Assembly: GCA_947500385.1 (NCBI GenBank)
Contig: CANMSA010000025.1
Location: forward strand, 1 to 64,000
Direction of reading: 5' to 3'
DNA from: an uncultured Flavobacteriaceae bacterium
GTDB taxonomy: Bacteria; Bacteroidota; Bacteroidia; Flavobacteriales; Flavobacteriaceae
Length of the DNA: 64,000 nt
Shown: positions 1 to 64,000 of the stretch, in pieces
Layout: the number at the start of each line of letters is the position of its first letter
Position numbering within the stretch: the stretch's first letter is position 1
Position numbers and translations under genes: made by a program
The notes under the pieces: model-generated
Databases searched by the model: none
The model's input: the letters and a program-made list of their open reading frames with translations, nothing else
What the model was told of the DNA's origin: nothing

Positions 1-12
1 ATAGAGAAAATG

Positions 13-250
13 GAAAACAGCGAAAAGAACAAAGACGTAAGACGAAGGATGAAAGGACTTAAGGAGTAATCAGTCAGCAACGAACAGTGAACAGTAACCA
101 GTGTGCAGTTGTGGATTTTGTTTTCATCAACCATCAACCATCAACCATCAACCATCAACCAGCAACTCTTCACTCATAACTCCGAACTCACAACTTGTTT
201 TGAACTTGAATTTGACGTTTGTATTTGAATTTGATCCTTGCGCTTGAACT
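13..250. repeat. Degenerate heptamer then hexamer repeat tract
   Basis: From about 13 to 201 the sequence keeps a 7-base register: GACGTAA, GACGAAG, GATGAAA at 34-54; AACAGTG, AACAGTA, ACCAGTG at 83-103; five exact CATCAAC units at 125-159 with a CAGCAAC variant after them; then TCATAAC, TCCGAAC, TCACAAC to 194. TTGTTTT occurs at 118 and again at 195, exactly 77 bases later. From about 200 to 250 the period changes to 6, with variants of TTGAAC, TTGAAT, TTTGAA and TTTGAT. The tract lies just 3' of rimM and no convincing gene was found in it. It resembles in form the short tandem heptanucleotide repeats known from cyanobacteria, but its role here is unknown. Confidence 0.6.
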
Positions 251-259
251 TCGGTAGCC

Positions 260-787
260 CTATTCAAGATAGAGTTCAACAAGTCCGTCGGGGGTGGTGA
301 CATGCATTACCTTTTGTTCTTTGTCTACTTTGGTAATGATTTCGTCCGTGACCGGGATCAAGAGTTCCTTGCCGTCTTTTTCCACCTCAAATAGTGCTTG
401 TGAAGTCGTATCGTTTACGCCGGTAATTACCCCGATAGCCCCATGAACGGCATCGTGCACCGCGAAGCCGATGACTTCATGAAAATAGAATTTATTTCCC
501 TCCAATTTGGGAAGGAACGAAAGCGGTAGATACAGCTCACTACCTATGATTTTATCGGCATCGTCTTCCGATTTGACCTCTTCAAAATCGATACGCAACA
601 GGGCAGACTTGTGAAGTCGGCAGCGTTCAATAAAAAATGGAATCAGGTTGTTTCGGAGTGAAACAAGTACTGATTCCATGTTTTCGTATAGTTCGGGTTC
701 ATCGGTATCGAGCTTTGCCAATACCTCTCCCTTAAAACTGAACTTTGAAACGATTTTACCGAGATAGAAGCAGTCTTCTTTTCGCAT
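260..787 (-). CDS. rimM: 16S rRNA-processing protein RimM
   Basis: This 175-residue protein matches RimM, which binds ribosomal protein S19 and helps mature the 30S subunit head. The N-terminal part (FYLGKIVSKFSFKGEV, about residues 7-22) is the RimM beta-barrel. The C-terminal PRC-barrel half carries FYFHEVIGF near residue 101 and the usual ELLIPV stretch near 141-146. The length is typical for the family. It starts with ATG 19 bases after the stop of rpsP on the same strand; the S16-RimM pairing is a classical ribosome operon arrangement. The downstream trmD and rplS genes found in many bacteria are not seen before the window edge. No oddities. Confidence 0.95.
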   Translation of the reverse strand: MRKEDCFYLGKIVSKFSFKGEVLAKLDTDEPELYENMESVLVSLRNNLIPFFIERCRLHKSALLRIDFEEVKSEDDADKIIGSELYLPLSFLPKLEGNKFYFHEVIGFAVHDAVHGAIGVITGVNDTTSQALFEVEKDGKELLIPVTDEIITKVDKEQKVMHVTTPDGLVELYLE

Positions 788-806
788 CGTTTCGGTTCTT
801 TCTAAT

Positions 807-1448
807 TTACTCTTCCTCTTTCGAAGCTTCTTCCGCTGGTGCTGCCACTTCTTCGGTAGCTGCTTCAGCTGCAGGGGCTTCCTCGGCTGGGGCCTCTTCC
901 ACAGCAGGCGTTTCGGCTACTGCTTCGGCAACCTCTTCAGCAGCCGCTTCTTCTACAACGGGAGCTTGCTCAACGATTTCTTCCTCTTCTGGCAATGCAG
1001 CTTCGGCTGCGGCCAAGGCACGTTTTTCGTTTACTTCTTTCTCAGCTTTCAAAGCTGCCGCTTTGGCTTCCGCTTTCGCTTTGTCCAATCCGCCTACTTT
1101 CGCGGCGATACGATCTGCTTTCTCGGCCAACCAAGCGGCAAATTTTTCTTCTGCCTGCTCCTCGGTATGAGCGCCTTTGCGAACCCCGGCCAATAAATGA
1201 TACTTCATCATCACCCCTTTATAGGAAAGAATGGCCCTAGCGGTATCGGTGGGTTGTGCACCGTTCTGTAACCACTGTACGGAGTTGTCAAGGTTTAAAT
1301 CGATGCTGGCTGGGTTGGTGTTTGGATTGTAGGTCCCTAATTTTTCCAAGAATTTACCCTCTCTTTTCGAGCGGCTATCGGCGGCTACGATCCAATAAAA
1401 AGGTTTTCCTTTTTTTCCGTGTCTTTGTAATCTAATCTTAACTGGCAT
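807..1448 (-). CDS. rpsP: 30S ribosomal protein S16 (bS16) with long acidic Ala/Glu tail
   Basis: The first ~80 residues are a standard bS16 ([20 protein letters not shown] start, then [16 protein letters not shown]), a 30S assembly and core protein. After about residue 115 the protein continues into a charged linker rich in K, A and E and then an almost pure Ala/Glu/Val/Pro tail, giving 213 residues against about 80-90 in E. coli. Extended S16 is common in Bacteroidota, so the tail is probably genuine. The skewed composition opens long but spurious frames on the other strand. First gene of the rpsP-rimM operon, divergent from dnaE. Confidence 0.95.
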
Positions 1449-1545
1449 ATCACATTAATTTTGTAGGGTGCCCGACCCTCGATTATTAATTCTAATTTTT
1501 CCATTTCGATGAATGGAGGAAATCATTTCCCTTTTTTAAGGGGTG

Positions 1546-1553
1546 CAAATATA
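1546..1553 (-). promoter_or_regulatory. Candidate -7 box for rpsP-rimM
   Basis: On the minus strand the sequence reads TATATTTG, a match to the Bacteroidota -7 consensus TAnnTTTG, about 100 bases upstream of the rpsP start codon. No clear TTG -33 box sits about 19 bases further upstream, so this is a moderate call. Confidence 0.35.
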
Positions 1554-1700
1554 TAACAATTCTATAAATACTCCGTGCATAAATGGTAATTATATATTCG
1601 GAGGTCGCAAAGTTAATAACTCCTAAAAACTACTAGGGTAAAAACCCCTTGTTTTTAGCTACTTTTATAGCCTGCTATTTGAAGCAAAAAACCACTGCGA

Positions 1701-4700
1701 ATGTACTTGATTTTTGACACGGAAACGACCGGACTTCCCAAACGCTGGGACGCCCCTATTACCGATACCGATAACTGGCCCCGATGCATACAGATCGCCT
1801 GGCAATTGCACGATGCCATGGGGAATTTGATCGAGCACCAAGACTATTTGGTGCGCCCAGACGGTTTCAATATCCCGTACGATGCGGAGCAGATTCATGG
1901 TATTTCGACCGCTTTGGCAGAAACAGAAGGGATCTCCCTTACCGCGGTGTTGGAAAAGTTCATTCTGGCCATGTCCAAAACGAAATTTATCGTGGGGCAG
2001 AACGTCGGCTTTGATTTGAATATTATGGGAGCGGAATTTCACCGTATAGGGGTCGAAAATCCGTTACAAGAATTGCCGGTACTCGATACCTGTACCGAGG
2101 CCACCGCGGCCCTGTGCCAGATTCCAGGAGGCCGTGGCGGGAAGTTTAAACTGCCGACCCTGACCGAGTTGCACCAGTTTTTATTTGGGGAGCCCTTCGG
2201 GGAGGCCCATAATGCCACCGCCGATGTCGAAGCGACCACCCGCTGTTTTTTGGAATTGGTTCGGCGAAAGCAGTACACTACCGAAAAGCTGGATGTAGAA
2301 CCCGATTACTTTCAAAACTTCTCCGAAGCGAATCCGCAGGAAATACAACTGATCGGCCTAAAGCACATCAATCTTAAAAAGGCTTCCAAAAAAATAGCCG
2401 ATAAGTTATGGGATCAGGACACCGGCGTGGTTTCGGAGGAAGAAATCAATAAAAATATCGAAACCCTGGAGGCGGCCACCTTCGTACACCTTCATAACCA
2501 TTCCCAATTTTCGGTATTGCAGTCGACCATCAATATCAAGGATTTGGTAAAATCGACGGCAAAAAATAATATGCCGGCGGTTGCCCTTACCGATCATGCC
2601 AATATGATGGGCGCCTTTCATTTCGTAAAGGAAATAGGAAATCACAATAAGGCCGTACGCACCCAGAATGAGGAGGCCGCGGCCAAAGGGGAAGAAGCTA
2701 CCGGAACCGAAATTAAACCGATCATTGGCTGTGAATTCTTTGTTTGTGAAGACCATACCAATAAAAATGTAAAAGACTACGGCTACCAAATTGTGCTGTT
2801 GGCCAAAAATAAGAACGGCTATCATAATTTGGCGAAGATGTCGTCCATCGCCTATACCGATGGCTTCTACTACGTACCACGGATCGACCGTAAGGTTATT
2901 CAGCAATACAAGGAAGACATCATTGTACTTACGGGGAACCTCTATGGCGAGGTACCCGGGAAAGTATTGAATGTAGGTGAAAACCAAGCGGAAGAAGCAT
3001 TGCTCTGGTGGAAAGAACAGTTTGGGGAGGACCTCTATATTGAACTCATGCGCCATGGTCAGGAAGATGAGACCCGTGTCAACCAAGTGTTGGTCGAATT
3101 TGCCAAAAAGCACAGCGTACGCTTGGTGGCTACCAACAATACCTATTATTGCGGAAAAGAAGATGCCGAAGCCCACGATATTCTATTGTGTGTGAAGGAC
3201 GGGGAAAAGCAAGCAACCCCGATAGGTCGCGGTCGAGGCTATCGCTATGGGCTGCCCAACCAAGAGTACTATTTTAAATCTCCGGACGAAATGAAGGCCT
3301 TGTTCAAAGATTTGCCGGAATCGATCTTGAACATTCAGGAGGTCATCGATAAAATTGAACCCTACGAATTGGCAAGGGATGTACTGTTGCCTAAGTTCGA
3401 TATTCCGGCCGAATTCAAAGTGGCCGAAGATGAGGTCGACGGGGGCAAGCGGGGGGAAAACGCCTTCTTAAGACATATTACCTATGAAGGGGCCAAAAAA
3501 CGCTATGGGGAAATCACCCCCGAAATTCAAGAGCGCCTTGATTTTGAACTCGCTACAATTAAAAACTCCGGCTATCCAGGTTATTTTTTGATTGTAGAGG
3601 ATTTTATCCGCGAAGCTCGTAATATGGATGTTTCGGTAGGGCCGGGCCGCGGCTCTGCCGCAGGTTCCGTAGTGGCCTATTGTTTGACCATTACCAATAT
3701 AGACCCTTTAAAGTACGACCTGCTTTTTGAGCGTTTCCTGAATCCTGATCGTGTGTCTATGCCCGATATTGATATAGATTTTGACGACGAAGGGCGAGGC
3801 CGCGTTATGGACTATGTGATCGATAAATACGGGGCCAACCAAGTGGCACAGATTATTACGTACGGGACCATGGCCGCCAAATCCTCCATTCGCGATACGG
3901 CCCGTGTGCTCGATTTGCCCTTGGGAGATGCCGACCGTATTGCCAAATTGATACCGACCATGTCGAAACTCGGAAAAATCTTCGGGGTTTCGGAAACCGA
4001 TTTAAAAAAGAAATTCCGCGCCGACGATTTGGAAAAGGTACATCAACTACTGAATATTTCCGAAGGCGATGATTTGGAAGGGCAAACCCTTAAAATGGCC
4101 CGGACCCTGGAAGGGTCGGTCCGTAATACCGGAATTCATGCCTGTGGGGTGATCATCACCCCCGACGATATCACGAATTTCGTTCCAGTGGCGACCGCCA
4201 AGGACTCCGACCTGTACGTGACCCAATTTGATAATTCGGTGGTAGAAGATGCCGGCCTATTGAAAATGGATTTCTTGGGATTGAAGACCTTGACCCTGAT
4301 CAAAGACACGGTTAAAATCGTTAAGGCCAAGCACAACATCGAATTGGTGCCCGATGATTTTCCATTAGATGATGCGAAAACCTACGAGCTCTTTCAAAAA
4401 GGGGATACTGTAGGGATATTCCAGTACGAATCGCCGGGAATGCAGAAACACATGAAAGACTTGAAACCGACGGTCTTTGATGATTTGATTGCCATGAACG
4501 CGCTGTACCGCCCAGGACCAATGGAATACATTCCCAGCTTTATCGCCCGAAAACACGGGAACGAGGAAATTGCCTATGACCTGGCGGATATGGAAGAATA
4601 TCTGAAGGAAACCTACGGGATAACCGTATACCAAGAGCAGGTGATGCTGCTTTCCCAGAAGCTCGCAGGCTTTAGCAAGGGAGAGGCAGATGTACTGCGA

Positions 4701-6086
4701 AAGGCCATGGGGAAAAAGATCTTTGCAGTCCTGCAAAAGATGAAACCCAAGTTCTTGGAAGGTGGGGAAGCGAATGGCCACCCGACCGAAACACTCGAAA
4801 AGATTTGGAAAGACTGGGAGGCATTTGCTTCCTATGCCTTCAATAAAAGCCATTCTACCTGCTACGCTTATATCGCCTATCAAACAGCCTATTTAAAAGC
4901 GCATTATCCGGCCGAGTATATGGCCGCGGTATTGAGTAATAATATGAACGATATTAAACAGGTGACCTTCTTTATGGAGGAATGTAAGCGAATGGGGCTC
5001 GAGGTGTTGGGTCCCGATGTAAATGAATCCTACTATAAATTCGCGGTAAACCAGGAAGGGGCCGTGCGCTTCGGAATGGGTGCTATCAAAGGGGTGGGCC
5101 GTTCGGCGGTGGAGACCATTGTGGCCAATAGAAAAGAAGATGGGCCGTTTAAATCGGTTTTTGACTTGGCCAAGCGAGTCGATTTACGTGCTGCGAATAA
5201 AAAAGCCTTTGAGAATTTGGCTGTGGCCGGTGGGTTTGATTCTTTTGGAACCACCCATCGCGCGCAATACTTTCATGACGATGGCGATGGGATTACTTTT
5301 TTGGAAAAAGTAATCAAATCAGCTTCCAAGTATCAGGAAAACAAGAACAGTTCCCAAATGGATATGTTCGGAGGAATCAGTGAGGCCCAGATTCCGGAGC
5401 CAGTAGTGCCCCCAAGCGAAGAATGGGGCACCATGGAAAAGTTACGACGGGAGAAAGAAGTGGTAGGAATCTACATTTCGGGCCACCCATTGGATGACTT
5501 TAAGACCGAAATCAAGTCTTTTTGCAACGCCAATGTATCCTGCGCTACCGATTTGGAATCCTATGTAAATCGAGAGCTTTCTTTTGCGGGGGTGATCAGC
5601 GATGTGCAGCATAGAACCTCGAAGAATGGGAAAGGCTGGGCCGCTTTTACAATGGAAGATTATACCGATTCGTTCGAGTTTCGAATTTTTGGGGAGGAAT
5701 ACCTGAAGTTCAGGCATTTTCTGATGATCAATTCGTTCGTATATGTGAAATTGTTTGTGCGAGATGGATGGGTGAACCGTGATACAGGGAAAAAGGGAGA
5801 TCCGCGAATGCAGTTCAATAGTTTTATGCTGTTGCAAGAAGTGATGGAAACCTATGCGAAGAAACTCACGATCAAGTTGAACATCGATACCTTGCAAGAG
5901 GAGCAAATTCATCGTTTAAAAGATACCCTGGTTTCGTACAGTGGAAGCAATCCTTTGAATTTTATCATCTATGAAATGCAGGAACAGATCAAGGTGAACC
6001 TCTCTAGCCGAAAACAAAAGGTACAGATTTCGAGTGAGTTGCTAGCCGTATTGGAGGAGCAAGAAGTGCATTACAAATTAAATTAA
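1701..6086 (+). CDS. dnaE: DNA polymerase III alpha subunit fused to DEDDh 3'-5' exonuclease
   Basis: Replicative polymerase of 1461 residues. Residues 1 to about 190 form a DnaQ-like proofreading exonuclease with DTETTGLP (residues 6-13), GQNVGFDLN and HNATADVEAT, the three DEDDh exonuclease motifs. A PHP domain begins near residue 262 (LHNHS). The polymerase core has GPGRGSAAGS near 647 and the catalytic PDIDIDF motif at 688-694. An OB-fold domain lies near 1290-1385. E. coli keeps epsilon and alpha as separate proteins and PolC inserts the exonuclease inside the PHP domain; here it is an N-terminal fusion, an arrangement known in Bacteroidota. Monocistronic, divergent from rpsP. Confidence 0.96.
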   Translation: MYLIFDTETTGLPKRWDAPITDTDNWPRCIQIAWQLHDAMGNLIEHQDYLVRPDGFNIPYDAEQIHGISTALAETEGISLTAVLEKFILAMSKTKFIVGQNVGFDLNIMGAEFHRIGVENPLQELPVLDTCTEATAALCQIPGGRGGKFKLPTLTELHQFLFGEPFGEAHNATADVEATTRCFLELVRRKQYTTEKLDVEPDYFQNFSEANPQEIQLIGLKHINLKKASKKIADKLWDQDTGVVSEEEINKNIETLEAATFVHLHNHSQFSVLQSTINIKDLVKSTAKNNMPAVALTDHANMMGAFHFVKEIGNHNKAVRTQNEEAAAKGEEATGTEIKPIIGCEFFVCEDHTNKNVKDYGYQIVLLAKNKNGYHNLAKMSSIAYTDGFYYVPRIDRKVIQQYKEDIIVLTGNLYGEVPGKVLNVGENQAEEALLWWKEQFGEDLYIELMRHGQEDETRVNQVLVEFAKKHSVRLVATNNTYYCGKEDAEAHDILLCVKDGEKQATPIGRGRGYRYGLPNQEYYFKSPDEMKALFKDLPESILNIQEVIDKIEPYELARDVLLPKFDIPAEFKVAEDEVDGGKRGENAFLRHITYEGAKKRYGEITPEIQERLDFELATIKNSGYPGYFLIVEDFIREARNMDVSVGPGRGSAAGSVVAYCLTITNIDPLKYDLLFERFLNPDRVSMPDIDIDFDDEGRGRVMDYVIDKYGANQVAQIITYGTMAAKSSIRDTARVLDLPLGDADRIAKLIPTMSKLGKIFGVSETDLKKKFRADDLEKVHQLLNISEGDDLEGQTLKMARTLEGSVRNTGIHACGVIITPDDITNFVPVATAKDSDLYVTQFDNSVVEDAGLLKMDFLGLKTLTLIKDTVKIVKAKHNIELVPDDFPLDDAKTYELFQKGDTVGIFQYESPGMQKHMKDLKPTVFDDLIAMNALYRPGPMEYIPSFIARKHGNEEIAYDLADMEEYLKETYGITVYQEQVMLLSQKLAGFSKGEADVLRKAMGKKIFAVLQKMKPKFLEGGEANGHPTETLEKIWKDWEAFASYAFNKSHSTCYAYIAYQTAYLKAHYPAEYMAAVLSNNMNDIKQVTFFMEECKRMGLEVLGPDVNESYYKFAVNQEGAVRFGMGAIKGVGRSAVETIVANRKEDGPFKSVFDLAKRVDLRAANKKAFENLAVAGGFDSFGTTHRAQYFHDDGDGITFLEKVIKSASKYQENKNSSQMDMFGGISEAQIPEPVVPPSEEWGTMEKLRREKEVVGIYISGHPLDDFKTEIKSFCNANVSCATDLESYVNRELSFAGVISDVQHRTSKNGKGWAAFTMEDYTDSFEFRIFGEEYLKFRHFLMINSFVYVKLFVRDGWVNRDTGKKGDPRMQFNSFMLLQEVMETYAKKLTIKLNIDTLQEEQIHRLKDTLVSYSGSNPLNFIIYEMQEQIKVNLSSRKQKVQISSELLAVLEEQEVHYKLN

Positions 6087-6155
6087 AGCCAGCAGAACAC
6101 CGCTTGGAACGGATGTTCCCGAGGGAGAAACCCTGGTTTTTATACCGAGAACTAT

Positions 6156-7370
6156 ATGCTAAAAAGGGCAATCGTAGTGTTCTTTGGGGCGCTATTGGCA
6201 GTGGGTATGGCCTGCAGGGACGATGGGGTGGCCTCACGCTACGTAGCGATAGAACCGATTGTTCTTCATGAAAATGGCCAAGGTTTTGTCGGGTCTGAAA
6301 GCTGTAAGGAATGCCATGCCGAGTTGTTTGCCTCCCATCGGAACACCGCTCATTTTAAGACATCTTCCCGGGCCAATTTGGAGACGGTGAAAGGAAGTTT
6401 TGTGAATGGGAAGAACACCTACCATTTAAACGATTCCCTGGGTTTTCGAATGCAACAGGATGCCAACGGATTATACCAACAGTCTTTTTTTAGGGCAAAC
6501 GACCAAAACATTGCACGCGATACCATGGGCATGGTAATCGGTTCGGGCACCAAAGGGCAAACCTATTTGCGTTGGCAAGCAGAGGGCTTGTATCAGTTAC
6601 AAGTGTCATATAATGCCGCTGCCGATCAATGGACGAACAGTCCGGGAATGTCTTTCAATAGCTTGGTCGATTCCCGACCCGTAAACAGTTCTTGCCTAGA
6701 GTGTCATGTGACCTTCGCAAAGAGTACCGCCTTATATGGCATGGGAAATACCTTCGAAAAGGATAAGATTCTCTTTGGGGTCGACTGTGAACGCTGCCAC
6801 GGACCTTCCGAGGCACATGTGAACTTTCACCGTAAAAACCCAAAAATCGAAACGGCCCATGAGCTTGTTCTGTATGGTGAGTTGAACCAACAGCAGCGGC
6901 TAGATGCCTGTGCTTTGTGTCATAGTGGTTTGCGAACCGCATTGAAACCGGCTTTTTTGTTTCTGGCCGGCGATTCGCTTGCCAAATTTTCGACCGTAAG
7001 CGAGAAGGTATTAGAAGAACCGGTCACCTTAGATGTGCATGGCAATCAATACGGACTTTTGAAAGCGAGCAAGTGTTTTCAAAATAGCGAGGCGATGAAC
7101 TGTACCAGCTGTCATGATCCACATCAAAACCAGCGGAATAACACCTTGGTTTTCAATCAAAAATGTATGCAATGCCATATTGGTACTACCTCGACGATGC
7201 ATTGCGCTGCTACGGAGATACAGCGGCAAGGTCGGCAGAACGATTGTGTGGCATGTCATATGCCGCTGATCGATTCAAAATCGATGCGGATTACGACCGA
7301 AGGCGATAGCATAGGAGCCGCCGTCAAAGTGCGGACCCATCTGATAAAGGTCTATGCCGATGGGAAGTAG
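6156..7370 (+). CDS. Seven-heme c-type cytochrome lipoprotein
   Basis: A 404-residue secreted protein with a lipoprotein signal (ALLAVGMAC, lipidated Cys20) and seven CXXCH heme-binding motifs: CKECH (50-54), CLECH, CERCH, CALCH, CTSCH, CMQCH and CVACH. This makes it a multiheme cytochrome of the cytochrome c554 / doubled-CXXCH type that should carry electrons in the periplasm or at the outer membrane. It starts 69 bases after dnaE and precedes trxA. The partner oxidoreductase is not in the window, so the electron donor and acceptor cannot be named. Family assignment is firm; physiological role is unknown. Confidence 0.85.
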   Translation: MLKRAIVVFFGALLAVGMACRDDGVASRYVAIEPIVLHENGQGFVGSESCKECHAELFASHRNTAHFKTSSRANLETVKGSFVNGKNTYHLNDSLGFRMQQDANGLYQQSFFRANDQNIARDTMGMVIGSGTKGQTYLRWQAEGLYQLQVSYNAAADQWTNSPGMSFNSLVDSRPVNSSCLECHVTFAKSTALYGMGNTFEKDKILFGVDCERCHGPSEAHVNFHRKNPKIETAHELVLYGELNQQQRLDACALCHSGLRTALKPAFLFLAGDSLAKFSTVSEKVLEEPVTLDVHGNQYGLLKASKCFQNSEAMNCTSCHDPHQNQRNNTLVFNQKCMQCHIGTTSTMHCAATEIQRQGRQNDCVACHMPLIDSKSMRITTEGDSIGAAVKVRTHLIKVYADGK

Positions 7371-7454
7371 CTTTTGCGCCGCATATAAATTTTGTCGATA
7401 ACACCATAGGGAATACGAATGTTCGTAGGGTAAGGAAATAGGGAAATATTTGAC

Positions 7455-7462
7455 TAAGTTTG
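7455..7462 (+). promoter_or_regulatory. Candidate -7 box of trxA promoter
   Basis: TAAGTTTG matches TAnnTTTG and lies 23 bases upstream of the trxA ATG, giving a short leader. A -33 TTG box at the expected distance is not obvious. Confidence 0.5.
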
Positions 7463-7485
7463 CATAACAATTAAAAGATACAAAC

Positions 7486-7803
7486 ATGGCATTAGAAATA
7501 ACAGACGCTACTTTCGACGAGGTAGTATTAAAAAGTGACAAACCCGTAGTAGTTGACTTTTGGGCAGCTTGGTGTGGACCTTGTAGAATGGTAGGACCTA
7601 TCATTGATGAGGTAAGCAACGAATACGAAGGGAAAGCCGTTGTTGGTAAGGTAGATGTCGACGCCAATCAGGAATTTGCAGCGAAATATGGTGTGCGAAA
7701 CATCCCGACCGTATTGGTATTCAAAAACGGTGAAATTGTAAACAGACAAGTAGGCGTTTCTCCTAAGAAGGTATACACCGACGCGATCGAAGCGGCGTTG
7801 TAA
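7486..7803 (+). CDS. trxA: Thioredoxin
   Basis: A 105-residue cytoplasmic thioredoxin with the canonical WCGPC active site (Trp29, Cys30, Cys33), the preceding VVDFWA strand, and the cis-proline segment NIPTVLVF. It reduces protein disulfides using electrons from thioredoxin reductase. No signal peptide. The gene has its own likely promoter just upstream and a strong intrinsic terminator just downstream, so it is probably transcribed alone. Confidence 0.96.
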   Translation: MALEITDATFDEVVLKSDKPVVVDFWAAWCGPCRMVGPIIDEVSNEYEGKAVVGKVDVDANQEFAAKYGVRNIPTVLVFKNGEIVNRQVGVSPKKVYTDAIEAAL

Positions 7804-7826
7804 GAAACAACAATAAGTGTTTATAG

Positions 7827-7857
7827 GGCCCTGACTTTCAACGTCAGGGCCTTTTTT
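7827..7857 (+). terminator. Rho-independent terminator of trxA
   Basis: Perfect 9 bp stem GGCCCTGAC (7827-7835) and GTCAGGGCC (7843-7851), loop TTTCAAC, followed by six T. Confidence 0.9.
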
Positions 7858-7949
7858 ATTTGTTCACTTTCAATAGGCGAGGCTTTAGGGCCTATTATTG
7901 GCTTTTTTATGTACGATAGGTTCGCTATCTTAGTTGTATATACCCTGCT

Positions 7950-8879
7950 ATGAAGCTACAATCAGAATTAAACAAGGCAAACCTGTTCCAAAATTTGGAG
8001 CTCTTGGCGCAACAGGTTGTAGAGGGGTTCATTAGTGGGATACACAAAAGCCCGTTTCATGGCTTTTCGGCAGAATTTGCCGAGCATAAGATCTATAACA
8101 CAGGGGAGAGTACCAAGCACATCGATTGGAAGTTGTTCGCCAAGACCGATAAGCTTTATACCAAACGATACGAGGAAGAGACCAATTTGAGGTGCCATAT
8201 GATTTTGGACAATTCTGCCTCAATGTATTACCCCGAGGTAAAAACACTTGGTGTTGACAATTTGAACAAGGTTGGCTTTGGGGTATTGGCCATTGCCGCA
8301 CTCATGAATATTTTAAAGCGCCAACGAGATGCCGTAGGGTTGAGTGTCTATTCGGATACCTATAACTTTTATACGGGGGAAAAAGGCAGTGAACGGCATC
8401 ATCAGATGTTGTTGGCCAAATTGAGTGAGATCAGCTTGGATAGCACCCCTGCAAAAAGCACGGAGACCTATGCATATTTACACTTGATCGCCGAAAAGAT
8501 AAAACGGCGCAGTCTGGTGTTTCTTTTTACCGATATGTTTCAGACGGCTACGGACGATGAAAAACTGTTCGAAGCCCTTCGTCACTTAAAGTACAACAAG
8601 CACGAGGTCGTATTGTTTCACTTGATCGATACCGCCACCGAATTTCATTTTGACTTTGAGAACACCCCCAAGCGGTTTTTGGATGTCGAGACCGGGGAAC
8701 ATATTGATCTCTATTCGGACAACATCAAGGAAGCCTATGAAAAAGAGGTGGGCGATTATTTTGCGGCCTTAAAATTAAAATGTGCGCAGTATCGTATCAA
8801 ATATGTAGACGTAGATGTAAAGGCCGATTTCTCGAAGGTATTGAATACGTATTTGGTCGAGCGCCAAAAATTCCTCTAA
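7950..8879 (+). CDS. DUF58 domain-containing protein
   Basis: A 309-residue soluble protein with the DUF58 signature in its first third: a GFSAEFAEHK segment, then STKHIDWKLFAKTDKLYTKR and a metal-site-like DNSASM near residue 88-93, which resembles a degenerate von Willebrand A domain. DUF58 genes usually sit beside MoxR-type AAA ATPases and BatA/BatB-like genes; none is next to this one, so here it is isolated between trxA and tRNA-Asp. Biochemical function of the family is not settled. No transmembrane segment visible. The ATG at 7950 is the natural start. Confidence 0.85.
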   Translation: MKLQSELNKANLFQNLELLAQQVVEGFISGIHKSPFHGFSAEFAEHKIYNTGESTKHIDWKLFAKTDKLYTKRYEEETNLRCHMILDNSASMYYPEVKTLGVDNLNKVGFGVLAIAALMNILKRQRDAVGLSVYSDTYNFYTGEKGSERHHQMLLAKLSEISLDSTPAKSTETYAYLHLIAEKIKRRSLVFLFTDMFQTATDDEKLFEALRHLKYNKHEVVLFHLIDTATEFHFDFENTPKRFLDVETGEHIDLYSDNIKEAYEKEVGDYFAALKLKCAQYRIKYVDVDVKADFSKVLNTYLVERQKFL

Positions 8880-8905
8880 AGAAGACACATTTTTAAACAA
8901 AATAG

Positions 8906-8936
8906 TTTGCGCAAAAGATTTAGGGGTGTATATTTG
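8906..8936 (+). promoter_or_regulatory. Promoter of tRNA-Asp (-33 TTTG, -7 TATATTTG)
   Basis: TTTG at 8906-8909, a 19-base spacer, then TATATTTG at 8929-8936. Both boxes and the spacing match the Bacteroidota primary sigma factor promoter (TTG, 19 bases, TAnnTTTG). The tRNA begins 17 bases downstream. Confidence 0.8.
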
Positions 8937-8953
8937 CATCCGCTAAACGCCAC

Positions 8954-9027
8954 GGTTCGGTAGTTCAGTTGGTTAGAATACCTGCCTGTCACGCAGGGGG
9001 TCGCGGGTTCGAGTCCCGTCCGGACCG
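8954..9027 (+). tRNA. tRNA-Asp (GTC)
   Basis: A 74-base tRNA with a 7 bp acceptor stem (GGTTCGG pairing with CCGGACC, one T-G pair), D-arm with AGTTCAGTTGGTTAGA, anticodon GTC at 8988-8990 within CCTGCCTGTCACGCAGG, T-loop GGTTCGAGTCC and discriminator G9027. CCA is not encoded. The 3' end is repeated three more times downstream as part of a tandem repeat. Confidence 0.97.
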
Positions 9028-9523
9028 CTAAAAGCTCTCAACACAAGTTGGGGGCTTTTTTCGTTTACGCCGGTTTTGGTTCCGATATATTTTAAAGTGA
9101 GTAGGCGCGGGCCTCGACGTCTCACATTGGCGAAAGTCGGGATTCCGACCGGGCGTCGGCGTTCCCCCGAAGCTTCGGGGCCGTCCGGACCGCTTAAAGC
9201 TCTCAACACAAGTTGGGGGCTTTTTTCGTTTACGCCGGTTTTGGTTCCGGTTTATTTTAAAGTGAGTAGGCGCGGGCCCCGACATCTCACATTGGTGAAA
9301 GTCGGGATACCGACCGGGCGTCAGCGTTCCCCGAAGCTTCGGGGCCGTCCGGACCGCTAAAAGCTCTCAACACAAGTTGGGGGCTTTTTTCGTTTACGCA
9401 CGTTTTGGTTCCTGTATATGTTAAAATGAGCAGGAGCGGGCCCCGACGTCTCACCTTGGTGAAAGTCGGGATCCCGACCGGGCGTCGGCGTTCCCCCGAA
9501 GCTTCGGGGCCGTCCCGACCGCG
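9016..9523 (+). repeat. Three tandem ~165 bp repeats carrying the tRNA-Asp 3' end
   Basis: Units start at 9016, 9181 and 9345 (165, 164 and 165 bp), and a fourth partial boundary starts at 9510. Each begins with CCGTCCGGACCGC, which in the first unit is the real end of tRNA-Asp. Each then has the terminator hairpin and a GC-rich segment with GTCGGGATTCCGAC-type inverted repeats, and ends in the perfect palindrome CCCCGAAGCTTCGGGG (9165-9180, 9329-9344, 9494-9509). Copies differ at scattered positions, so they are not an assembly artefact of identical sequence. No integrase is present in the window. Confidence 0.85.
9031..9061 (+). terminator. Intrinsic terminator after tRNA-Asp
   Basis: A 12 bp stem, AAAGCTCTCAAC (9031-9042) with GTTGGGGGCTTT (9047-9058), loop ACAA, two T-G wobble pairs, then a T run. 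The same hairpin recurs at 9196-9226 and 9360-9390. Confidence 0.88.
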
Positions 9524-9540
9524 ATTCCAAACGGCACCGG

Positions 9541-11265
9541 TTATTTTTCCCAGGATGCGTTCAGGATTCCACCAGCTTCGTCTTGGTAGACCACTTCCCC
9601 CTCGATCAAGGTCAGCAGTACTTTTGTTTTGTGAATCATGGAAGGTGGTACTTCAAAAATATTCTGGTCCACGACGATAAGATCGGCAAATTTTTTGACC
9701 GCTATGGTTCCCGTGGTTTGTTCCTGATGCATGGCGAAGGCCGCATTTTTGGTGTAGGCTTCCAAAATGGAAGGTAGCGTTAACGCCTCGCTTGAAATCC
9801 AAGGATCGCTTTCTTCTCCAATAAGTGTACGGGTGACGGCCACTTGGATCGCATACCAAGGATTTAAGGTCGATACGGGCCAATCACTGCCCGCTACGAC
9901 CCTTCCTGCAGTGTTATGAATACTGGCCATCGGATACATTTGTTGTGACCGCGCTTCCCCGACCAGGGGAATGATGGTCTGCATGTTCAAAGGGTCTGGT
10001 TTTGCCCAAAAGGGTTGAAAGTTTGCAATAACATCCAACGCCCCAAAACGAGGAATATCTGCTGGCGCCACAAGCTGCAAATGGGCCAATTGGTGACGGT
10101 TGGTACGATCAAGCCCTTCTAGTGAATTAAGCGATACCTGAACCGCCTTATCGCCCAAGGCATGAATATGAATCTGGAACCCTTCTTGATCAAGGCTGTC
10201 AAGAATTAGCTTGAGCTCAAGAGGCTCGTAGTTGAGTATTCCATAATCATCTTTCCCGTCATGGGTATGGTACGGTTTTAACAAAGCGGCTGTTTTTGCC
10301 TCGGGAACACCATCAGCGAATACTTTTACAGAGTTGGTATTCATTCTTTTACCTTGGTATGCATCCCGTAGGGCCACCAGTTCTTTCACAGATTTGTTTT
10401 TTTCACGACCAAGCCCAATGGCGGTCACCACCCTAGCGGTAAGTTCGCCCCTGTCATCCAGTTCTTTGTAGGCCTTTAAATATGCTTCTGATACAGATGC
10501 ATCGGTAATGGAAGTGATGCCAAGCGAGTTGGCCATTTTCAAGGCCTTGCGTAAATAGCCGCTATCGGCATTTTTGGTTTTTTCGGGAAGTATCGCATAT
10601 ATACGTTCTGAGGCCGTTTCTCGGAGGGTGCCACTAGGTTCACCTGTTACGGAATCTCTTTCGATCCGACCATTTTTAGGGTCCGGGGTTTCTTTTGTAA
10701 TGCCGGCCATCTCAAGGGCTTTGGAATTTGCCCAGGTGCTATGATGGTCCCAAGAAGCCAAGATTACCGGTCGGTCTGGTATGATACTGTCCAAAAGTTC
10801 TTTTTTGGGATTTCCATCGGGAAAGGCAGGAAGCTCCCAACCACGGCCACGGATGATGGCTAGATCCGGATGTTCTACGGCGTACGTCAATACGGCCGAT
10901 AGGATCGCTTTTTGCGCTAACAAGCCGTCTAACTGGCAATAGTCCAATTCTTCCCCACCCATTATTGGATGTGCATGTGCGTCGTGAAGACCCGGTAGAA
11001 CCAATCGCCCTTCAAGGTCAATTACCTTTGTGGCAGTTCCAATACACTTTTCCGCTCCTTCGTTAGTTCCTACATAGGTGATAATACCGTCTTTTATAGC
11101 TATCGATTCTGCCCACGAATTTTCATTTTCCAAGGTATAGATTTTACCATTTACCAGAACCATATCAACCTTTTCCTCCTCATTTATAGAACAGGCATAA
11201 AGTAAAAAAACCACGAAAATGGAAGACAATAGAGAATTTGGTAACACAAGGGCATTGTTTTTCAT
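9541..11265 (-). CDS. Amidohydrolase family lipoprotein (amidohydrolase 3, YtcJ-like)
   Basis: A 574-residue metal-dependent hydrolase. The N-terminus is a lipoprotein signal (VVFLLYACS), so it is probably anchored in the periplasm or outer membrane. The metal motif HDAHAHP follows the LPGLHD segment near residue 95; later motifs include IHIHALGDKAV, a NFQPFW segment and GSDWPVS near the C-terminus, as in the YtcJ/amidohydrolase-3 group. These enzymes hydrolyse C-N bonds in amide or carbamoyl compounds; the substrate here cannot be told. The gene stands alone, directly after the tRNA-associated repeats on the opposite strand. Confidence 0.88.
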   Translation of the reverse strand: MKNNALVLPNSLLSSIFVVFLLYACSINEEEKVDMVLVNGKIYTLENENSWAESIAIKDGIITYVGTNEGAEKCIGTATKVIDLEGRLVLPGLHDAHAHPIMGGEELDYCQLDGLLAQKAILSAVLTYAVEHPDLAIIRGRGWELPAFPDGNPKKELLDSIIPDRPVILASWDHHSTWANSKALEMAGITKETPDPKNGRIERDSVTGEPSGTLRETASERIYAILPEKTKNADSGYLRKALKMANSLGITSITDASVSEAYLKAYKELDDRGELTARVVTAIGLGREKNKSVKELVALRDAYQGKRMNTNSVKVFADGVPEAKTAALLKPYHTHDGKDDYGILNYEPLELKLILDSLDQEGFQIHIHALGDKAVQVSLNSLEGLDRTNRHQLAHLQLVAPADIPRFGALDVIANFQPFWAKPDPLNMQTIIPLVGEARSQQMYPMASIHNTAGRVVAGSDWPVSTLNPWYAIQVAVTRTLIGEESDPWISSEALTLPSILEAYTKNAAFAMHQEQTTGTIAVKKFADLIVVDQNIFEVPPSMIHKTKVLLTLIEGEVVYQDEAGGILNASWEK

Positions 11266-11458
11266 TTGTGGAATTTTTTAGTGCATGAACAGTTGATTTC
11301 TGCCCCCATTCAAAAGGCTTTCCAATAAGAAGGGGGAATAACCGAAGTTACCATAGGTTCAGTAGATGTCATACAAATATTTAGAAATTTATCAAATAAA
11401 CAAAGTAGGGTTTTGGTCCCTGCCGTAAAAGGGATTGGGAAAAAACACCCAAAAAATA

Positions 11459-11914
11459 ATGAGAAAATATATTCCAATAGTTTTTTTGCTTGTCTTTCGT
11501 GTTGGATTTTCACAGGCTATACATCCAAAAGTACCCAGTGTAAATGTTAGATTAAGTGTTTTGATCTTTCCCTTCTCACCTCTTTTGACGCTTGAAGTGA
11601 AAATGTTGGGGGAAACAACGGTCCAGTTGGAAACTAACTTTAAAAACACCCATGGAGTAAATTTGAAATATTACTTGAAAGACAGCATGGATAAAGACTT
11701 TCTTTTTATCGGGACGGCCTTAGTGAAAAATAAGTTGTTAAGACAAGATTTGCAACTGACCCTATTGCCATACCTGGGATATGGATATGCGTATCGATTT
11801 GGGAAGTCAAAAAACTGGATACTGGATAATCGCTTTGGAATTGGAATTACGACAAATTCCGATAACAATGGTTTATACCCGATTTTAAAAACAGGAATAG
11901 GACGAACATTTTAG
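11459..11914 (+). CDS. Small secreted beta-barrel-like protein, unknown function
   Basis: About 151 residues. I choose the ATG at 11459 because it places a clean signal peptide first (MRKYIPIVFLLVFRVGFSQ). The mature part is rich in alternating hydrophobic strands (VQLETNFKN, LQLTLLPYLGYGYAYRF) and ends in an aromatic residue (GIGRTF), which is typical of outer membrane beta-barrels. No named family recognised. Its neighbours are unrelated. A longer frame begins 24 bases upstream but would spoil the signal peptide. Confidence 0.6.
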   Translation: MRKYIPIVFLLVFRVGFSQAIHPKVPSVNVRLSVLIFPFSPLLTLEVKMLGETTVQLETNFKNTHGVNLKYYLKDSMDKDFLFIGTALVKNKLLRQDLQLTLLPYLGYGYAYRFGKSKNWILDNRFGIGITTNSDNNGLYPILKTGIGRTF

Positions 11915-12082
11915 GGTGATACCAGTCTTTTGACGGCCGTGTGTTGGAGGAACAAAATAGCATCTGCATTTGGAATTTCGGGTATTTGCCTCCCAGCCCG
12001 CAATGAAAGTCGAATCCCTGAAACTTGCAAATTTGGTTTTGATAATAGAAATGCACTAAAACAGGAGAGGGAGTCTTTTTTC

Positions 12083-12391
12083 TTAGTCCACTACAAGCTC
12101 TGAATTCGATATGAACTTATTTCTTATATATACATCGATCGCAACAATCGGGTCTTGAATAGATTTTAGGCTTTCTCCAAGCGCATGGTCTTGAATGAAC
12201 TTTACCAAAAATGGCACTTGCAGTGTTAGGGGTAGGGTATTCAACGTATGAAGTTCCTTCTCGGCATTCTCCCAGTAGGTAGCACCTTCATTATCCATAT
12301 AAAATTGAATGCTCTTTTCTTCAAGAAAGTAGATTTTTACCAATAAGGGGCGTTTGCGTAGGTCTGTACTCGTTTGTTCGGATACGTTCAT
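12083..12391 (-). CDS. Hypothetical protein, 102 residues
   Basis: A small soluble protein with mixed charged and hydrophobic residues (LRKRPLLVKIYFLEEKSIQFYMDNEG) and no signal peptide, membrane segment, cysteine cluster or catalytic motif that I recognise. The composition looks like a real folded protein. It starts with ATG and lies between the small secreted protein and the T9SS operon. No function can be proposed. Confidence 0.55.
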   Translation of the reverse strand: MNVSEQTSTDLRKRPLLVKIYFLEEKSIQFYMDNEGATYWENAEKELHTLNTLPLTLQVPFLVKFIQDHALGESLKSIQDPIVAIDVYIRNKFISNSELVVD

Positions 12392-12619
12392 CTAAATTTG
12401 GGCGCTTGTATTAAAACGGCCTGTAATATAACTATAAAATTAGTAAGAATAGTATTACTTAGATATTAAATTTTGGCTACTTGTATCAATTTTAACAAAA
12501 AACGCGTTTTTCTGAACGCCCTATCAAGAATGTAAGGTTGTTTTCGTTCCTTTTGCAGGTGTCACTATGCTGGTATGTCTTTTTGCGCCGCAGGGAACGG
12601 CCTTGAGCGTACCTTCGGC

Positions 12620-13633
12620 CTATTTTTTTATTACTTTTTTAGTGACAATGTTTCCATTGGCCAAAGTGATTTCTAAAATATATACTCCGGATGCGATGCC
12701 TTCCAAAGAGAATATAATCTCTTCTGATATGGGTTGCGACGAATACTGCTGTTGCTTTACCATCTTTACATTGTTGTAAAGAGCTAATTTTTTCAGGGAT
12801 GCGGTCTCATTTGTACCCGATATTCGAAGAAAATCCTTAGCAGGGTTTGGATATATCTTTATGTCCAACAATTCAATACCCTGGTATTCGGTTTTGGATA
12901 TCCTTAAGACTCCATCTGCGGTGGTTACAGGTATAGGGTCGGTACTTTTTGTTTCGAATGGGGCCAGTTTGCCCGTATCATTGCGGCAGTCGCCTGTTCG
13001 TGCCTTTAGGTTGGCACCTTCCTCCGCCTTGAATCCGTTTCGCAAGGTAATTTTGGTGCCGGCCTCTGCCACTACCTTTGCACCGTTTCTAATACCGGAG
13101 GCAGTTATGACGATTTCTTCCGCTACTAATGGACGTTCGTCGCTAATCTGCAAATTGCTGATGTTCACAACGCTTCCTTCGCAGAAAATAGCCACTGGTT
13201 CTTCGCGAACATTATTGTTGATGTTCTGTTCCGGTTTTGGCGGAACGTCGATATTGATATTGCCCAAATTAATCCCTGTATTAATGGCACCACCAAAGGT
13301 ATGTGATACCGCAGTGCTGCTGGTTAGAGTATAGCTTACCGTGGCAACCGCACCAGCGGGGAAACTGGCAATGCTTTGTGCATCAAAAACTACTTCTTGA
13401 CGCAAACCGAAATCGGCGATTTTGTAATAAGCAAAAACTTGGATGTTGGTTCCGGTGGCATTTCCAACGTTTTCATATTGGTAGGTAACTGTGATGGGTT
13501 TTCCCGCTTGAAAACCTGCTGAGGTATTGGCATTAAAAACGATGCTTTTTACGCTGTATTCAGGCTGGGCCCAAATGGCATGGCAGGACAAAAAAAGCAC
13601 AGTATAGCACGCCAATTTTTTAAGAAAGGACAT
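12620..13633 (-). CDS. Secreted protein with CARDB, coathanger-type and T9SS sorting domains
   Basis: A 337-residue protein with a signal peptide (LACYTVLFLSCHAIWA). Residues ~25-140 are a CARDB-type beta-sandwich (ITVTYQYENVGNATGTNIQVF). Residues ~148-220 have the TSS-like VVAEAGTKITLRNGFKAEEG pattern of the 3-coathanger stack found beside T9SS tails. The C-terminus (KIYPNPAKDFLRI ... GVYILEI ... KKVIKK) is a type A T9SS sorting signal, so it should be exported across the outer membrane and anchored or released. Last gene of a tight operon: only 3 bases separate it from the 1157-residue gene upstream. It looks like a shortened paralogue of that protein's C-terminal half. Confidence 0.8.
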   Translation of the reverse strand: MSFLKKLACYTVLFLSCHAIWAQPEYSVKSIVFNANTSAGFQAGKPITVTYQYENVGNATGTNIQVFAYYKIADFGLRQEVVFDAQSIASFPAGAVATVSYTLTSSTAVSHTFGGAINTGINLGNINIDVPPKPEQNINNNVREEPVAIFCEGSVVNISNLQISDERPLVAEEIVITASGIRNGAKVVAEAGTKITLRNGFKAEEGANLKARTGDCRNDTGKLAPFETKSTDPIPVTTADGVLRISKTEYQGIELLDIKIYPNPAKDFLRISGTNETASLKKLALYNNVKMVKQQQYSSQPISEEIIFSLEGIASGVYILEITLANGNIVTKKVIKK

Positions 13634-13636
13634 AGG

Positions 13637-16600
13637 TTATTTTTTAAGAATTATTTTGGATTGCTTCGCCTCATTTGAGGTGGCGGTAATGATATACACT
13701 CCCCCCGCGATATCGGATAAATCTAACGTAATTGTAGAAAGGCCTTCATGCAGTTGTGGAGTGGTTTGCAATGTCTTTATTTTGACCCCGTTAGAACTAA
13801 AAAGATCGAAGGTTACCCTAGAACCACTTGTTAGAAATAGCTTGGCTTTTGTTTGTCCGTTCACTGGGTTGGGATAAAGCGCTTTGAAGAAAGTGTTCGT
13901 TTCTGGTAGCGTTGGAGTCTCCAGTTCCAGGATTTCATAGTTGGATATCTCAGGTTTCGAGAACCCTTTTTCCTCTAAGTTCTTACTGCGAAGTGCATCT
14001 ACTCGGGCATCGCGTGCCATTACCGGTATTTTGCGGACAACCAGTGGCAAGGCATTTTTTTGGTCGTTGCCTTCACCGGTATTTTTCCCCGTTGTCCTAG
14101 AAACAGGATTAAGTCTGTTGTATTCATTGATGGCCTCTAAGTCAGTACCGATCCATGCCCTAAACGTACTACCGTTTTTGGCTTTGAATCCAGGTTCCAA
14201 CACCACCCTGCTAGTGGCGTGCATACTCAGTTTTGCGTTCGGATGAATGACGGATCGTTCTCCTATACGTGCATATTCATTTGCCGAAAAGAGATGATTT
14301 GATGAACTTTCCAATTCCCAATTATAGGTCTTCTCGATAACATTTGCTTCGTTAATAATGTATCCATACCGCAGCTTTCGTTCCATTTTGTTATTAGTGT
14401 ACGAAAGCTCGGATATTCTTTTGTCCTCATTCACTGTGTAAGAAATGGTAATGGCCTGGGTCAACAGATTTCCGGGGAGCTTTCCAGGATTGTAGGAAAA
14501 ACTATGGGTAGCCGTGGAATAGGGAGTTATCGAGGAAATTCTTTTGGAACCAAGTAGCCGTTTGGTTCCGGTGCCTTTCTGTGCATACCATCGCAACAGA
14601 ACATTGGTTGCCGTCCTATTTCCATTGTTGGCAACACCTAAGGTGATTTGTATAGGTCTATTTTCAATGTAGTTCAAGTTAAACGCGGTCAGGTTTTCGG
14701 TATTGGAAAGGGCTACGAGACCGGCAGGAACCAATTCGGCGATGCTATATCTGATACCTCCAGCGCTCACAAAATCTTGATTGGTGTACCCTTCGACCAG
14801 TGATTGGTCAAAAATGACTTTCTGAACATTACTTAAATTAGTCTTCAGTTTTGCGGGCCCCACATTTTCGTTGATGGTAACACCTCCTGTGATGTCGGAT
14901 ACAATCTGGTACCCTGCGGCATTAGAGTTCAGAGTAGCCAACAATTGTGAGGCTTTGGAATCCCAAAGGGCCTGATTAAAAGGTCGGGAGAGATTGTACC
15001 CCGTATGTTTATTACTTAGGTTTCCCGTATCGATAATGTCCTTTAAGGAACCATCGGCCAAATCGGATTGTTTGTACCAATGCGCAGCTACAATTGCAGG
15101 TAAAATACGTTGCAACGTTTTATATTGGCCTACTCCATCGTTAATATCCTTGACAATTTCAGCTTTTTTCTGGAGTGTTTTTTGGACAAACGTTCCATTG
15201 AATTGATTAAGTTGGTTGACCAAGAGGTTAAATTCTTGATTGTTAATCCCAACGGTACCCGGTGGTAGATTATTGCTAATGGTTACGTTGCCGCCGTTGA
15301 TGTTGCGTAATACCAGATTGGCATAGGCATCCAACACTTTTATATCGTATTTGGCATCTTGGATAAATACCTTGCTGCCATCCTTGTTTCCATTGGGTAT
15401 TATTGGAATGATGTTAGCCCGTATGTGAAACCCAATTTCAGGAATTACTCCGCGATCGAACAAGTTTCTTAGAAAGTTTCCGGAAGTACCCGCATTTTCT
15501 AATCTGTTGTACCATTGTTGCACCATATTGGTTCCGCCGGCGTTGACGTATACTTTTTTGGCAAAGTCTTTTTTCATTTTTTCGTCCGCCACAAAAAAGG
15601 CTTGGCCCATACGAGTGTGCTTAAAAGGTTCATAGGCTACTGCTTCGGGCGGGTTGGTTTCCAAGCTTACGAATTGAGCATCGTTGGGAATGGAAAGTGC
15701 CTCGATGAAAACCGTCTTTAAAAGGGTACTTTCCGTATTTAAATTCGAGGGTACTGATGCATTTTTGCGTTCCCCCTTCAAGATAAAGTTGACAGCTTTG
15801 GTCGTTTGGTTCACATCCAGACCTACTACTTTTAAATTGGTAAAGTCAACCCCTTGGTAGTTATCCAATAAAGGGACGGCCACTTGGGGTTTTGAATTGG
15901 AATATGTTACCACAGCATCGGAGTTCAAAATAGCCGTATTTACTATTTTGTTGTTGCCCTCTATAAAGGTACCTCCAATAGCATTGAAGGGTGCCACACC
16001 GATGGCCGATTTAATAGGTGTTCTTTTATCACCGAACAAATCATCCACGGTGTATGCAGTCGGTGCCAAAACAAGTTTTCTTGTACTACCGCCTTGGTTT
16101 TCTTGCACCTGATATCCCGAAGATCCTCCGAAATGACTGGTAGATGCCGCAATGGCCGTATTTGCAAATCCCGTTCCTAAAAGAGCGTAATTTGCTAAAC
16201 TTTCTGCCTCAGGGTCATAGTCATATAAGATAGAGCCATTGGGTTCGAAGAAATCTGGATGAAGTGGTGAATAGGTGTCATCAAAAATACCACGGACCTC
16301 GCCAGAAAATCGAAACTCTGTAAGAGCCTCGATGTGGGGCCAATAAAATTGAAATTGCCCGCCAAACGTTTTTACACCTGCCCCATTACTACCTCCCTTG
16401 AATTTTCGTGATTCAAATTTCACACCGTCTGCGGCTACCACATCGAATTGGGTTGCGAGCCTAAATGACAAATAGGGATTTTTTGATGTTTTGGGCAAGA
16501 TATCGAAGCGAACCGTAGCGCCTGCCCTAATTTTACCGAGTATAGGTTCGACGACGTCGGCGACTTTGTCGATCGCACCGGATTTTTTAGCCAATTTACC

Positions 16601-17110
16601 CAGAACGGGTACTTTATTCGATAAACTTTTCAATACTGTTCGGATATCCGTGGAACCTGAAACCCTTAGTGTTACAAAGTCTATTTCTTGATTTCTAAAA
16701 ATGTTTACAACGGTTGCTCTGTTCATACTGACTCCCCCGCTAACGGCCGCACCATTACCGGCAACTTCAACCGTTTCCAGTTTTATGGGGTACTTTACGC
16801 CAGCTGTTTCAAAAGTACCTCTGATTTCATTTAAGCTACCGCAAACAGGACCAATGCATTCTGATTTCGATAAGACGGTGGCATCTATTTTCGACAAGCC
16901 AAAGAAAGTGGTGCCATTTTTGCCCAACGAATGGTCTTTAATCCCTAAGAGGTGTTCTACAACGCGCTTTTGTAACTCTCTTGAGGAAACAATATTGTTA
17001 TTGGCATCCCGGGCCTTAAACTGCGCCGTTCCATGTTGGCCGTTTAGCATAGTACCGATAACGATTACCAGCAAATACAATTTCTTGTACAATCTGTTAT
17101 AGTAATTCAT
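13637..17110 (-). CDS. Large secreted T9SS protein with unknown ~800-residue N-terminal region
   Basis: 1157 residues with a signal peptide (LYLLVIVIGTMLNGQHGTAQ). Residues ~30-800 match no family I know; the sequence is rich in small polar residues and beta-strand patterns. Then follow a CARDB-like domain (~815-930, ITLGVANNGNRTATNVLLRW), a coathanger-type segment (~950-1010, VVLEPGFKAKNGSTFRAWIG) and a type A T9SS tail (~1075-1157, ALYPNPVNGQ ... GGVYIITA ... KIILKK). It is 3 bases from both neighbours, so the three proteins are probably made together. Cell-surface location is well supported; function is unknown. Confidence 0.75.
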   Translation of the reverse strand: MNYYNRLYKKLYLLVIVIGTMLNGQHGTAQFKARDANNNIVSSRELQKRVVEHLLGIKDHSLGKNGTTFFGLSKIDATVLSKSECIGPVCGSLNEIRGTFETAGVKYPIKLETVEVAGNGAAVSGGVSMNRATVVNIFRNQEIDFVTLRVSGSTDIRTVLKSLSNKVPVLGKLAKKSGAIDKVADVVEPILGKIRAGATVRFDILPKTSKNPYLSFRLATQFDVVAADGVKFESRKFKGGSNGAGVKTFGGQFQFYWPHIEALTEFRFSGEVRGIFDDTYSPLHPDFFEPNGSILYDYDPEAESLANYALLGTGFANTAIAASTSHFGGSSGYQVQENQGGSTRKLVLAPTAYTVDDLFGDKRTPIKSAIGVAPFNAIGGTFIEGNNKIVNTAILNSDAVVTYSNSKPQVAVPLLDNYQGVDFTNLKVVGLDVNQTTKAVNFILKGERKNASVPSNLNTESTLLKTVFIEALSIPNDAQFVSLETNPPEAVAYEPFKHTRMGQAFFVADEKMKKDFAKKVYVNAGGTNMVQQWYNRLENAGTSGNFLRNLFDRGVIPEIGFHIRANIIPIIPNGNKDGSKVFIQDAKYDIKVLDAYANLVLRNINGGNVTISNNLPPGTVGINNQEFNLLVNQLNQFNGTFVQKTLQKKAEIVKDINDGVGQYKTLQRILPAIVAAHWYKQSDLADGSLKDIIDTGNLSNKHTGYNLSRPFNQALWDSKASQLLATLNSNAAGYQIVSDITGGVTINENVGPAKLKTNLSNVQKVIFDQSLVEGYTNQDFVSAGGIRYSIAELVPAGLVALSNTENLTAFNLNYIENRPIQITLGVANNGNRTATNVLLRWYAQKGTGTKRLLGSKRISSITPYSTATHSFSYNPGKLPGNLLTQAITISYTVNEDKRISELSYTNNKMERKLRYGYIINEANVIEKTYNWELESSSNHLFSANEYARIGERSVIHPNAKLSMHATSRVVLEPGFKAKNGSTFRAWIGTDLEAINEYNRLNPVSRTTGKNTGEGNDQKNALPLVVRKIPVMARDARVDALRSKNLEEKGFSKPEISNYEILELETPTLPETNTFFKALYPNPVNGQTKAKLFLTSGSRVTFDLFSSNGVKIKTLQTTPQLHEGLSTITLDLSDIAGGVYIITATSNEAKQSKIILKK

Positions 17111-17113
17111 TTT

Positions 17114-18079
17114 TTACAATTTGGTGGGTTGGGAAGCGGTATTGCCAGAAATACGCTTAATTTCTTGTTGCAGGGTGTTTATTTTCTGTTCCTGCTCCAA
17201 AAGGTACAGGGTCAACTCCTCAATTTTCATCAAAAGTTTGGAGTCCATTTCACCTAGTTTTACGCCATTTTTGGCCACTTCTTCAGCAGAGGGGATTTCA
17301 GGTAAATGACCATGTTTTGAAATATGTTGCGCTACTTCTTCAAGCGAGCGTAAGTTGTAATCCGCTTCAAAGACAAAGTCGCTCCAACCCGTTTCTACCA
17401 CCACTTCTTTGGCACGTACCTTGCCGTTTACAGCTAATTTGTAACTGCCCGGATTTCTGGTTCCAATACCTATATTCCCACTGGGTAAGATTCGCATCTT
17501 TTCGCTGGCATGCGTGCTGTTGCTAGATGCTGTAGAGAAAATAAGACTTGCAGTGCCAGAACTCCCGCTACGCAAAGACCTTATGGCTGCAAAAACTTGA
17601 CCGTTCGTAAACCCGGCCACCCCATAACGATGTCTAAATTCCAAGGCGGTTTGGGTACTTGCACTGTTCAGTCCAGTTCCCAAGATGAGTTTTGAATTTG
17701 TAGTATTTCCCCTGATTTCTAATGGCACCAAAGGAGCTGTAGTACCAATACCGACTCGACCATTTGGGGCAACGTAAACGCCTTTTTTACTAGACCAAGG
17801 GTTGGGCCCATGTGCCAAAAAAACGTTGCTAACAGCGTTTCCTGCTCCCAACATGCCTACTCCTCCGATAATGGTAGTGCCGCTTGCGCTCCTAAATCGT
17901 ATACCTCTGGCCCATCCTCCTGTTGTGAAGGGCTTGTTCATTAATAACTGTCCGCCATCAATGACAACACTTGAATTTTTAGTAGTAGGGTATTTATTTT
18001 GTGAGTGCACCAGAAAGGAGCCAAGACATAGAAAAGATAGTACATAAAAAAGTAGTTTGAAGGAGGTAATAAGTTTCAT
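17114..18079 (-). CDS. Secreted tail-fibre-like protein
   Basis: 321 residues with a signal peptide (FKLLFYVLSFLCLGSFLVHS). The middle has phage-tail-fibre-like glycine-rich repeats (GRVGIGTTAPLVPLEI, GNIGIGTRNPGSYKLAVNG). The C-terminal ~95 residues form a module also found in three other proteins here: GWSDFVFEADY, then GHLPEIPSAEEV, GVKLGEMD and KIEELTLYLLEQ, ending in a coiled coil. First gene of the three-gene operon. The conserved element at 18119-18212 lies just upstream. It has no T9SS tail of its own, so it may be exported another way or bind the T9SS partners. Tail-fibre homology is inferred from pattern. Confidence 0.72.
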   Translation of the reverse strand: MKLITSFKLLFYVLSFLCLGSFLVHSQNKYPTTKNSSVVIDGGQLLMNKPFTTGGWARGIRFRSASGTTIIGGVGMLGAGNAVSNVFLAHGPNPWSSKKGVYVAPNGRVGIGTTAPLVPLEIRGNTTNSKLILGTGLNSASTQTALEFRHRYGVAGFTNGQVFAAIRSLRSGSSGTASLIFSTASSNSTHASEKMRILPSGNIGIGTRNPGSYKLAVNGKVRAKEVVVETGWSDFVFEADYNLRSLEEVAQHISKHGHLPEIPSAEEVAKNGVKLGEMDSKLLMKIEELTLYLLEQEQKINTLQQEIKRISGNTASQPTKL

Positions 18080-18118
18080 AGGCGTAGTTTTAAGTGGTTA
18101 TTAAAAATGTGAAAACTA

Positions 18119-18212
18119 TAAAGGTAGTGGCCGAACTGGTTCGCTATTATCCTATTTGCGTACTGGTAGCTCGATTTCGAGCTTTATTTTGGCTCAAAAT
18201 GGGTATTTGTAA
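18119..18212 (-). promoter_or_regulatory. Promoter with conserved 46 bp upstream element (copy 1)
   Basis: The minus strand has a near-consensus -7 box TACCTTTA (18119-18126). Exactly 40 bases upstream is a 46 bp element (18167-18212) containing the inverted repeat AGCTCGA-TT-TCGAGCT and a distal TTACAAA. The same element, with the same 40-base gap to the -7 box, lies before the next tail-fibre-like gene at 19265-19310. Confidence 0.6.
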
Positions 18213-18268
18213 GTGGGATTTCAAAGAAAACTAAGCTACCAACGCTAGAGCACCTTTGGACTAGGGTA

Positions 18269-19135
18269 TTATTTCTTGCTCCTTTTTAGTTCTTCAATCT
18301 CTTTTTGTAAAGCAATGACATACAGCGTCAACTCCTCAATTTTCATCAAAAGTTTGGAGTCCATTTCACCTAGTTTTACGCCATTTTTGACTACTTCCTC
18401 TGCAGACGGAATTTCCGGTAAGTGTCCGTTTTCCGCTATATAGGTTTCTACTTCCTCCAAGGAACGCAGCTCGTAATCCGCTTCAAATACGAAATCGCTC
18501 CAACCAGTTTCTATCACACATTCCTTTGCTCTTATACTGCCATTTACCGCTAGTTTGTAGGCGCCAGGGTTCGATGTTCCTATACCCACTTTCCCAGCAG
18601 GTATAAGCACGTTGCCGATGTCATTCCTCAAATACATATTATTGGTATCATTCGGAAACCCTACATAACCCATTCTACCATTTCTGTTTTTGTACTCTAG
18701 GTAACCTCTTCCCTGAGCCCCTGCTCGATTGCTTCTGAGACTCATAATTGGTGTGGAAGCATTATAAACTTCCATTTGACGTGATGGACTCGTTGTTCCA
18801 ACTCCAAATCTTCCCTTAGGCACGATTATATTTCCCAGGTCGTTGGTGATATACAGGCTATTGTTAGAGCTACTCGGAAACCCGATGTATCCGAGTCTTG
18901 AATTGGAATCATAGTATTCTAGATAACCTCGGGATTTGACTCCTTCTTCCTTAGACTGTAATCGTATTATAGGCGCTGTGGCGCTTTCAATCTCAAGTGG
19001 TCTGGCGGGAGAACGGGTCCCTATACCTGTGTTGCCGGTTGAGGGAAATTTGTTTTGAGAATTTGCATTCGGGATGTAACAAAGAACCATAAATGCGCTA
19101 AAAAATAGGGTTTTCTTTACGTGTGATTTTTTCAT
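18269..19135 (-). CDS. Secreted tail-fibre-like protein, paralogue of the one at 17114
   Basis: About 288 residues from the ATG at 19135, giving the signal peptide MKKSHVKKTLFFSAFMVL. A longer frame reaches 19219, but the promoter -7 box lies there, so those codons are probably not transcribed. Two internal repeats (RLGYIGFPSSSNNSLYITND and RMGYVGFPNDTNNMYLRND) are followed by VGIGTSNPGAYKLAVNG and the same C-terminal module as the 17114 gene: GWSDFVFEADY, GHLPEIPSAEEV, GVKLGEMDSKLLMKIEELTLY. It is transcribed from its own promoter. Probably a cell-surface or adhesin-like protein; function not known. Confidence 0.72.
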   Translation of the reverse strand: MKKSHVKKTLFFSAFMVLCYIPNANSQNKFPSTGNTGIGTRSPARPLEIESATAPIIRLQSKEEGVKSRGYLEYYDSNSRLGYIGFPSSSNNSLYITNDLGNIIVPKGRFGVGTTSPSRQMEVYNASTPIMSLRSNRAGAQGRGYLEYKNRNGRMGYVGFPNDTNNMYLRNDIGNVLIPAGKVGIGTSNPGAYKLAVNGSIRAKECVIETGWSDFVFEADYELRSLEEVETYIAENGHLPEIPSAEEVVKNGVKLGEMDSKLLMKIEELTLYVIALQKEIEELKRSKK

Positions 19136-19216
19136 AATTAGTTGTTTAAGTTTAATTGTACGAGGCAAAAACCATGTGAAACGCAGGATTCTCGTTGGTT
19201 CAATTATCAATCGAGG

Positions 19217-19310
19217 CAAAGTTAATTTTTTGTTAAGGAGTGCGTGATTCGATTTGTGAACAGATAGCTCGATTTCGAGCTTTATTTTAGCACAGAATGC
19301 ACGTTTGTAA
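19217..19310 (-). promoter_or_regulatory. Promoter with conserved 46 bp upstream element (copy 2)
   Basis: Minus-strand -7 box TAACTTTG (19217-19224), a full TAnnTTTG match. After a 40-base gap comes the 46 bp element at 19265-19310 with the inverted repeat AGCTCGA-TT-TCGAGCT identical to copy 1 and the distal TTACAAA also kept. Placement about 60 bases upstream of the transcription start suits an activator. Confidence 0.65.
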
Positions 19311-19457
19311 AACGGAGTGAAAATCCCCTCCTCCCCGCTAATTTTTCAGAACCATGTTTTTTTCTTGGAAAGGGGCGATGTTTGGTACATCTTATAGGAT
19401 AATTCTTAGGCCTCATTTTCCAACCTACATCACGCGGCCCTACTCTTGAAGAATCTA

Positions 19458-21494
19458 TTAGACCGATAAAGCGATGCTAAAACTGGTTCCCTGATCGTTT
19501 ATAACCTTCATTTTTCCGCGAAGCTGTTCGGTCAACAATTCTACCAATTCCATCCCAATAGCTCCTGGGCGCTTCTTTTTGGGCGTAATGCCTACACCAT
19601 TGTCGCGAATGGTTAGTAAAACAGTATTTTCAGATTTATTTAAACCTACTTCGATCACACCTTCCTTTCCTTCAGGGAAAGCATGTTTGATTGCGTTCAT
19701 AATAACTTCGTGGGTAATAAGCCCTAAGGATAGTGCTTGTTCCAAGTCAAAATGAATATCGGAAACTTTCATGGTGTAGCTAATTTTGGAGACGTTCGGT
19801 GGATAGGATTTTTTGATCGCCTCCACTAATTCCTGTAGATAATGTTTGAAGTTTACATGTTGCACGCCTTCAGTTTCATAGAGAATTTGATGTATAAGGG
19901 CCATTGATCTGATACGGGATTCTCCTTTTTCCAAAAAGGCCTTGATTACTTTGTTCTCTTTCTCCTGTGAGAGGCCTTGAATGGCCAAGAGACTCATAAT
20001 CAGTTGTAAATTGTTTTTCACCCTATGATGAATTTCTTTTAACAACAATTCCTTTTCCTGGAGCGCATTGTTCAGGCTGGTTTCTTGCTCCTGTAACAGT
20101 TTATTGGTTTTGGTTTTGGTGCGGTATCTATAATAAAAGAGGCTGGCCAGCCCAAGCGCCATTAAAAGTAAGAACGTAATAATAATCCGTGTGGCCTCGT
20201 TTTTAGATGCGGCTAATTTCTGTTCACTGTTTTGAAGTTTCAAACTGGCAATCTCATTGTCTTTTTTTTCCTCATTAAACTTTAACTCCAAGGCCGTTAA
20301 CTTTTCTTTACTATTCACAGAAGTCATGCTATCTTTTAACTTTGTTGCTTTCTGATAATATCGCAGCGCGCTTGCATAGTTCCTGTTTGCGGAATCTATT
20401 TTGGATAGATTTTTGTACGAATCGATCAAACGATAGTCATTTTTCAAATCTTTGGAAACGTTTATCGTGATTTTGGCATATTTTTCTGCCAATTCGTATT
20501 TCTCCAATTTCAAATAGGAGTTTGATAAAGAGATGGTAGCATAGGGGACGCTATTCAAATCGGAATTTTCGTCTTCCTTTAATGAACGATAGGCTTCTAA
20601 GTAAAAACCGACACTTTTTTTAAAAAAACCTTGTTCATGGTTGAAAAAACCCTGTAACATCTGGTATTGTGTTCTGTTAAGTTTTGAGTCTGCCAAAACA
20701 AGGGGGTCTTTTTCTAAAAACGTCATATACTGTTTTGCACATTCAAAATTCTTAAGATGTATATAGGAGGCTGCTATATTTAGACTTGAGTGAAAGCGAA
20801 AGAAGGGTTGGTTTTGCATATCCTCATAAGCTGCTTCCAAGGTTTGAATGGTCTTTTCATATTGTTCGGTGTCATAATAAATACTGGCAATACTATATTG
20901 TAGTGTGCCTTTCGCGGCCGCACCAAATTCGTTTTTTTCCAAAACCTTTTCGGCTTTTTGAAAAGCCTTTAAGGCTTCTTCTGTATTATCTTTTATTCTT
21001 AGTAGGCTGCCCTTGGTATGAAAAAGACGAAAGGAATACTTATCAGAGTCAATGATTCCTGCGATAGACTCAAGTGTGTCAATTCGTGCTAAGGCATCAT
21101 CATAGTTCCCTTTCAACATCGCTATTTGAACTTCACCAAAACCGGTTACCAATTTTTTCACCTTCTTATTAAAAGATTTTTCCTGCTTTTTAGTATCCAG
21201 AATAAAACTGTCTATGGCCTGTGTATTACGAAGATTAAAATAGTTAGAGATAAATGTAGATTTTATTTCTACCCACTGTATTGTATCCCGTTGTTCTACC
21301 GCCCATTGCTCGAGCTCTGATAGATAGGTGTACGCGGAATCTACATTGGTATTGTGTAGCTTGTGGAATTTTATAAGGCCTTCAGGTATCGATTTGCTCT
21401 TGTCAAACGCTTTTTGCTCGGAACGTATGCAACCTATGAGCAATGCGACAGTGATAATTGCTGTAAATAAGCGAAAAATAGAGGAGTTTTTCAA
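19458..21494 (-). CDS. TPR sensor histidine kinase (HisKA_2 type), lipoprotein-like signal
   Basis: 678 residues. The N-terminus has a lipobox-like signal (ITVALLIGC). Residues ~30-410 are tetratricopeptide-like helices (LFHTKGSLLRIKDNTEEALKAFQKAEKVLE region). A transmembrane helix follows near 433-455 (IIITFLLLMALGLASLFYYR), then a coiled coil and a HisKA_2 dimerisation segment with the phospho-acceptor in KEIHHRVKNNLQ near residue 487. The ATPase has NAIKHAF, DNGVGI and GAIGMELV boxes. No response regulator is in the window, so it is an orphan kinase; it lies beside the tail-fibre-like genes and might control them. The start codon is TTG, chosen because it begins the signal peptide. Confidence 0.85.
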   Translation of the reverse strand: MKNSSIFRLFTAIITVALLIGCIRSEQKAFDKSKSIPEGLIKFHKLHNTNVDSAYTYLSELEQWAVEQRDTIQWVEIKSTFISNYFNLRNTQAIDSFILDTKKQEKSFNKKVKKLVTGFGEVQIAMLKGNYDDALARIDTLESIAGIIDSDKYSFRLFHTKGSLLRIKDNTEEALKAFQKAEKVLEKNEFGAAAKGTLQYSIASIYYDTEQYEKTIQTLEAAYEDMQNQPFFRFHSSLNIAASYIHLKNFECAKQYMTFLEKDPLVLADSKLNRTQYQMLQGFFNHEQGFFKKSVGFYLEAYRSLKEDENSDLNSVPYATISLSNSYLKLEKYELAEKYAKITINVSKDLKNDYRLIDSYKNLSKIDSANRNYASALRYYQKATKLKDSMTSVNSKEKLTALELKFNEEKKDNEIASLKLQNSEQKLAASKNEATRIIITFLLLMALGLASLFYYRYRTKTKTNKLLQEQETSLNNALQEKELLLKEIHHRVKNNLQLIMSLLAIQGLSQEKENKVIKAFLEKGESRIRSMALIHQILYETEGVQHVNFKHYLQELVEAIKKSYPPNVSKISYTMKVSDIHFDLEQALSLGLITHEVIMNAIKHAFPEGKEGVIEVGLNKSENTVLLTIRDNGVGITPKKKRPGAIGMELVELLTEQLRGKMKVINDQGTSFSIALSV

Positions 21495-21589
21495 AGTACA
21501 ATTTTTAAAAAGATACTATAATTTGATGGATCTTTTTGAACTCTAATGAAATGAGTGCTACAAATAAAACAACGGTGACGCAAATCAAA

Positions 21590-21865
21590 CTATCCTTCAT
21601 TAAGACCTACAAAATCATCTGGAATGTTGATTCCGGTATCGTAGATAATAGTATCCGTAAAGGTGGTTGTACGTGCATGCTATTATAAAGCAAACGAAAT
21701 TTTAGGCCTTTTTCGAATACCAGTGGCCTTTACATTTACTCGGGCAGAAGCCGCTATATAAGGTTCGCTTCCGGGAAAAGTCATCGGCATAAATGCCAAG
21801 CCAGTTGTTCTAAAACCTTCCGAAGAACTTCTAGATTGTTCATCTAACCAATATATTCCCTTAAT
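21590..21865 (-). pseudogene. Decayed gene fragment, unknown family
   Basis: A single minus-strand frame runs 91 codons from 21865 to the stop at 21590-21592, interrupted only by adjacent TAA and TAG codons at 21680-21685. The upstream piece reads like protein (WLDEQSRSSSEGFRTTG, then EPYIAASARVNVKATGIRKR). The downstream piece in the same frame also does (TDTIIYDTGINIPDDFVG). There is no start codon with a ribosome site. I infer a remnant of a larger gene. The family is not recognised. Confidence 0.4.
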
Positions 21866-21954
21866 TTATTCTCACTAGCTGTAACCAATTGCGAATTTTG
21901 GAGTCATAAGTATAATTAACGGATAAAGAACATTAGGCCTTCTAAAAGACATTT

Positions 21955-22761
21955 ATGAAAATATTGACCAAGGGCAAGTATTACGGAGAAAAAAAGATGG
22001 AACATCATACGAATGGGGTCGTTTTGTCCGAATACAATTATAACACCCCTAAGACAGACTGGCATTATCATGAGAATCCGTATTTCATGTATGTACTCCA
22101 AGGAAATGTCTTTGATTTCAACAAAAAAAAGAGCACAACCTGTAGCTCGGGAAGCTTGTTGTTGCACAATTGGAACGAGGTGCATTGTAATACCAAAGAG
22201 TCTGACTTTGCGCGAGGTTTTCATATTGAATTCGAAAGGGGTTGGTACGAAGAAAAAAAATTGGATGTCGATTTATGGGAAGGAAGCAAGCGAATCGAAG
22301 ACCCGATAATGCACCATCTATTGGGCAAGCTATATGTGGAATTCAGAAACCGTGATGCGCATTCGGCCTTGGAGATCGATCTTTTGCTGTTGCAGCTGTG
22401 TGAGGCTTCCCAATCAAATCATATCAAGGAATACTGCGATCCGCCCGCTTGGATAAATAGATTGAAAGAACTGTTGCATGATGGGGATACCACGGGCTTG
22501 AACTTACAAGGACTCTCAGAAACCTTAGGAGTACACCCCGTGCATTTGTCGCGCACCATCCCAAAATATTTTTCCAGTGGTTTAAGCAATTACTTGCGAA
22601 GGCAAAAGGTAAAAAAAGCACTTAACTATCTCTTTGACCCGTCTTATTCACTGACCGAGATCCCATATTTGTGCGGTTTTGCAGATCAAAGCCATTTTAG
22701 CAGAACGTTCAAAGGTTATTTTGGGGCGACCCCCAAAGTATATAGAGCCAGATTGGTGTAA
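21955..22761 (+). CDS. AraC-family transcriptional regulator
   Basis: 268 residues. The N-terminal ~130 residues are a cupin-like sensing domain (DWHYHENPYFMYVLQGNVFDF). The C-terminal ~100 residues hold two helix-turn-helix motifs typical of AraC/XylS proteins (LSETLGVHPVHLSRTI and the signature LTEIPYLCGFADQSHFSRTF, then FGATPKVYR). It should bind DNA in the cytoplasm and respond to a small ligand. Its stop codon overlaps a possible start of the next gene (TAATG), so it may be co-transcribed with the serine hydrolase downstream. Confidence 0.92.
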   Translation: MKILTKGKYYGEKKMEHHTNGVVLSEYNYNTPKTDWHYHENPYFMYVLQGNVFDFNKKKSTTCSSGSLLLHNWNEVHCNTKESDFARGFHIEFERGWYEEKKLDVDLWEGSKRIEDPIMHHLLGKLYVEFRNRDAHSALEIDLLLLQLCEASQSNHIKEYCDPPAWINRLKELLHDGDTTGLNLQGLSETLGVHPVHLSRTIPKYFSSGLSNYLRRQKVKKALNYLFDPSYSLTEIPYLCGFADQSHFSRTFKGYFGATPKVYRARLV

Positions 22762-22829
22762 TGTTAAAACTATTCTATTTTCTTGCTTTTTTCATTCCTA
22801 CTTTTGATTGCAAAAGAAATCTAAGAAAC

Positions 22830-23903
22830 ATGAAAAGACAAGTCGTTTTAGTCGTACTTATGCTGGTGGGTATAAACTCTTTAAGAGCCCAAATCGATTT
22901 TTCCAAAAAAAATACGGTACAGGAACCGCTGTTCGATGCAATGAGTGCGCAGATCGAAGCAGGTACTTACGAAAGGATTACCAGTGTGTTGATCGCCCGT
23001 GATGGCAAACTGATATATGAACACTATTTCAACGGAAATACCGAAGATTCAAAACACAACACCCGATCGGCTACCAAAACCGTAGCGACCTTGTTAACGG
23101 GAGTAGCGATCGATCAAGGTTTTATCGCTTCGGAAAAGGACTTTCTTTTTAAGTATTTAAAGCATAAGATGCCCGTTCAAAACCCTGATGCGCGAAAAAC
23201 CAAAATTACCTTGGAAGACATCTTATCCATGAGTTCTATATTGGAATGTGATGACGATAATGGTTTCTCACGTGGCAATGAGGAACGCATGTATATTATT
23301 GAAGATTGGCCACAATTTTTGGTCGATTTGCCGGTGAAATCGTATCCTTTCGGTCCCAAGCCGAACGAATTGCCCTATGGTAGGATGATGAGCTATTGTT
23401 CCGCAGGTGCCGCCGTCATGGCCGAAGTCGTGCAGGAGGCGGTAGGTATGAAAGCAACGGATTTTTACAAAAAGAATTTACTGGAACCGTTGGGCATTTC
23501 CGATATGACACTTCATTATACTCCCACGGGCACTCTGAATACTGCAGGGGGCAGCGAATATCGAAGCAGAGACTTGTTAAAACTCATTCAGTTGTGTCTT
23601 CAAAAAGGAAAATGGGACGGGCAACAATTGATCAGTGCGGATTGGATAGAAAAAGCGACTACACCCAAGGTAAATGCATGGGAAGGGATGGATTATGGGT
23701 ACCTTTTATGGCTGCGCAATTTTGGTTCGGGCGAAGGGGTAAAGAGTTATGCGATGTCCGGGAACGGAGGGAATAAAGTAGTTGCTTTTCCCGCATTGAA
23801 TACGACGGTAGTACTTACAACAAGGAACTATAATAATAGAAAGGCACATGGGTATACCGATGAACTGTTGAACAAGTATATTGTTCCTGCCTTGCAGCGG
23901 TAG
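22830..23903 (+). CDS. Serine hydrolase, beta-lactamase / class C family
   Basis: About 357 residues from the ATG at 22830, which gives a clean signal peptide (MKRQVVLVVLMLVGINSLRA). An earlier ATG at 22761 overlaps the AraC stop as TAATG and is an alternative start. The catalytic SxxK motif is SATK within TRSATKTV; the Y-x-S/N motif is SYCSAG; a GNGGNKV segment stands in for the KTG triad. This fold includes penicillin-binding, esterase and D-aminopeptidase activities, and the true substrate cannot be told. Likely periplasmic. Converges with the methyltransferase-like gene, leaving a gap of only 22 bases. Confidence 0.87.
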   Translation: MKRQVVLVVLMLVGINSLRAQIDFSKKNTVQEPLFDAMSAQIEAGTYERITSVLIARDGKLIYEHYFNGNTEDSKHNTRSATKTVATLLTGVAIDQGFIASEKDFLFKYLKHKMPVQNPDARKTKITLEDILSMSSILECDDDNGFSRGNEERMYIIEDWPQFLVDLPVKSYPFGPKPNELPYGRMMSYCSAGAAVMAEVVQEAVGMKATDFYKKNLLEPLGISDMTLHYTPTGTLNTAGGSEYRSRDLLKLIQLCLQKGKWDGQQLISADWIEKATTPKVNAWEGMDYGYLLWLRNFGSGEGVKSYAMSGNGGNKVVAFPALNTTVVLTTRNYNNRKAHGYTDELLNKYIVPALQR

Positions 23904-23925
23904 GCTTGTACCCTTTAGGGGCCAC

Positions 23926-24540
23926 TTATTTACGGAAGTCGTAGACATATAGCCGTTTTTGAAACCCTTTTACTTGATACTCATCGGTAGGTTCGACCCC
24001 GTCAAATGCAAACGTGAGGCTAAGTACCAAACAGTTTTCAAATGCGTTGTTCTCTAAGAGCCGATTCATGACCGGTACCGACATATAGGAATATACGACC
24101 GATTTGGTTGGGATGGCGTAGTCAAAAATATCCGATTTTATAAAAGTGATCGGAAGCTTTTTCCATCTATTTTTCAATCGAGAAACAAAGACCGCAAAAA
24201 AATCGAGCTCCACGGCAATAATCGATTTCCACTGGAAGCTCGTAGCGGCAATACGGGTAATTTTCGCATATCCGGCACCTATCTCCACAAAATTCATGTC
24301 ATCTGTACTGGCCAAGTATTTTTTAATTACTTTAAGAAATGGTTTTTCTACATGACCTACCTGGCTAGAAACCAATACCACGCGATCATTGCGCGCGATT
24401 ACCGATAGTTGCTGAAAAGCGAACAGGGCCATACCCAAGGCCAATGTTCCAAAGATTCCGAGATATAAAAATGCTGCCATTGATCGATCGGTAGTATACG
24501 CGTGTTCCAATACACGATAAAATAAAGGTACGGGAACCAT
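23926..24540 (-). CDS. Membrane-anchored class I methyltransferase-like protein
   Basis: 204 residues. An N-terminal membrane helix (AAFLYLGIFGTLALGMALFAF, about 23-43) precedes a Rossmann-type methyltransferase core with the SAM-binding motif FVEIGAGYAKIT near residue 85-96, then the acidic AVELDFF strand and a DIFDYAIP segment. An unusual feature is the membrane anchor on a small methyltransferase. Substrate and role are unknown. No operon partner is evident. Confidence 0.65.
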   Translation of the reverse strand: MVPVPLFYRVLEHAYTTDRSMAAFLYLGIFGTLALGMALFAFQQLSVIARNDRVVLVSSQVGHVEKPFLKVIKKYLASTDDMNFVEIGAGYAKITRIAATSFQWKSIIAVELDFFAVFVSRLKNRWKKLPITFIKSDIFDYAIPTKSVVYSYMSVPVMNRLLENNAFENCLVLSLTFAFDGVEPTDEYQVKGFQKRLYVYDFRK

Positions 24541-24672
24541 TTTGGAATTCGATACCCCGTGTTATAACTGTAAGGATTTCTGTATAAAGTGTACTTGGGT
24601 AGTAGGAACATTCCTTGATAGGCAATTGCTATCACCTCATCAAAAAAGCGGAGTGGCCTTGCTACTTTTTAA

Positions 24673-26025
24673 CTAGGCTTGGTTGGGAACGCGTTCTTGC
24701 GCCTTAGGAGTACTTTTACTTTTTCCAAAAGAGTTGATAACCATCAAAATGGTAATAAGGAGAAAGATAATACCTCCGATAAAAAATACCATCGTCGCTA
24801 TTTTCTCAAAAAGGATTCCGCCAAGCAGGAGCCCGAACATACTGGCAAAACTGCCCATGCTATTGCCATACCCTTGTATCGCCCCCTGCATTTTAGCACT
24901 TCCTGTTCGCGATAGAAGGGCTAAAAAGCTAGGCCACATAAGTCCGTTTCCTATCGATAACAGCGTGTTTGCCAGGTATAAGGCAATGATATCTTGAATA
25001 GACAATAGGAGAAAGCTTCCACTAAGAAAAATGGCGCCTATCAAGATCAACGATTCATTTGAAAACTTACCTGATAACCTTGACAAAACAGGGCCTTGAA
25101 CTAGAATCATGATAAAGCTAGAGTAGGCCAGGAAGATGCCTAGGTCGGTGGCCGACCATTGTAGCAAGGTATTGGCGTAAATGGGCAATCCTGCATAGAA
25201 AAGGCTAAAGGCCAAAAAGGTGAGAAAATAAACAGCGTACAATAGGGGAATGCCCGGTTGTCTTAAAACACTGCGCCAACCTTTTTTCTCGGGTTGCGCC
25301 TCGATAGCTCCCTCTTGGTAACATTCTTTGTGTTCTACCTGAAAAAACTTACGGAAGGTAAAGTGTTTATTATCGCCGGTATCCACGACACAGGGATTAC
25401 TTTCTTTTAAGCGCGTATTGATAACAAAAATAGCAATGAGCGATATGATGGCCGCCAAAATCAGGGGCAGTGCTTCCCCTAAAAAGGTAGAGGCCAAGAT
25501 ACCTGCGATGGCCGGACCCAATACAAAACCAGTACTTGTTGAAGCGCCCATTTTTCCAAAATTGCCATTTCTATCCTCGTCCGTTGAAATGTCCGATAAG
25601 TAGGCATTGGCCACCGATACGTTTCCTCCCGTAAAGCCATCGAAAATACGGGCGACAAAAATAAGCAACAAAGGTACCGTCATAGCATAACTTCCGGTCA
25701 AAGCGGTATCCTGCGACCACAAGGTAGTTTTTGGGAGCAGAAAGGCCAATAGAAACAATAGCCATGCAAAAAAGGTACCTGCCTGGCTAATGACCAACAC
25801 CTTTTTTCTTCCGATACGGTCGGACAAACTTCCCAGCATCGGTGCGCCGATGAATTGAAAAAAGGGGTACATGGCCCCCAAGATTCCATAAATGAATCCG
25901 TTGCCCCCCATATCGACCACGATAAAAATCAAAATTGGGATAACGATACTATAGCCTAAAATACCAATAAAATTCACCAATAGAATTGGAAATATCTTGG
26001 ATGGAATGAAGGAACGAAACTTCAT
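24673..26025 (-). CDS. MFS transporter, TetA-like drug:proton antiporter
   Basis: 450 residues with about 12 transmembrane helices and the MFS motif A (LGSLSDRIGRKKVLVIS) after TM2, followed by a second motif region (RIFDGFTGGNVSVANAYLSD). This places it near the tetracycline-efflux type DHA1 family. It probably exports a hydrophobic compound from the cytoplasm by proton exchange. It lies 86 bases after the CPXCG gene in the same direction as the RND efflux operon, so it may be co-expressed with it, though the gap allows a separate promoter. Confidence 0.87.
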   Translation of the reverse strand: MKFRSFIPSKIFPILLVNFIGILGYSIVIPILIFIVVDMGGNGFIYGILGAMYPFFQFIGAPMLGSLSDRIGRKKVLVISQAGTFFAWLLFLLAFLLPKTTLWSQDTALTGSYAMTVPLLLIFVARIFDGFTGGNVSVANAYLSDISTDEDRNGNFGKMGASTSTGFVLGPAIAGILASTFLGEALPLILAAIISLIAIFVINTRLKESNPCVVDTGDNKHFTFRKFFQVEHKECYQEGAIEAQPEKKGWRSVLRQPGIPLLYAVYFLTFLAFSLFYAGLPIYANTLLQWSATDLGIFLAYSSFIMILVQGPVLSRLSGKFSNESLILIGAIFLSGSFLLLSIQDIIALYLANTLLSIGNGLMWPSFLALLSRTGSAKMQGAIQGYGNSMGSFASMFGLLLGGILFEKIATMVFFIGGIIFLLITILMVINSFGKSKSTPKAQERVPNQA

Positions 26026-26111
26026 AAGACGTATTTCTTTGAAAGAGCTCCTTAAAAGTAGGCAATAGCGCCCACCTTTTTACAAGGCGCTGTGAAATTA
26101 ACAACCGATCG

Positions 26112-26294
26112 TTATTGTTCAATATCTCGTGCTTCAAACCCGATCAATTCGTTTGCCTCGAACCGTGGGCTAACCTCAATAGGGTTACAGCACACCTCAC
26201 AGTCTTCTACGTAGGTCTGTTTTGATACCGACGGGTCCATTAACATGGAAATTTCTTCCCAGCAATACGGACATTGAAAGAAATGCTCATACAT
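26112..26294 (-). CDS. CPXCG motif-containing zinc-ribbon protein
   Basis: A 60-residue protein with paired cysteines CPYC (residues ~8-11) and CEVCC (residues ~32-36), the CPXCG family pattern of a small zinc ribbon. Short, acidic, no signal peptide. It begins 5 bases after the TolC-like gene, so it is the likely tail cistron of the RND operon. The family has no assigned function. Confidence 0.8.
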
Positions 26295-26299
26295 GCTCC

Positions 26300-27649
26300 T
26301 CAGAATTCAACGTTTAATAGCTGCCCGGTAAGTTGTAACAATTGTAGCTCGGCCAATTTTGCATCGTACTTCGCCAGGTTTTTATTGGTCTGGGCGTTCA
26401 GTAGATTGATTTGGGCCTGCCGAAATTCTATGGAAGTAATACTTCCCAACTGAAACTGTTCTTTGGAGCGCTCAAAGTTGTTTTGATTGGTACGTACGTT
26501 TTGGGCTTGTATGGCAAAAATATCCAAGCGATTTTGATAAATGGCCATGGCGTTTTCAATATCCCGATGTACTTCAAGCGCCACTTGTTCTTTCAACAGT
26601 TCCTGATTTTCGTAAGCGATTTTTGCATTTTTTACGCGAACGGTAGTGCTGCCCCCGTCAAACAGATTCCATGTGAGGCTGGCGCCCAATCCAAAATTCC
26701 AGGTTTCATTGTTGGTTCCTGGAAAAAAGGCCGAGGCGGCACTTTGGTTCAAATTCCAGCCGTATGACCCATTAAGGCCTATGGTTGGCAGGTAGCCCGA
26801 TTTGTTTACTTTGATGTCGTACGCATTTATTTGGAGGTTTTTCTCGTTTTGTAATAATGCAACGTTGTTTAAGCTGGCCTTCTCAATATGTTCTTCCAGT
26901 TTTATTTTTGGGATAAATTGTACCAAGGTATCAACGGTGAAAGTAGTATTTAAACTTTGGCTCAATACCACGTTGAGGTCCCGTTTTACATTTGCCAATT
27001 GCTGGCGGTTGTTCAAAAGATTAACACTATCGTTTGTAACATCTACTTGGGCATTTAAAATATCAAGTTTTGTGTTTTGCCCATATTCAAATGCGTATTC
27101 CGCCCGTTTTATTCGTTGGGTCGAAACCTCCAAAGCCTGTTGTAGCACATTTTCATTTTCGGTGAGTCTGGCTACTTCGAAGTACACGCTAAACAATTGT
27201 ATCATCGTGTTTTCAATGGTCTCCCGTGCTTGGAGCTCGCTTAATTGGTATTGTTCTTTGAGCCTTTTATAGTTGTAATACCGGCCAAGCCCGTCAAAAA
27301 GGGTGTAGTTGGCGTTTAAGGAGCCATTGTATCGCTGGGCTTCGGCTTTGTAGATATCTATATCGCCTCGTGGGCTACCGTCTTCATTGATCTGTCCCGG
27401 AAACTCGATGGTCGAATCATCTCTATTATAGTCGGCACCCCCAACGGCTGTTAGGGTAGGTAGATAACCAGAGTTTAAAATGCCTTGATTGTTATCGGCA
27501 ATGGCCACTTGGTTCTTAGCTACTTTAATGCCAAAATTATTTTCCAATGCCAAGGCCACTGCCGCTTTTTTTGACAGCACTTGTTCTTGTGAAAAGAGTG
27601 CTAGATGCCCTAGGACGAAAAAAGGGAAAAGGAGTAAGGGATACTTCAT
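26300..27649 (-). CDS. TolC-family outer membrane efflux protein
   Basis: About 449 residues from the ATG at 27649, chosen because it gives the signal peptide [20 protein letters not shown] and starts 4 bases after the RND gene. Two internal repeats (near [20 protein letters not shown] and [19 protein letters not shown]) are typical of TolC, with long coiled helices between. It forms the outer membrane exit duct of the RND pump. Upstream in-frame codons overlap the RND gene and are unlikely to be used. Confidence 0.9.
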
Positions 27650-27653
27650 TGGT

Positions 27654-30600
27654 TTATTGATTCTTGCTGGTGTCATAGTTCGCTTCATATGCTTCAATGG
27701 GCGCGAGTTCTGCTGCCGGAATGGCCTCTTGTTCATTTTCTAACAATGGTGGGCTTTCCGTCTCTATTTCAAGGGCTTCTTTTTGCTCTTTAATGGCACG
27801 TTCTACTTCCTCTTTGCTAATCTCGTTTCCGGTCGCCAACCATTTGGTATTTACCTTTACCTTATTGCTGACCGATAGGAATATGGGAAGCATTAAAAGG
27901 GTAAGTACCGTCGCGAAACCAATACCATAGGCGATCGAAATGGCCATGGGGATTAAGAATTGCGCCTGTCTACTGGTCTCGAGCATTAAGGGTGCCAGAC
28001 CGGCAATAGTGGTGATAGAGGTTAAAAAGATCGCACGAAAGCGGGAACGTCCCGCCTCGAAAATAGCGGTGTCGAAATTCATGCCCGAGCGAAGGTTGTT
28101 ATTGAATTTGCCGATCAATACCAGACCGTCGTTGACCATGATGCCAATGAGGGCAATGATCCCCAACATCGACAGAATATTGATGGGAAAATCATGGATC
28201 CAGTGCCCCCATGCGACAGCGGTTAAACTAAAGGGCACCAACAGCAGAAGTATAAGCGGTTGGCTAAAACTTCTGAAGGTAAAGGCGATGGTAATATATA
28301 TGAGGATAAGCACCGAAATACCTACAAGGTTCAGACTGTCGAAAAGTTTGTTACGTTCTCTATTCTGACCTTCATAAGAAGCCGTAACGGTAGGATATTT
28401 CGATTGTATATCGGGCATGATCTGTGTTTGTATGTCGGCCATCACATCTACGGCACTGGTGGTTTTGGCATTTTTAAGATCTGCCGAGATTTGTATTTCC
28501 CGCTGCCCTTCCAGTCGATTGATGGCCACATCGCCCCGTTCAATGCTATAATTTGCTATCTCCTTAATAGGTACCCTGCTTCCCGAAGGAGTTACGATGC
28601 GCATTTCGTCCAGGTCGGTTATAGAGGATCTGTTTTCCCTATCATACCGCACCCATACCCGTATTTCATCCTGACCGCGTTGAAAACGTTGTGCTTGTGA
28701 ACCGAAAAAGCCTGCCCGCACCTGGTTCATGACCGTTCGCAGGTCTAGGCCCAACAAGTAGGCATTCTCCTTTAATTCTAAACGGATTTCCTTGATGCCC
28801 GCCGGATCGTTGTCGGCCACATCTTTCAGGGCGGCATTGTTCAATAAAGCCTCTTTAAGCTCCTTTTTGGCCGCTTTGAGTTCCGATATATTATTGCCAA
28901 GCAGTGAAACGGAAACGGGATCCCCGCCAAAATTCCCACCGGAGCCATAGATAAGGCTTTCCACTCCTATCACAGGGCCCACCAATTCGCGCAGCCTGTT
29001 TGTAATGAGATCTGCGACAATGGCATCGGGCCGCTCTTCGCCTGGCAGCAAATTAATGGATAAGGTGGCCGATGAGGATCCAGGACCTACATTTTTAATG
29101 ACATTTTCGAAGAGCACTTTATCAGTTCCCTTAAGGTATTTATCCGTCAGTTCTTGATTTACGATTTCTGACTTCTCCTCAATAAGGCTAATGATCGAAT
29201 CGGTCACTTTTTCATTGGTGCCATTCGGCATCAACAATTCAATCTGTACCCGGTCGCTCGCGATACGAGGAAAAAAGGCGGTGCGGATAATGCCGCCACC
29301 AATAGAACCAAAAGTTAGGATCAATGCCGCCGCAAAAATGCCGAAGGTGAGCAATTTGTTCGACAGGGCAAACTTTAACGCCGGGCTATAAATGGTATCG
29401 CGCATCCACCCCATAAAACGATCTCCGGTTTTATTAATGATCCTCAGTTTGGCAAAAGCCCGGGCAACACCCGTTTTGGGATCTTCATTTTTGGGTTTTA
29501 GCGCCTTGGAATGCGCTAAATGCGCCGGCAAGATAATTAGGGCCTCTACCAAGGAAACGACCAACGTAAGAATGACGATGACCGATACTTCACCAAAGAA
29601 ATCGCCAATACGGCCATCTAGGAACAAGAAGATGGAAAAGGCCAAAATCGTGGTGATAATTGCCGAAATAATCGGGGGAATTACCTCCATAGTACCATCA
29701 ATGGCCGCCTGGATCGGAGTTTTTCCTTTCTCGTAATGTTGGTAGATGTTCTCGGCAATCACAATACCATCATCAACTAAAATTCCGATAACGATGATCA
29801 TACCGAACAAGGATAACACGTTGATAGTGACATTAAAAAAACCTGCAAAGACAAACATTCCCAGAAAGGCAATGGGGAGGCCAAAGGCGACCCAAAAGGC
29901 CAGACGAGTGTTCAAAAAAAGCGAAAGGAAAATCAATACCAAGATCATCCCTACCAAGGCGTTTTCAGTCAACAATGCCGTTCGCTGCGTAAGGGTCGTA
30001 GAGCGGTCACTGACGACATCTAGTTGAATGTTGTCATATTTCTGATTGAACGCTATCACATACTCCTTTACTTTTTCGGCAGATTCTACAAGATCTTCGG
30101 TATTGGTACTGGTAATGGTGGTGCTGACGGATAAGTTCCCGTTGAAGTAAGTGGAGTTGGGAGTTTCTGAAAATCGGTCGCGAACAATAGCCACATCCTT
30201 CAGACGTACCGTGCGTCCGGAAGGATCTGCCTTTACTATAATATTGGAGAGTTCATTACCGTAATAACTTCTGTTATTGGCACGAATAAGGTACTCCTCT
30301 GCATCTGTTTTGATATTTCCCCCTGTTACCAGGATATTTGCATTGCCCACGGCCTGTGCCACTTCAGAAAATGAAATGTTATAGGCGAGCAATTTATTTT
30401 CGTTAACGGCAATCTCGATCTCTTCCTCCGGATATCCCGAGATGGCGATCTGGGAAATACCTTCCATGGCCCGAATATCATTTTCGATTTGTCGGGTTAC
30501 TTGTTTGAGCGTTTTTAACGGAATGTTTTCTCCACTGAGGGCAAATGTAATGGTGGGCCGAACGGCTTCCAGTTTTGAGACGATCAGGGGCTCCATTCCG

Positions 30601-30962
30601 CCAGGGAACGTAGGTACCCTGTCCACAGCATTTTTGACCTCCAATAACATAAAATCAATGTCCCTGCCTTTCTCTATTTCAACATTGATGCTGCCACTAT
30701 TTTCCCTAGAAGTCGAAGTAACGCGATCTACCCCTTCCAGGCCTTTTAGGTTATCCTCGATTTTCAACACAATGCCTTCCTCAATTTCCTGCGGGGACGC
30801 ACCAGGGTAAGTGACTGTGATAAAGACATTTTTTGATTCGGTCAGCGGGAAAAAAGAAGATTTTAGACTAGTCGCGCCGGCGACCCCGAAAATCAAAAAA
30901 GCAATCACGATGACATCGACCGCGACATGGTATTTAATGAAATAAGAAATTAACTTTCTCAT
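27654..30962 (-). CDS. RND efflux transporter, inner membrane subunit
   Basis: 1102 residues, a full-length HAE/AcrB-type pump. Evidence: a first transmembrane helix near residue 15-30, porter subdomain motifs (FITVTYPGASPQEIEEGIV and GISQIAISGYPEEEIEIAV), a second large periplasmic loop, and 12 predicted helices including the GMIIVIGILVDDGIVIAENI segment and the later GIMVNDGLVLIG. It uses proton motive force to export hydrophobic compounds. Second gene in MFP-RND-TolC order; overlaps the adaptor gene by the 4-base ATGA. The charged C-terminal tail (~1055-1102) is longer than usual. Confidence 0.95.
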   Translation of the reverse strand: MRKLISYFIKYHVAVDVIVIAFLIFGVAGATSLKSSFFPLTESKNVFITVTYPGASPQEIEEGIVLKIEDNLKGLEGVDRVTSTSRENSGSINVEIEKGRDIDFMLLEVKNAVDRVPTFPGGMEPLIVSKLEAVRPTITFALSGENIPLKTLKQVTRQIENDIRAMEGISQIAISGYPEEEIEIAVNENKLLAYNISFSEVAQAVGNANILVTGGNIKTDAEEYLIRANNRSYYGNELSNIIVKADPSGRTVRLKDVAIVRDRFSETPNSTYFNGNLSVSTTITSTNTEDLVESAEKVKEYVIAFNQKYDNIQLDVVSDRSTTLTQRTALLTENALVGMILVLIFLSLFLNTRLAFWVAFGLPIAFLGMFVFAGFFNVTINVLSLFGMIIVIGILVDDGIVIAENIYQHYEKGKTPIQAAIDGTMEVIPPIISAIITTILAFSIFLFLDGRIGDFFGEVSVIVILTLVVSLVEALIILPAHLAHSKALKPKNEDPKTGVARAFAKLRIINKTGDRFMGWMRDTIYSPALKFALSNKLLTFGIFAAALILTFGSIGGGIIRTAFFPRIASDRVQIELLMPNGTNEKVTDSIISLIEEKSEIVNQELTDKYLKGTDKVLFENVIKNVGPGSSSATLSINLLPGEERPDAIVADLITNRLRELVGPVIGVESLIYGSGGNFGGDPVSVSLLGNNISELKAAKKELKEALLNNAALKDVADNDPAGIKEIRLELKENAYLLGLDLRTVMNQVRAGFFGSQAQRFQRGQDEIRVWVRYDRENRSSITDLDEMRIVTPSGSRVPIKEIANYSIERGDVAINRLEGQREIQISADLKNAKTTSAVDVMADIQTQIMPDIQSKYPTVTASYEGQNRERNKLFDSLNLVGISVLILIYITIAFTFRSFSQPLILLLLVPFSLTAVAWGHWIHDFPINILSMLGIIALIGIMVNDGLVLIGKFNNNLRSGMNFDTAIFEAGRSRFRAIFLTSITTIAGLAPLMLETSRQAQFLIPMAISIAYGIGFATVLTLLMLPIFLSVSNKVKVNTKWLATGNEISKEEVERAIKEQKEALEIETESPPLLENEQEAIPAAELAPIEAYEANYDTSKNQ

Positions 30963-32092
30963 GATCCCTGGGTATTGGCTGGTTTTTCTTTGAAGATTTT
31001 CACTGCCATCCCGGCATAGGCGCCTACCAATGGTTTGGCCATGATGGTAGTTCCATTGGGAACTTCCTTCACAATCACTTTTTTATCGGAAAAATAAACG
31101 GGGCGCACCTCGATAAGGTCTAGGATAGAGTCGCGTACTACAAAAATCTGATTGTCTTCCAACAGCAGGTTCCGGTCAATTTCGATGGCGTCGGGTTCTT
31201 CTTTTGCGTCGAGGAGTGCCTCCAAATACATACCTTCTTTTAGGTTAGTGTCCCGAACCTCTATGTAGGCCTTGATGGTTTGCGTAGCCTGGTCGATGTT
31301 GCCATTGATCCGTACGACCTTTCCCTGGTAAATTTTATCCGTATCCAAACTGCTAAGGTCAACTGCCTTGCCAATTTTCAATAAGTCGCTGTAGGTTTTA
31401 CTAACGGCGACTTCTAACTCATAAACATCCGTATTAATGAACTCTCCCAATTTTTGACCTGCTCTTACCAAGGTGCCCTCGGTGACCAAGGCCTCCGTAA
31501 GAATTCCTTTGAAGGGAGCCGATATGCGATATTTGGACAGGCGTTGTTCCAAGTTCTTTACATTGTAAAAACTGGTGAGAATTCCTCTCCCCGAGATAAA
31601 GTACTTCTCTTTATCCGTACTCATTTGCGGTAAGGGAGGGGTCGTTTTTGACATGTCGAAACCGTTGAGGTAGGTTTCCCATTTGGGAAAAATATCAGGA
31701 TAGTCCAATCGCAGGTCGGGCATTACCGAAGTAAGCTGGTTGTAAAGGTTACTTTTGGCAGACTGTACGGTGGCCGCATATTCGGCCGCGTCAATGCGGA
31801 TGATGGTTTCTCCTTTGTTGTAGGCCGTTCCACTCCTAAAAAGCTTGTTTCCCCTGCGAAAAACGCCCTGTACTTCCGAATACAGCTCTACGCGATTTTT
31901 AGCGGTAAGATTGCCGTTGGCCGGAACCATAATGGGAACAGCACCATTTTGCACTACTTTGGTAAATACGGTTTTGACGACTTTTGCCGTTTTTGGTTTA
32001 AAGCTCTTTTTGCTGCCAGCAATCGCCTTGGCTCCAAAATAGGCTCCAATGATCAGTAAAATACCTAGTATTGAAAGTATAATTTTCCTCAT
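30959..32092 (-). CDS. RND periplasmic adaptor (MFP) subunit
   Basis: 377 residues. An N-terminal anchor helix (IILSILGILLIIGAYFGAKA) is followed by lipoyl-like and barrel-sandwich domains (VPANGNLTAKNRVELYSEVQG; ISAPFKGILTEALVTEGTLV) and the C-terminal membrane-proximal domain. The helical hairpin between the two lipoyl halves carries an inserted Pro-rich segment (GFDMSKTTPPLPQM). It links the RND pump to TolC. First structural gene after marR (8-base gap), overlapping the RND gene by 4 bases. Confidence 0.92.
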   Translation of the reverse strand: MRKIILSILGILLIIGAYFGAKAIAGSKKSFKPKTAKVVKTVFTKVVQNGAVPIMVPANGNLTAKNRVELYSEVQGVFRRGNKLFRSGTAYNKGETIIRIDAAEYAATVQSAKSNLYNQLTSVMPDLRLDYPDIFPKWETYLNGFDMSKTTPPLPQMSTDKEKYFISGRGILTSFYNVKNLEQRLSKYRISAPFKGILTEALVTEGTLVRAGQKLGEFINTDVYELEVAVSKTYSDLLKIGKAVDLSSLDTDKIYQGKVVRINGNIDQATQTIKAYIEVRDTNLKEGMYLEALLDAKEEPDAIEIDRNLLLEDNQIFVVRDSILDLIEVRPVYFSDKKVIVKEVPNGTTIMAKPLVGAYAGMAVKIFKEKPANTQGS

Positions 32093-32100
32093 GCTTTTGG

Positions 32101-32565
32101 TTATAGTGGTGGTGTTTCTCCGGTAAAATTGAATTGGACTTTTTTTAGTGCTTGTATAATGGTCCGTTTTTCCTCAACGGTAAGGTTGTTCTCCATGGTA
32201 GCCATGATTTCCTTGATTACAGGACGTGTTCGTTGAAAGATAACGCGCCCCTGTTCGGTAAGAAAAACTTCATTACTGCGTTTGTCTTCACTGCTCTGTT
32301 GTCGGGTGATGTACTTTTTGGCTTCCATTTTAGAGAGCAATCGTGCTAAAGAAGACTTGTCCCTATAGGTCAGGGCCGCCAGTTCATTCTGGTTGAGCCC
32401 GTCTTGGTCATGAAGTTTTTTTAAAACGATCATTTGTTCCTTGCTGAGATCTACCCGGTGGCGGCACATGGCCTCTTGCAAGTAATAATCCATTATCTTG
32501 GTGGTTTTACCGATCCAAGGACCAATAGACTGTTCAAAATCGATTGTCAACGCCTCTTTTTTCAC
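32101..32565 (-). CDS. MarR-family repressor
   Basis: 154 residues with the MarR winged helix: recognition region NQNELAALTYRDKSSLARLL, then the wing ITRQQSSEDKRSNEVFLTEQG. Heads the efflux operon and likely represses it together with itself. Start codon is GTG. A -7 box and a perfect 20 bp palindrome lie just upstream (see that entry). Because the -7 box is only 4 bases from the GTG, the transcript may be leaderless or the true start a little downstream. Confidence 0.92.
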   Translation of the reverse strand: MKKEALTIDFEQSIGPWIGKTTKIMDYYLQEAMCRHRVDLSKEQMIVLKKLHDQDGLNQNELAALTYRDKSSLARLLSKMEAKKYITRQQSSEDKRSNEVFLTEQGRVIFQRTRPVIKEIMATMENNLTVEEKRTIIQALKKVQFNFTGETPPL

Positions 32566-32569
32566 CGAG

Positions 32570-32609
32570 CAAAGCTACACAAACCTCAAATGGTTGCATA
32601 TGCAACCAT
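32570..32609 (-). promoter_or_regulatory. marR promoter with 20 bp perfect palindromic operator
   Basis: Minus-strand -7 box TAGCTTTG at 32570-32577. At 32590-32609 is a perfect 20 bp palindrome with half site ATGGTTGCAT, about 12 bases upstream of the -7 box and overlapping the -33 region. This is the size and place expected for a MarR dimer site that would block RNA polymerase. No other copy was noticed in the window. Confidence 0.7.
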
Positions 32610-32802
32610 AGTTAAATGTTTATTAATTTTTTGGGCTCCTTAAACAGTAGCTGGTTGTTTTTGGGTTTAAAAAACTACCTGTTTTATGACTTCGAAACTA
32701 TAATCCAAGAGCTTAATTCACTTCTGTATGGTTATTTTAAGCCTATCCGAATCGCACGAGCTAAAGTGTTTTGGTTATTGAACGATCAAAAGAAACAGGT
32801 CT

Positions 32803-33936
32803 ATGAAATTAGTTTTTCTTTGTTTGTATGCATGGGTCGCCATTCAGAGTTTGTTGGTGTCTATTGGGTATGTCATAGGAAAACGGAATGTTCTTAAACG
32901 CTTTTTGTTTTTGATTTTTTTATTTAGTAGCATCATTGCCGTTGTGCATTATGCGTACCGTTTTACCGATTTTTTTACCACGGCTCCCGAGTTCGCTTTT
33001 ATTCATGACATCCTTGATCTTTTGTTCGGCCCCTTGGTGTATATGTTGAGCTGTTATGTTTATGAAGAACGGGTGAACAAGTCCCTTTTTGCTCATTTTG
33101 CCCCTGCGGTTGCCTATACGTTCTATTTTGTAGGCGTTAAGCTTGTAATGGCGCCCGTTTTTGATTTGGCTAGTTATGTGTCAAGCAGTGAACATACTAC
33201 CTTGGTGTATTTTATTTTATTTTCCTTCTTTTTCTACACCTTTGCCACTTTTCGAAAAATAAAGCAGATCAAACAACGCGGTATGGCCATTTCGTTTCTT
33301 TCGGGAGCCTGGCTTAACATTTTCTTCATTTTTTTATTGATCAAATCCGTGCACTTGTTGGTATTGTTTTTCTTCAAAGTATATTACAACGAACTGTGGT
33401 TTAGCAACACGGCTTTAAGGAATTGGGTAGACCTCTTGTTTTTTCTTTCAACCACTTTGTTGTTGATCGCTCAGGAAAACACGCTGTTCTTTCGAAGGTT
33501 TTTTAGATTCAAATCGTCTGATACGGATCAGTTCGAAGGACTGGGACAGTTAACGGAAAACAACTATTTGGCTATTTCTTCGGCCATTGATGAAACGGAG
33601 ATTCGAAAGTGTGCCGAAGCATTGTATCCGTTGTTTTATAAGGGAAAGGTTTTTGTCGATGCCGAATTGGATCAAAAGAAATTGGCACGGCAAATAGATA
33701 TGCCCTCAAGGCATATTACCCGTTTGCTGAATTTTTACCTGAACACCAACTTTACCGAATTTGTGAATTACTTTCGCGTCAACGAAGCCAAGCGTATTCT
33801 CATCGAGACCAATGGGCAGAAATCAAAAATACTGACCGTCTCGATGGACAGTGGTTTTAAATCAGAGTCCGCTTTTTATGCCAATTTCAGGCGCTTTACC
33901 GGAATGACACCTAAAAAATACCGGCAAAAAGCTTAA
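32803..33936 (+). CDS. Membrane-anchored AraC-family regulator
   Basis: 377 residues. About seven hydrophobic helices span residues ~1-235, and the last ~100 residues are an AraC helix-turn-helix domain (KLARQIDMPSRHITRLL; SMDSGFKSESAFYANFRRFT; MTPKKYRQ). Such proteins sense a signal at the membrane and bind DNA directly. A paralogue with the same layout lies at 43132. It is divergent from marR and convergent with the ADP-ribosylglycohydrolase-like gene (13-base gap). Target genes are not known. Confidence 0.85.
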   Translation: MKLVFLCLYAWVAIQSLLVSIGYVIGKRNVLKRFLFLIFLFSSIIAVVHYAYRFTDFFTTAPEFAFIHDILDLLFGPLVYMLSCYVYEERVNKSLFAHFAPAVAYTFYFVGVKLVMAPVFDLASYVSSSEHTTLVYFILFSFFFYTFATFRKIKQIKQRGMAISFLSGAWLNIFFIFLLIKSVHLLVLFFFKVYYNELWFSNTALRNWVDLLFFLSTTLLLIAQENTLFFRRFFRFKSSDTDQFEGLGQLTENNYLAISSAIDETEIRKCAEALYPLFYKGKVFVDAELDQKKLARQIDMPSRHITRLLNFYLNTNFTEFVNYFRVNEAKRILIETNGQKSKILTVSMDSGFKSESAFYANFRRFTGMTPKKYRQKA

Positions 33937-33949
33937 GGGTCAATGACAG

Positions 33950-35878
33950 CTATAACGCATCGACAATGTTGAATTGTAAGGTCGTATTCCATTGGCTTTG
34001 GTGCGGATGTTTCCCTTCATGATCCTTTAGCCCTATCTCAATGGAAAAATCGTCTATTTGGGTATCCAGTCGAACCAAAAGGGTGTTTTCTCCTTTTTTT
34101 AGGTTTAGTTCTGCGAAATGGGATTGTGGCCATTTTCGCTTTAGTACCTGGCTTTGATAGATGGTGGTTTCGTTATGCCAGACCGTAACATAGGAAGTAG
34201 TACCCAGACATAGCCATTTTTTGCAATCATCTTCGGTCGTTATATGGGTGTATAGATACATGCTACGCTCTCCCTTGCCATAAAAATAATCGGCTAACGA
34301 AAAGTTCATTTCTTGCGGGTAGAGGGTTGTGGCATGAAAGCCTTGGTCGAATATGTTCTTGTTGGCAACTAAATTGCCTACTTGCTCAGGAAGCAGAAAC
34401 TGGGTATTCGATTTTACTTTGTCATGGTTCATATAACTGGCCGAAGGCAATTCAGAGAGGCCATGATCGGGATATTCGGGGTGATGTGCTTCCAAGTCCG
34501 CATCATCTTCAATAAAAGGCCCAAGTAAAAGCCAATTCCCGTATTGGGGTATGCCGTTTTCGTACGACTTTTCCAATTGGTTGTTTACAAATACGTCAAT
34601 ACGATAGGGCAAGCTGGTCAACTGGGAAGAAAAGGGCTGTTGATTTCGATAGAGGGCGAGCACGGTAGTCTCTTGCGTGCCCGGCTTCAATAGAAGTTCC
34701 TTGGAAAAATGTACCAGATAGTTAGAACTGCACTCCACCCGGACATGCTGTTCGGAACTGTCCAGATTTTTATAGGTTACCGCAAGTTCGCCGGGACGAT
34801 TTTGAGAAAGATTCGGATAGTTGACCAACTGACTGGTCAACTGAAACGTTCGTTTCGGTACCGAAAACGGCTGGTTGTTGGCGAGTTCGGTAATTTCTAT
34901 CGCGGTTTCTTTTTGCGAAAAGTGAATTCCGGCTTTGCAGGTTAAGGCAGTAAGTTCGGTAATGGTGTCCGGGCAGTAGATACCTACTATTTCCGGGCTT
35001 ACCATGAGTTCGTTTCCAACGCGTTTTTTCCACTGCTCGGGCAGATTTTTATACCCGACCAGGATGCCTAGCAAAGCACCGGCGGTGGCGACGATACAAT
35101 CGCTGTCATGGCCCAATTGCAACGCATCAATAAGCGAATCGAACGATTTGCCGCTATGCAGGAGCGAAAGAATGGTAAACGCAATATTCATGGGTGCTGA
35201 AGTGAAATCGGCATCTCCGTAGTAACTTTTTATTTTCCCGGCTACCGTATGGTAATCATATCGACCGTTCCAGTCGATGACCGTTTGGATCATTTGATGG
35301 CAAATCCCGTTCGAATCAATATGAGCCAGTCCTTTTTCAAGCACGTTCTCTATAGAATGTTCAAAAAATGCCATGGCGGCGCAGGCACTTAAATATTGTT
35401 CGGCTTCCACGGAAAAATCGGTGTGATCTACGGTCGAATCCATTTTGGCGTAGGCCGCAGCCCTTTCTGGTTGCCCGGGACAAAGCATTCCCCATATTTC
35501 ACTTCTGATGGGAGAGCCCATACTACGATTCCAATAGTGGTTGTTATGGGCTCCCGAATCGGGATTGTGCAATCCTAGTGCAATGTTACGGGTGGCGACC
35601 CCGTATTCGTTCCATGGGAAGTCTACATGATTTTTCCAATGCTCGGAGAAATCTCTTGGTTCCAGAAACATCCCCTTTTTTAAGACCATGTCCAGCCACA
35701 GAATCTGAAGGTCTAGATCGTCGTTGGGGAAGTTGTTTTCGAAAAGGGTATCCGATAGGGCGATTTTATTAAACCGTTTGAAGCCTTCTATAGGGGCGCC
35801 AAGGATACCTCCCGCACATTTACCTACCCATCCGCCCAAAACTTTGTTTTGATACTCTTTGTATTTCAATTGTCGCAT
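33950..35878 (-). CDS. ADP-ribosylglycohydrolase-family enzyme with C-terminal beta domain
   Basis: 642 residues. The first ~300 match the ADP-ribosylglycohydrolase (ADPRH/DraG) fold: GGWVGKCAGGILGAPIEG at the start, metal-site NDDLD at 52-56, and GHDSDC ... TAGALLGI near 256-270, giving the paired aspartate sites for two divalent metals. Residues ~320-642 are an unrecognised beta-rich extension absent from DraG. The enzyme hydrolyses N-glycosidic bonds in ADP-ribosyl compounds, but the substrate here is not certain. No signal peptide, so it is cytoplasmic. It is divergent from the NCS1 permease, which suggests catabolism of an imported nucleoside-like compound. Confidence 0.8.
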   Translation of the reverse strand: MRQLKYKEYQNKVLGGWVGKCAGGILGAPIEGFKRFNKIALSDTLFENNFPNDDLDLQILWLDMVLKKGMFLEPRDFSEHWKNHVDFPWNEYGVATRNIALGLHNPDSGAHNNHYWNRSMGSPIRSEIWGMLCPGQPERAAAYAKMDSTVDHTDFSVEAEQYLSACAAMAFFEHSIENVLEKGLAHIDSNGICHQMIQTVIDWNGRYDYHTVAGKIKSYYGDADFTSAPMNIAFTILSLLHSGKSFDSLIDALQLGHDSDCIVATAGALLGILVGYKNLPEQWKKRVGNELMVSPEIVGIYCPDTITELTALTCKAGIHFSQKETAIEITELANNQPFSVPKRTFQLTSQLVNYPNLSQNRPGELAVTYKNLDSSEQHVRVECSSNYLVHFSKELLLKPGTQETTVLALYRNQQPFSSQLTSLPYRIDVFVNNQLEKSYENGIPQYGNWLLLGPFIEDDADLEAHHPEYPDHGLSELPSASYMNHDKVKSNTQFLLPEQVGNLVANKNIFDQGFHATTLYPQEMNFSLADYFYGKGERSMYLYTHITTEDDCKKWLCLGTTSYVTVWHNETTIYQSQVLKRKWPQSHFAELNLKKGENTLLVRLDTQIDDFSIEIGLKDHEGKHPHQSQWNTTLQFNIVDAL

Positions 35879-36082
35879 ACTACTAATTCTCGTTCATGTT
35901 TGAAAGTGACAATTTCTTCTTTTTCGACCTGAATAGACTTTTAAATTGTAAATGTGGAGTTTTTAATGGTCCTTACTGCACGAATCATAGTGTATAGGCA
36001 CGTTATAATATCCTCCGCTTTTATAATATGATAGGACAGTGGACGCTAATTTGGTGAACTTAGATTCAACAAAAGAACACCC

Positions 36083-37495
36083 ATGACCAAAAACAAACTC
36101 TCGCTCGTTGAACAGATGTCTTCGGTAAACGAATACGAAAGGGAACCGGTTCCTGCACACAAGGTAAAAGGATTTAAAAGTTTTCTTGGGATGGTCGCCA
36201 GCGAACACATTGCTGGAACCGAGTTCGTTATAGGGCCACTTTTTGTATTGCACGGTGCAAGTGCTTTCGATGTTTTTCTAGGGCTTTTGGTGGGTAATAT
36301 CCTTGCCACCCTTAGTTGGGCCTTGGTTTGCGCACCGGCGGCCGTGAAAACAAGACTGACAATTTTTTATCAATTGGAAAAGATATGTGGCGCAGTACCC
36401 GTAACGATCTATAATTTTGTAAATGGCCTATTGTACTGTGTTGCCGCAGCGGCCATGATCGGTGTTTCTGCTTCTGCCATAGGGTTGTTAATGAATATCA
36501 ACGCCCCGGGCCTAACAGATTTATACACCTCTGATCCTTTATGGATCCTGATTATAGTCGGTATCGGTATGGTGATTACAGTAGTTGCAACATTTGGTTT
36601 TGATCGTGTCTCGCGATTTGCCAATATTTTTGCCCCTTGGATGCCGTTGGTATTTTTGGCTTCTGGGATTGCGATGTTGCCTACCTTGGGGGTAAACAGC
36701 ATGGCCGAATTTTGGTCGGTCGCAGAAACCAAGATTTGGACAGGTACCCCCGTTAACGGTGCTACCAAATATACATTTTGGCATATTCTGATTTTCGCTT
36801 GGCTCTGTAATAGCGCCATGCACATTGGTTTAGGCGATATGGCCATATATAGGTATGCCAAAAAGGCGAATTATGGGTTGGCTTCCGGTTTTGGAATGTT
36901 CATAGGGCATTTCATGGCATGGGTAGCCTCGGGAATATTATGTGCAGTGGCATTACAGGATGGTATTGCCAACCCTTCCCCTGGTCAAATTGCTTTCATG
37001 GGCGCTGGCATCGCCGGGGCAATTTGTGTGGTCATAGCGGGGTGGACAACCGCCAACCCTACTATTTATAGGGCAGGGTTGGCAGTGCAGGGACTAATGC
37101 CAAAGTCTAAGAGGTGGAAGGTGACCGCAGTAATCGGTGCAATGGCGACCCTCCTGGCCTGTTTCCCGGCCATAGTCAGTAAATTAGATCAATTCTTAGG
37201 GATTTATGCCTTATGTGCTTCCCCGGTAGGTGCTATTGTGCTCGTAGATATCTACCTGTTCCCAAAAGTTCGACTGCGCTCGAACGTCGCTTTTGAAACA
37301 GGCCGTACCTTTAATGGTATTTTTATGGCCGCATGGATACTTTCAATTGCATCCTGTTATGGACTCTACCTGGCGACCAAGGCCGACTTCTATTTCTTTA
37401 TGGCCCTTCCCGGCTTTGTGTTGGGAGGACTTTTTTATTTATTACTGTCGGTACTATTGCAACAGAAGCTCTATCCTAAAACAAGTACCATTTAA
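36083..37495 (+). CDS. NCS1 family permease (purine/cytosine permease-like)
   Basis: 470 residues with about 12 transmembrane helices and NCS1 features such as the early GTEFVIGPLFVLHGASAFDVFLG segment and GWTTANPTIYRAGLAVQG near TM8. These symporters import nucleobases and related compounds. It is divergent from the ADP-ribosylglycohydrolase-like gene. Twelve bases downstream is a 60-residue membrane protein that may be its partner. Substrate is not certain. Confidence 0.85.
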   Translation: MTKNKLSLVEQMSSVNEYEREPVPAHKVKGFKSFLGMVASEHIAGTEFVIGPLFVLHGASAFDVFLGLLVGNILATLSWALVCAPAAVKTRLTIFYQLEKICGAVPVTIYNFVNGLLYCVAAAAMIGVSASAIGLLMNINAPGLTDLYTSDPLWILIIVGIGMVITVVATFGFDRVSRFANIFAPWMPLVFLASGIAMLPTLGVNSMAEFWSVAETKIWTGTPVNGATKYTFWHILIFAWLCNSAMHIGLGDMAIYRYAKKANYGLASGFGMFIGHFMAWVASGILCAVALQDGIANPSPGQIAFMGAGIAGAICVVIAGWTTANPTIYRAGLAVQGLMPKSKRWKVTAVIGAMATLLACFPAIVSKLDQFLGIYALCASPVGAIVLVDIYLFPKVRLRSNVAFETGRTFNGIFMAAWILSIASCYGLYLATKADFYFFMALPGFVLGGLFYLLLSVLLQQKLYPKTSTI

Positions 37496-37507
37496 TGAGA
37501 TTGGCGT

Positions 37508-37690
37508 ATGAAAAAATTAATTAGACTTATTTCCTATCTGGGGCTCGCTTTAACGATAATTCCCTCGTTCTTTGTGTTCAATGGTGGCCTGTCCTTGGAA
37601 CATTACAAGCTACTGATGCTGGCCGGCACCATGACCTGGATTTTTACGGCTCCCTTTTGGGTAAATGAAGAAAGCAAGGAATCTTCTTAG
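37508..37690 (+). CDS. Small two-helix membrane protein, unknown function
   Basis: 60 residues with two hydrophobic segments (RLISYLGLALTIIPSFFVF and HYKLLMLAGTMTWIFTAPFW) joined by a short polar turn and ending in a charged tail. It begins 12 bases after the NCS1 permease stop, so the two are almost certainly co-transcribed. Small integral membrane proteins beside a permease often act as accessory subunits; that is inference. It converges with the GH5 gene, leaving a 10-base gap. Confidence 0.7.
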   Translation: MKKLIRLISYLGLALTIIPSFFVFNGGLSLEHYKLLMLAGTMTWIFTAPFWVNEESKESS

Positions 37691-37700
37691 GAAATGGTAC

Positions 37701-38804
37701 TCATCGGTTTCTTTTAAAATAGTTTTTCAGCAGCTTCCAGCGTGGGGCTTGGGAAGATCTTGTACTATCGTTTCTGTCGGTAATCGACATTTCCGGGTCC
37801 CATACACTTGCTTCCCGAAAGGCATGATACGCCCAGGACCATTCGTATTTTTCGGCAATTTCAATGACATCTTGTAGGTATTGCATACCGTGTTCTTCTG
37901 TCCACCTTGGGGCACTGAATTCGCCTACCAGAATGGAAGTTTTAGGATTGTTTTTGCCAAATTCGATTAAGGATGCCTGTTCCAGCTCCAGTTGTTTCCT
38001 ATCCCAAAGAACACTGTCCAAGGTAACCGGATAGGGAATATCGATGCCTGGTTCCCAGATGTTTTGATGGGTGAATTCCTTGGGAAAGTAGGTGTGGGTT
38101 TCGATACAGCGATTCGCATCCTTGGGAATGGGAATCAAATCAATACCCTTATGGTAGCCTTGCATTTGCTTGGTATGCCGGTTGTATATTCTAGGAAGGG
38201 CATATACAATGGTATGTGTACTATCTTTTTTACGAATGGCTGTGGTAAGTTTTTGATACAATAATCCTAGGTCTTTCGGACTACCTTTTTGAAAATCAAA
38301 GGGAACTTCGGGTTCGTTTAACAGATCATAGCCGGCAATAACCGCTCCCCTATGGGAATAACGTGTCGCGACCGAATCCCAAAATTGGATGAGCAGATCA
38401 TGCCATTTGAAATCTTGCCAGAAGGGGTCGGTTCCCAACATGGTCCATTGGTGCTTGGTTCCGGGATATCGGTGAGGATCGATCAGAACCGAAATACCGT
38501 ATGTTTCCCCCCATTCCAGCACGCTATCCAGTTTTTGAAATGCCTCCGGTCGAAAAGCATGGGGTGCCTCTAAATCCATGAAATTACAAAGGGGCGTACT
38601 AAAGCGTATAAGGTTGGCACCTGATTCGGAAAGTGCCGCTACGTCTGCCTCGCGTATCTCGCATCCTACATTTACCCCTCGAAAGTGTTTCCATGGGTAT
38701 TGCACGTAGGTGTCCTGTTCGGTTTTGGTATGTCTGTCACCGCAGGAATAGACCGTAAACAATATAGACAGAATGATCAGCGGAACGTATCGCATGTTCT
38801 TCAT
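37701..38804 (-). CDS. Glycoside hydrolase family 5 lipoprotein
   Basis: 367 residues with a lipobox (TVYSC, Cys21), so probably anchored at the outer membrane. The GH5 barrel shows the acid/base Glu164 in the LLNEP motif and the nucleophile Glu295 in ILVGEFSAP, plus an RFSTP segment near residue 67-71 and the ETHTYF strand before the catalytic half. GH5 enzymes cut beta-linked glycans such as mannan or glucan; subfamily is not resolved. Neighbours GH92 and a sulfatase point to complex glycan breakdown. Converges with the small membrane protein and is divergent from GH92. Confidence 0.88.
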   Translation of the reverse strand: MKNMRYVPLIILSILFTVYSCGDRHTKTEQDTYVQYPWKHFRGVNVGCEIREADVAALSESGANLIRFSTPLCNFMDLEAPHAFRPEAFQKLDSVLEWGETYGISVLIDPHRYPGTKHQWTMLGTDPFWQDFKWHDLLIQFWDSVATRYSHRGAVIAGYDLLNEPEVPFDFQKGSPKDLGLLYQKLTTAIRKKDSTHTIVYALPRIYNRHTKQMQGYHKGIDLIPIPKDANRCIETHTYFPKEFTHQNIWEPGIDIPYPVTLDSVLWDRKQLELEQASLIEFGKNNPKTSILVGEFSAPRWTEEHGMQYLQDVIEIAEKYEWSWAYHAFREASVWDPEMSITDRNDSTRSSQAPRWKLLKNYFKRNR

Positions 38805-38977
38805 AGGATTAAGGGGTTTGAAATGGCGGCACTACATGGGTTTTGCCGTAGTTTTTACCGATTACTACTTGGTACTCCTGCAATAGTAACTCCTAATTTT
38901 TTTTAAGTACTGCGGTTTTCAAAAATAGAAGCCAGTTAAGGTGCTTGTGGCCTAGTTTTATTTCTCATACATTATTT

Positions 38978-41272
38978 ATGCACCAAGCTAGTACGCCTAC
39001 CAGTTTCATTTCTATCGCTCTTCTTTTGTTTTTACTTATTGGCTGTGGACCGTCAAACGACCCGACTTCTGTAGCGCAAGGAAGCCGACCGATTTCTTAT
39101 GGGGATTATGTGAATTTGTTCATAGGAACCCAAAGGGGCGAAAGCGAGCATCCGGGAGCTCGGGGGAATACACATCCTGGAGCGACTACGCCTTGGGGCA
39201 TGGTCGCTACCAGCCCACAAACATCTGATTTCCGAAAAACACGTTCGTCCACTGGATATAGAGCTGGTATGGATAGCATTTATGGCTTCAGTTGCATCAA
39301 CTTCTCCGGTATCGGTTGCCCTGCCGGAGGTAGTGTTCCCATAAAATTTTCTTCCGGTGCTTTTGATGTGGACAACCCGGGGTCTTCTTTTTCTGATCAG
39401 GTTGCCAGCCCCGGCTATTATGGCGTTTATCTGGATAGTGAAGCAATCAAAGTAGAGACCAGCGTCACGACAAGGTCTACGATATTCAGATTGCAATTCC
39501 CCAAAGGTGAAAACTATATTTACCTGGATCTTACCGCCCAGCAAGGACATGTGAAGGGAGGAGAGGTGGTGGCCTATTCGGATAAGAGTGTTTCCGGTTA
39601 TCAGCTCGAAGGTTTTTTCTGTGGGTCCGATACAATGGGCAAAACTTTTTTTCACGCCGATTTGGAGCAAAAACCCGATTCGGCCTATCTGATGTATCAA
39701 AACAAAAGTAGCGACAGGTTTAAACAAGGATTGGATGCAAAACCCAGTGGTATCGTGTATAAATATACTTCCAGTGTTCCTATGGAGGTGCAGTTAAAAG
39801 TGGGTATCTCCTTTGTATCCGAAGCCAATGCAAAGGAAAATGTAGTGCAGGAACAGCCCGGGTTTGATTTTGAGGATGTTCGTAGAAAAGCAAGGGCAAG
39901 ATGGGAAAACGAATTGGGAAAAATAGCGGTCTCTAGCGATAATGAGGATGATAAAACTGTTTTCTATTCCGCCTTGTATCACAGTCTTTTAATGCCCATG
40001 ACCTATAGTGATGTAAATGGGGATTACATTCTTCAAGGATCGGGAGATCAAGTAGGAAATGCCAAAGGGTATACCCGTTACACCGGTTTTTCCTTGTGGG
40101 ATACCTATCGTACAGTGCATCCTCTGTTAACATTGGTGTATCCCGAAAAACAGTTGGACATGGTGCGGTCAATGGTCGCGATGTACGAAGAAGCCGGACG
40201 CTTGCCAAAATGGGAGATATTTGGGCAGGAACCCAATATTATGGTGGGAGATCCTTCAGCCATTGTCATTGCAGATACCTATATGAAGGGTGTTCGTGAT
40301 TTCGATGTGCAGGCGGCCTATAAGGGAATGACCCAACAAGCGGAAGTCTATCAAGACAATATGATGCGTCGTGGACTGAAAGAATATCTACAGCTAGGGT
40401 ATGTATCTATGGATGGTGAGTTTGCCGATGTTTCGAATTTTCAATGGAAAAATGGGATTGTTTGGGGCGCCGTTTCGACGACACTGGAGTTTAACCTTGC
40501 CGATTATGGCATTGCCAAAATGGCAAAAGCAATGAACAAAGCAGATGATTACGAACGCTACCATGAACGTTCTCTTTCTTTTTTAAAATTGTATGACGCC
40601 AAGACCGGCCTACTGAGACCTAAAAACAGGGATGGGAGTTGGTACGAGCCTTTTGCGCCCACCCAAGCACGATGGGACCAAATGAATTTTGGTCTGCGCG
40701 GGGGGCCGGGTTATGTAGAAGGTTCCGCCTGGAACTATCTTTTTTCCGTACCACATGGAATCGGTGCATTGCAACAGCTAATGGGACCCGATACATTTTT
40801 AAAGCAACTGGAACGTATTTTTAATGAGGGGCATTTTGATATGACCAACGAACCGGGATTGGGTTTCCCATTTATGTATAATCACACACAGTTTAAGAAC
40901 ACCAAAACTGCTGCCACGGTACACGCTTGTTTGGAAACGTATTTTCGGAATGTCGAGAACGGCCTACCGGGAAACGACGATGCCGGCACCATGTCCGCTT
41001 GGGTCGTTTTCGCCATGATGGGCATGTATCCGCACACTCCAGGGGAGCCGGCATATACTTTTACAACACCTACTTTTGATTTCATACGCATTCGGCTGGA
41101 TACGAGTTTTTATAAGAACAACGAAATTACCATAGAACGATCGGGTCCCAAAAAAGGACCCATTCAACAAATGACATTGAACGGTAGGCACTTTGATTAC
41201 TGGCTCGAGCATGCCAAATTGACCGATCAAAAAAGTGAGGTGCTCATTACTACCGAAGCCTCTGAAAATTAA
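38978..41272 (+). CDS. GH92 alpha-mannosidase lipoprotein
   Basis: About 764 residues from the ATG at 38978; an earlier TTG would add 11 unneeded residues before the signal. Lipobox LLIGC. The GH92 signature runs from VNLFIGTQ and GNTHPGATTPWGMV near the start to the strongly conserved GNDDAGTMSAWVVFAMMGMYPH near residue 670-690, where GH92 has its catalytic acidic residues and calcium site. GH92 enzymes release alpha-linked mannose from N-glycans and mannans. Full length, no defects. Its product would feed the mannose phosphosugar operon at 49413. Confidence 0.93.
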   Translation: MHQASTPTSFISIALLLFLLIGCGPSNDPTSVAQGSRPISYGDYVNLFIGTQRGESEHPGARGNTHPGATTPWGMVATSPQTSDFRKTRSSTGYRAGMDSIYGFSCINFSGIGCPAGGSVPIKFSSGAFDVDNPGSSFSDQVASPGYYGVYLDSEAIKVETSVTTRSTIFRLQFPKGENYIYLDLTAQQGHVKGGEVVAYSDKSVSGYQLEGFFCGSDTMGKTFFHADLEQKPDSAYLMYQNKSSDRFKQGLDAKPSGIVYKYTSSVPMEVQLKVGISFVSEANAKENVVQEQPGFDFEDVRRKARARWENELGKIAVSSDNEDDKTVFYSALYHSLLMPMTYSDVNGDYILQGSGDQVGNAKGYTRYTGFSLWDTYRTVHPLLTLVYPEKQLDMVRSMVAMYEEAGRLPKWEIFGQEPNIMVGDPSAIVIADTYMKGVRDFDVQAAYKGMTQQAEVYQDNMMRRGLKEYLQLGYVSMDGEFADVSNFQWKNGIVWGAVSTTLEFNLADYGIAKMAKAMNKADDYERYHERSLSFLKLYDAKTGLLRPKNRDGSWYEPFAPTQARWDQMNFGLRGGPGYVEGSAWNYLFSVPHGIGALQQLMGPDTFLKQLERIFNEGHFDMTNEPGLGFPFMYNHTQFKNTKTAATVHACLETYFRNVENGLPGNDDAGTMSAWVVFAMMGMYPHTPGEPAYTFTTPTFDFIRIRLDTSFYKNNEITIERSGPKKGPIQQMTLNGRHFDYWLEHAKLTDQKSEVLITTEASEN

Positions 41273-41284
41273 AGCGCAGTGCCC

Positions 41285-42931
41285 TTAATAATAGATCTGA
41301 AGGCGTCCCTGTTCGGGTGCGGCCTTTAGTATTTCATCCCATGGGCGTACTCCCACGCGATCGGCCCATTTTTGCCACTCGTTCTTTAGCAGGTTCAGCT
41401 GTTCGGGATGTGCTGCGGCTACATTATCATTCTCCACTGGGTCTTTTGAAAGGTCGTACAGCTCATCGGCATAGGCCGGATAGGTACTTACCCATTTCCA
41501 ATCCCCCATACGCGCCGCTTGGTTGCCCTCGTGTTCCCAAAAAATACCCTGGTGGCCATCACGTGTCTTTCCTTTCAATATTGGTAAGAGACTTTTACCC
41601 TCCATGGGAGTAATCGGGTTGTTTTGGAATGTTTTTGGGTAGGAGACCCCGGCCAAATCGGCAAAGGTGGTCATGATGTCTATGATATGCCCGGGCTGGT
41701 CATTGAGGGTGCCTTTTTGAACCATCTTAGGGTAGTGAACAATGAAAGGGGTTTTTATGCCTCCTTCGTATCCCCAATGCTTGAACATCCGATAAGGGGT
41801 ATTGCTTACATTGGCCCATGGTAATTTATAACAAGCAAACGATTCCGCTTCCCCGATGGGAGCGGGAAAATCGGGATTTGAATAGTCTTCCCTGGTGCCC
41901 CCATTGTCCGATAGAAATACAATTATGGTATTGTCCAATTGTTCCAAGGCTTTCAATTTTGCTATCAATCGCCCAATGCCTTGGTCCATCGCATCTATTT
42001 GGGCGGCGTACACGGCCATTCGGAGATCAAAATCATCTTTTTCCCCTTCGGAAAGGTCGTCCCAACGAGGTGCTTTAGGGTCTATTTCAGAGATGGGGTA
42101 ATCCGAAGGAATGATGCCAAGCGTCTTTTGCCTTTCAAATCGTTTGTCCCGGATAGCGGCGAAACCCTCTGAATAAGTACCTCTATATTTTTTGATATCC
42201 ACCTCTTTTGCCTGCAAAGGAAAATGCGGGGCCACATGGGCCAGGTATAAGAAAAAAGGTGCCTCCTCCGCAACCATTTCTTCGACAAACATGGTGGCAT
42301 TGTCATTGATGGCGTCTGTAGAATAAAAGTCTTTTTCAGGAGAAACAATGCTATCCCCGTAGGTTATAAATTGATCACTGATAAAGGGAGCAAAATATTC
42401 TCCCCCATGGTGCGGAAATCCAAAAAAACGATCAAACCCTTTTTGGGTGGGCCAATGGGCCGGGTCGTTCCCTACATGCCACTTTCCCGACATAGCGGTT
42501 TCATACCCATTTTCTTTTAGCAATTCAGCAATGGTAAGGGCGTTGTCGGGAAGAAAGCCTCCATACCCGGGCACATTACAATCTTCCTGCATAAAACCCA
42601 TGTTCGCCTGGTGTGGATAAAGCCCGGTAAGCAAAGAGGCCCGCGTTGGGCAGCAACGCGAAGCATTATAGAACTGGGTCATTCGAAGCCCATTGGTGGC
42701 AAGCCCATCCAATACCGGGGTTTCGATCTCCCCCCCATAGCACCCAAGATCTGAGAAGCCCATATCATCTGCCAAGATCAGAATGATATTAGGGCGGGTA
42801 TCTTTTTTCTGTTCTGGCCGATTCACGTCTTTACAAGCGAACAGGGATAGGATGCAAACAATGCAGATGGAATAAAGGGGTTGTTTGCGTAAAGTTGGCA
42901 GTAGGTGTTGGGTCGTTTTTAAAAAGGTCAT
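41285..42931 (-). CDS. Sulfatase lipoprotein (formylglycine-type, S1)
   Basis: 548 residues from the ATG at 42931; an upstream TTG would add two residues. Lipobox SLFAC (Cys33). The sulfatase signature C-x-P-x-R is Cys93-Cys94-Pro95-Thr96-Arg97 within SRCCPTRASLLTG; Cys93 should be converted to formylglycine by a maturase that is not in the window. Metal ligands include Asp55-Asp56 in LADDMG, the SGKWHVG segment and HWGYEGG. It removes sulfate esters from glycans and is convergent with GH92 (12-base gap). Specific substrate cannot be told. Confidence 0.92.
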   Translation of the reverse strand: MTFLKTTQHLLPTLRKQPLYSICIVCILSLFACKDVNRPEQKKDTRPNIILILADDMGFSDLGCYGGEIETPVLDGLATNGLRMTQFYNASRCCPTRASLLTGLYPHQANMGFMQEDCNVPGYGGFLPDNALTIAELLKENGYETAMSGKWHVGNDPAHWPTQKGFDRFFGFPHHGGEYFAPFISDQFITYGDSIVSPEKDFYSTDAINDNATMFVEEMVAEEAPFFLYLAHVAPHFPLQAKEVDIKKYRGTYSEGFAAIRDKRFERQKTLGIIPSDYPISEIDPKAPRWDDLSEGEKDDFDLRMAVYAAQIDAMDQGIGRLIAKLKALEQLDNTIIVFLSDNGGTREDYSNPDFPAPIGEAESFACYKLPWANVSNTPYRMFKHWGYEGGIKTPFIVHYPKMVQKGTLNDQPGHIIDIMTTFADLAGVSYPKTFQNNPITPMEGKSLLPILKGKTRDGHQGIFWEHEGNQAARMGDWKWVSTYPAYADELYDLSKDPVENDNVAAAHPEQLNLLKNEWQKWADRVGVRPWDEILKAAPEQGRLQIYY

Positions 42932-43131
42932 ATGCAATTGCGTTTTAGTATCCTAAAAAGTAGTTCTTTTAACAGATGGGAGTTTCTTACTTTATAATTT
43001 CAAAGTGAAAAAGGAAAAAAAACATAGCTATTCGGATGGTATTTTTTAATATTGAAAGTGATGACCTTGTTTTTAGGGATAAAAAGAGATACTTTGATAT
43101 CCCCAAAAACGATTAAATACCCACAAATTAT

Positions 43132-44229
43132 ATGGCCGCAGGATTATTTACTTGGGGATTTATACAGTGTTTTGTAGTCGGAATTTTGATTCCGGTCGTA
43201 AAGCGAAATAGCAACAATTACTTCCTGTCCTCCATCTTTATCGTAACGGCTTTTAATATATTACTGCAATACCTTTTACGGTTTACCGATTTGAAATACA
43301 ATACCCCGGAACTGCTCATCCTACCTGATTCGCTCGATTGGTTGTTGCCGCCCCTCGTACTCATTTATCTGCAGAATATTTTGGGGGATTACTTTCATTT
43401 TAAAAAGGGCCGTTACTTCATTCCACCCGCTATTTGGATAGGGATTATGTGCGTATATGTGGTGACCAATGATTCGTACAGCTTTGAATCCTATATTGGG
43501 AGCTCGCTCCATGCATTTAACCTATCCCTTGTTTTCTTTTGGAAGTGTTCGATACTGTATACCGGGTATATGTTTTTGAGCAAACGAAGCATGTTTTTGA
43601 CGAAAAAACAAAAAACGCTACTGGCCTGGCCGCGTATTTTGCTTTTTTTCCTACTGATTCTTTGTTATATCGCCTTGGTAACCGCCTTGAATGTCTTGCT
43701 AATAGACCCTTCTTACTTAAGTGAGGTAGTCCGCGAAAATATTCGTGTATTGGTAGGTCTGAATTACGTAATCTTCACCTGTTCCATTATTTTGATCACC
43801 ATTTATTTCGTTTTCAAATACCCAAAAATCCTTACGGGGAATCCGATTGTCAAACCCGTTGAAGAATCCGATATTTTGGAAGTGGAGGAGCATCGCAAGG
43901 CTTTGACTTCTTTGATCGAGGAGCAAAAAGTGTATTTGGATACCGAGCTAAACGAAAAAAAACTGGCCGAGGCAATTGGAATACCCACACATTCGTTGTC
44001 GAAGATGCTAAACGAATACATGGGGCAATCCTTTAGTGAATTCATCAACCATTACCGGGTAGAGGAAGCCAAAAGGTTGTTATTGGATTCTGAAAAGAAC
44101 AACCTTACGGCTTTTGCGGTTGCCATAGACAGCGGCTTTCGCTCAGAATCGGTTTTTTACGTCAACTTCAAAAAAATTACCGGATTTACGCCGATGCAGT
44201 TTAAGAAAAGTATGTTGAACAAAAAGTAG
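43132..44229 (+). CDS. Membrane-anchored AraC-family regulator, paralogue of 32803
   Basis: 365 residues with about seven membrane helices in the first ~230 residues and a C-terminal AraC DNA-binding domain (KLAEAIGIPTHSLSKMLNEY; AIDSGFRSESVFYVNFKKIT; FTPMQFKKS). The DNA-binding half aligns closely with the gene at 32803, including D-SGF-SES-FY-NF. It is divergent from the sulfatase, which makes it a likely regulator of the glycan genes. Signal sensed is unknown. Confidence 0.85.
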   Translation: MAAGLFTWGFIQCFVVGILIPVVKRNSNNYFLSSIFIVTAFNILLQYLLRFTDLKYNTPELLILPDSLDWLLPPLVLIYLQNILGDYFHFKKGRYFIPPAIWIGIMCVYVVTNDSYSFESYIGSSLHAFNLSLVFFWKCSILYTGYMFLSKRSMFLTKKQKTLLAWPRILLFFLLILCYIALVTALNVLLIDPSYLSEVVRENIRVLVGLNYVIFTCSIILITIYFVFKYPKILTGNPIVKPVEESDILEVEEHRKALTSLIEEQKVYLDTELNEKKLAEAIGIPTHSLSKMLNEYMGQSFSEFINHYRVEEAKRLLLDSEKNNLTAFAVAIDSGFRSESVFYVNFKKITGFTPMQFKKSMLNKK

Positions 44230-44245
44230 GTTTTAGGATCTACCG

Positions 44246-44496
44246 TTAGCGGTATAACAACGGCGCTGCTCCTGTCTTAATTTCGGAAAGATCACGACTT
44301 TGCCAATTCCGGTGCCACTGCATTGTTCCTTTCTGTTTAATAATTTCAGCCAATTTACATACTAATTGGGGCGCGAATCGAACCTATACCGAACTACTAA
44401 TATGGTTTGTTCAAGGTCTTTGTAAGATCCCAAGACAGAATCGAACGCATGGGTCGTGTAGTGGTTCGGGGTTACCGCAAAAAAATGAGGTTCAAT
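44246..44496 (-). pseudogene. Frameshifted gene fragment, unknown family
   Basis: On the minus strand two overlapping frames read as one protein. Upstream frame: FAVTPNHYTTHAFDSVLGSY, then KDLEQTILVVRYRFDSRP. Downstream frame: LVCKLAEIIKQKGTMQWHRN, then WQSRDLSEIKTGAAPLLYR, with a stop at 44246-44248. They join at a run of four G on the plus strand (44368-44371), where one added base would restore the frame. No start codon is present (a stop lies at 44497-44499), so this is a broken 3' remnant. Family not recognised. Confidence 0.5.
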
Positions 44497-44516
44497 TTAT
44501 AGTTTCTTTTAGCTTA

Positions 44517-44524
44517 TATATTTG
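44517..44524 (+). promoter_or_regulatory. Candidate -7 box for the propeller protein gene
   Basis: TATATTTG matches TAnnTTTG and lies about 160 bases upstream of the next start codon. No clear -33 box, so tentative. The rest of 44525-44684 shows nothing I can name. Confidence 0.35.
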
Positions 44525-44684
44525 TATACCAATTACTTACATGAATCTCCTGACTTTTTATGTTTCTTCCTGAGTTTAATTTTTTCGCTCCGATAGAGAT
44601 TGACGCGCACTTTATTTAGATTTCGGCAATAATTAGATTAAAAAATTGCGAATACCCAATTTTATTAACCTAAATAATGTCAAG

Positions 44685-47600
44685 ATGAAAAAAATTACTT
44701 CCTTATTGTTTTTTATGGGGTTTTGTATCCTCTCTTATGGGCAAGAGCCTTTTTGGCAATCCTTAAATCCTGGTGCTGGGGGCAGGGTGCAGGCGCTCAG
44801 TGCGGATGATTCCGATCCAGGACGGTTATTTTTCGCCTCCGATGTAGAGGGCTTCTACCTTAGTAACGATTATGGGGAGAGCTGGATTTATGGGGATAAG
44901 AATCGTGATCTTCCCTCTACCTTTATCCAGAAGGCTATTGGTCGAGGAAATAAGATATATGTGGGACACGGATTGGGGCTTAGTTATAGTACCGATGACG
45001 GAAACTCGTATCAATTGGTGCCTCAGACAAAAAATTTAATCATTTCTTCGATAGAGATCGATCCAAACAATGCCAACAATGTATATGCGGGTTTTGGAAA
45101 CCAGGAAAACAATGGTACTACAAGACTGTACCCTTGGGCAGACTTCAAAACTTGGAATGGTGGTGGTGAAGACTATGTGAAGACGAATACCCCGCGTTCC
45201 GTGTACTATACCACAAATGGAGGCGCTAGCTGGCAAGTGAGCAATTGGGCCGCTACGCCTGGCGATGGTAGGGTATATTCCATTGAGGTAGACCCGACCA
45301 ACTCCAACGATGTACTTATGGGCAATGCCGACGGTCTGTACCGCTCTACGAACAAGGCCTCCAGTTGGTCCCGAATAGATGGGCCGTCCGGGATTGATCT
45401 GCAGACTTGCTGGGGGGCCGATTTTACCCCTGATGGCAATTTTATCTATGCAATTTTCCGAAAGAACAATTTTTCACGGGTTTTTGTCAAGGCATATCCC
45501 AATGGTTCATGGCAAGACGTGGGCAAAGGGCCTTGGAGCGATTTTAATAATGGCAATACATCACAACCGGTTCATATGTGGCGGCCACAGGTGCATCAAG
45601 GCAGTAGTGCCAGCGAGCACTTTGTATTATTCGCACAATTGACACAAAATCCGGCAAATAAATTAATAGAAGCACGCTATACCGTTTCAGGGAGTACGGT
45701 ATCACAAGGGGAATACAATATTGTTTTTGGATATGATGACGGTCGGGATATCGCTAACGGGGGTGTTTCCTATGATATCGGCTGGAACCCCTATAGAAGT
45801 GGAGTAAGACACAATACTTACTTCCCCGAAAGTTGGCCCGCCAATGCTCAAAACCCATATGAACGTGGCGTTTTTGCGATGTCGCAACAAAGCTTTTTTA
45901 AAGGCGATGCGGCAAATGGCAATGAGGATTGGAAGGTGATCAATACCGGATACACCGGGAATATCGGAGGACAAAACTTTCATCGGGATCGTGGGGCAGC
46001 TTCCACCTTTACCTATGATGTGGCCGCATACCAGAACTACATGATTCAAGGACAGGCAGATAATGGAGTGGTCGAAAGTTGGGATGGCGGTTTGTCGTGG
46101 AGACAGACCATAATGTTTCAAGATCCCGCCGGACTTACCGATGCCCATGGGGTGGAAATCATTGAACGCCCAGGTGGCGGGCGTGTCGTATTGGTCAGTG
46201 CCTCAAAAGGTTTCGGAGGTGGCAATAGGGCCGAAGGCGCTTATTTCCTTTACAAGGATTTAGATCTGAGCGGTCCCGATGGAACGAATGATGGCTTCGA
46301 AGTAATCAAAACGGCTGCCACCAGTTCGGCTACTGCAGTAGGTTTACCCAATAGTAGAATTTGGCAATTCCACCAAGACCCCAACAACTTGAACCGTTTA
46401 TACGTGGGTACCGAACAAGGAATTTATGTTTGTGATAATATTTTTGATTTAATTGATGGCGGTAATACCGATTTTCGGGATATCAATGGTTCCAATGCTT
46501 CCGGGAATACGCGAAGCTTTGTGGAAGGGTTTGCCTTTGAGGCGAACAGCAGCAATACCATTTATTACCAGTGTGGTACGGGGGTGTGGCGAGGCGTACG
46601 ATCCGGCACCAGCTATTCATGGACCCAGATGACCCGTGGCGGAGATGTGGGCAACGGATCTCAAACAAACCTGTTACAGCGGGGCGGGGTCGCTTCGGTA
46701 AGCAAAGGGGGCAATACCTATACCTATACTGTTACGCGCGACGATGGCCTTGTTCGTACCAATGGGAATGCCACGGTATTCGAAAAAGTAGTGCTTAGTC
46801 AATCGGATGCCGTAGGTGTCGTAGGGCAACCTGCCTGGTGGTCGGATTTTACCGCTGCTGACGAAAGACAAGTGCAAATTGGGGATTTCGTCGCGGTAGG
46901 GGATCAACTGTATGTGCCCTTGCAAAAATGGGAACAGTTCAAAATCGGGTATGGGGTCGTTCGCGGTACGGTCCAAAACAACGGGGATGTGGTCTGGGAA
47001 GATTGGTCCGCAGATGTTGAATACCCCGTGGTACGGCAGGTGAAGTATTACGAAAATTCCAATGGAACAGGTAAAATTCTTATGGCCACTAGGGGCAATG
47101 GCGTGGCAGCACGAAAAACCAATGGACAACGGGGCGATGCGAAGCCCGCTATCCGTGACGATATCCAGTTGGTACTACCGCCATCCGAGTTCCCGATTTT
47201 TACAGATAATTTTCCGGCCAGGAACCTGCTTTGGACAGGCATCGATAGCGATACCAGTGATGTACAAACATCCCCCAGTACGGGTCAAGCCTCGGAAGGT
47301 GCCTCTTCACAATTCGTACTGGGCCTTACTAAAAGTCAACCCGGCGACCGTCCAGCCTTGGTCGTCAGTTTCGACCCTATAAAGGCTACAGGGGGAACCT
47401 TGCTAATCGATATTCAGGGAATTGGCGCGGCGATGAATCTTATTAACATTAAGTTATTGGACAAGTTCAACGGGTCGGTAGATTTAACCTCGTTGATCAC
47501 GGCACCTTCGAACCGCTTCGAAACGTTTAGGGTGCCCATCGAAGGGGGTACCCTAAACCCTGAGGAGTTTAACAGGATACAAATAGAAACTTTTGGAAAT

Positions 47601-49238
47601 GAAGCTACTGACCGATTGTATATTGACAATATCCTAATAGAAGGGGAAGGGATCGAATACAGCAACACCGGTTCCATTCAGGTGGAGAGTGTAGAAGTAA
47701 ACCCCAGTACCCTGACTTTGGTCGAGGGGGAGACCTTTACGATTACGGATATCACCGTATTGCCCAACAATGCGCCTAATAAGAATACCTCTGTATCGAC
47801 CAATAGCTCATTGAATGTGTCGGTGAACGGGAAGGTGTTGACCGCCAACGCGTCGGGAAATGCTACCATAACCATTGCGAGCCAATCGAATCCCGGGGTG
47901 TTCGATACCATTGAAGTAACCGTTCAAGAACCGGCAGGTGCAGTAGTGAACATCCCGAATGGTACCTATAAGATTCAAAACAAATCTACGGGCAAGTTCA
48001 TACGATCCACCAATGCCAATGCCAATTCGAATCTAAGGGCCGATCGGAATAGTGGCGATGGGGATAACTTAAAATGGGTCAAGGTTGACGCTGGGAATGA
48101 CTATCTGTTTTTGGAAAGTGTGTTTGCCGATGATCGGCGCATTCGAGGAAGAAGTGCTCTTAATTCCAATGTAAGACAGTTCACTGCCACCAACAGCGCC
48201 AATAGATCTCAATGGATCGCAACGGACACCGGCGATGGGGATGGTTCGGTATTTTTGACCAACAGGGCAACCGATTACCAGATGCGACCCGCTTCCAGTT
48301 CGGCCACCAATCTCGTTTCAGGGGCTGCAGATAACGGTAGTTTGAACAAATGGGTATTTGTGCCGGCCGGCGGCGGGTCCAACACCGTTTCGGTAACCGG
48401 CGTAACGCTAACTCCGGCCAACGTGTCCTTGGATGTTGGTGCTGGACAGAACTTGACAGCCTCCGTCCTTCCCAGTAATGCGACCAACAGAAATGTAAGC
48501 TATAGCTCTTCAAATAATAGCGTTGCCACGGTGAACGCCAGTGGAAGGGTCTCGGCGGTAGCCGCAGGAAACGCTGTGATAACGGTAACGACGGCTGATG
48601 GCGGATTTACCGATACTACCAACGTAGTGGTAACTTCTTCCGGTGGAAGTGGGGGAAATGGCGATTGTAGCGCTACCAGTCCGGCAGGAAAGCCAAACCC
48701 TCCCTGTGAGGTGCGTGCCGAAGTATTGTCAACTACTAGCGTACGCTTGTTTTGGACCGACAACTCCAATAACGAGACCTTTTTTGATATTCAAAAACAA
48801 CGACAAGGAGATAGCTTTAGAGGCGGTGGAGTTCCCGATGGCGGGGCGAATACCACGTCCATCGACCTTACCGGTTTGGATGTCAGCGTAAGTTCTATCT
48901 ATACCTTTAGAATAAAAGCGGTCGGTGCCGCAGGAGGATCCGTATGGGTAGAGACCGATGCGGTAGACCTTTCCGTTGCAAATTTAAAGACCTCCCTGGG
49001 TACCGAAAACGGCACCGGCATTCGAATGTATCCAAATCCGGCAAAATCGCTCTTGTTCATTGTGAACAAAGAAGCGGCAAGATCCTACGATATTTTCGAT
49101 CTGACCGGAAGGTTGGTGAAATCCGGATCGCTCGATTCGTCAAAGGTTGAAACAAAAGTCAATGTTTCGGATTTGACTTCGGGATTATATTCGGTAAGAA
49201 TAGCGAACAAAACCTTCAAAATGCTTATTGAACGGTAA
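44685..49238 (+). CDS. Giant secreted beta-propeller protein with Ig-like, beta-trefoil, FN3 and T9SS domains
   Basis: About 1517 residues from the ATG at 44685, which starts the signal peptide MKKITSLLFFMGFCILSYG. Residues ~20-790 carry repeated BNR/sortilin-like propeller blades (SNDYGESWIYG, YYTTNGGASWQVSNW, SWDGGLSWRQT). Then come a beta-rich segment, an Ig-like Big_2 domain (47682-47930), a ricin/fascin-like beta-trefoil (47955-48360), a second Big_2 (48385-48640), an FN3-like domain (48710-48960) and a T9SS type A tail (MYPNPAKS ... LYSVRIA). The architecture suits glycan binding or hydrolysis at the surface; whether it is an enzyme is not known. A terminator follows. Confidence 0.8.
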   Translation: MKKITSLLFFMGFCILSYGQEPFWQSLNPGAGGRVQALSADDSDPGRLFFASDVEGFYLSNDYGESWIYGDKNRDLPSTFIQKAIGRGNKIYVGHGLGLSYSTDDGNSYQLVPQTKNLIISSIEIDPNNANNVYAGFGNQENNGTTRLYPWADFKTWNGGGEDYVKTNTPRSVYYTTNGGASWQVSNWAATPGDGRVYSIEVDPTNSNDVLMGNADGLYRSTNKASSWSRIDGPSGIDLQTCWGADFTPDGNFIYAIFRKNNFSRVFVKAYPNGSWQDVGKGPWSDFNNGNTSQPVHMWRPQVHQGSSASEHFVLFAQLTQNPANKLIEARYTVSGSTVSQGEYNIVFGYDDGRDIANGGVSYDIGWNPYRSGVRHNTYFPESWPANAQNPYERGVFAMSQQSFFKGDAANGNEDWKVINTGYTGNIGGQNFHRDRGAASTFTYDVAAYQNYMIQGQADNGVVESWDGGLSWRQTIMFQDPAGLTDAHGVEIIERPGGGRVVLVSASKGFGGGNRAEGAYFLYKDLDLSGPDGTNDGFEVIKTAATSSATAVGLPNSRIWQFHQDPNNLNRLYVGTEQGIYVCDNIFDLIDGGNTDFRDINGSNASGNTRSFVEGFAFEANSSNTIYYQCGTGVWRGVRSGTSYSWTQMTRGGDVGNGSQTNLLQRGGVASVSKGGNTYTYTVTRDDGLVRTNGNATVFEKVVLSQSDAVGVVGQPAWWSDFTAADERQVQIGDFVAVGDQLYVPLQKWEQFKIGYGVVRGTVQNNGDVVWEDWSADVEYPVVRQVKYYENSNGTGKILMATRGNGVAARKTNGQRGDAKPAIRDDIQLVLPPSEFPIFTDNFPARNLLWTGIDSDTSDVQTSPSTGQASEGASSQFVLGLTKSQPGDRPALVVSFDPIKATGGTLLIDIQGIGAAMNLINIKLLDKFNGSVDLTSLITAPSNRFETFRVPIEGGTLNPEEFNRIQIETFGNEATDRLYIDNILIEGEGIEYSNTGSIQVESVEVNPSTLTLVEGETFTITDITVLPNNAPNKNTSVSTNSSLNVSVNGKVLTANASGNATITIASQSNPGVFDTIEVTVQEPAGAVVNIPNGTYKIQNKSTGKFIRSTNANANSNLRADRNSGDGDNLKWVKVDAGNDYLFLESVFADDRRIRGRSALNSNVRQFTATNSANRSQWIATDTGDGDGSVFLTNRATDYQMRPASSSATNLVSGAADNGSLNKWVFVPAGGGSNTVSVTGVTLTPANVSLDVGAGQNLTASVLPSNATNRNVSYSSSNNSVATVNASGRVSAVAAGNAVITVTTADGGFTDTTNVVVTSSGGSGGNGDCSATSPAGKPNPPCEVRAEVLSTTSVRLFWTDNSNNETFFDIQKQRQGDSFRGGGVPDGGANTTSIDLTGLDVSVSSIYTFRIKAVGAAGGSVWVETDAVDLSVANLKTSLGTENGTGIRMYPNPAKSLLFIVNKEAARSYDIFDLTGRLVKSGSLDSSKVETKVNVSDLTSGLYSVRIANKTFKMLIER

Positions 49239-49269
49239 TGTGAATAAATCCTTCTTTTGTTAGTTAGGG

Positions 49270-49300
49270 GCCTTTCCCTTTGAAGGGAAGGGCTCTTTCG
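49270..49300 (+). terminator. Terminator after the propeller protein gene
   Basis: 9 bp stem GCCTTTCCC (49270-49278) with GGGAAGGGC (49285-49293), one T-G wobble, loop TTTGAA, then a short T-rich stretch TCTTTCG. Weak T-run, so moderate. Confidence 0.6.
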
Positions 49301-49412
49301 TTCGCGGTTCGAAAAGCACCTTTGATCTTTAAATTAAAAGGGATTCGTACAGAAACAAAGGGGGGGTAAAGTCCACAGATTAGTAGTATAAAAAGAAACA
49401 ACAGGCAACAAA

Positions 49413-50006
49413 ATGGATGAACCCATACCCTTGGCAAAGGCCATGCATTTCCAGAATACCTTAGAAGGCCATCAAATAGAAAAGACGGTAAGGACCGCCG
49501 CCGAACTTAAAGGTTTTTATGAAGACTCGAACGCACTGCGAAGCATGCATGCCCATACCATTATGTATGAAGTGGATAGCTATTTTCCAGTAAATTCAGG
49601 TACTGCAGGAGGCTTATTTTTTGGGATTACAAGGATACATCCCGGAAAGGTAGGGGATGAGTACTTTATGACAAAGGGGCATTTTCATAAAATGAAGGAT
49701 CGCGGGGAGTTTTATTGGGGAATGAAAGGCGAAGGTTTGCTTGTTCTTATGGATGAAGAGCGAAATACAAGGGCTGAGAAAGTTGGTCCCGGAAGCATAC
49801 ACTACATTCCTGGTTTTACGGCACACAGAGTTTGCAATACCGGAAAGGATACGTTGGTTTTTGGTGCCTGCTGGCCCTCCGATGCAGGTCACGATTACAC
49901 CACCATTTTGGAAAAAGGATTCTCGGTAAGGGTCATGGAAATTGGCGGAAAGGCGAAGTTGGTGGTCCCCGCTAACGAAAGAAGTTTGAAAAATGAACGG
50001 CTTTAG
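49413..50006 (+). CDS. Cupin-type glucose-6-phosphate isomerase
   Basis: 197 residues, cytoplasmic, a cupin-fold phosphoglucose isomerase as in Archaea. The metal ligands His90 and His92 (KGHFHK), Glu99 and His138 match the ligands of the Pyrococcus enzyme (His88, His90, Glu97, His136) offset by two. It interconverts glucose-6-phosphate and fructose-6-phosphate. First gene of a four-gene phosphosugar operon, overlapping the ROK kinase by 14 bases. Substrate preference among hexose phosphates could differ. Confidence 0.88.
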   Translation: MDEPIPLAKAMHFQNTLEGHQIEKTVRTAAELKGFYEDSNALRSMHAHTIMYEVDSYFPVNSGTAGGLFFGITRIHPGKVGDEYFMTKGHFHKMKDRGEFYWGMKGEGLLVLMDEERNTRAEKVGPGSIHYIPGFTAHRVCNTGKDTLVFGACWPSDAGHDYTTILEKGFSVRVMEIGGKAKLVVPANERSLKNERL

Positions 50007-50931
50007 TGTTGTTTTGGATGTAGGCGGTACCGAGGTAAAATCCGGACTCTTTTACAATGGCAAACTGTTGCATGGTGAAACGTTTAAGGCACCATCGCAA
50101 AAAGGATTGGAAGCAACACTCACCGCATTGGCCGCTGAAATAGATAGGTTGTTAGCCATTTACGCAGTTCACGGGGAATTGCGCGGCATTGCCCTGGCGA
50201 TGCCCGCTTTGGTAGATGTCAAAAAGTCGATGGTCGTTTCAACCAATGAAAAATACACAAGTTTAAAGGGGTACAGATTGGACACTTGGATCAGGGATAC
50301 TTGGAAAGTACCCAGTTTTGTGGATAACGATACGCGAATGGCCGTGGTAGGCGAATGGCAGTTTGGCGCGGGCAAGGGATTTGATGATGTGGTGATGATG
50401 ACATTGGGAACCGGGGTAGGAACGGCCGTCGTCACCGATGGAAGGATACTGCGGGGCAAACACTACCAGGCGGGCTGTCTCGGGGGGCACGTAACGGTGG
50501 ATATGTATGGGGATAAATGCAATTGCGGCAATATCGGCTGTGTGGAAGCGATGGCGGGCAGTTGGAATTTGAAGGAAAAAATCTCCCGGCATGCTGCCTA
50601 TTGCGCAAGCAAGTTAAGGAAGAGCCCACCCGATTTTTACAGTTTGTTCCGGGCTGCCAGGGAAGGGGATGTCCTTGCAATTGAAGTTCGTGACCATTGC
50701 TTGGAGGTATGGGCTTCTGGAATCATCAATTTAATACATGCTTACGATCCGGAGGTGGTGATTATGGGCGGCGGGGTTATGAACAGTAAGGAGGATGTTC
50801 TTCCCATAGTCATACAGAAAGTGCAGGAACGCGCATGGACCCCTTGGGGAGAAGTGAAAGTACTTGCTTCCGAGTTAAAAGAAAAAGCGGCCCTTTATGG
50901 GCTCAATTATTGTTTGCAACAAACCATTTGA
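49993..50931 (+). CDS. ROK family sugar kinase
   Basis: 312 residues. N-terminal ATP site DVGGTEVKSG, and the ROK signature CNCGNIGCVEAMAG (residues ~176-189), which binds a structural zinc. A second glycine motif GGGVMNSKED is near the C-terminus. ROK proteins of this length with no N-terminal helix-turn-helix are hexokinases (glucose, mannose, fructose, N-acetylmannosamine). Overlaps the upstream isomerase by 14 bases and is 3 bases before the mannose-6-phosphate isomerase, so mannose is the favoured substrate. Confidence 0.88.
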   Translation: MNGFSVVLDVGGTEVKSGLFYNGKLLHGETFKAPSQKGLEATLTALAAEIDRLLAIYAVHGELRGIALAMPALVDVKKSMVVSTNEKYTSLKGYRLDTWIRDTWKVPSFVDNDTRMAVVGEWQFGAGKGFDDVVMMTLGTGVGTAVVTDGRILRGKHYQAGCLGGHVTVDMYGDKCNCGNIGCVEAMAGSWNLKEKISRHAAYCASKLRKSPPDFYSLFRAAREGDVLAIEVRDHCLEVWASGIINLIHAYDPEVVIMGGGVMNSKEDVLPIVIQKVQERAWTPWGEVKVLASELKEKAALYGLNYCLQQTI

Positions 50932-50934
50932 TAT

Positions 50935-52695
50935 ATGGGCAAAAAGCTGAAAAAAGTGATTAACTACGATAGGGAACCCGTAATTGTTTTGGATTCGGAA
51001 ACCCCTTTTTGGAGCGGTTGGAAAACCATTTGCGAACACATAGGCAACTTGGTGCATACCGAAAAAGAAGACGCGATAGTGGTAGTAGAACTATATCCCG
51101 GGGCTCCTATGGCGGAAGTGCTCCAAGCCTTTAAAGAAGAATTCAAAGAAGGTGTTTTTTCGACCGATATGGCCATGAAGTCGTCTGCCGAAATTGAGGA
51201 AATGCTACAGGATGAGATAACCGATGACCCTATTTTTGGAAAGATTACCGGTCATGACTTGATCGATTTTTTTGATGAGCATAAAAGGGCCCAAATGCAA
51301 GAAGAAGTATCGCAGCGAAACGGGCTGTCTTTCATTGTCGGTTCCGGGGCTTCGCTTCTTTGCGAAGACGCGGTGCTTACGCTATATGTTGATATGGCCC
51401 GCTGGGAAATTCAACAGCGTTTTCGTTCTAATGATACATCAAATTTAGGGGCGTTCAACTGGAAAGAAAAAGCTTCGCTACAATACAAACGTGCTTTTTT
51501 TGTAGACTGGCGGGTTGGTGATACGCATAAAAAGCACCTCTTGCCCTCCGCCGCCTTCCTGATTGATGCCAATAAAAAAAATTGTCCGGTTATGATCTGT
51601 AAAAGGGATTGGGAGGCTGCCTTGCAACATGCGGCTACACGCCCTTTTAGATTGGTTCCTTTTTTTGACCCCGGTCCTTGGGGCGGGCAGTGGATGAAGG
51701 CCAATTGTGGCTTGGATGCCTCGGTAACGAATTACGCTTGGTGCTTTGACGGTGTTCCGGAGGAAAACAGTTTGCTTTTTAAGATCGGCGATACCATTTT
51801 TGAAACGCCTGCCATGAACTTGGTCTTATTTCAACCTATCGAATTATTGGGCGCGCACGTATTTCAACGATTTGGCACTGAGTTTCCGATACGTTTTGAT
51901 TTGTTGGATACTATGAGTGGGGGCAACCTCAGTTTGCAAGTACACCCTACCGACGATTTTATCAAAAAGGAATTTAGGATGGGATATACGCAGGACGAAA
52001 GCTACTATGTTTTGGATGCGGCTCCAGGTGCACAGGTATATCTAGGATTAAAGGAAAATGCATCCGTCCCGGAAATGGAACAGGAACTCTACCTCGCCCA
52101 AAACGGAGAGAACACTTTTGAAGCAGAGCAGTATGTTTCCAAATGGCCGGCCAAAAAACATGACCATTTTTTGATTCCGGCAGGTACCGTCCACTGCTCG
52201 GGCAAGGATACCATGGTGCTTGAAATCAGTGCCACCCCTTATATTTTCACCTTTAAACTCTGGGATTGGGACCGATTGGGCCTAGATGGTCTTCCCAGAC
52301 CTATTAATATAGAACGGGGAATGCAGGTGCTCAATACAGACTATAGGGAAGGCTTCGTGGGGCTGGAATTGGTGAATGCCGTTTCGTCTATAGCTGAAGG
52401 TGATGGTTGGAAAGAAGAGCGCACCGGGCTGCATGCGTCACAGTTTATAGAAACCCGTCGACATTGGTTTACGAAAAGGGTAGCACATCATACGAACAAG
52501 GGGGTCAATGTGCTCAATCTCGTGGAAGGCGAAGAAGCGATTGTAGAAAGTCCGGATCACCTTTTTGAACCAATGGTTGTGCATTATACGGAAACCTTTA
52601 TAATACCGGCCGCAATAGGGGCATATACAATTCGCCCTTACGGTGCGAGTGCCGGATTGCAATGCGCCACCCTAAAAGCATTTGTGAGAGCATAA
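50935..52695 (+). CDS. Class I mannose-6-phosphate isomerase with N-terminal kinase-like domain
   Basis: 586 residues. Residues ~1-230 look like a degenerate nucleoside-kinase-type domain (LTLYVDMARWEIQQRF near 148-163) that has lost a clear P-loop. Residues ~250-586 are a class I mannose-6-phosphate isomerase: GGQWMK, the zinc-site SLQVHP (~332-337), HDHFLIPAGTVHCSG and a FKLWDWDR segment. It interconverts mannose-6-phosphate and fructose-6-phosphate. Follows the ROK kinase by 3 bases. The role of the N-terminal half is unknown. Confidence 0.85.
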   Translation: MGKKLKKVINYDREPVIVLDSETPFWSGWKTICEHIGNLVHTEKEDAIVVVELYPGAPMAEVLQAFKEEFKEGVFSTDMAMKSSAEIEEMLQDEITDDPIFGKITGHDLIDFFDEHKRAQMQEEVSQRNGLSFIVGSGASLLCEDAVLTLYVDMARWEIQQRFRSNDTSNLGAFNWKEKASLQYKRAFFVDWRVGDTHKKHLLPSAAFLIDANKKNCPVMICKRDWEAALQHAATRPFRLVPFFDPGPWGGQWMKANCGLDASVTNYAWCFDGVPEENSLLFKIGDTIFETPAMNLVLFQPIELLGAHVFQRFGTEFPIRFDLLDTMSGGNLSLQVHPTDDFIKKEFRMGYTQDESYYVLDAAPGAQVYLGLKENASVPEMEQELYLAQNGENTFEAEQYVSKWPAKKHDHFLIPAGTVHCSGKDTMVLEISATPYIFTFKLWDWDRLGLDGLPRPINIERGMQVLNTDYREGFVGLELVNAVSSIAEGDGWKEERTGLHASQFIETRRHWFTKRVAHHTNKGVNVLNLVEGEEAIVESPDHLFEPMVVHYTETFIIPAAIGAYTIRPYGASAGLQCATLKAFVRA

Positions 52696-52713
52696 CCCTT
52701 TACATACAAATCA

Positions 52714-53106
52714 ATGAAATACAATACCAAACCTATTCCACAGGATAAACCACTTACGAAGATGGTGAAACGGCCCTGGGGGTCCTTTAGACAGTTTGCA
52801 CATAACCAAGAGGTCACTGTAAGTCTTATGACAGTTCTGCCGGGCCAACGGCTCAGTCTTCAGTCCCATACGGGAAGGGCGGAGCTGTGGATAGTGTTGG
52901 ATGAAGGCGCCCGTGTTCAAAACGGCAATACGATAAAAGAATACCATGTAGGCGATGAAATTTGGATACAGGTGAATGAAAAACACCGTCTTTCTTGTGC
53001 AGGCGATATGCCGGTAAGGGTACTGGAAGTGGCTTTTGGAAATTGGCAACAAGAGGATATCGAGCGGTATGAAGATGATTACCAAAGGGGTGGCGGTCAA
53101 AAATAG
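52714..53106 (+). CDS. Cupin phosphomannose isomerase-like protein (type II domain)
   Basis: 130 residues equal to the C-terminal cupin of type II phosphomannose isomerase / mannose-1-phosphate guanylyltransferase: RPWGSFRQF start, LQSHTGRAELWIVLDEGARV with the metal-site His and Glu, HRLSCAGD, then FGNWQQEDIERYEDDYQR. The nucleotidyltransferase half is missing, so it may be an isomerase or a binding protein. Last gene of the operon, 18 bases after the previous stop. Confidence 0.8.
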   Translation: MKYNTKPIPQDKPLTKMVKRPWGSFRQFAHNQEVTVSLMTVLPGQRLSLQSHTGRAELWIVLDEGARVQNGNTIKEYHVGDEIWIQVNEKHRLSCAGDMPVRVLEVAFGNWQQEDIERYEDDYQRGGGQK

Positions 53107-53580
53107 TTCGTACCGCTTCTGAGCAAAGTTTCAAAGGAGCCATCGATAACTATACTATAAAGTTAGACAACTTTTTATCGGATCCAAACTTGTTTGTTAG
53201 TGAAGGGCCTTGATGATTTTTGTCTTAAGGTCCTTCTATAAATCAGAAATCGTTAAACACTTTGGTTAAAAATCCGTTTATGATAGTTGAACAAAACGTT
53301 AAGATATGGTCAGGTCGTATTTCGGGGTAAAACGGACTTAAAACGGCATAAAATCGCTGTTATTTTTTAAAATAGAATAAATCAGGAGTATTTTGACACT
53401 CTAAAAGTGGGATTTAAGTTTAAAATTGTGAAAAAAATAGACTAATCACTTTAGGCAAATGAAAAAATACGATTAAGGTTTCGCTTAAATTTAAAATAAT
53501 TTTACAAAATATTAACGATTTTGTTTAGCGACTCCACATAAACGAAATAGCAATCACTTTACTAACTAATTCAATTCATT
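53107..53580. other. Intergenic region before susC, with a stem-loop
   Basis: 474 bases, AT-rich, no gene seen. A 12 bp imperfect stem at 53202-53213 and 53225-53236 (arms GAAGGGCCTTGA and TTAAGGTCCTTC, two wobble pairs, 11-base loop) has no T-run; it may be an RNA structure or a weak terminator. No clear TAnnTTTG -7 box was found before susC. Confidence 0.4.
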
Positions 53581-56500
53581 ATGATCAAAAACCACTTTTA
53601 TCTGTGGGCGGCATCCTTTAAAAAAGGCGTATTGTTCCAATCCGTTGGTGTGCTGTCTATGTTCATTTGTATGGGGGCCTATGACCTCCATGCCGGTGAA
53701 ATTGAAAATGACCGGTACTTGAAAGGGGACATACTGGTACAAAATACGATTACGGGAACTGTGACCGACGAGACGGGCGGTCCACTACCGGGGGCAAGTA
53801 TCGTTGTTAAGGGAACAACGAACGGTACACAAACCGATTTTGATGGAAACTTTTCCATAGAGGCGGCCAGCGACGCCACATTGGTCATCAGCTATATAGG
53901 ATATGCGACGCAAGAGATTGCCGTAAACGGACAGTCTGTGGTGAACGTAAACATGGTTGAAGGGGCCAATCAACTCGAAGAAGTAATCTTGGTTGGTTAT
54001 GGTACTCAAAGTAGGGTTTCTGTGACCAATGCGATTTCATCTGTTACCAGTGCAGAATTGGTTGAAACACCAACAATTAGTGTAGCACAGTCATTACAGG
54101 GTCGTGCTTCTGGGGTACAAGTCACCAATACTGGAGGACCTGGTTCTAATCCGCTTATCACCATACGAGGCCTCGGTACATTCGGAAATGGAACCCCACT
54201 TATCGTGGTAGATGGAATTCCGACTGGTGCCTTAAATAGTATACCAACAGAATCAATTGAGTCTGTAGACGTGTTGAAAGACGCCTCCAGTACTGCAATA
54301 TATGGTTCTAGGGGCTCGAACGGGGTTATTCTCATTACCACAAAAGGGGGTAAAAAAGGAAAACCGGTTTTTAAGTTTAGTACTTCGGCAGGTTTGGCAA
54401 ATAATACAAAAACCTTGGACGTCTTGAATGCCGACCAATACAGAGAATATGCCGCAAGTTCCTATGATGCCGACCCTGTTGCTGACGGCGTCCAGATTTA
54501 TCAAGGGTTACAGCCTGGTAATTTTGACCCAAATGTCAGTACCAATTGGCAAGATGAGATCTTTAGAACAGGAGTCTGGCAAAATTATGATTTGGAAGCC
54601 TCTGGGGGAACTGAAAATGCTACCTATAGTGTTCGAACCGGATTTTTAGAACAAGAAGGTACACTTTTGAACTCTGATTTTAAAAGATACTCTTTAGGGG
54701 TGAATACGAGTGTCAATGTAACTGATAAGTTTACTATTGGCCAAACGCTAAACATTGGTTTGTCAGATAATAACAACATACAACAAGCTGGTAGCGGCTC
54801 GGTTTTGGTTAATGCGTTGAGAATGACACCAACGGTGCCTGTTTTTGATAGTGCTACCAATTTCTTTTCTGAAATCACGACCAATTTCGATGGGCAGGAT
54901 GCAGAAAACCCGGTACGAATTTTAAGTAATGGCAGCGCGTTAACCCAAACTACTTCCATTTTAGGTTCTTTGTTCGCGTCTTACGAGATATTTGAGGGTT
55001 TAACGTATCGTTTCACGCTTGGTGTGGACCATTCGAATTCTAATTTTAATGGTTTCAATAAGTCTATACCGACAGGCTCTAGACAACGCTTGTTTTCAGA
55101 AACACGTAAAAATAGAAATCGGTTTTTGGGAACAGTGTTGACCAATACGCTGAACTATAAAAAGACAATAAATAACCTGCATGGGATTGACATTCTTGCG
55201 GGATACGAAAGAAACAAGGCAAATTTTGAAACGGTTCAAACCTTTACGCAAAATACACTCACTGATGTTATTGAAGAGCTTAACCCGGGAGATGTTAGGA
55301 ATGTGAGTAGTTTTAGCAACGAAAACATACTGCAATCGGTATTCGGTAGAATTAGTTATGACTACGACAAGACCTTTCTGATTTCGGCGACTATGAGAGC
55401 AGATGGGTCCTCAAGATTTGGAGCAAACAATCGATGGGGTTATTTTCCCTCGGTATCAGGTGGTGTAAACCTCGCGAACTTAGGGTTTTTAAGCGAGAAT
55501 GAAACCATTTCTACGCTTAAGTTAAGAGGTAGTTGGGGATTAACCGGAAACCAAAATATTGGGGACTATTTATTCGCAGCTGGTATTCGTACCGACATAA
55601 GTTATGTAATCGATGGGGGGCTGGTGAGCGGAACTATTCCCTCTAGAACTCCAAATCCAGATTTAAAATGGGAAGAGTTGAGTACGGTCAATATAGGGGC
55701 TGATATTGGTTTATTTAATAATGCTTTGACCATTGCAGCTGAATACTATGTTAACAAAAGTGATGGCCTTTTGGTCGCGGTGCCGGTTATTGGGTCCGAT
55801 GGAAGTATTCAAAACTCGGAAACAAAAAACGTAGGTGGAACAGAAACCAAGGGATTTGATTTAACCCTGGGGTATAATAAATCGAATGGGGATTTCAATT
55901 GGGGTGTTAATTTTAATCTGGGGGCATATAGTTCCGAGGTTACCTCTTTGGGAGCAACTGAAGCGGTTTTTAATGGAAACTACTTTCAACAGAATCACAA
56001 TAGACTTTTTGTCGGCGAGCCATTACTTCATTTCTTTGGTTTTAAAACCGATGGAATTTTTCAAAATGATGCAGAAGTATCGGCACACGCTACTCAAAAT
56101 GCTGCTGCACCAGGAAACATTAGATATGCCGATTTAAACGGTGACGGTGAGATTAATGGAGATGATAGAACGATAATCGGAAATCCCAACCCGGATTTAA
56201 CGGCAAACCTCGATTTTAATTTTAGTTATAAAGGTTTTGATGCCTCTATTTTCTTGAACGGGGTGTATGGAAATGATATTTACAATGGTAATCGTTACAA
56301 TTTGGAACAACAGGCAAGACTTTTTAACGTGAGTACGGACATTTTAAATCGTTGGTCGCCTTCAAATCCGTCTGCTACGATACCTGCGGCAACACCGGGT
56401 TTTACAGGAAACGAAGATGTTTCTGATCGTTTTGTAGAGGATGGTAGTTTTACCCGTTTAAGAAGTGTTACCTTAGGGTATACATTTAAAGAAAATGTAT

Positions 56501-56703
56501 TGGAAAAGCTCATAAATGCCCCTATAAGTAAGGTTAGAATTTACCTGACAGGTCAAAACCTAGCTACCTTTACTGATTATTCAGGATACGATCCAGAAGT
56601 AGTGCCTATTACAACTGGTGGTACCGTAACGGCACTTGGTCTTGATCAAGGTAACTATCCGCAACCAAGAACCATAATAGCCGGACTTCAAGTTCAATTT
56701 TAA
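53581..56703 (+). CDS. SusC-like TonB-dependent outer membrane transporter
   Basis: 1040 residues. An N-terminal signal is followed by a carboxypeptidase-regulatory-like domain (GTVTDETGGPLPGASIVVKG, about 59-78), the plug with EEVILVGYGTQ and a TIRGLGTFGNGTPLIVVDGI segment, and a 22-strand barrel ending in an aromatic Phe (GLQVQF). It imports oligosaccharides across the outer membrane with energy from TonB. Directly followed by SusD (10-base gap). Glycan not determined by sequence; the neighbours suggest mannose-containing oligosaccharides. Confidence 0.95.
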   Translation: MIKNHFYLWAASFKKGVLFQSVGVLSMFICMGAYDLHAGEIENDRYLKGDILVQNTITGTVTDETGGPLPGASIVVKGTTNGTQTDFDGNFSIEAASDATLVISYIGYATQEIAVNGQSVVNVNMVEGANQLEEVILVGYGTQSRVSVTNAISSVTSAELVETPTISVAQSLQGRASGVQVTNTGGPGSNPLITIRGLGTFGNGTPLIVVDGIPTGALNSIPTESIESVDVLKDASSTAIYGSRGSNGVILITTKGGKKGKPVFKFSTSAGLANNTKTLDVLNADQYREYAASSYDADPVADGVQIYQGLQPGNFDPNVSTNWQDEIFRTGVWQNYDLEASGGTENATYSVRTGFLEQEGTLLNSDFKRYSLGVNTSVNVTDKFTIGQTLNIGLSDNNNIQQAGSGSVLVNALRMTPTVPVFDSATNFFSEITTNFDGQDAENPVRILSNGSALTQTTSILGSLFASYEIFEGLTYRFTLGVDHSNSNFNGFNKSIPTGSRQRLFSETRKNRNRFLGTVLTNTLNYKKTINNLHGIDILAGYERNKANFETVQTFTQNTLTDVIEELNPGDVRNVSSFSNENILQSVFGRISYDYDKTFLISATMRADGSSRFGANNRWGYFPSVSGGVNLANLGFLSENETISTLKLRGSWGLTGNQNIGDYLFAAGIRTDISYVIDGGLVSGTIPSRTPNPDLKWEELSTVNIGADIGLFNNALTIAAEYYVNKSDGLLVAVPVIGSDGSIQNSETKNVGGTETKGFDLTLGYNKSNGDFNWGVNFNLGAYSSEVTSLGATEAVFNGNYFQQNHNRLFVGEPLLHFFGFKTDGIFQNDAEVSAHATQNAAAPGNIRYADLNGDGEINGDDRTIIGNPNPDLTANLDFNFSYKGFDASIFLNGVYGNDIYNGNRYNLEQQARLFNVSTDILNRWSPSNPSATIPAATPGFTGNEDVSDRFVEDGSFTRLRSVTLGYTFKENVLEKLINAPISKVRIYLTGQNLATFTDYSGYDPEVVPITTGGTVTALGLDQGNYPQPRTIIAGLQVQF

Positions 56704-56713
56704 AAAAGAAGTT

Positions 56714-58183
56714 ATGAAAACAAAGAAAATAATACTCACAATTTGCTTTTTAATCATAGGACTTGTGGCCTGTGATCGGGAAGAGTTGAACCAAAAAGAC
56801 CCTAATTCAATTGCTCCGGAAGACTTTTTTGAAAAAGAAGGGCAATTACAATCAGCAGTAAATTCTTCCTATAATTTTCTGCAGGTACAAGGGATGTATG
56901 GTAGAATTGGCTTTTTCCTATTTGACAATTTATCACAAGAAAATTTAGGTACCGATGCTTTACAAGGTGGTCTTTTAGAGTTTATGAACTATACGTACGG
57001 ACCTTCAAGTGGAGAACTATACACCTTCTGGCAGGCGGCTTATAGGGGAGTTGGAAGTTGTAATTTTGTTATTTCCTCGGTAGAAAACGGGGCTACCGAA
57101 GCAATTCCTCAAAGCGAAGTAACCCAGAGTGTAGCTGAAGCAAGATTCCTTAGGGCCCTTTATTATTTCTATTTGACCAACTTATGGGGAGATGTGCCAA
57201 GGCCGTTGGTTCCAGCAGCCGATTCAAATGGTACCCCGAAGTCTACGCAATCGGAAATTTATGAAGTTATTTTAGAAGATTTGTCTTTTGCGATTGCAAA
57301 TTTACCCGAGAAGGGAAGTATTCAGAATGGTAGGGCTACTAAAGGCGCTGCACAGGCTTTAAAGGGGAAAGTACATCTTTTTTTACAAGAATGGTCACAG
57401 GCTAAAACCGAATTGGAGGCCATCACAGGCTATACTATTGAGGGAGTGCTTCCAAGGGATAATGGTAATGAGGCAGGGGAGTTCAATCCTGAATCGTTGT
57501 TCGAGGTAAACTATGACAAGCAAATAGGAGGTAATCAGTGGAATGCGCAGGGAACAGGAGTGGCAGAGACTACTTTTAGGGGAATTGAGTATGCACCCAC
57601 CAACTTCGCGAACATTATTGTTCGTCCATCGTTTTTTGATGAATTTGAGTCCGATGATCCTCGTATCCAGGCCTATTTTTATCAAAATGGCGACACCTAT
57701 AATAACGGGGAGTTGACTTTTGAGAACTTAACATCTGTTGTTTGGAGGAAGTATCAAAATCTAGATGTACAGCCGCAAGATGGGTTCGATTATAGTGGAA
57801 TCAACTTTAGAGTTCTTAGGTATGCCGATGTGTTGTTAATGCTGGCGGAAGCCGAAAACGAATTGGGCAATCAGCCCGCCGCGATTGGTTTTATGAACCA
57901 AGTTCGTGATAGGGTCGGAATGCCTAACTATGGTACAGCTGAAATGGATTCAAGAGGATATCCTGTTGGCTCCAAAGAACAAGTTTTTAACGCGTTGGTA
58001 CATGAGCGAGCCGTCGAACTCGCGGGAGAACAAATTCGCTTTTTAGATTTAAAAAGATGGGGCTTGGCAAGTTCGGTTATTGATGGTTTTCAAACGGGAA
58101 AGCATGAATTTCTACCAATACCTCAAGCGGAAATAGATGGTAATCCGCAACTTACGGGTGCGGATCAAAACCCTGGTTACTAA
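56714..58183 (+). CDS. SusD-like outer membrane glycan-binding lipoprotein
   Basis: 489 residues with the lipobox LIGLVAC (Cys20) and RagB/SusD features: SVAEARFLRALYYFYL near the TPR helices, VLRYADVLLMLAEAENELG toward the C-terminus, and the ending VHERAVELAGEQIRFLDLKRWG with FLPIPQAEI. It sits on the outer face of SusC and helps capture glycan. Followed by an intrinsic terminator. Confidence 0.95.
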   Translation: MKTKKIILTICFLIIGLVACDREELNQKDPNSIAPEDFFEKEGQLQSAVNSSYNFLQVQGMYGRIGFFLFDNLSQENLGTDALQGGLLEFMNYTYGPSSGELYTFWQAAYRGVGSCNFVISSVENGATEAIPQSEVTQSVAEARFLRALYYFYLTNLWGDVPRPLVPAADSNGTPKSTQSEIYEVILEDLSFAIANLPEKGSIQNGRATKGAAQALKGKVHLFLQEWSQAKTELEAITGYTIEGVLPRDNGNEAGEFNPESLFEVNYDKQIGGNQWNAQGTGVAETTFRGIEYAPTNFANIIVRPSFFDEFESDDPRIQAYFYQNGDTYNNGELTFENLTSVVWRKYQNLDVQPQDGFDYSGINFRVLRYADVLLMLAEAENELGNQPAAIGFMNQVRDRVGMPNYGTAEMDSRGYPVGSKEQVFNALVHERAVELAGEQIRFLDLKRWGLASSVIDGFQTGKHEFLPIPQAEIDGNPQLTGADQNPGY

Positions 58184-58230
58184 GATTTTTTATATGAGTT
58201 AGTTTGAAGTTAGTTTAATTTTGAGAAAGG

Positions 58231-58262
58231 GGCGATAACTGTAGTGGGTTATCGCCTTTTTG
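58231..58262 (+). terminator. Terminator after susCD
   Basis: Perfect 9 bp stem GGCGATAAC (58231-58239) with GTTATCGCC (58248-58256), loop TGTAGTGG, then TTTTT. Confidence 0.88.
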
Positions 58263-58901
58263 TTTTTTAGGTCAATGGCAATGTGTAAACCGGCTTCTTT
58301 CCATTTTAATGAATAGCAAATTTGACCTAAAAGGCGCCCTGCTGATCCCGCTGTTTCATATAAGAGGTATTTAATTCGTTCCCTGCAAGTTTTTTGCAGG
58401 GAAGGCGATTATTTTTGAAATGCTATGTTAGAATAATGTCAATAACAGTTTTTTTAAAGAGCGCCATGAAGTATTATTTGAACTCGTATGCAAACTCGGA
58501 AGTGTAAGATTTTTAAACAAAACATTGATATATGAATTGAACTGCAAAAGGCACAATAAATTCTTTAAAATTAGAGAATAAAATACTAATTTGCTGTGCG
58601 TATAGTAGGATGACCAGCCAACTAATTTTTGAAAACATTTTGTTCCCCTATATCTTCTTCGCTAGTGTTAGTCGCTAGAAAATAATACAATACGTCTTTC
58701 AATCATTGGGAATCCGATATTCTGTGATTTAACGGAGAATTATCTATGTTGTTTTGGTATTGAATTAGTGTCGTGGTCCTAAGAATAGGTGAGCCAAATT
58801 GTTTGGTTTGACTGTTTTTGGTGAAGGCAATTGGTTTGATATCTGTGCATTGTTTTTTGAAGTGTTTTAATAATAGTCCTTAAAAATAAATAATAACCCG
58901 T
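58263..58901. other. Intergenic region with a 10 bp hairpin
   Basis: About 640 bases with no gene I can support. At 58379-58403 there is a perfect 10 bp inverted repeat (TTCCCTGCAA, loop GTTTT, TTGCAGGGAA) without a T-run. Scattered short open stretches on both strands look mildly protein-like but none is convincing. No promoter motif seen for the next gene. Confidence 0.4.
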
Positions 58902-60908
58902 ATGACCTCCTTTTTTATGAAAAATTGTATTTCCTATTCCTACAAGCAGTGCGCTCGTGTAGGGCTGTTGCTCCCTTTTTTGTTACTCTGTGTATTTTCA
59001 ATGACAGCCCAATGTCCCGGTTCCATTGAGAATAGTTCTAGTGATCCTTCCATAACCTTTACTTCGACCAGTCTCCAAGCAGGTGGGGATAGTGCCGTAG
59101 TGGTAGATGACAATGGTGTCTGTGGTCTACGCGTGGAGAATGTTGATACAGGGCAACCGTGGGCCAGAGCACGGATTCAAGTTAACCTAAGCAATAATGG
59201 TCTGGTGGCTGGAGATGAATTAAGTGTTAGTTTGGATGCCAACGTACTTTCCGGTAAAGGACGGGTCGAATATAATGTTAATAATGCGGCCAATAGCGCT
59301 CTGATCGCTAGCGATTTTAATCCTGGGGTCGATAGTCATAGTGGGACATTTATATTGCCGGCAGGGGCCAACACCTTGGATTTATGGTTGTTCTCAAATT
59401 ATCAACAATCCGGAAATGGGGGGGTGGTGATATATTCGAACATCAGTATTACGAAGTCCGGCGGGGGTGGCACAGATTGCGCCACTGTCAACCTGCAAAC
59501 GGAATATCGAATCAATAGTGGTTCCTGGCCAAGGAATGAAAGTTCCGTTACCGTGGATTCCGGAGATAACTTGACCTTGAGCGGGTACCCTAATTCTTTG
59601 GTGATAACGATTACAGATCCCGCTGGCGTAGTACACGGGGATAACTACCAAATACAAGGTATAACGGCGGGCGATGCCGGGGTTTATACCATTACGGAAG
59701 CCGGTGGGTGTTCTGAAACCTTGTCGGTGAATGTTACGGGAAGCCCCCAGAATAGTCCACCGACCCCACCTGGGGTGCCAATTGCAACCAATGTAACCAC
59801 AGATATGGTAGACTTAAGCTGGAATCCATCTTCGGATGATGTGGCGGTAAGTGGCTACAGGGTGTTTTCAGGAACAACCTTGGTGGCCTCATCCACGAAC
59901 AATGCGGCGCAAATTACGGGCCTCACCCCCAATACCAGCTACTCCTTTACGGTAAGGGCGTTTGACGGTAACAATGCCGAAAGTACGGCAAGCGGAGCGG
60001 TCAACGTGATCACCTTGTCAAATCAAGGTTCTGATACGAATGTAGCCTTGGGTAAAACCGCTGAGCAATCCAGTGTTTACAATGGTAGAACGGCCGATAT
60101 CGCGGTGGATGGGGATACCGATGGAAACGGCGAGGCCAAAGTGACCCATACCAATTCTGATGATCAAATGTGGTGGCAGGTTGATTTGGGAGGTAATCAT
60201 AATGTAAACGAAATACATGTTTACAATCGAACGGATTTCGGCCCTAGCAGATTACAGTTTGCCGAGATTTATGTGGGCAACGCAGACACCAAAAATCCCA
60301 GTGACTACACCTTGGTAGGTACGCTGGGTCCTTCTGCGCAGGTGCAAGAGTTTAATGGACTATCGGTTAGCGGCAGGTACGTCATGGTACACTTATTAAA
60401 ATCATCGGGGAATGATAAATTTCTTAGCCTTGCTGAGGTGGAAGTGTATGGTGCTCCGGTTTCCAATCCCGGACCGGGAGGGGATTCGGTGTGGACCGCC
60501 AATACCTATGGTATCAGTTTTAACGCTACGGGTACCCCGAATGGGAATGTAGGAATCGGGACCACACCTCAATCAAACTATCGGTTAGCGGTTGATGGTA
60601 CTATTCATACAAGGGAAGTAAGAGTGGATGATATTGGATGGGCCGATTATGTTTTTGAAGATGATTACCGATTACCCAGTTTACAGCAAGTTCAGGAGCA
60701 TATAGAATCCCATGGTCATCTGATAAATGTACCCTCGGCAAAAGAAGTGGAAGCCAATGGGATTGAATTGGGTGAAATGAATAAAATTTTGCTGGAGAAA
60801 ATTGAGGAATTGACACTTTACATACTTCAAGAAAATAAAAAGCAAAAAGAATTGGAAGAGGTGCTAAAAGAATTGGAACAAATCGCAAAACCACATGGAA
60901 ATGATTAG
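58902..60908 (+). CDS. Secreted protein with FN3, F5/8C discoidin and tail-fibre-like module
   Basis: 668 residues with a signal peptide (GLLLPFLLLCVFSMTAQ). Residues ~40-185 are a beta-sandwich resembling a carbohydrate-binding module; ~195-280 Ig-like; ~285-372 FN3 (GVPIATNVTTDMVDLSWNPS); ~379-515 an F5/8 type C discoidin domain (NVALGKTAEQSS ... MWWQVDLGG); ~530-668 the module shared with three other proteins here (GWADYVFEDDY, GHLINVPSAKEV, KIEELTLYIL). It binds glycans or surfaces by its domains. Its last 14 bases overlap the next gene. Confidence 0.8.
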   Translation: MTSFFMKNCISYSYKQCARVGLLLPFLLLCVFSMTAQCPGSIENSSSDPSITFTSTSLQAGGDSAVVVDDNGVCGLRVENVDTGQPWARARIQVNLSNNGLVAGDELSVSLDANVLSGKGRVEYNVNNAANSALIASDFNPGVDSHSGTFILPAGANTLDLWLFSNYQQSGNGGVVIYSNISITKSGGGGTDCATVNLQTEYRINSGSWPRNESSVTVDSGDNLTLSGYPNSLVITITDPAGVVHGDNYQIQGITAGDAGVYTITEAGGCSETLSVNVTGSPQNSPPTPPGVPIATNVTTDMVDLSWNPSSDDVAVSGYRVFSGTTLVASSTNNAAQITGLTPNTSYSFTVRAFDGNNAESTASGAVNVITLSNQGSDTNVALGKTAEQSSVYNGRTADIAVDGDTDGNGEAKVTHTNSDDQMWWQVDLGGNHNVNEIHVYNRTDFGPSRLQFAEIYVGNADTKNPSDYTLVGTLGPSAQVQEFNGLSVSGRYVMVHLLKSSGNDKFLSLAEVEVYGAPVSNPGPGGDSVWTANTYGISFNATGTPNGNVGIGTTPQSNYRLAVDGTIHTREVRVDDIGWADYVFEDDYRLPSLQQVQEHIESHGHLINVPSAKEVEANGIELGEMNKILLEKIEELTLYILQENKKQKELEEVLKELEQIAKPHGND

Positions 60909-61371
60909 TAATAAAATGCTTGTTATGTTTTTTTGTTTGTGTCTTGGAAAGATGCTTCAAGCGCAAGAACCTTGGGTTGTCGAAAACGAAGGGGTCTATT
61001 ATTCAGAAGAGAATGTGGGCATTGGTACTCTGGCGCAGGAGAATTATAAACTGGCCGTAGATGGTCGCGTTCATGCGCGCGAAGTACATATAAATCAGAA
61101 CAGCTGGCCCGACTACGTATTTAGAAATGATTACCAGCTTCCTTCATTGGATTCTTTAAGAAATCAAATTAAAAATAAAGGGCATCTAATCAATATCCCG
61201 TCTGCCGAAGAGGTTGGCCAAAAGGGTATTAAACTAGCTGAGATGAATCGTCTTCTAATGGAAAAGGTGGAGGAACTTACTTTATACCTGCTTGCTCATC
61301 GAGAAAAACGCAAAACAATCGAAGCCAGGATTCATACGCTAATGGAGCAATTCGAATCGACACAAAAGTAG
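60895..61371 (+). CDS. Small secreted paralogue of the tail-fibre-like module
   Basis: 158 residues that are almost only the shared module: signal peptide (LVMFFCLCLGKMLQAQ), VGIGTLAQENYKLAVDGRV, SWPDYVFRNDY, GHLINIPSAEEV and KVEELTLYLLAH, ending in a coiled coil. Overlaps the upstream gene by 14 bases (ATG at 60895, or at 60901 as an alternative) and precedes the RHS-like gene by 71 bases. Position between two big surface proteins suggests it works with them; function unknown. Confidence 0.75.
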   Translation: MEMISNKMLVMFFCLCLGKMLQAQEPWVVENEGVYYSEENVGIGTLAQENYKLAVDGRVHAREVHINQNSWPDYVFRNDYQLPSLDSLRNQIKNKGHLINIPSAEEVGQKGIKLAEMNRLLMEKVEELTLYLLAHREKRKTIEARIHTLMEQFESTQK

Positions 61372-61442
61372 GAACAAACTGTTCGTTTAGATTGCATTTT
61401 TGAAAACACATCAAGATTAAAAACAATACAAACAAATATCAC

Positions 61443-64000
61443 ATGAAAAAGACTTTAACCATCGCTTTTTCTCTTTTATTCGGTTATTTAGGCATGTCAC
61501 AGGTAGAAATAAGGGAGGTAGTATCACCAGCTCCTACCGCGGCTTCCTTAGCTAAATACGCCGATGTACCCGTGGGCTATTACACCGGAACCCCTTCCAT
61601 TTCAATCCCCTTATATACTGTTCAGGATAGGGATATTACATTGCCCATAAGCTTAAGTTACAACGCCTCTGGCATTAAAGTGAGCGAAGAAGCGAGCTGG
61701 GTCGGCCTGGGCTGGTCACTTAATGCGGGCGGAGTGATTACCAGAGTGGTTCGTGGATTGGATGATTTTCAAGAACAAGTAAATAAGAAAGGCTATCCAT
61801 TTTCAGAACTTCCGGAAAGGTCAGGGATTGGGCCCATACAGGCACAGGATAATTTAGAAACCATATGGACATATATCAGAGAGTACAATGGTGTGTTTCA
61901 AGATCCGGAACCCGATATCTTTTACTACAATTTTGGCACTAAGTCGGGTACTTTTTACTTGCAGAAAACGGTTGCAAATTCCAACATTCTTCTGGGTGTG
62001 ACTCAAAAAAAAGAAGATCTTCATATTGAATATAACAAAGGAAGTAAATATTGGACCATTATTGATACTAATGGGGATGTATATACTTTTAATGAATATG
62101 AAATTACAGAATCAGGGTCTACTTCTGGTACTTCACGTCCAAATGAGCTTTCTTTCCAAGTCCCCTTACCAGATTTAGATAATCCAGTACTCTCCTCTTG
62201 GTATTTGGAAAAAATTGAATCACGTGCCGGTGGTTTGGTTGAATTCGAATATGACCCGGGATTTAGAGCCACTAGTCAACTACAAATTAGTGAGAAAGCA
62301 CTACGCGCTTACAATATTTTAGGACAAAATTGTGGTTCCATGGGTTTCTGTGGATTCGAACCTTCTGGCCCTCAGTTGCAACAGTCTTATTTTGAGTATA
62401 CAGCTAGTAGGAGTTATAGGTATTTGAAGTATTTAAAAGAAATCAGTTTTCCAGGAGGCAAGTTGACTTTTAGAAAGTCTCCTAGACTAGATTTGATACC
62501 TACCTTAGGAGATTTACAACCCGAAGCGCATCCTCAGAAGTTAGATGCGATAGATATTTATCAGACAGGGAATTCACAACCGATTAAGTCGTTTCAGTTA
62601 AAAAACGATTATTTCAAAAGATCGGAGAACGATACTGATTCCCGTTACTTAAGACTAAAACTCAAAGAAGTTGTGGAAGTCGGTTCTGATTTAGAAACGA
62701 TTTCACCATATGTTTTCGACTATGAGGAGGAGGTTCCGATACCATCTAAACTTACATTTGATTATGATCACTGGGGATATTATAATGGTAAAAGAAATGA
62801 TGTTTTGTCAGTACCTTGGTCATCCTCCAAGAGTATACGCGGTACGGCAATACCATCCGTTCAATTCTTAAATACTACCAATGGAAATTATAACGATCTA
62901 AAAGGAGCGAATAGGGAACCGGACTTGGACTTCGCAAAGCTCTTTTCTCTAAAGCAAATTACTTATCCAACCTCGGGGGTTCATGATTTTCAGTTTGAAT
63001 TAAATGAGTATGGCAATTTAGACCGTCCCTATATAATATCCATTGAAGATAATGTAGTAGCTGATACTGTTTTATGCAACCAATCATCACTTAGTGCTTG
63101 TGATAATGCTGCTTCGGGAATCAACCTTAGCTTCGAAGTAGGCTCTGAAACATTGGATGACGGTACCGTTGTTGGCAAAGACATTTATATCGAATACTTT
63201 TTTATTGGCGGTCCAATTACACCGGGCACCTATTCTGGCCCATTTTTGGAAATCACTAACGTATCTGAGGGAGGTTCTCCATTTTTTAGAACTTTTGAGG
63301 ACTTGTCTGTTATTACTCAGGGAGAGGGGACGACAATCTATGCCGAACCTGGCGAACACCTTTTATGGGTGAATTTACCTGTGGGAGTTGCACTAGATGT
63401 GCGAGTGGTTATTAAAGATAAAGTCAAAGTACCTGTAACGAAGAAGAAAGGGGCGGGCCTGAGACTGCAAAAATTGACAATCCAAGAAAGTCCTACTTCA
63501 GAGCCCATTATAAAAAAATATCTATACACCTCAAACGGCGACGGGGAATCAAGTTCTGGAATTTTAATGGGAAAACCAGACTATTTTTCAAGTTTGGGAC
63601 TTACAGAGACACTTGTAGATCAATATGGTATATGTGTGTCTTCATGTTCGGGAGGATACGAATACATTCATGGTTCATCCGTAAGTCAAAACAATCTTGG
63701 GGCTTCTGCCAATGGCAAATATATTGGGTATTCTGAGGTTGTAGAAGTTCATGGAGAAAATGGGGAGAATGGGCGTATCAATTATTTCTTTTATAATGCT
63801 GCGGATGAGACTGACCAGTGGAGTACGGGAATCAAATATGTTTCAGGTGTTCCTAGTTATCCACATTTGGAGAATGGTTTGTTGAGTGGTATTGAGACGT
63901 ACGATAGCAACGGGATAATTCAGAAAAAGCAGGAATATAATTATGTTATTGATGGTCCGACGAAATTAAACATACCTGCTTTTTATGTTAGAACACCAAA
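61443..64000 (+). CDS. RHS/YD-repeat-like secreted protein, N-terminal part (truncated by window end)
   Basis: The ATG at 61443 starts a frame that is open to the window edge (852 codons plus two bases). It begins with a signal peptide (MKKTLTIAFSLLFGYLGMSQ). The next ~90 residues read like the N-terminus of Bacteroidota RHS-repeat proteins: VGYYTGTPSISIPLYTVQ, LPISLSYNASGIKVSEEASW, VGLGWSLNAGGVITRVVRG. The rest continues as a beta-rich shell-like stretch. YD repeats and the C-terminal core, including any toxin domain, would lie beyond the window, so they are not seen. Confidence 0.75.
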   Translation, partial: MKKTLTIAFSLLFGYLGMSQVEIREVVSPAPTAASLAKYADVPVGYYTGTPSISIPLYTVQDRDITLPISLSYNASGIKVSEEASWVGLGWSLNAGGVITRVVRGLDDFQEQVNKKGYPFSELPERSGIGPIQAQDNLETIWTYIREYNGVFQDPEPDIFYYNFGTKSGTFYLQKTVANSNILLGVTQKKEDLHIEYNKGSKYWTIIDTNGDVYTFNEYEITESGSTSGTSRPNELSFQVPLPDLDNPVLSSWYLEKIESRAGGLVEFEYDPGFRATSQLQISEKALRAYNILGQNCGSMGFCGFEPSGPQLQQSYFEYTASRSYRYLKYLKEISFPGGKLTFRKSPRLDLIPTLGDLQPEAHPQKLDAIDIYQTGNSQPIKSFQLKNDYFKRSENDTDSRYLRLKLKEVVEVGSDLETISPYVFDYEEEVPIPSKLTFDYDHWGYYNGKRNDVLSVPWSSSKSIRGTAIPSVQFLNTTNGNYNDLKGANREPDLDFAKLFSLKQITYPTSGVHDFQFELNEYGNLDRPYIISIEDNVVADTVLCNQSSLSACDNAASGINLSFEVGSETLDDGTVVGKDIYIEYFFIGGPITPGTYSGPFLEITNVSEGGSPFFRTFEDLSVITQGEGTTIYAEPGEHLLWVNLPVGVALDVRVVIKDKVKVPVTKKKGAGLRLQKLTIQESPTSEPIIKKYLYTSNGDGESSSGILMGKPDYFSSLGLTETLVDQYGICVSSCSGGYEYIHGSSVSQNNLGASANGKYIGYSEVVEVHGENGENGRINYFFYNAADETDQWSTGIKYVSGVPSYPHLENGLLSGIETYDSNGIIQKKQEYNYVIDGPTKLNIPAFYVRTP

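Follow-up and report, generated by a model that had tools for sequence, protein, structure and literature searches.

A palindrome-centred block repeated upstream of two adjacent fibre-like genes in a flavobacterial genome: a candidate local activator site

Genes and layout of the repeated block

The window (64,000 nucleotides, on contig C25 of a Flavobacteriaceae genome of 6.03 Mb in 123 contigs, 99.86% complete) contains two adjacent paralogous genes for fibre-like proteins, each preceded on the minus strand by a copy of a 64-bp block, the two copies being identical at 51 of 64 positions in an ungapped alignment (Table 1). The 288-aa protein has GIGT repeats, a C-terminal EELTLY module and, by eye, a signal-peptide-like start; it has weak matches to PHROG tail fiber families and no Pfam family, and NCBIfam holds no family for either member of the pair. 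Both proteins carry the module, as do other EELTLY fibre-like proteins of flavobacteria. Two genes for T9SS-sorted proteins follow the 17114 gene, and the three probably form one operon, judging from their arrangement; because the gaps behind the 17114 gene are of 3 nt, block copy 1 probably controls all three.

Table 1. Positions of the genes, block copies and predicted promoter boxes within the window
Feature	Positions	Strand	Remarks
T9SS-sorted protein, 337 aa	12620-13633	minus	Por_Secre_tail; 3 nt after the 1157-aa gene
T9SS-sorted protein, 1157 aa	13637-17110	minus	Por_Secre_tail and CARDB; 3 nt past the end of the 17114 gene
Paralogue, 321 aa, downstream of copy 1	17114-18079	minus	71% identical over the C-terminal module
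Exact 63-bp tract in the C-terminal coding module	17211-17273 and 18327-18389	minus	one per paralogue
Predicted -7 box, copy 1: TACCTTTA	18119-18126	minus	one mismatch to TAnnTTTG
Block copy 1	18149-18212	minus	51/64 in alignment; covariance model match 93.0 bits
Palindrome, copy 1	18168-18183	minus	7-2-7, same sequence as copy 2
Fibre-like protein, 288 aa, downstream of copy 2	18269-19135	minus	from translation
Predicted -7 box, copy 2: TAACTTTG	19217-19224	minus	exact match to TAnnTTTG
Block copy 2	19247-19310	minus	51/64 in alignment; covariance model match 93.3 bits
Palindrome, copy 2	19266-19281	minus	7-2-7, AGCTCGA-AA-TCGAGCT, exact
Histidine kinase	19458-21494	minus	TPR, HisKA_2, HATPase; upstream of the fibre genes
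AraC gene, no receiver domain detected	21955-22761		divergent from the kinase

Both copies have the same order: TTACAAA, 15 nt, AAAATAA, the 16-bp palindrome and, 9 nt downstream of it, an identical CAAAT. The centre is an exact 24-bp direct repeat (18167-18190 and 19265-19288) composed of AAAATAA, AGCTCGAAATCGAGCT and a single A, and the 13 differences between the copies are scattered around this core. The original prediction placed both copies correctly, with AAAATAA and TTACAAA identical and equally distant in each; the element is real, but the 46 bp assigned to it were too few, as the block has 64 columns and includes the previously unlisted CAAAT.

Exact direct repeats of at least 20 bases form eight rows in the window, one of them being the 24-mer pair; 20 window shuffles contained no repeated 20-mer. 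With up to three mismatches allowed, the palindrome was matched less often in every one of 100 window shuffles. The 7-2-7 palindrome by itself is not rare in the window and is not remarkable: there are 13 exact 7-2-7 repeats, both copies included, compared with 5.1 on average and at most 11 in 50 shuffles. A different set of repeats lies at 9016-9522, where three 165-bp tandem units directly follow the tRNA-Asp gene (8954-9028); each unit includes a copy of the tRNA's final bases, which read CCGTCCGGACCGC or close to it, as well as a hairpin with a T run that resembles a terminator, and CCCCGAAGCTTCGGGG.

The copies lie in direct orientation, 1098 bp apart, on either side of the 18269 gene, so recombination between them at the AA centre could delete or swap this fibre gene. 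Serine-invertase sites have inverted arms around a central dinucleotide, and the palindrome arms are arranged in this way. However, a Pfam scan of 37 window ORFs (from 67 of at least 100 aa, many overlapping) showed no recombinase family, no third copy was found in the genome, the conserved parts of the block are asymmetric about its centre, and a recombination site would leave the spacing to the box unexplained. This reading is very improbable.

Predicted promoters and the position of the palindrome

Each block is followed by a predicted -7 box that resembles those of flavobacterial sigma-A promoters. The palindrome lies 41 nt from the box in both copies, so the equal spacing originally predicted holds; the earlier figure of 40 had counted the extra A of the core as part of the element. 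Passages of PMC9723704 place the sigma-A -7 box of F. psychrophilum at -12 to -5. If the predicted boxes occupy these positions, the palindrome extends from -69 to -54 and is centred at -61.5 in both predicted promoters, with CAAAT at -44 to -40 and TTACAAA at -98 to -92 in the same numbering. A position of -61.5 is the one described for class I activation by CRP in part of PMC2859248. The pair also resembles class I sites, such as those of E. coli CRP, in the location of the palindrome upstream of the predicted core promoter and in constant spacing, here across two promoters; it differs from the E. coli CRP case in having a Bacteroidota -7 box and a start position that is predicted only. The sequence and half-site length of the CRP site differ from those of the AGCTCGA palindrome.

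Unlike flavobacterial sigma-A promoters, neither member of the pair has TTG or TTTG at -40 to -25. This is what an activator-dependent promoter might show, and it could equally mean that the sites are not promoters. Boxes of the -7 type precede 5 of the 27 window genes tested, a number reached by 34 of 300 shuffle sets, so that there is no significant enrichment. A pair of boxes at the same offset with at most one mismatch in total occurred in 0.015% of 20,000 shuffled leader pairs, a control that treats the two leaders as unrelated, which those of paralogues are not.

The near edge of the block is the sharper of the two. The 22 bases of spacer outside it agree at only 3 positions between the copies (all flanking comparisons being ungapped), but the boxes TACCTTTA and TAACTTTG agree at 6 of 8, and the block and its spacing therefore look constrained; the decay of the spacer argues that shared ancestry is not the whole reason for the likeness of the boxes. 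Between the box and the start codon of copy 1 the identity is 8/39. The far edge is less sharp, with 7/18 identical bases and then 10/38, which counts slightly against an activator site.

A function at the RNA level, either as a plus-strand terminator against antisense transcription or as a hairpin in a minus-strand 5' leader, is improbable. Both copies were flagged as terminator-like, with the palindrome and TTATTTT on the plus strand, but the flanking genes are all on the minus strand, with no known plus-strand gene to stop, and three terminator-like sites were found compared with a shuffle mean of 1.8. A 6-bp hairpin is predicted in all four folds of the leaders (two leaders, two lengths each), and a match to TTTACA-16-TAAAAT upstream of copy 2 could provide the transcript; the hairpin is nevertheless weakly stable, with fold z-scores of -0.86 to -1.45. 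A start about 7 nt after TAAAAT, the usual spacing, would sit within the first arm of the hairpin. Neither version accounts for TTACAAA, CAAAT or the constant spacing to the box. Over the element, no match to an Rfam family is as high as the gathering score; the plus strand has a lysine-riboswitch match (18053-18263) at about half the score required. Elsewhere in the window, an S16-Flavobacteria ribosomal leader (1454-1490, minus strand) precedes the S16 gene (807-1448).

Distribution of the element and candidate regulators

The two block copies are the only places in the genome where the palindrome occurs with zero mismatches. One place with one mismatch and three with two mismatches were found elsewhere, all without the adjoining AAAATAA and TTACAAA. 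At up to three mismatches there are 52 strand hits, compared with 28 for a reversed control; near-palindromic hits can count twice, and their context was read for loci L001 to L016. A longer pattern matched the two copies and one further place with three mismatches, and its reversed control had one match.

Conservation of the element in relatives was considered and rejected. A pattern search at up to three mismatches gave no match in nine congeners; among 298 other genomes of the family it gave a single three-mismatch match in each of eight, compared with matches in five genomes for the reversed control. A covariance model, which lets the palindrome change, found only the two copies in 40 relatives at an E-value of 1e-3 or better; five single weak matches in other genomes of this set (E 0.2 to 0.9) were taken as chance, one of them (in G009) after inspection. 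With stricter filters and an E-value of 0.01, the model recovered only the same two copies from 397 genomes of the family, and thus found the element in none of the 396 others. Because the two copies occur in one genome only, the element has no independent comparative support, and as the palindrome never varies, no compensatory change is visible. Among other collections, phage DNA gave no match, plasmid DNA gave one match, which covers 9% of the query and falls within the module-coding part of the 17114 gene, a search of viral contigs with the exact pattern gave none, and the best match among PDB sequences had an E-value of 0.67; six distant relatives were found among named genomes. No earlier report of such an element was found in the literature searched, which is no proof of absence.

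The genome contains 19 matches to the fibre-like protein, these two included, and only this pair has the element, unlike the other EELTLY genes. A regulon extending across EELTLY genes was therefore rejected: with 19 protein matches and two element copies, the family as a whole is not controlled through this element. The leaders of 16 of the 19 were extracted (15 matches and the 58902 gene), and those of C2:267918, C2:293799 and C4:141844 were covered by the whole-genome searches instead. The surface-protein regulon of the original prediction is not supported by the whole-genome pattern and covariance searches, which found two adjacent copies and no more.

The proposal that the neighbouring histidine kinase belongs to the same circuit fares no better. 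The covariance model finds no copy of the element before the kinase gene, and its two closest relatives, one a paralogue with 50% identity on contig C8 and the other a gene of the congener G006 that matches the end of the kinase gene at 84% in DNA, each have a protein with receiver and AraC domains encoded directly downstream. No response regulator lies directly downstream of the kinase in the window, where the fibre genes occupy the place of the REC-AraC regulator; the absence of this usual partner is what gives the kinase its orphan look, and nothing links it to the element. REC-AraC regulators are not expected to use a short palindrome. A separate observation on the kinase is that its identity to the G006 counterpart (L095, 5129-7203) steps from 36% over residues 47-552 to 87% over residues 552-678, which hints at a recombination breakpoint; in G006 the reading frame is split.

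AraC genes in which no receiver domain was detected, like the one that diverges from the kinase, lie directly upstream of EELTLY genes on contig C4 of the same genome and in the congeners G006 and G004. The exact AGCTCGA-AA-TCGAGCT, with its inverted heptamers and 2-bp spacer, also resembles NarL-type sites, many of which are 7-2-7 inverted repeats according to passages of PMC7419079. Because of this NarL-type layout, one candidate for the regulator is a response regulator with a GerE domain whose gene lies in another part of the genome; there are 25 GerE matches in all, 24 of them over the curated cut-off. None of the 25 lies on contig C25, unlike what would be expected if a NarL-type site had its regulator nearby (the count of matches being only a proxy), so that a regulator acting in trans is possible. 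The consensus heptamer of NarL differs from AGCTCGA.

Origin and maintenance of the block

Duplication of a gene together with its leader would account for the presence of two copies, and the original prediction named the residue of a recent event of this kind as a finding that would count against it. A recent duplication was rejected, as the identity is not continuous through the spacer or between the box and the start of copy 1. The genes are duplicates with apparent conversion between them, as that objection supposed, but they duplicated long ago, and their leaders have decayed outside the block and box. In the exact 63-bp tract, all 20 inner codons are identical; in the C-terminal module outside it, identical codons are used for 24 of 52 shared residues, and 10 of 23 fourfold sites agree, a level which indicates that the duplication is not fresh. 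The tract probably arose when one paralogue converted the other within the EELTLY module only; elsewhere the two have diverged.

Gene conversion may have kept the element alike too, and the block is held by selection, by conversion or by both. That it is only a residue of tandem duplication kept alike by conversion, the palindrome having no special binding function, is the main rival explanation and is considered unlikely. The paralogy of the genes, the recent exchange indicated by the 63-bp tract and the failure to find the element anywhere else in the searches are in its favour. However, the block shows 13 scattered differences around a 24-bp core in place of one clean tract, and the box 41 nt away was kept across a spacer decayed to 3/22. 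The identity of 51/64 has a binomial probability of 3.5e-9 at the fourfold-site level of 10/23, and of 7e-4 for an assumed neutral identity of 60%. Selection is favoured by the way in which the differences are spread around an unbroken core, and by a box that is conserved separately from the block.

The best explanation, held with moderate confidence, is that the element is a local activator site for the neighbouring pair, kept after an old gene duplication. The activator site of the original prediction survives in this narrower form: a shared promoter-proximal element, equal spacing and paralogous genes are consistent with it, and its scope as a regulon is not. A dimeric DNA-binding protein would sit on the palindrome and bring in RNA polymerase by way of its alpha C-terminal domain; that domain could make use of CAAAT, present in both copies, while TTACAAA and AAAATAA may provide further contacts or flexible upstream DNA. 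The module would have been copied with the gene in an old tandem duplication and then kept by purifying selection, as the remaining leader sequence and the central parts of the proteins drifted apart. Its effect would be to activate the 18269 gene together with the putative operon made up of the 17114 gene and the two genes for T9SS-sorted proteins. If so, the pair offers a compact test case of whether E. coli class I geometry holds with a sigma factor of the Bacteroidota, and a way into the control of two members of the common EELTLY fibre-like proteins.

A more speculative proposal, which is very unlikely, is that the 5' element and the 3' coding module serve as homology handles of a two-slot cassette for antigenic variation through homologous recombination; if this were true, fibre variants differing in the variable middle would swap between two identically controlled expression sites.

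EELTLY genes at other places in the genome are followed by genes for large proteins of about 1,000 aa (window positions 60895-61371 and 61443 onward; L110 to L113), some of which end like YD-repeat proteins by eye; among five such proteins searched against Pfam, one of them cut by the end of its locus, there was a single weak SpvB match. In G008, two paralogues on different contigs (L118, 4499; L119, 4180) are near-identical over the last 57 nt or so before the start, if shifted by one base in a comparison by eye, and share little further up; these shared leaders may contain another kept leader element.
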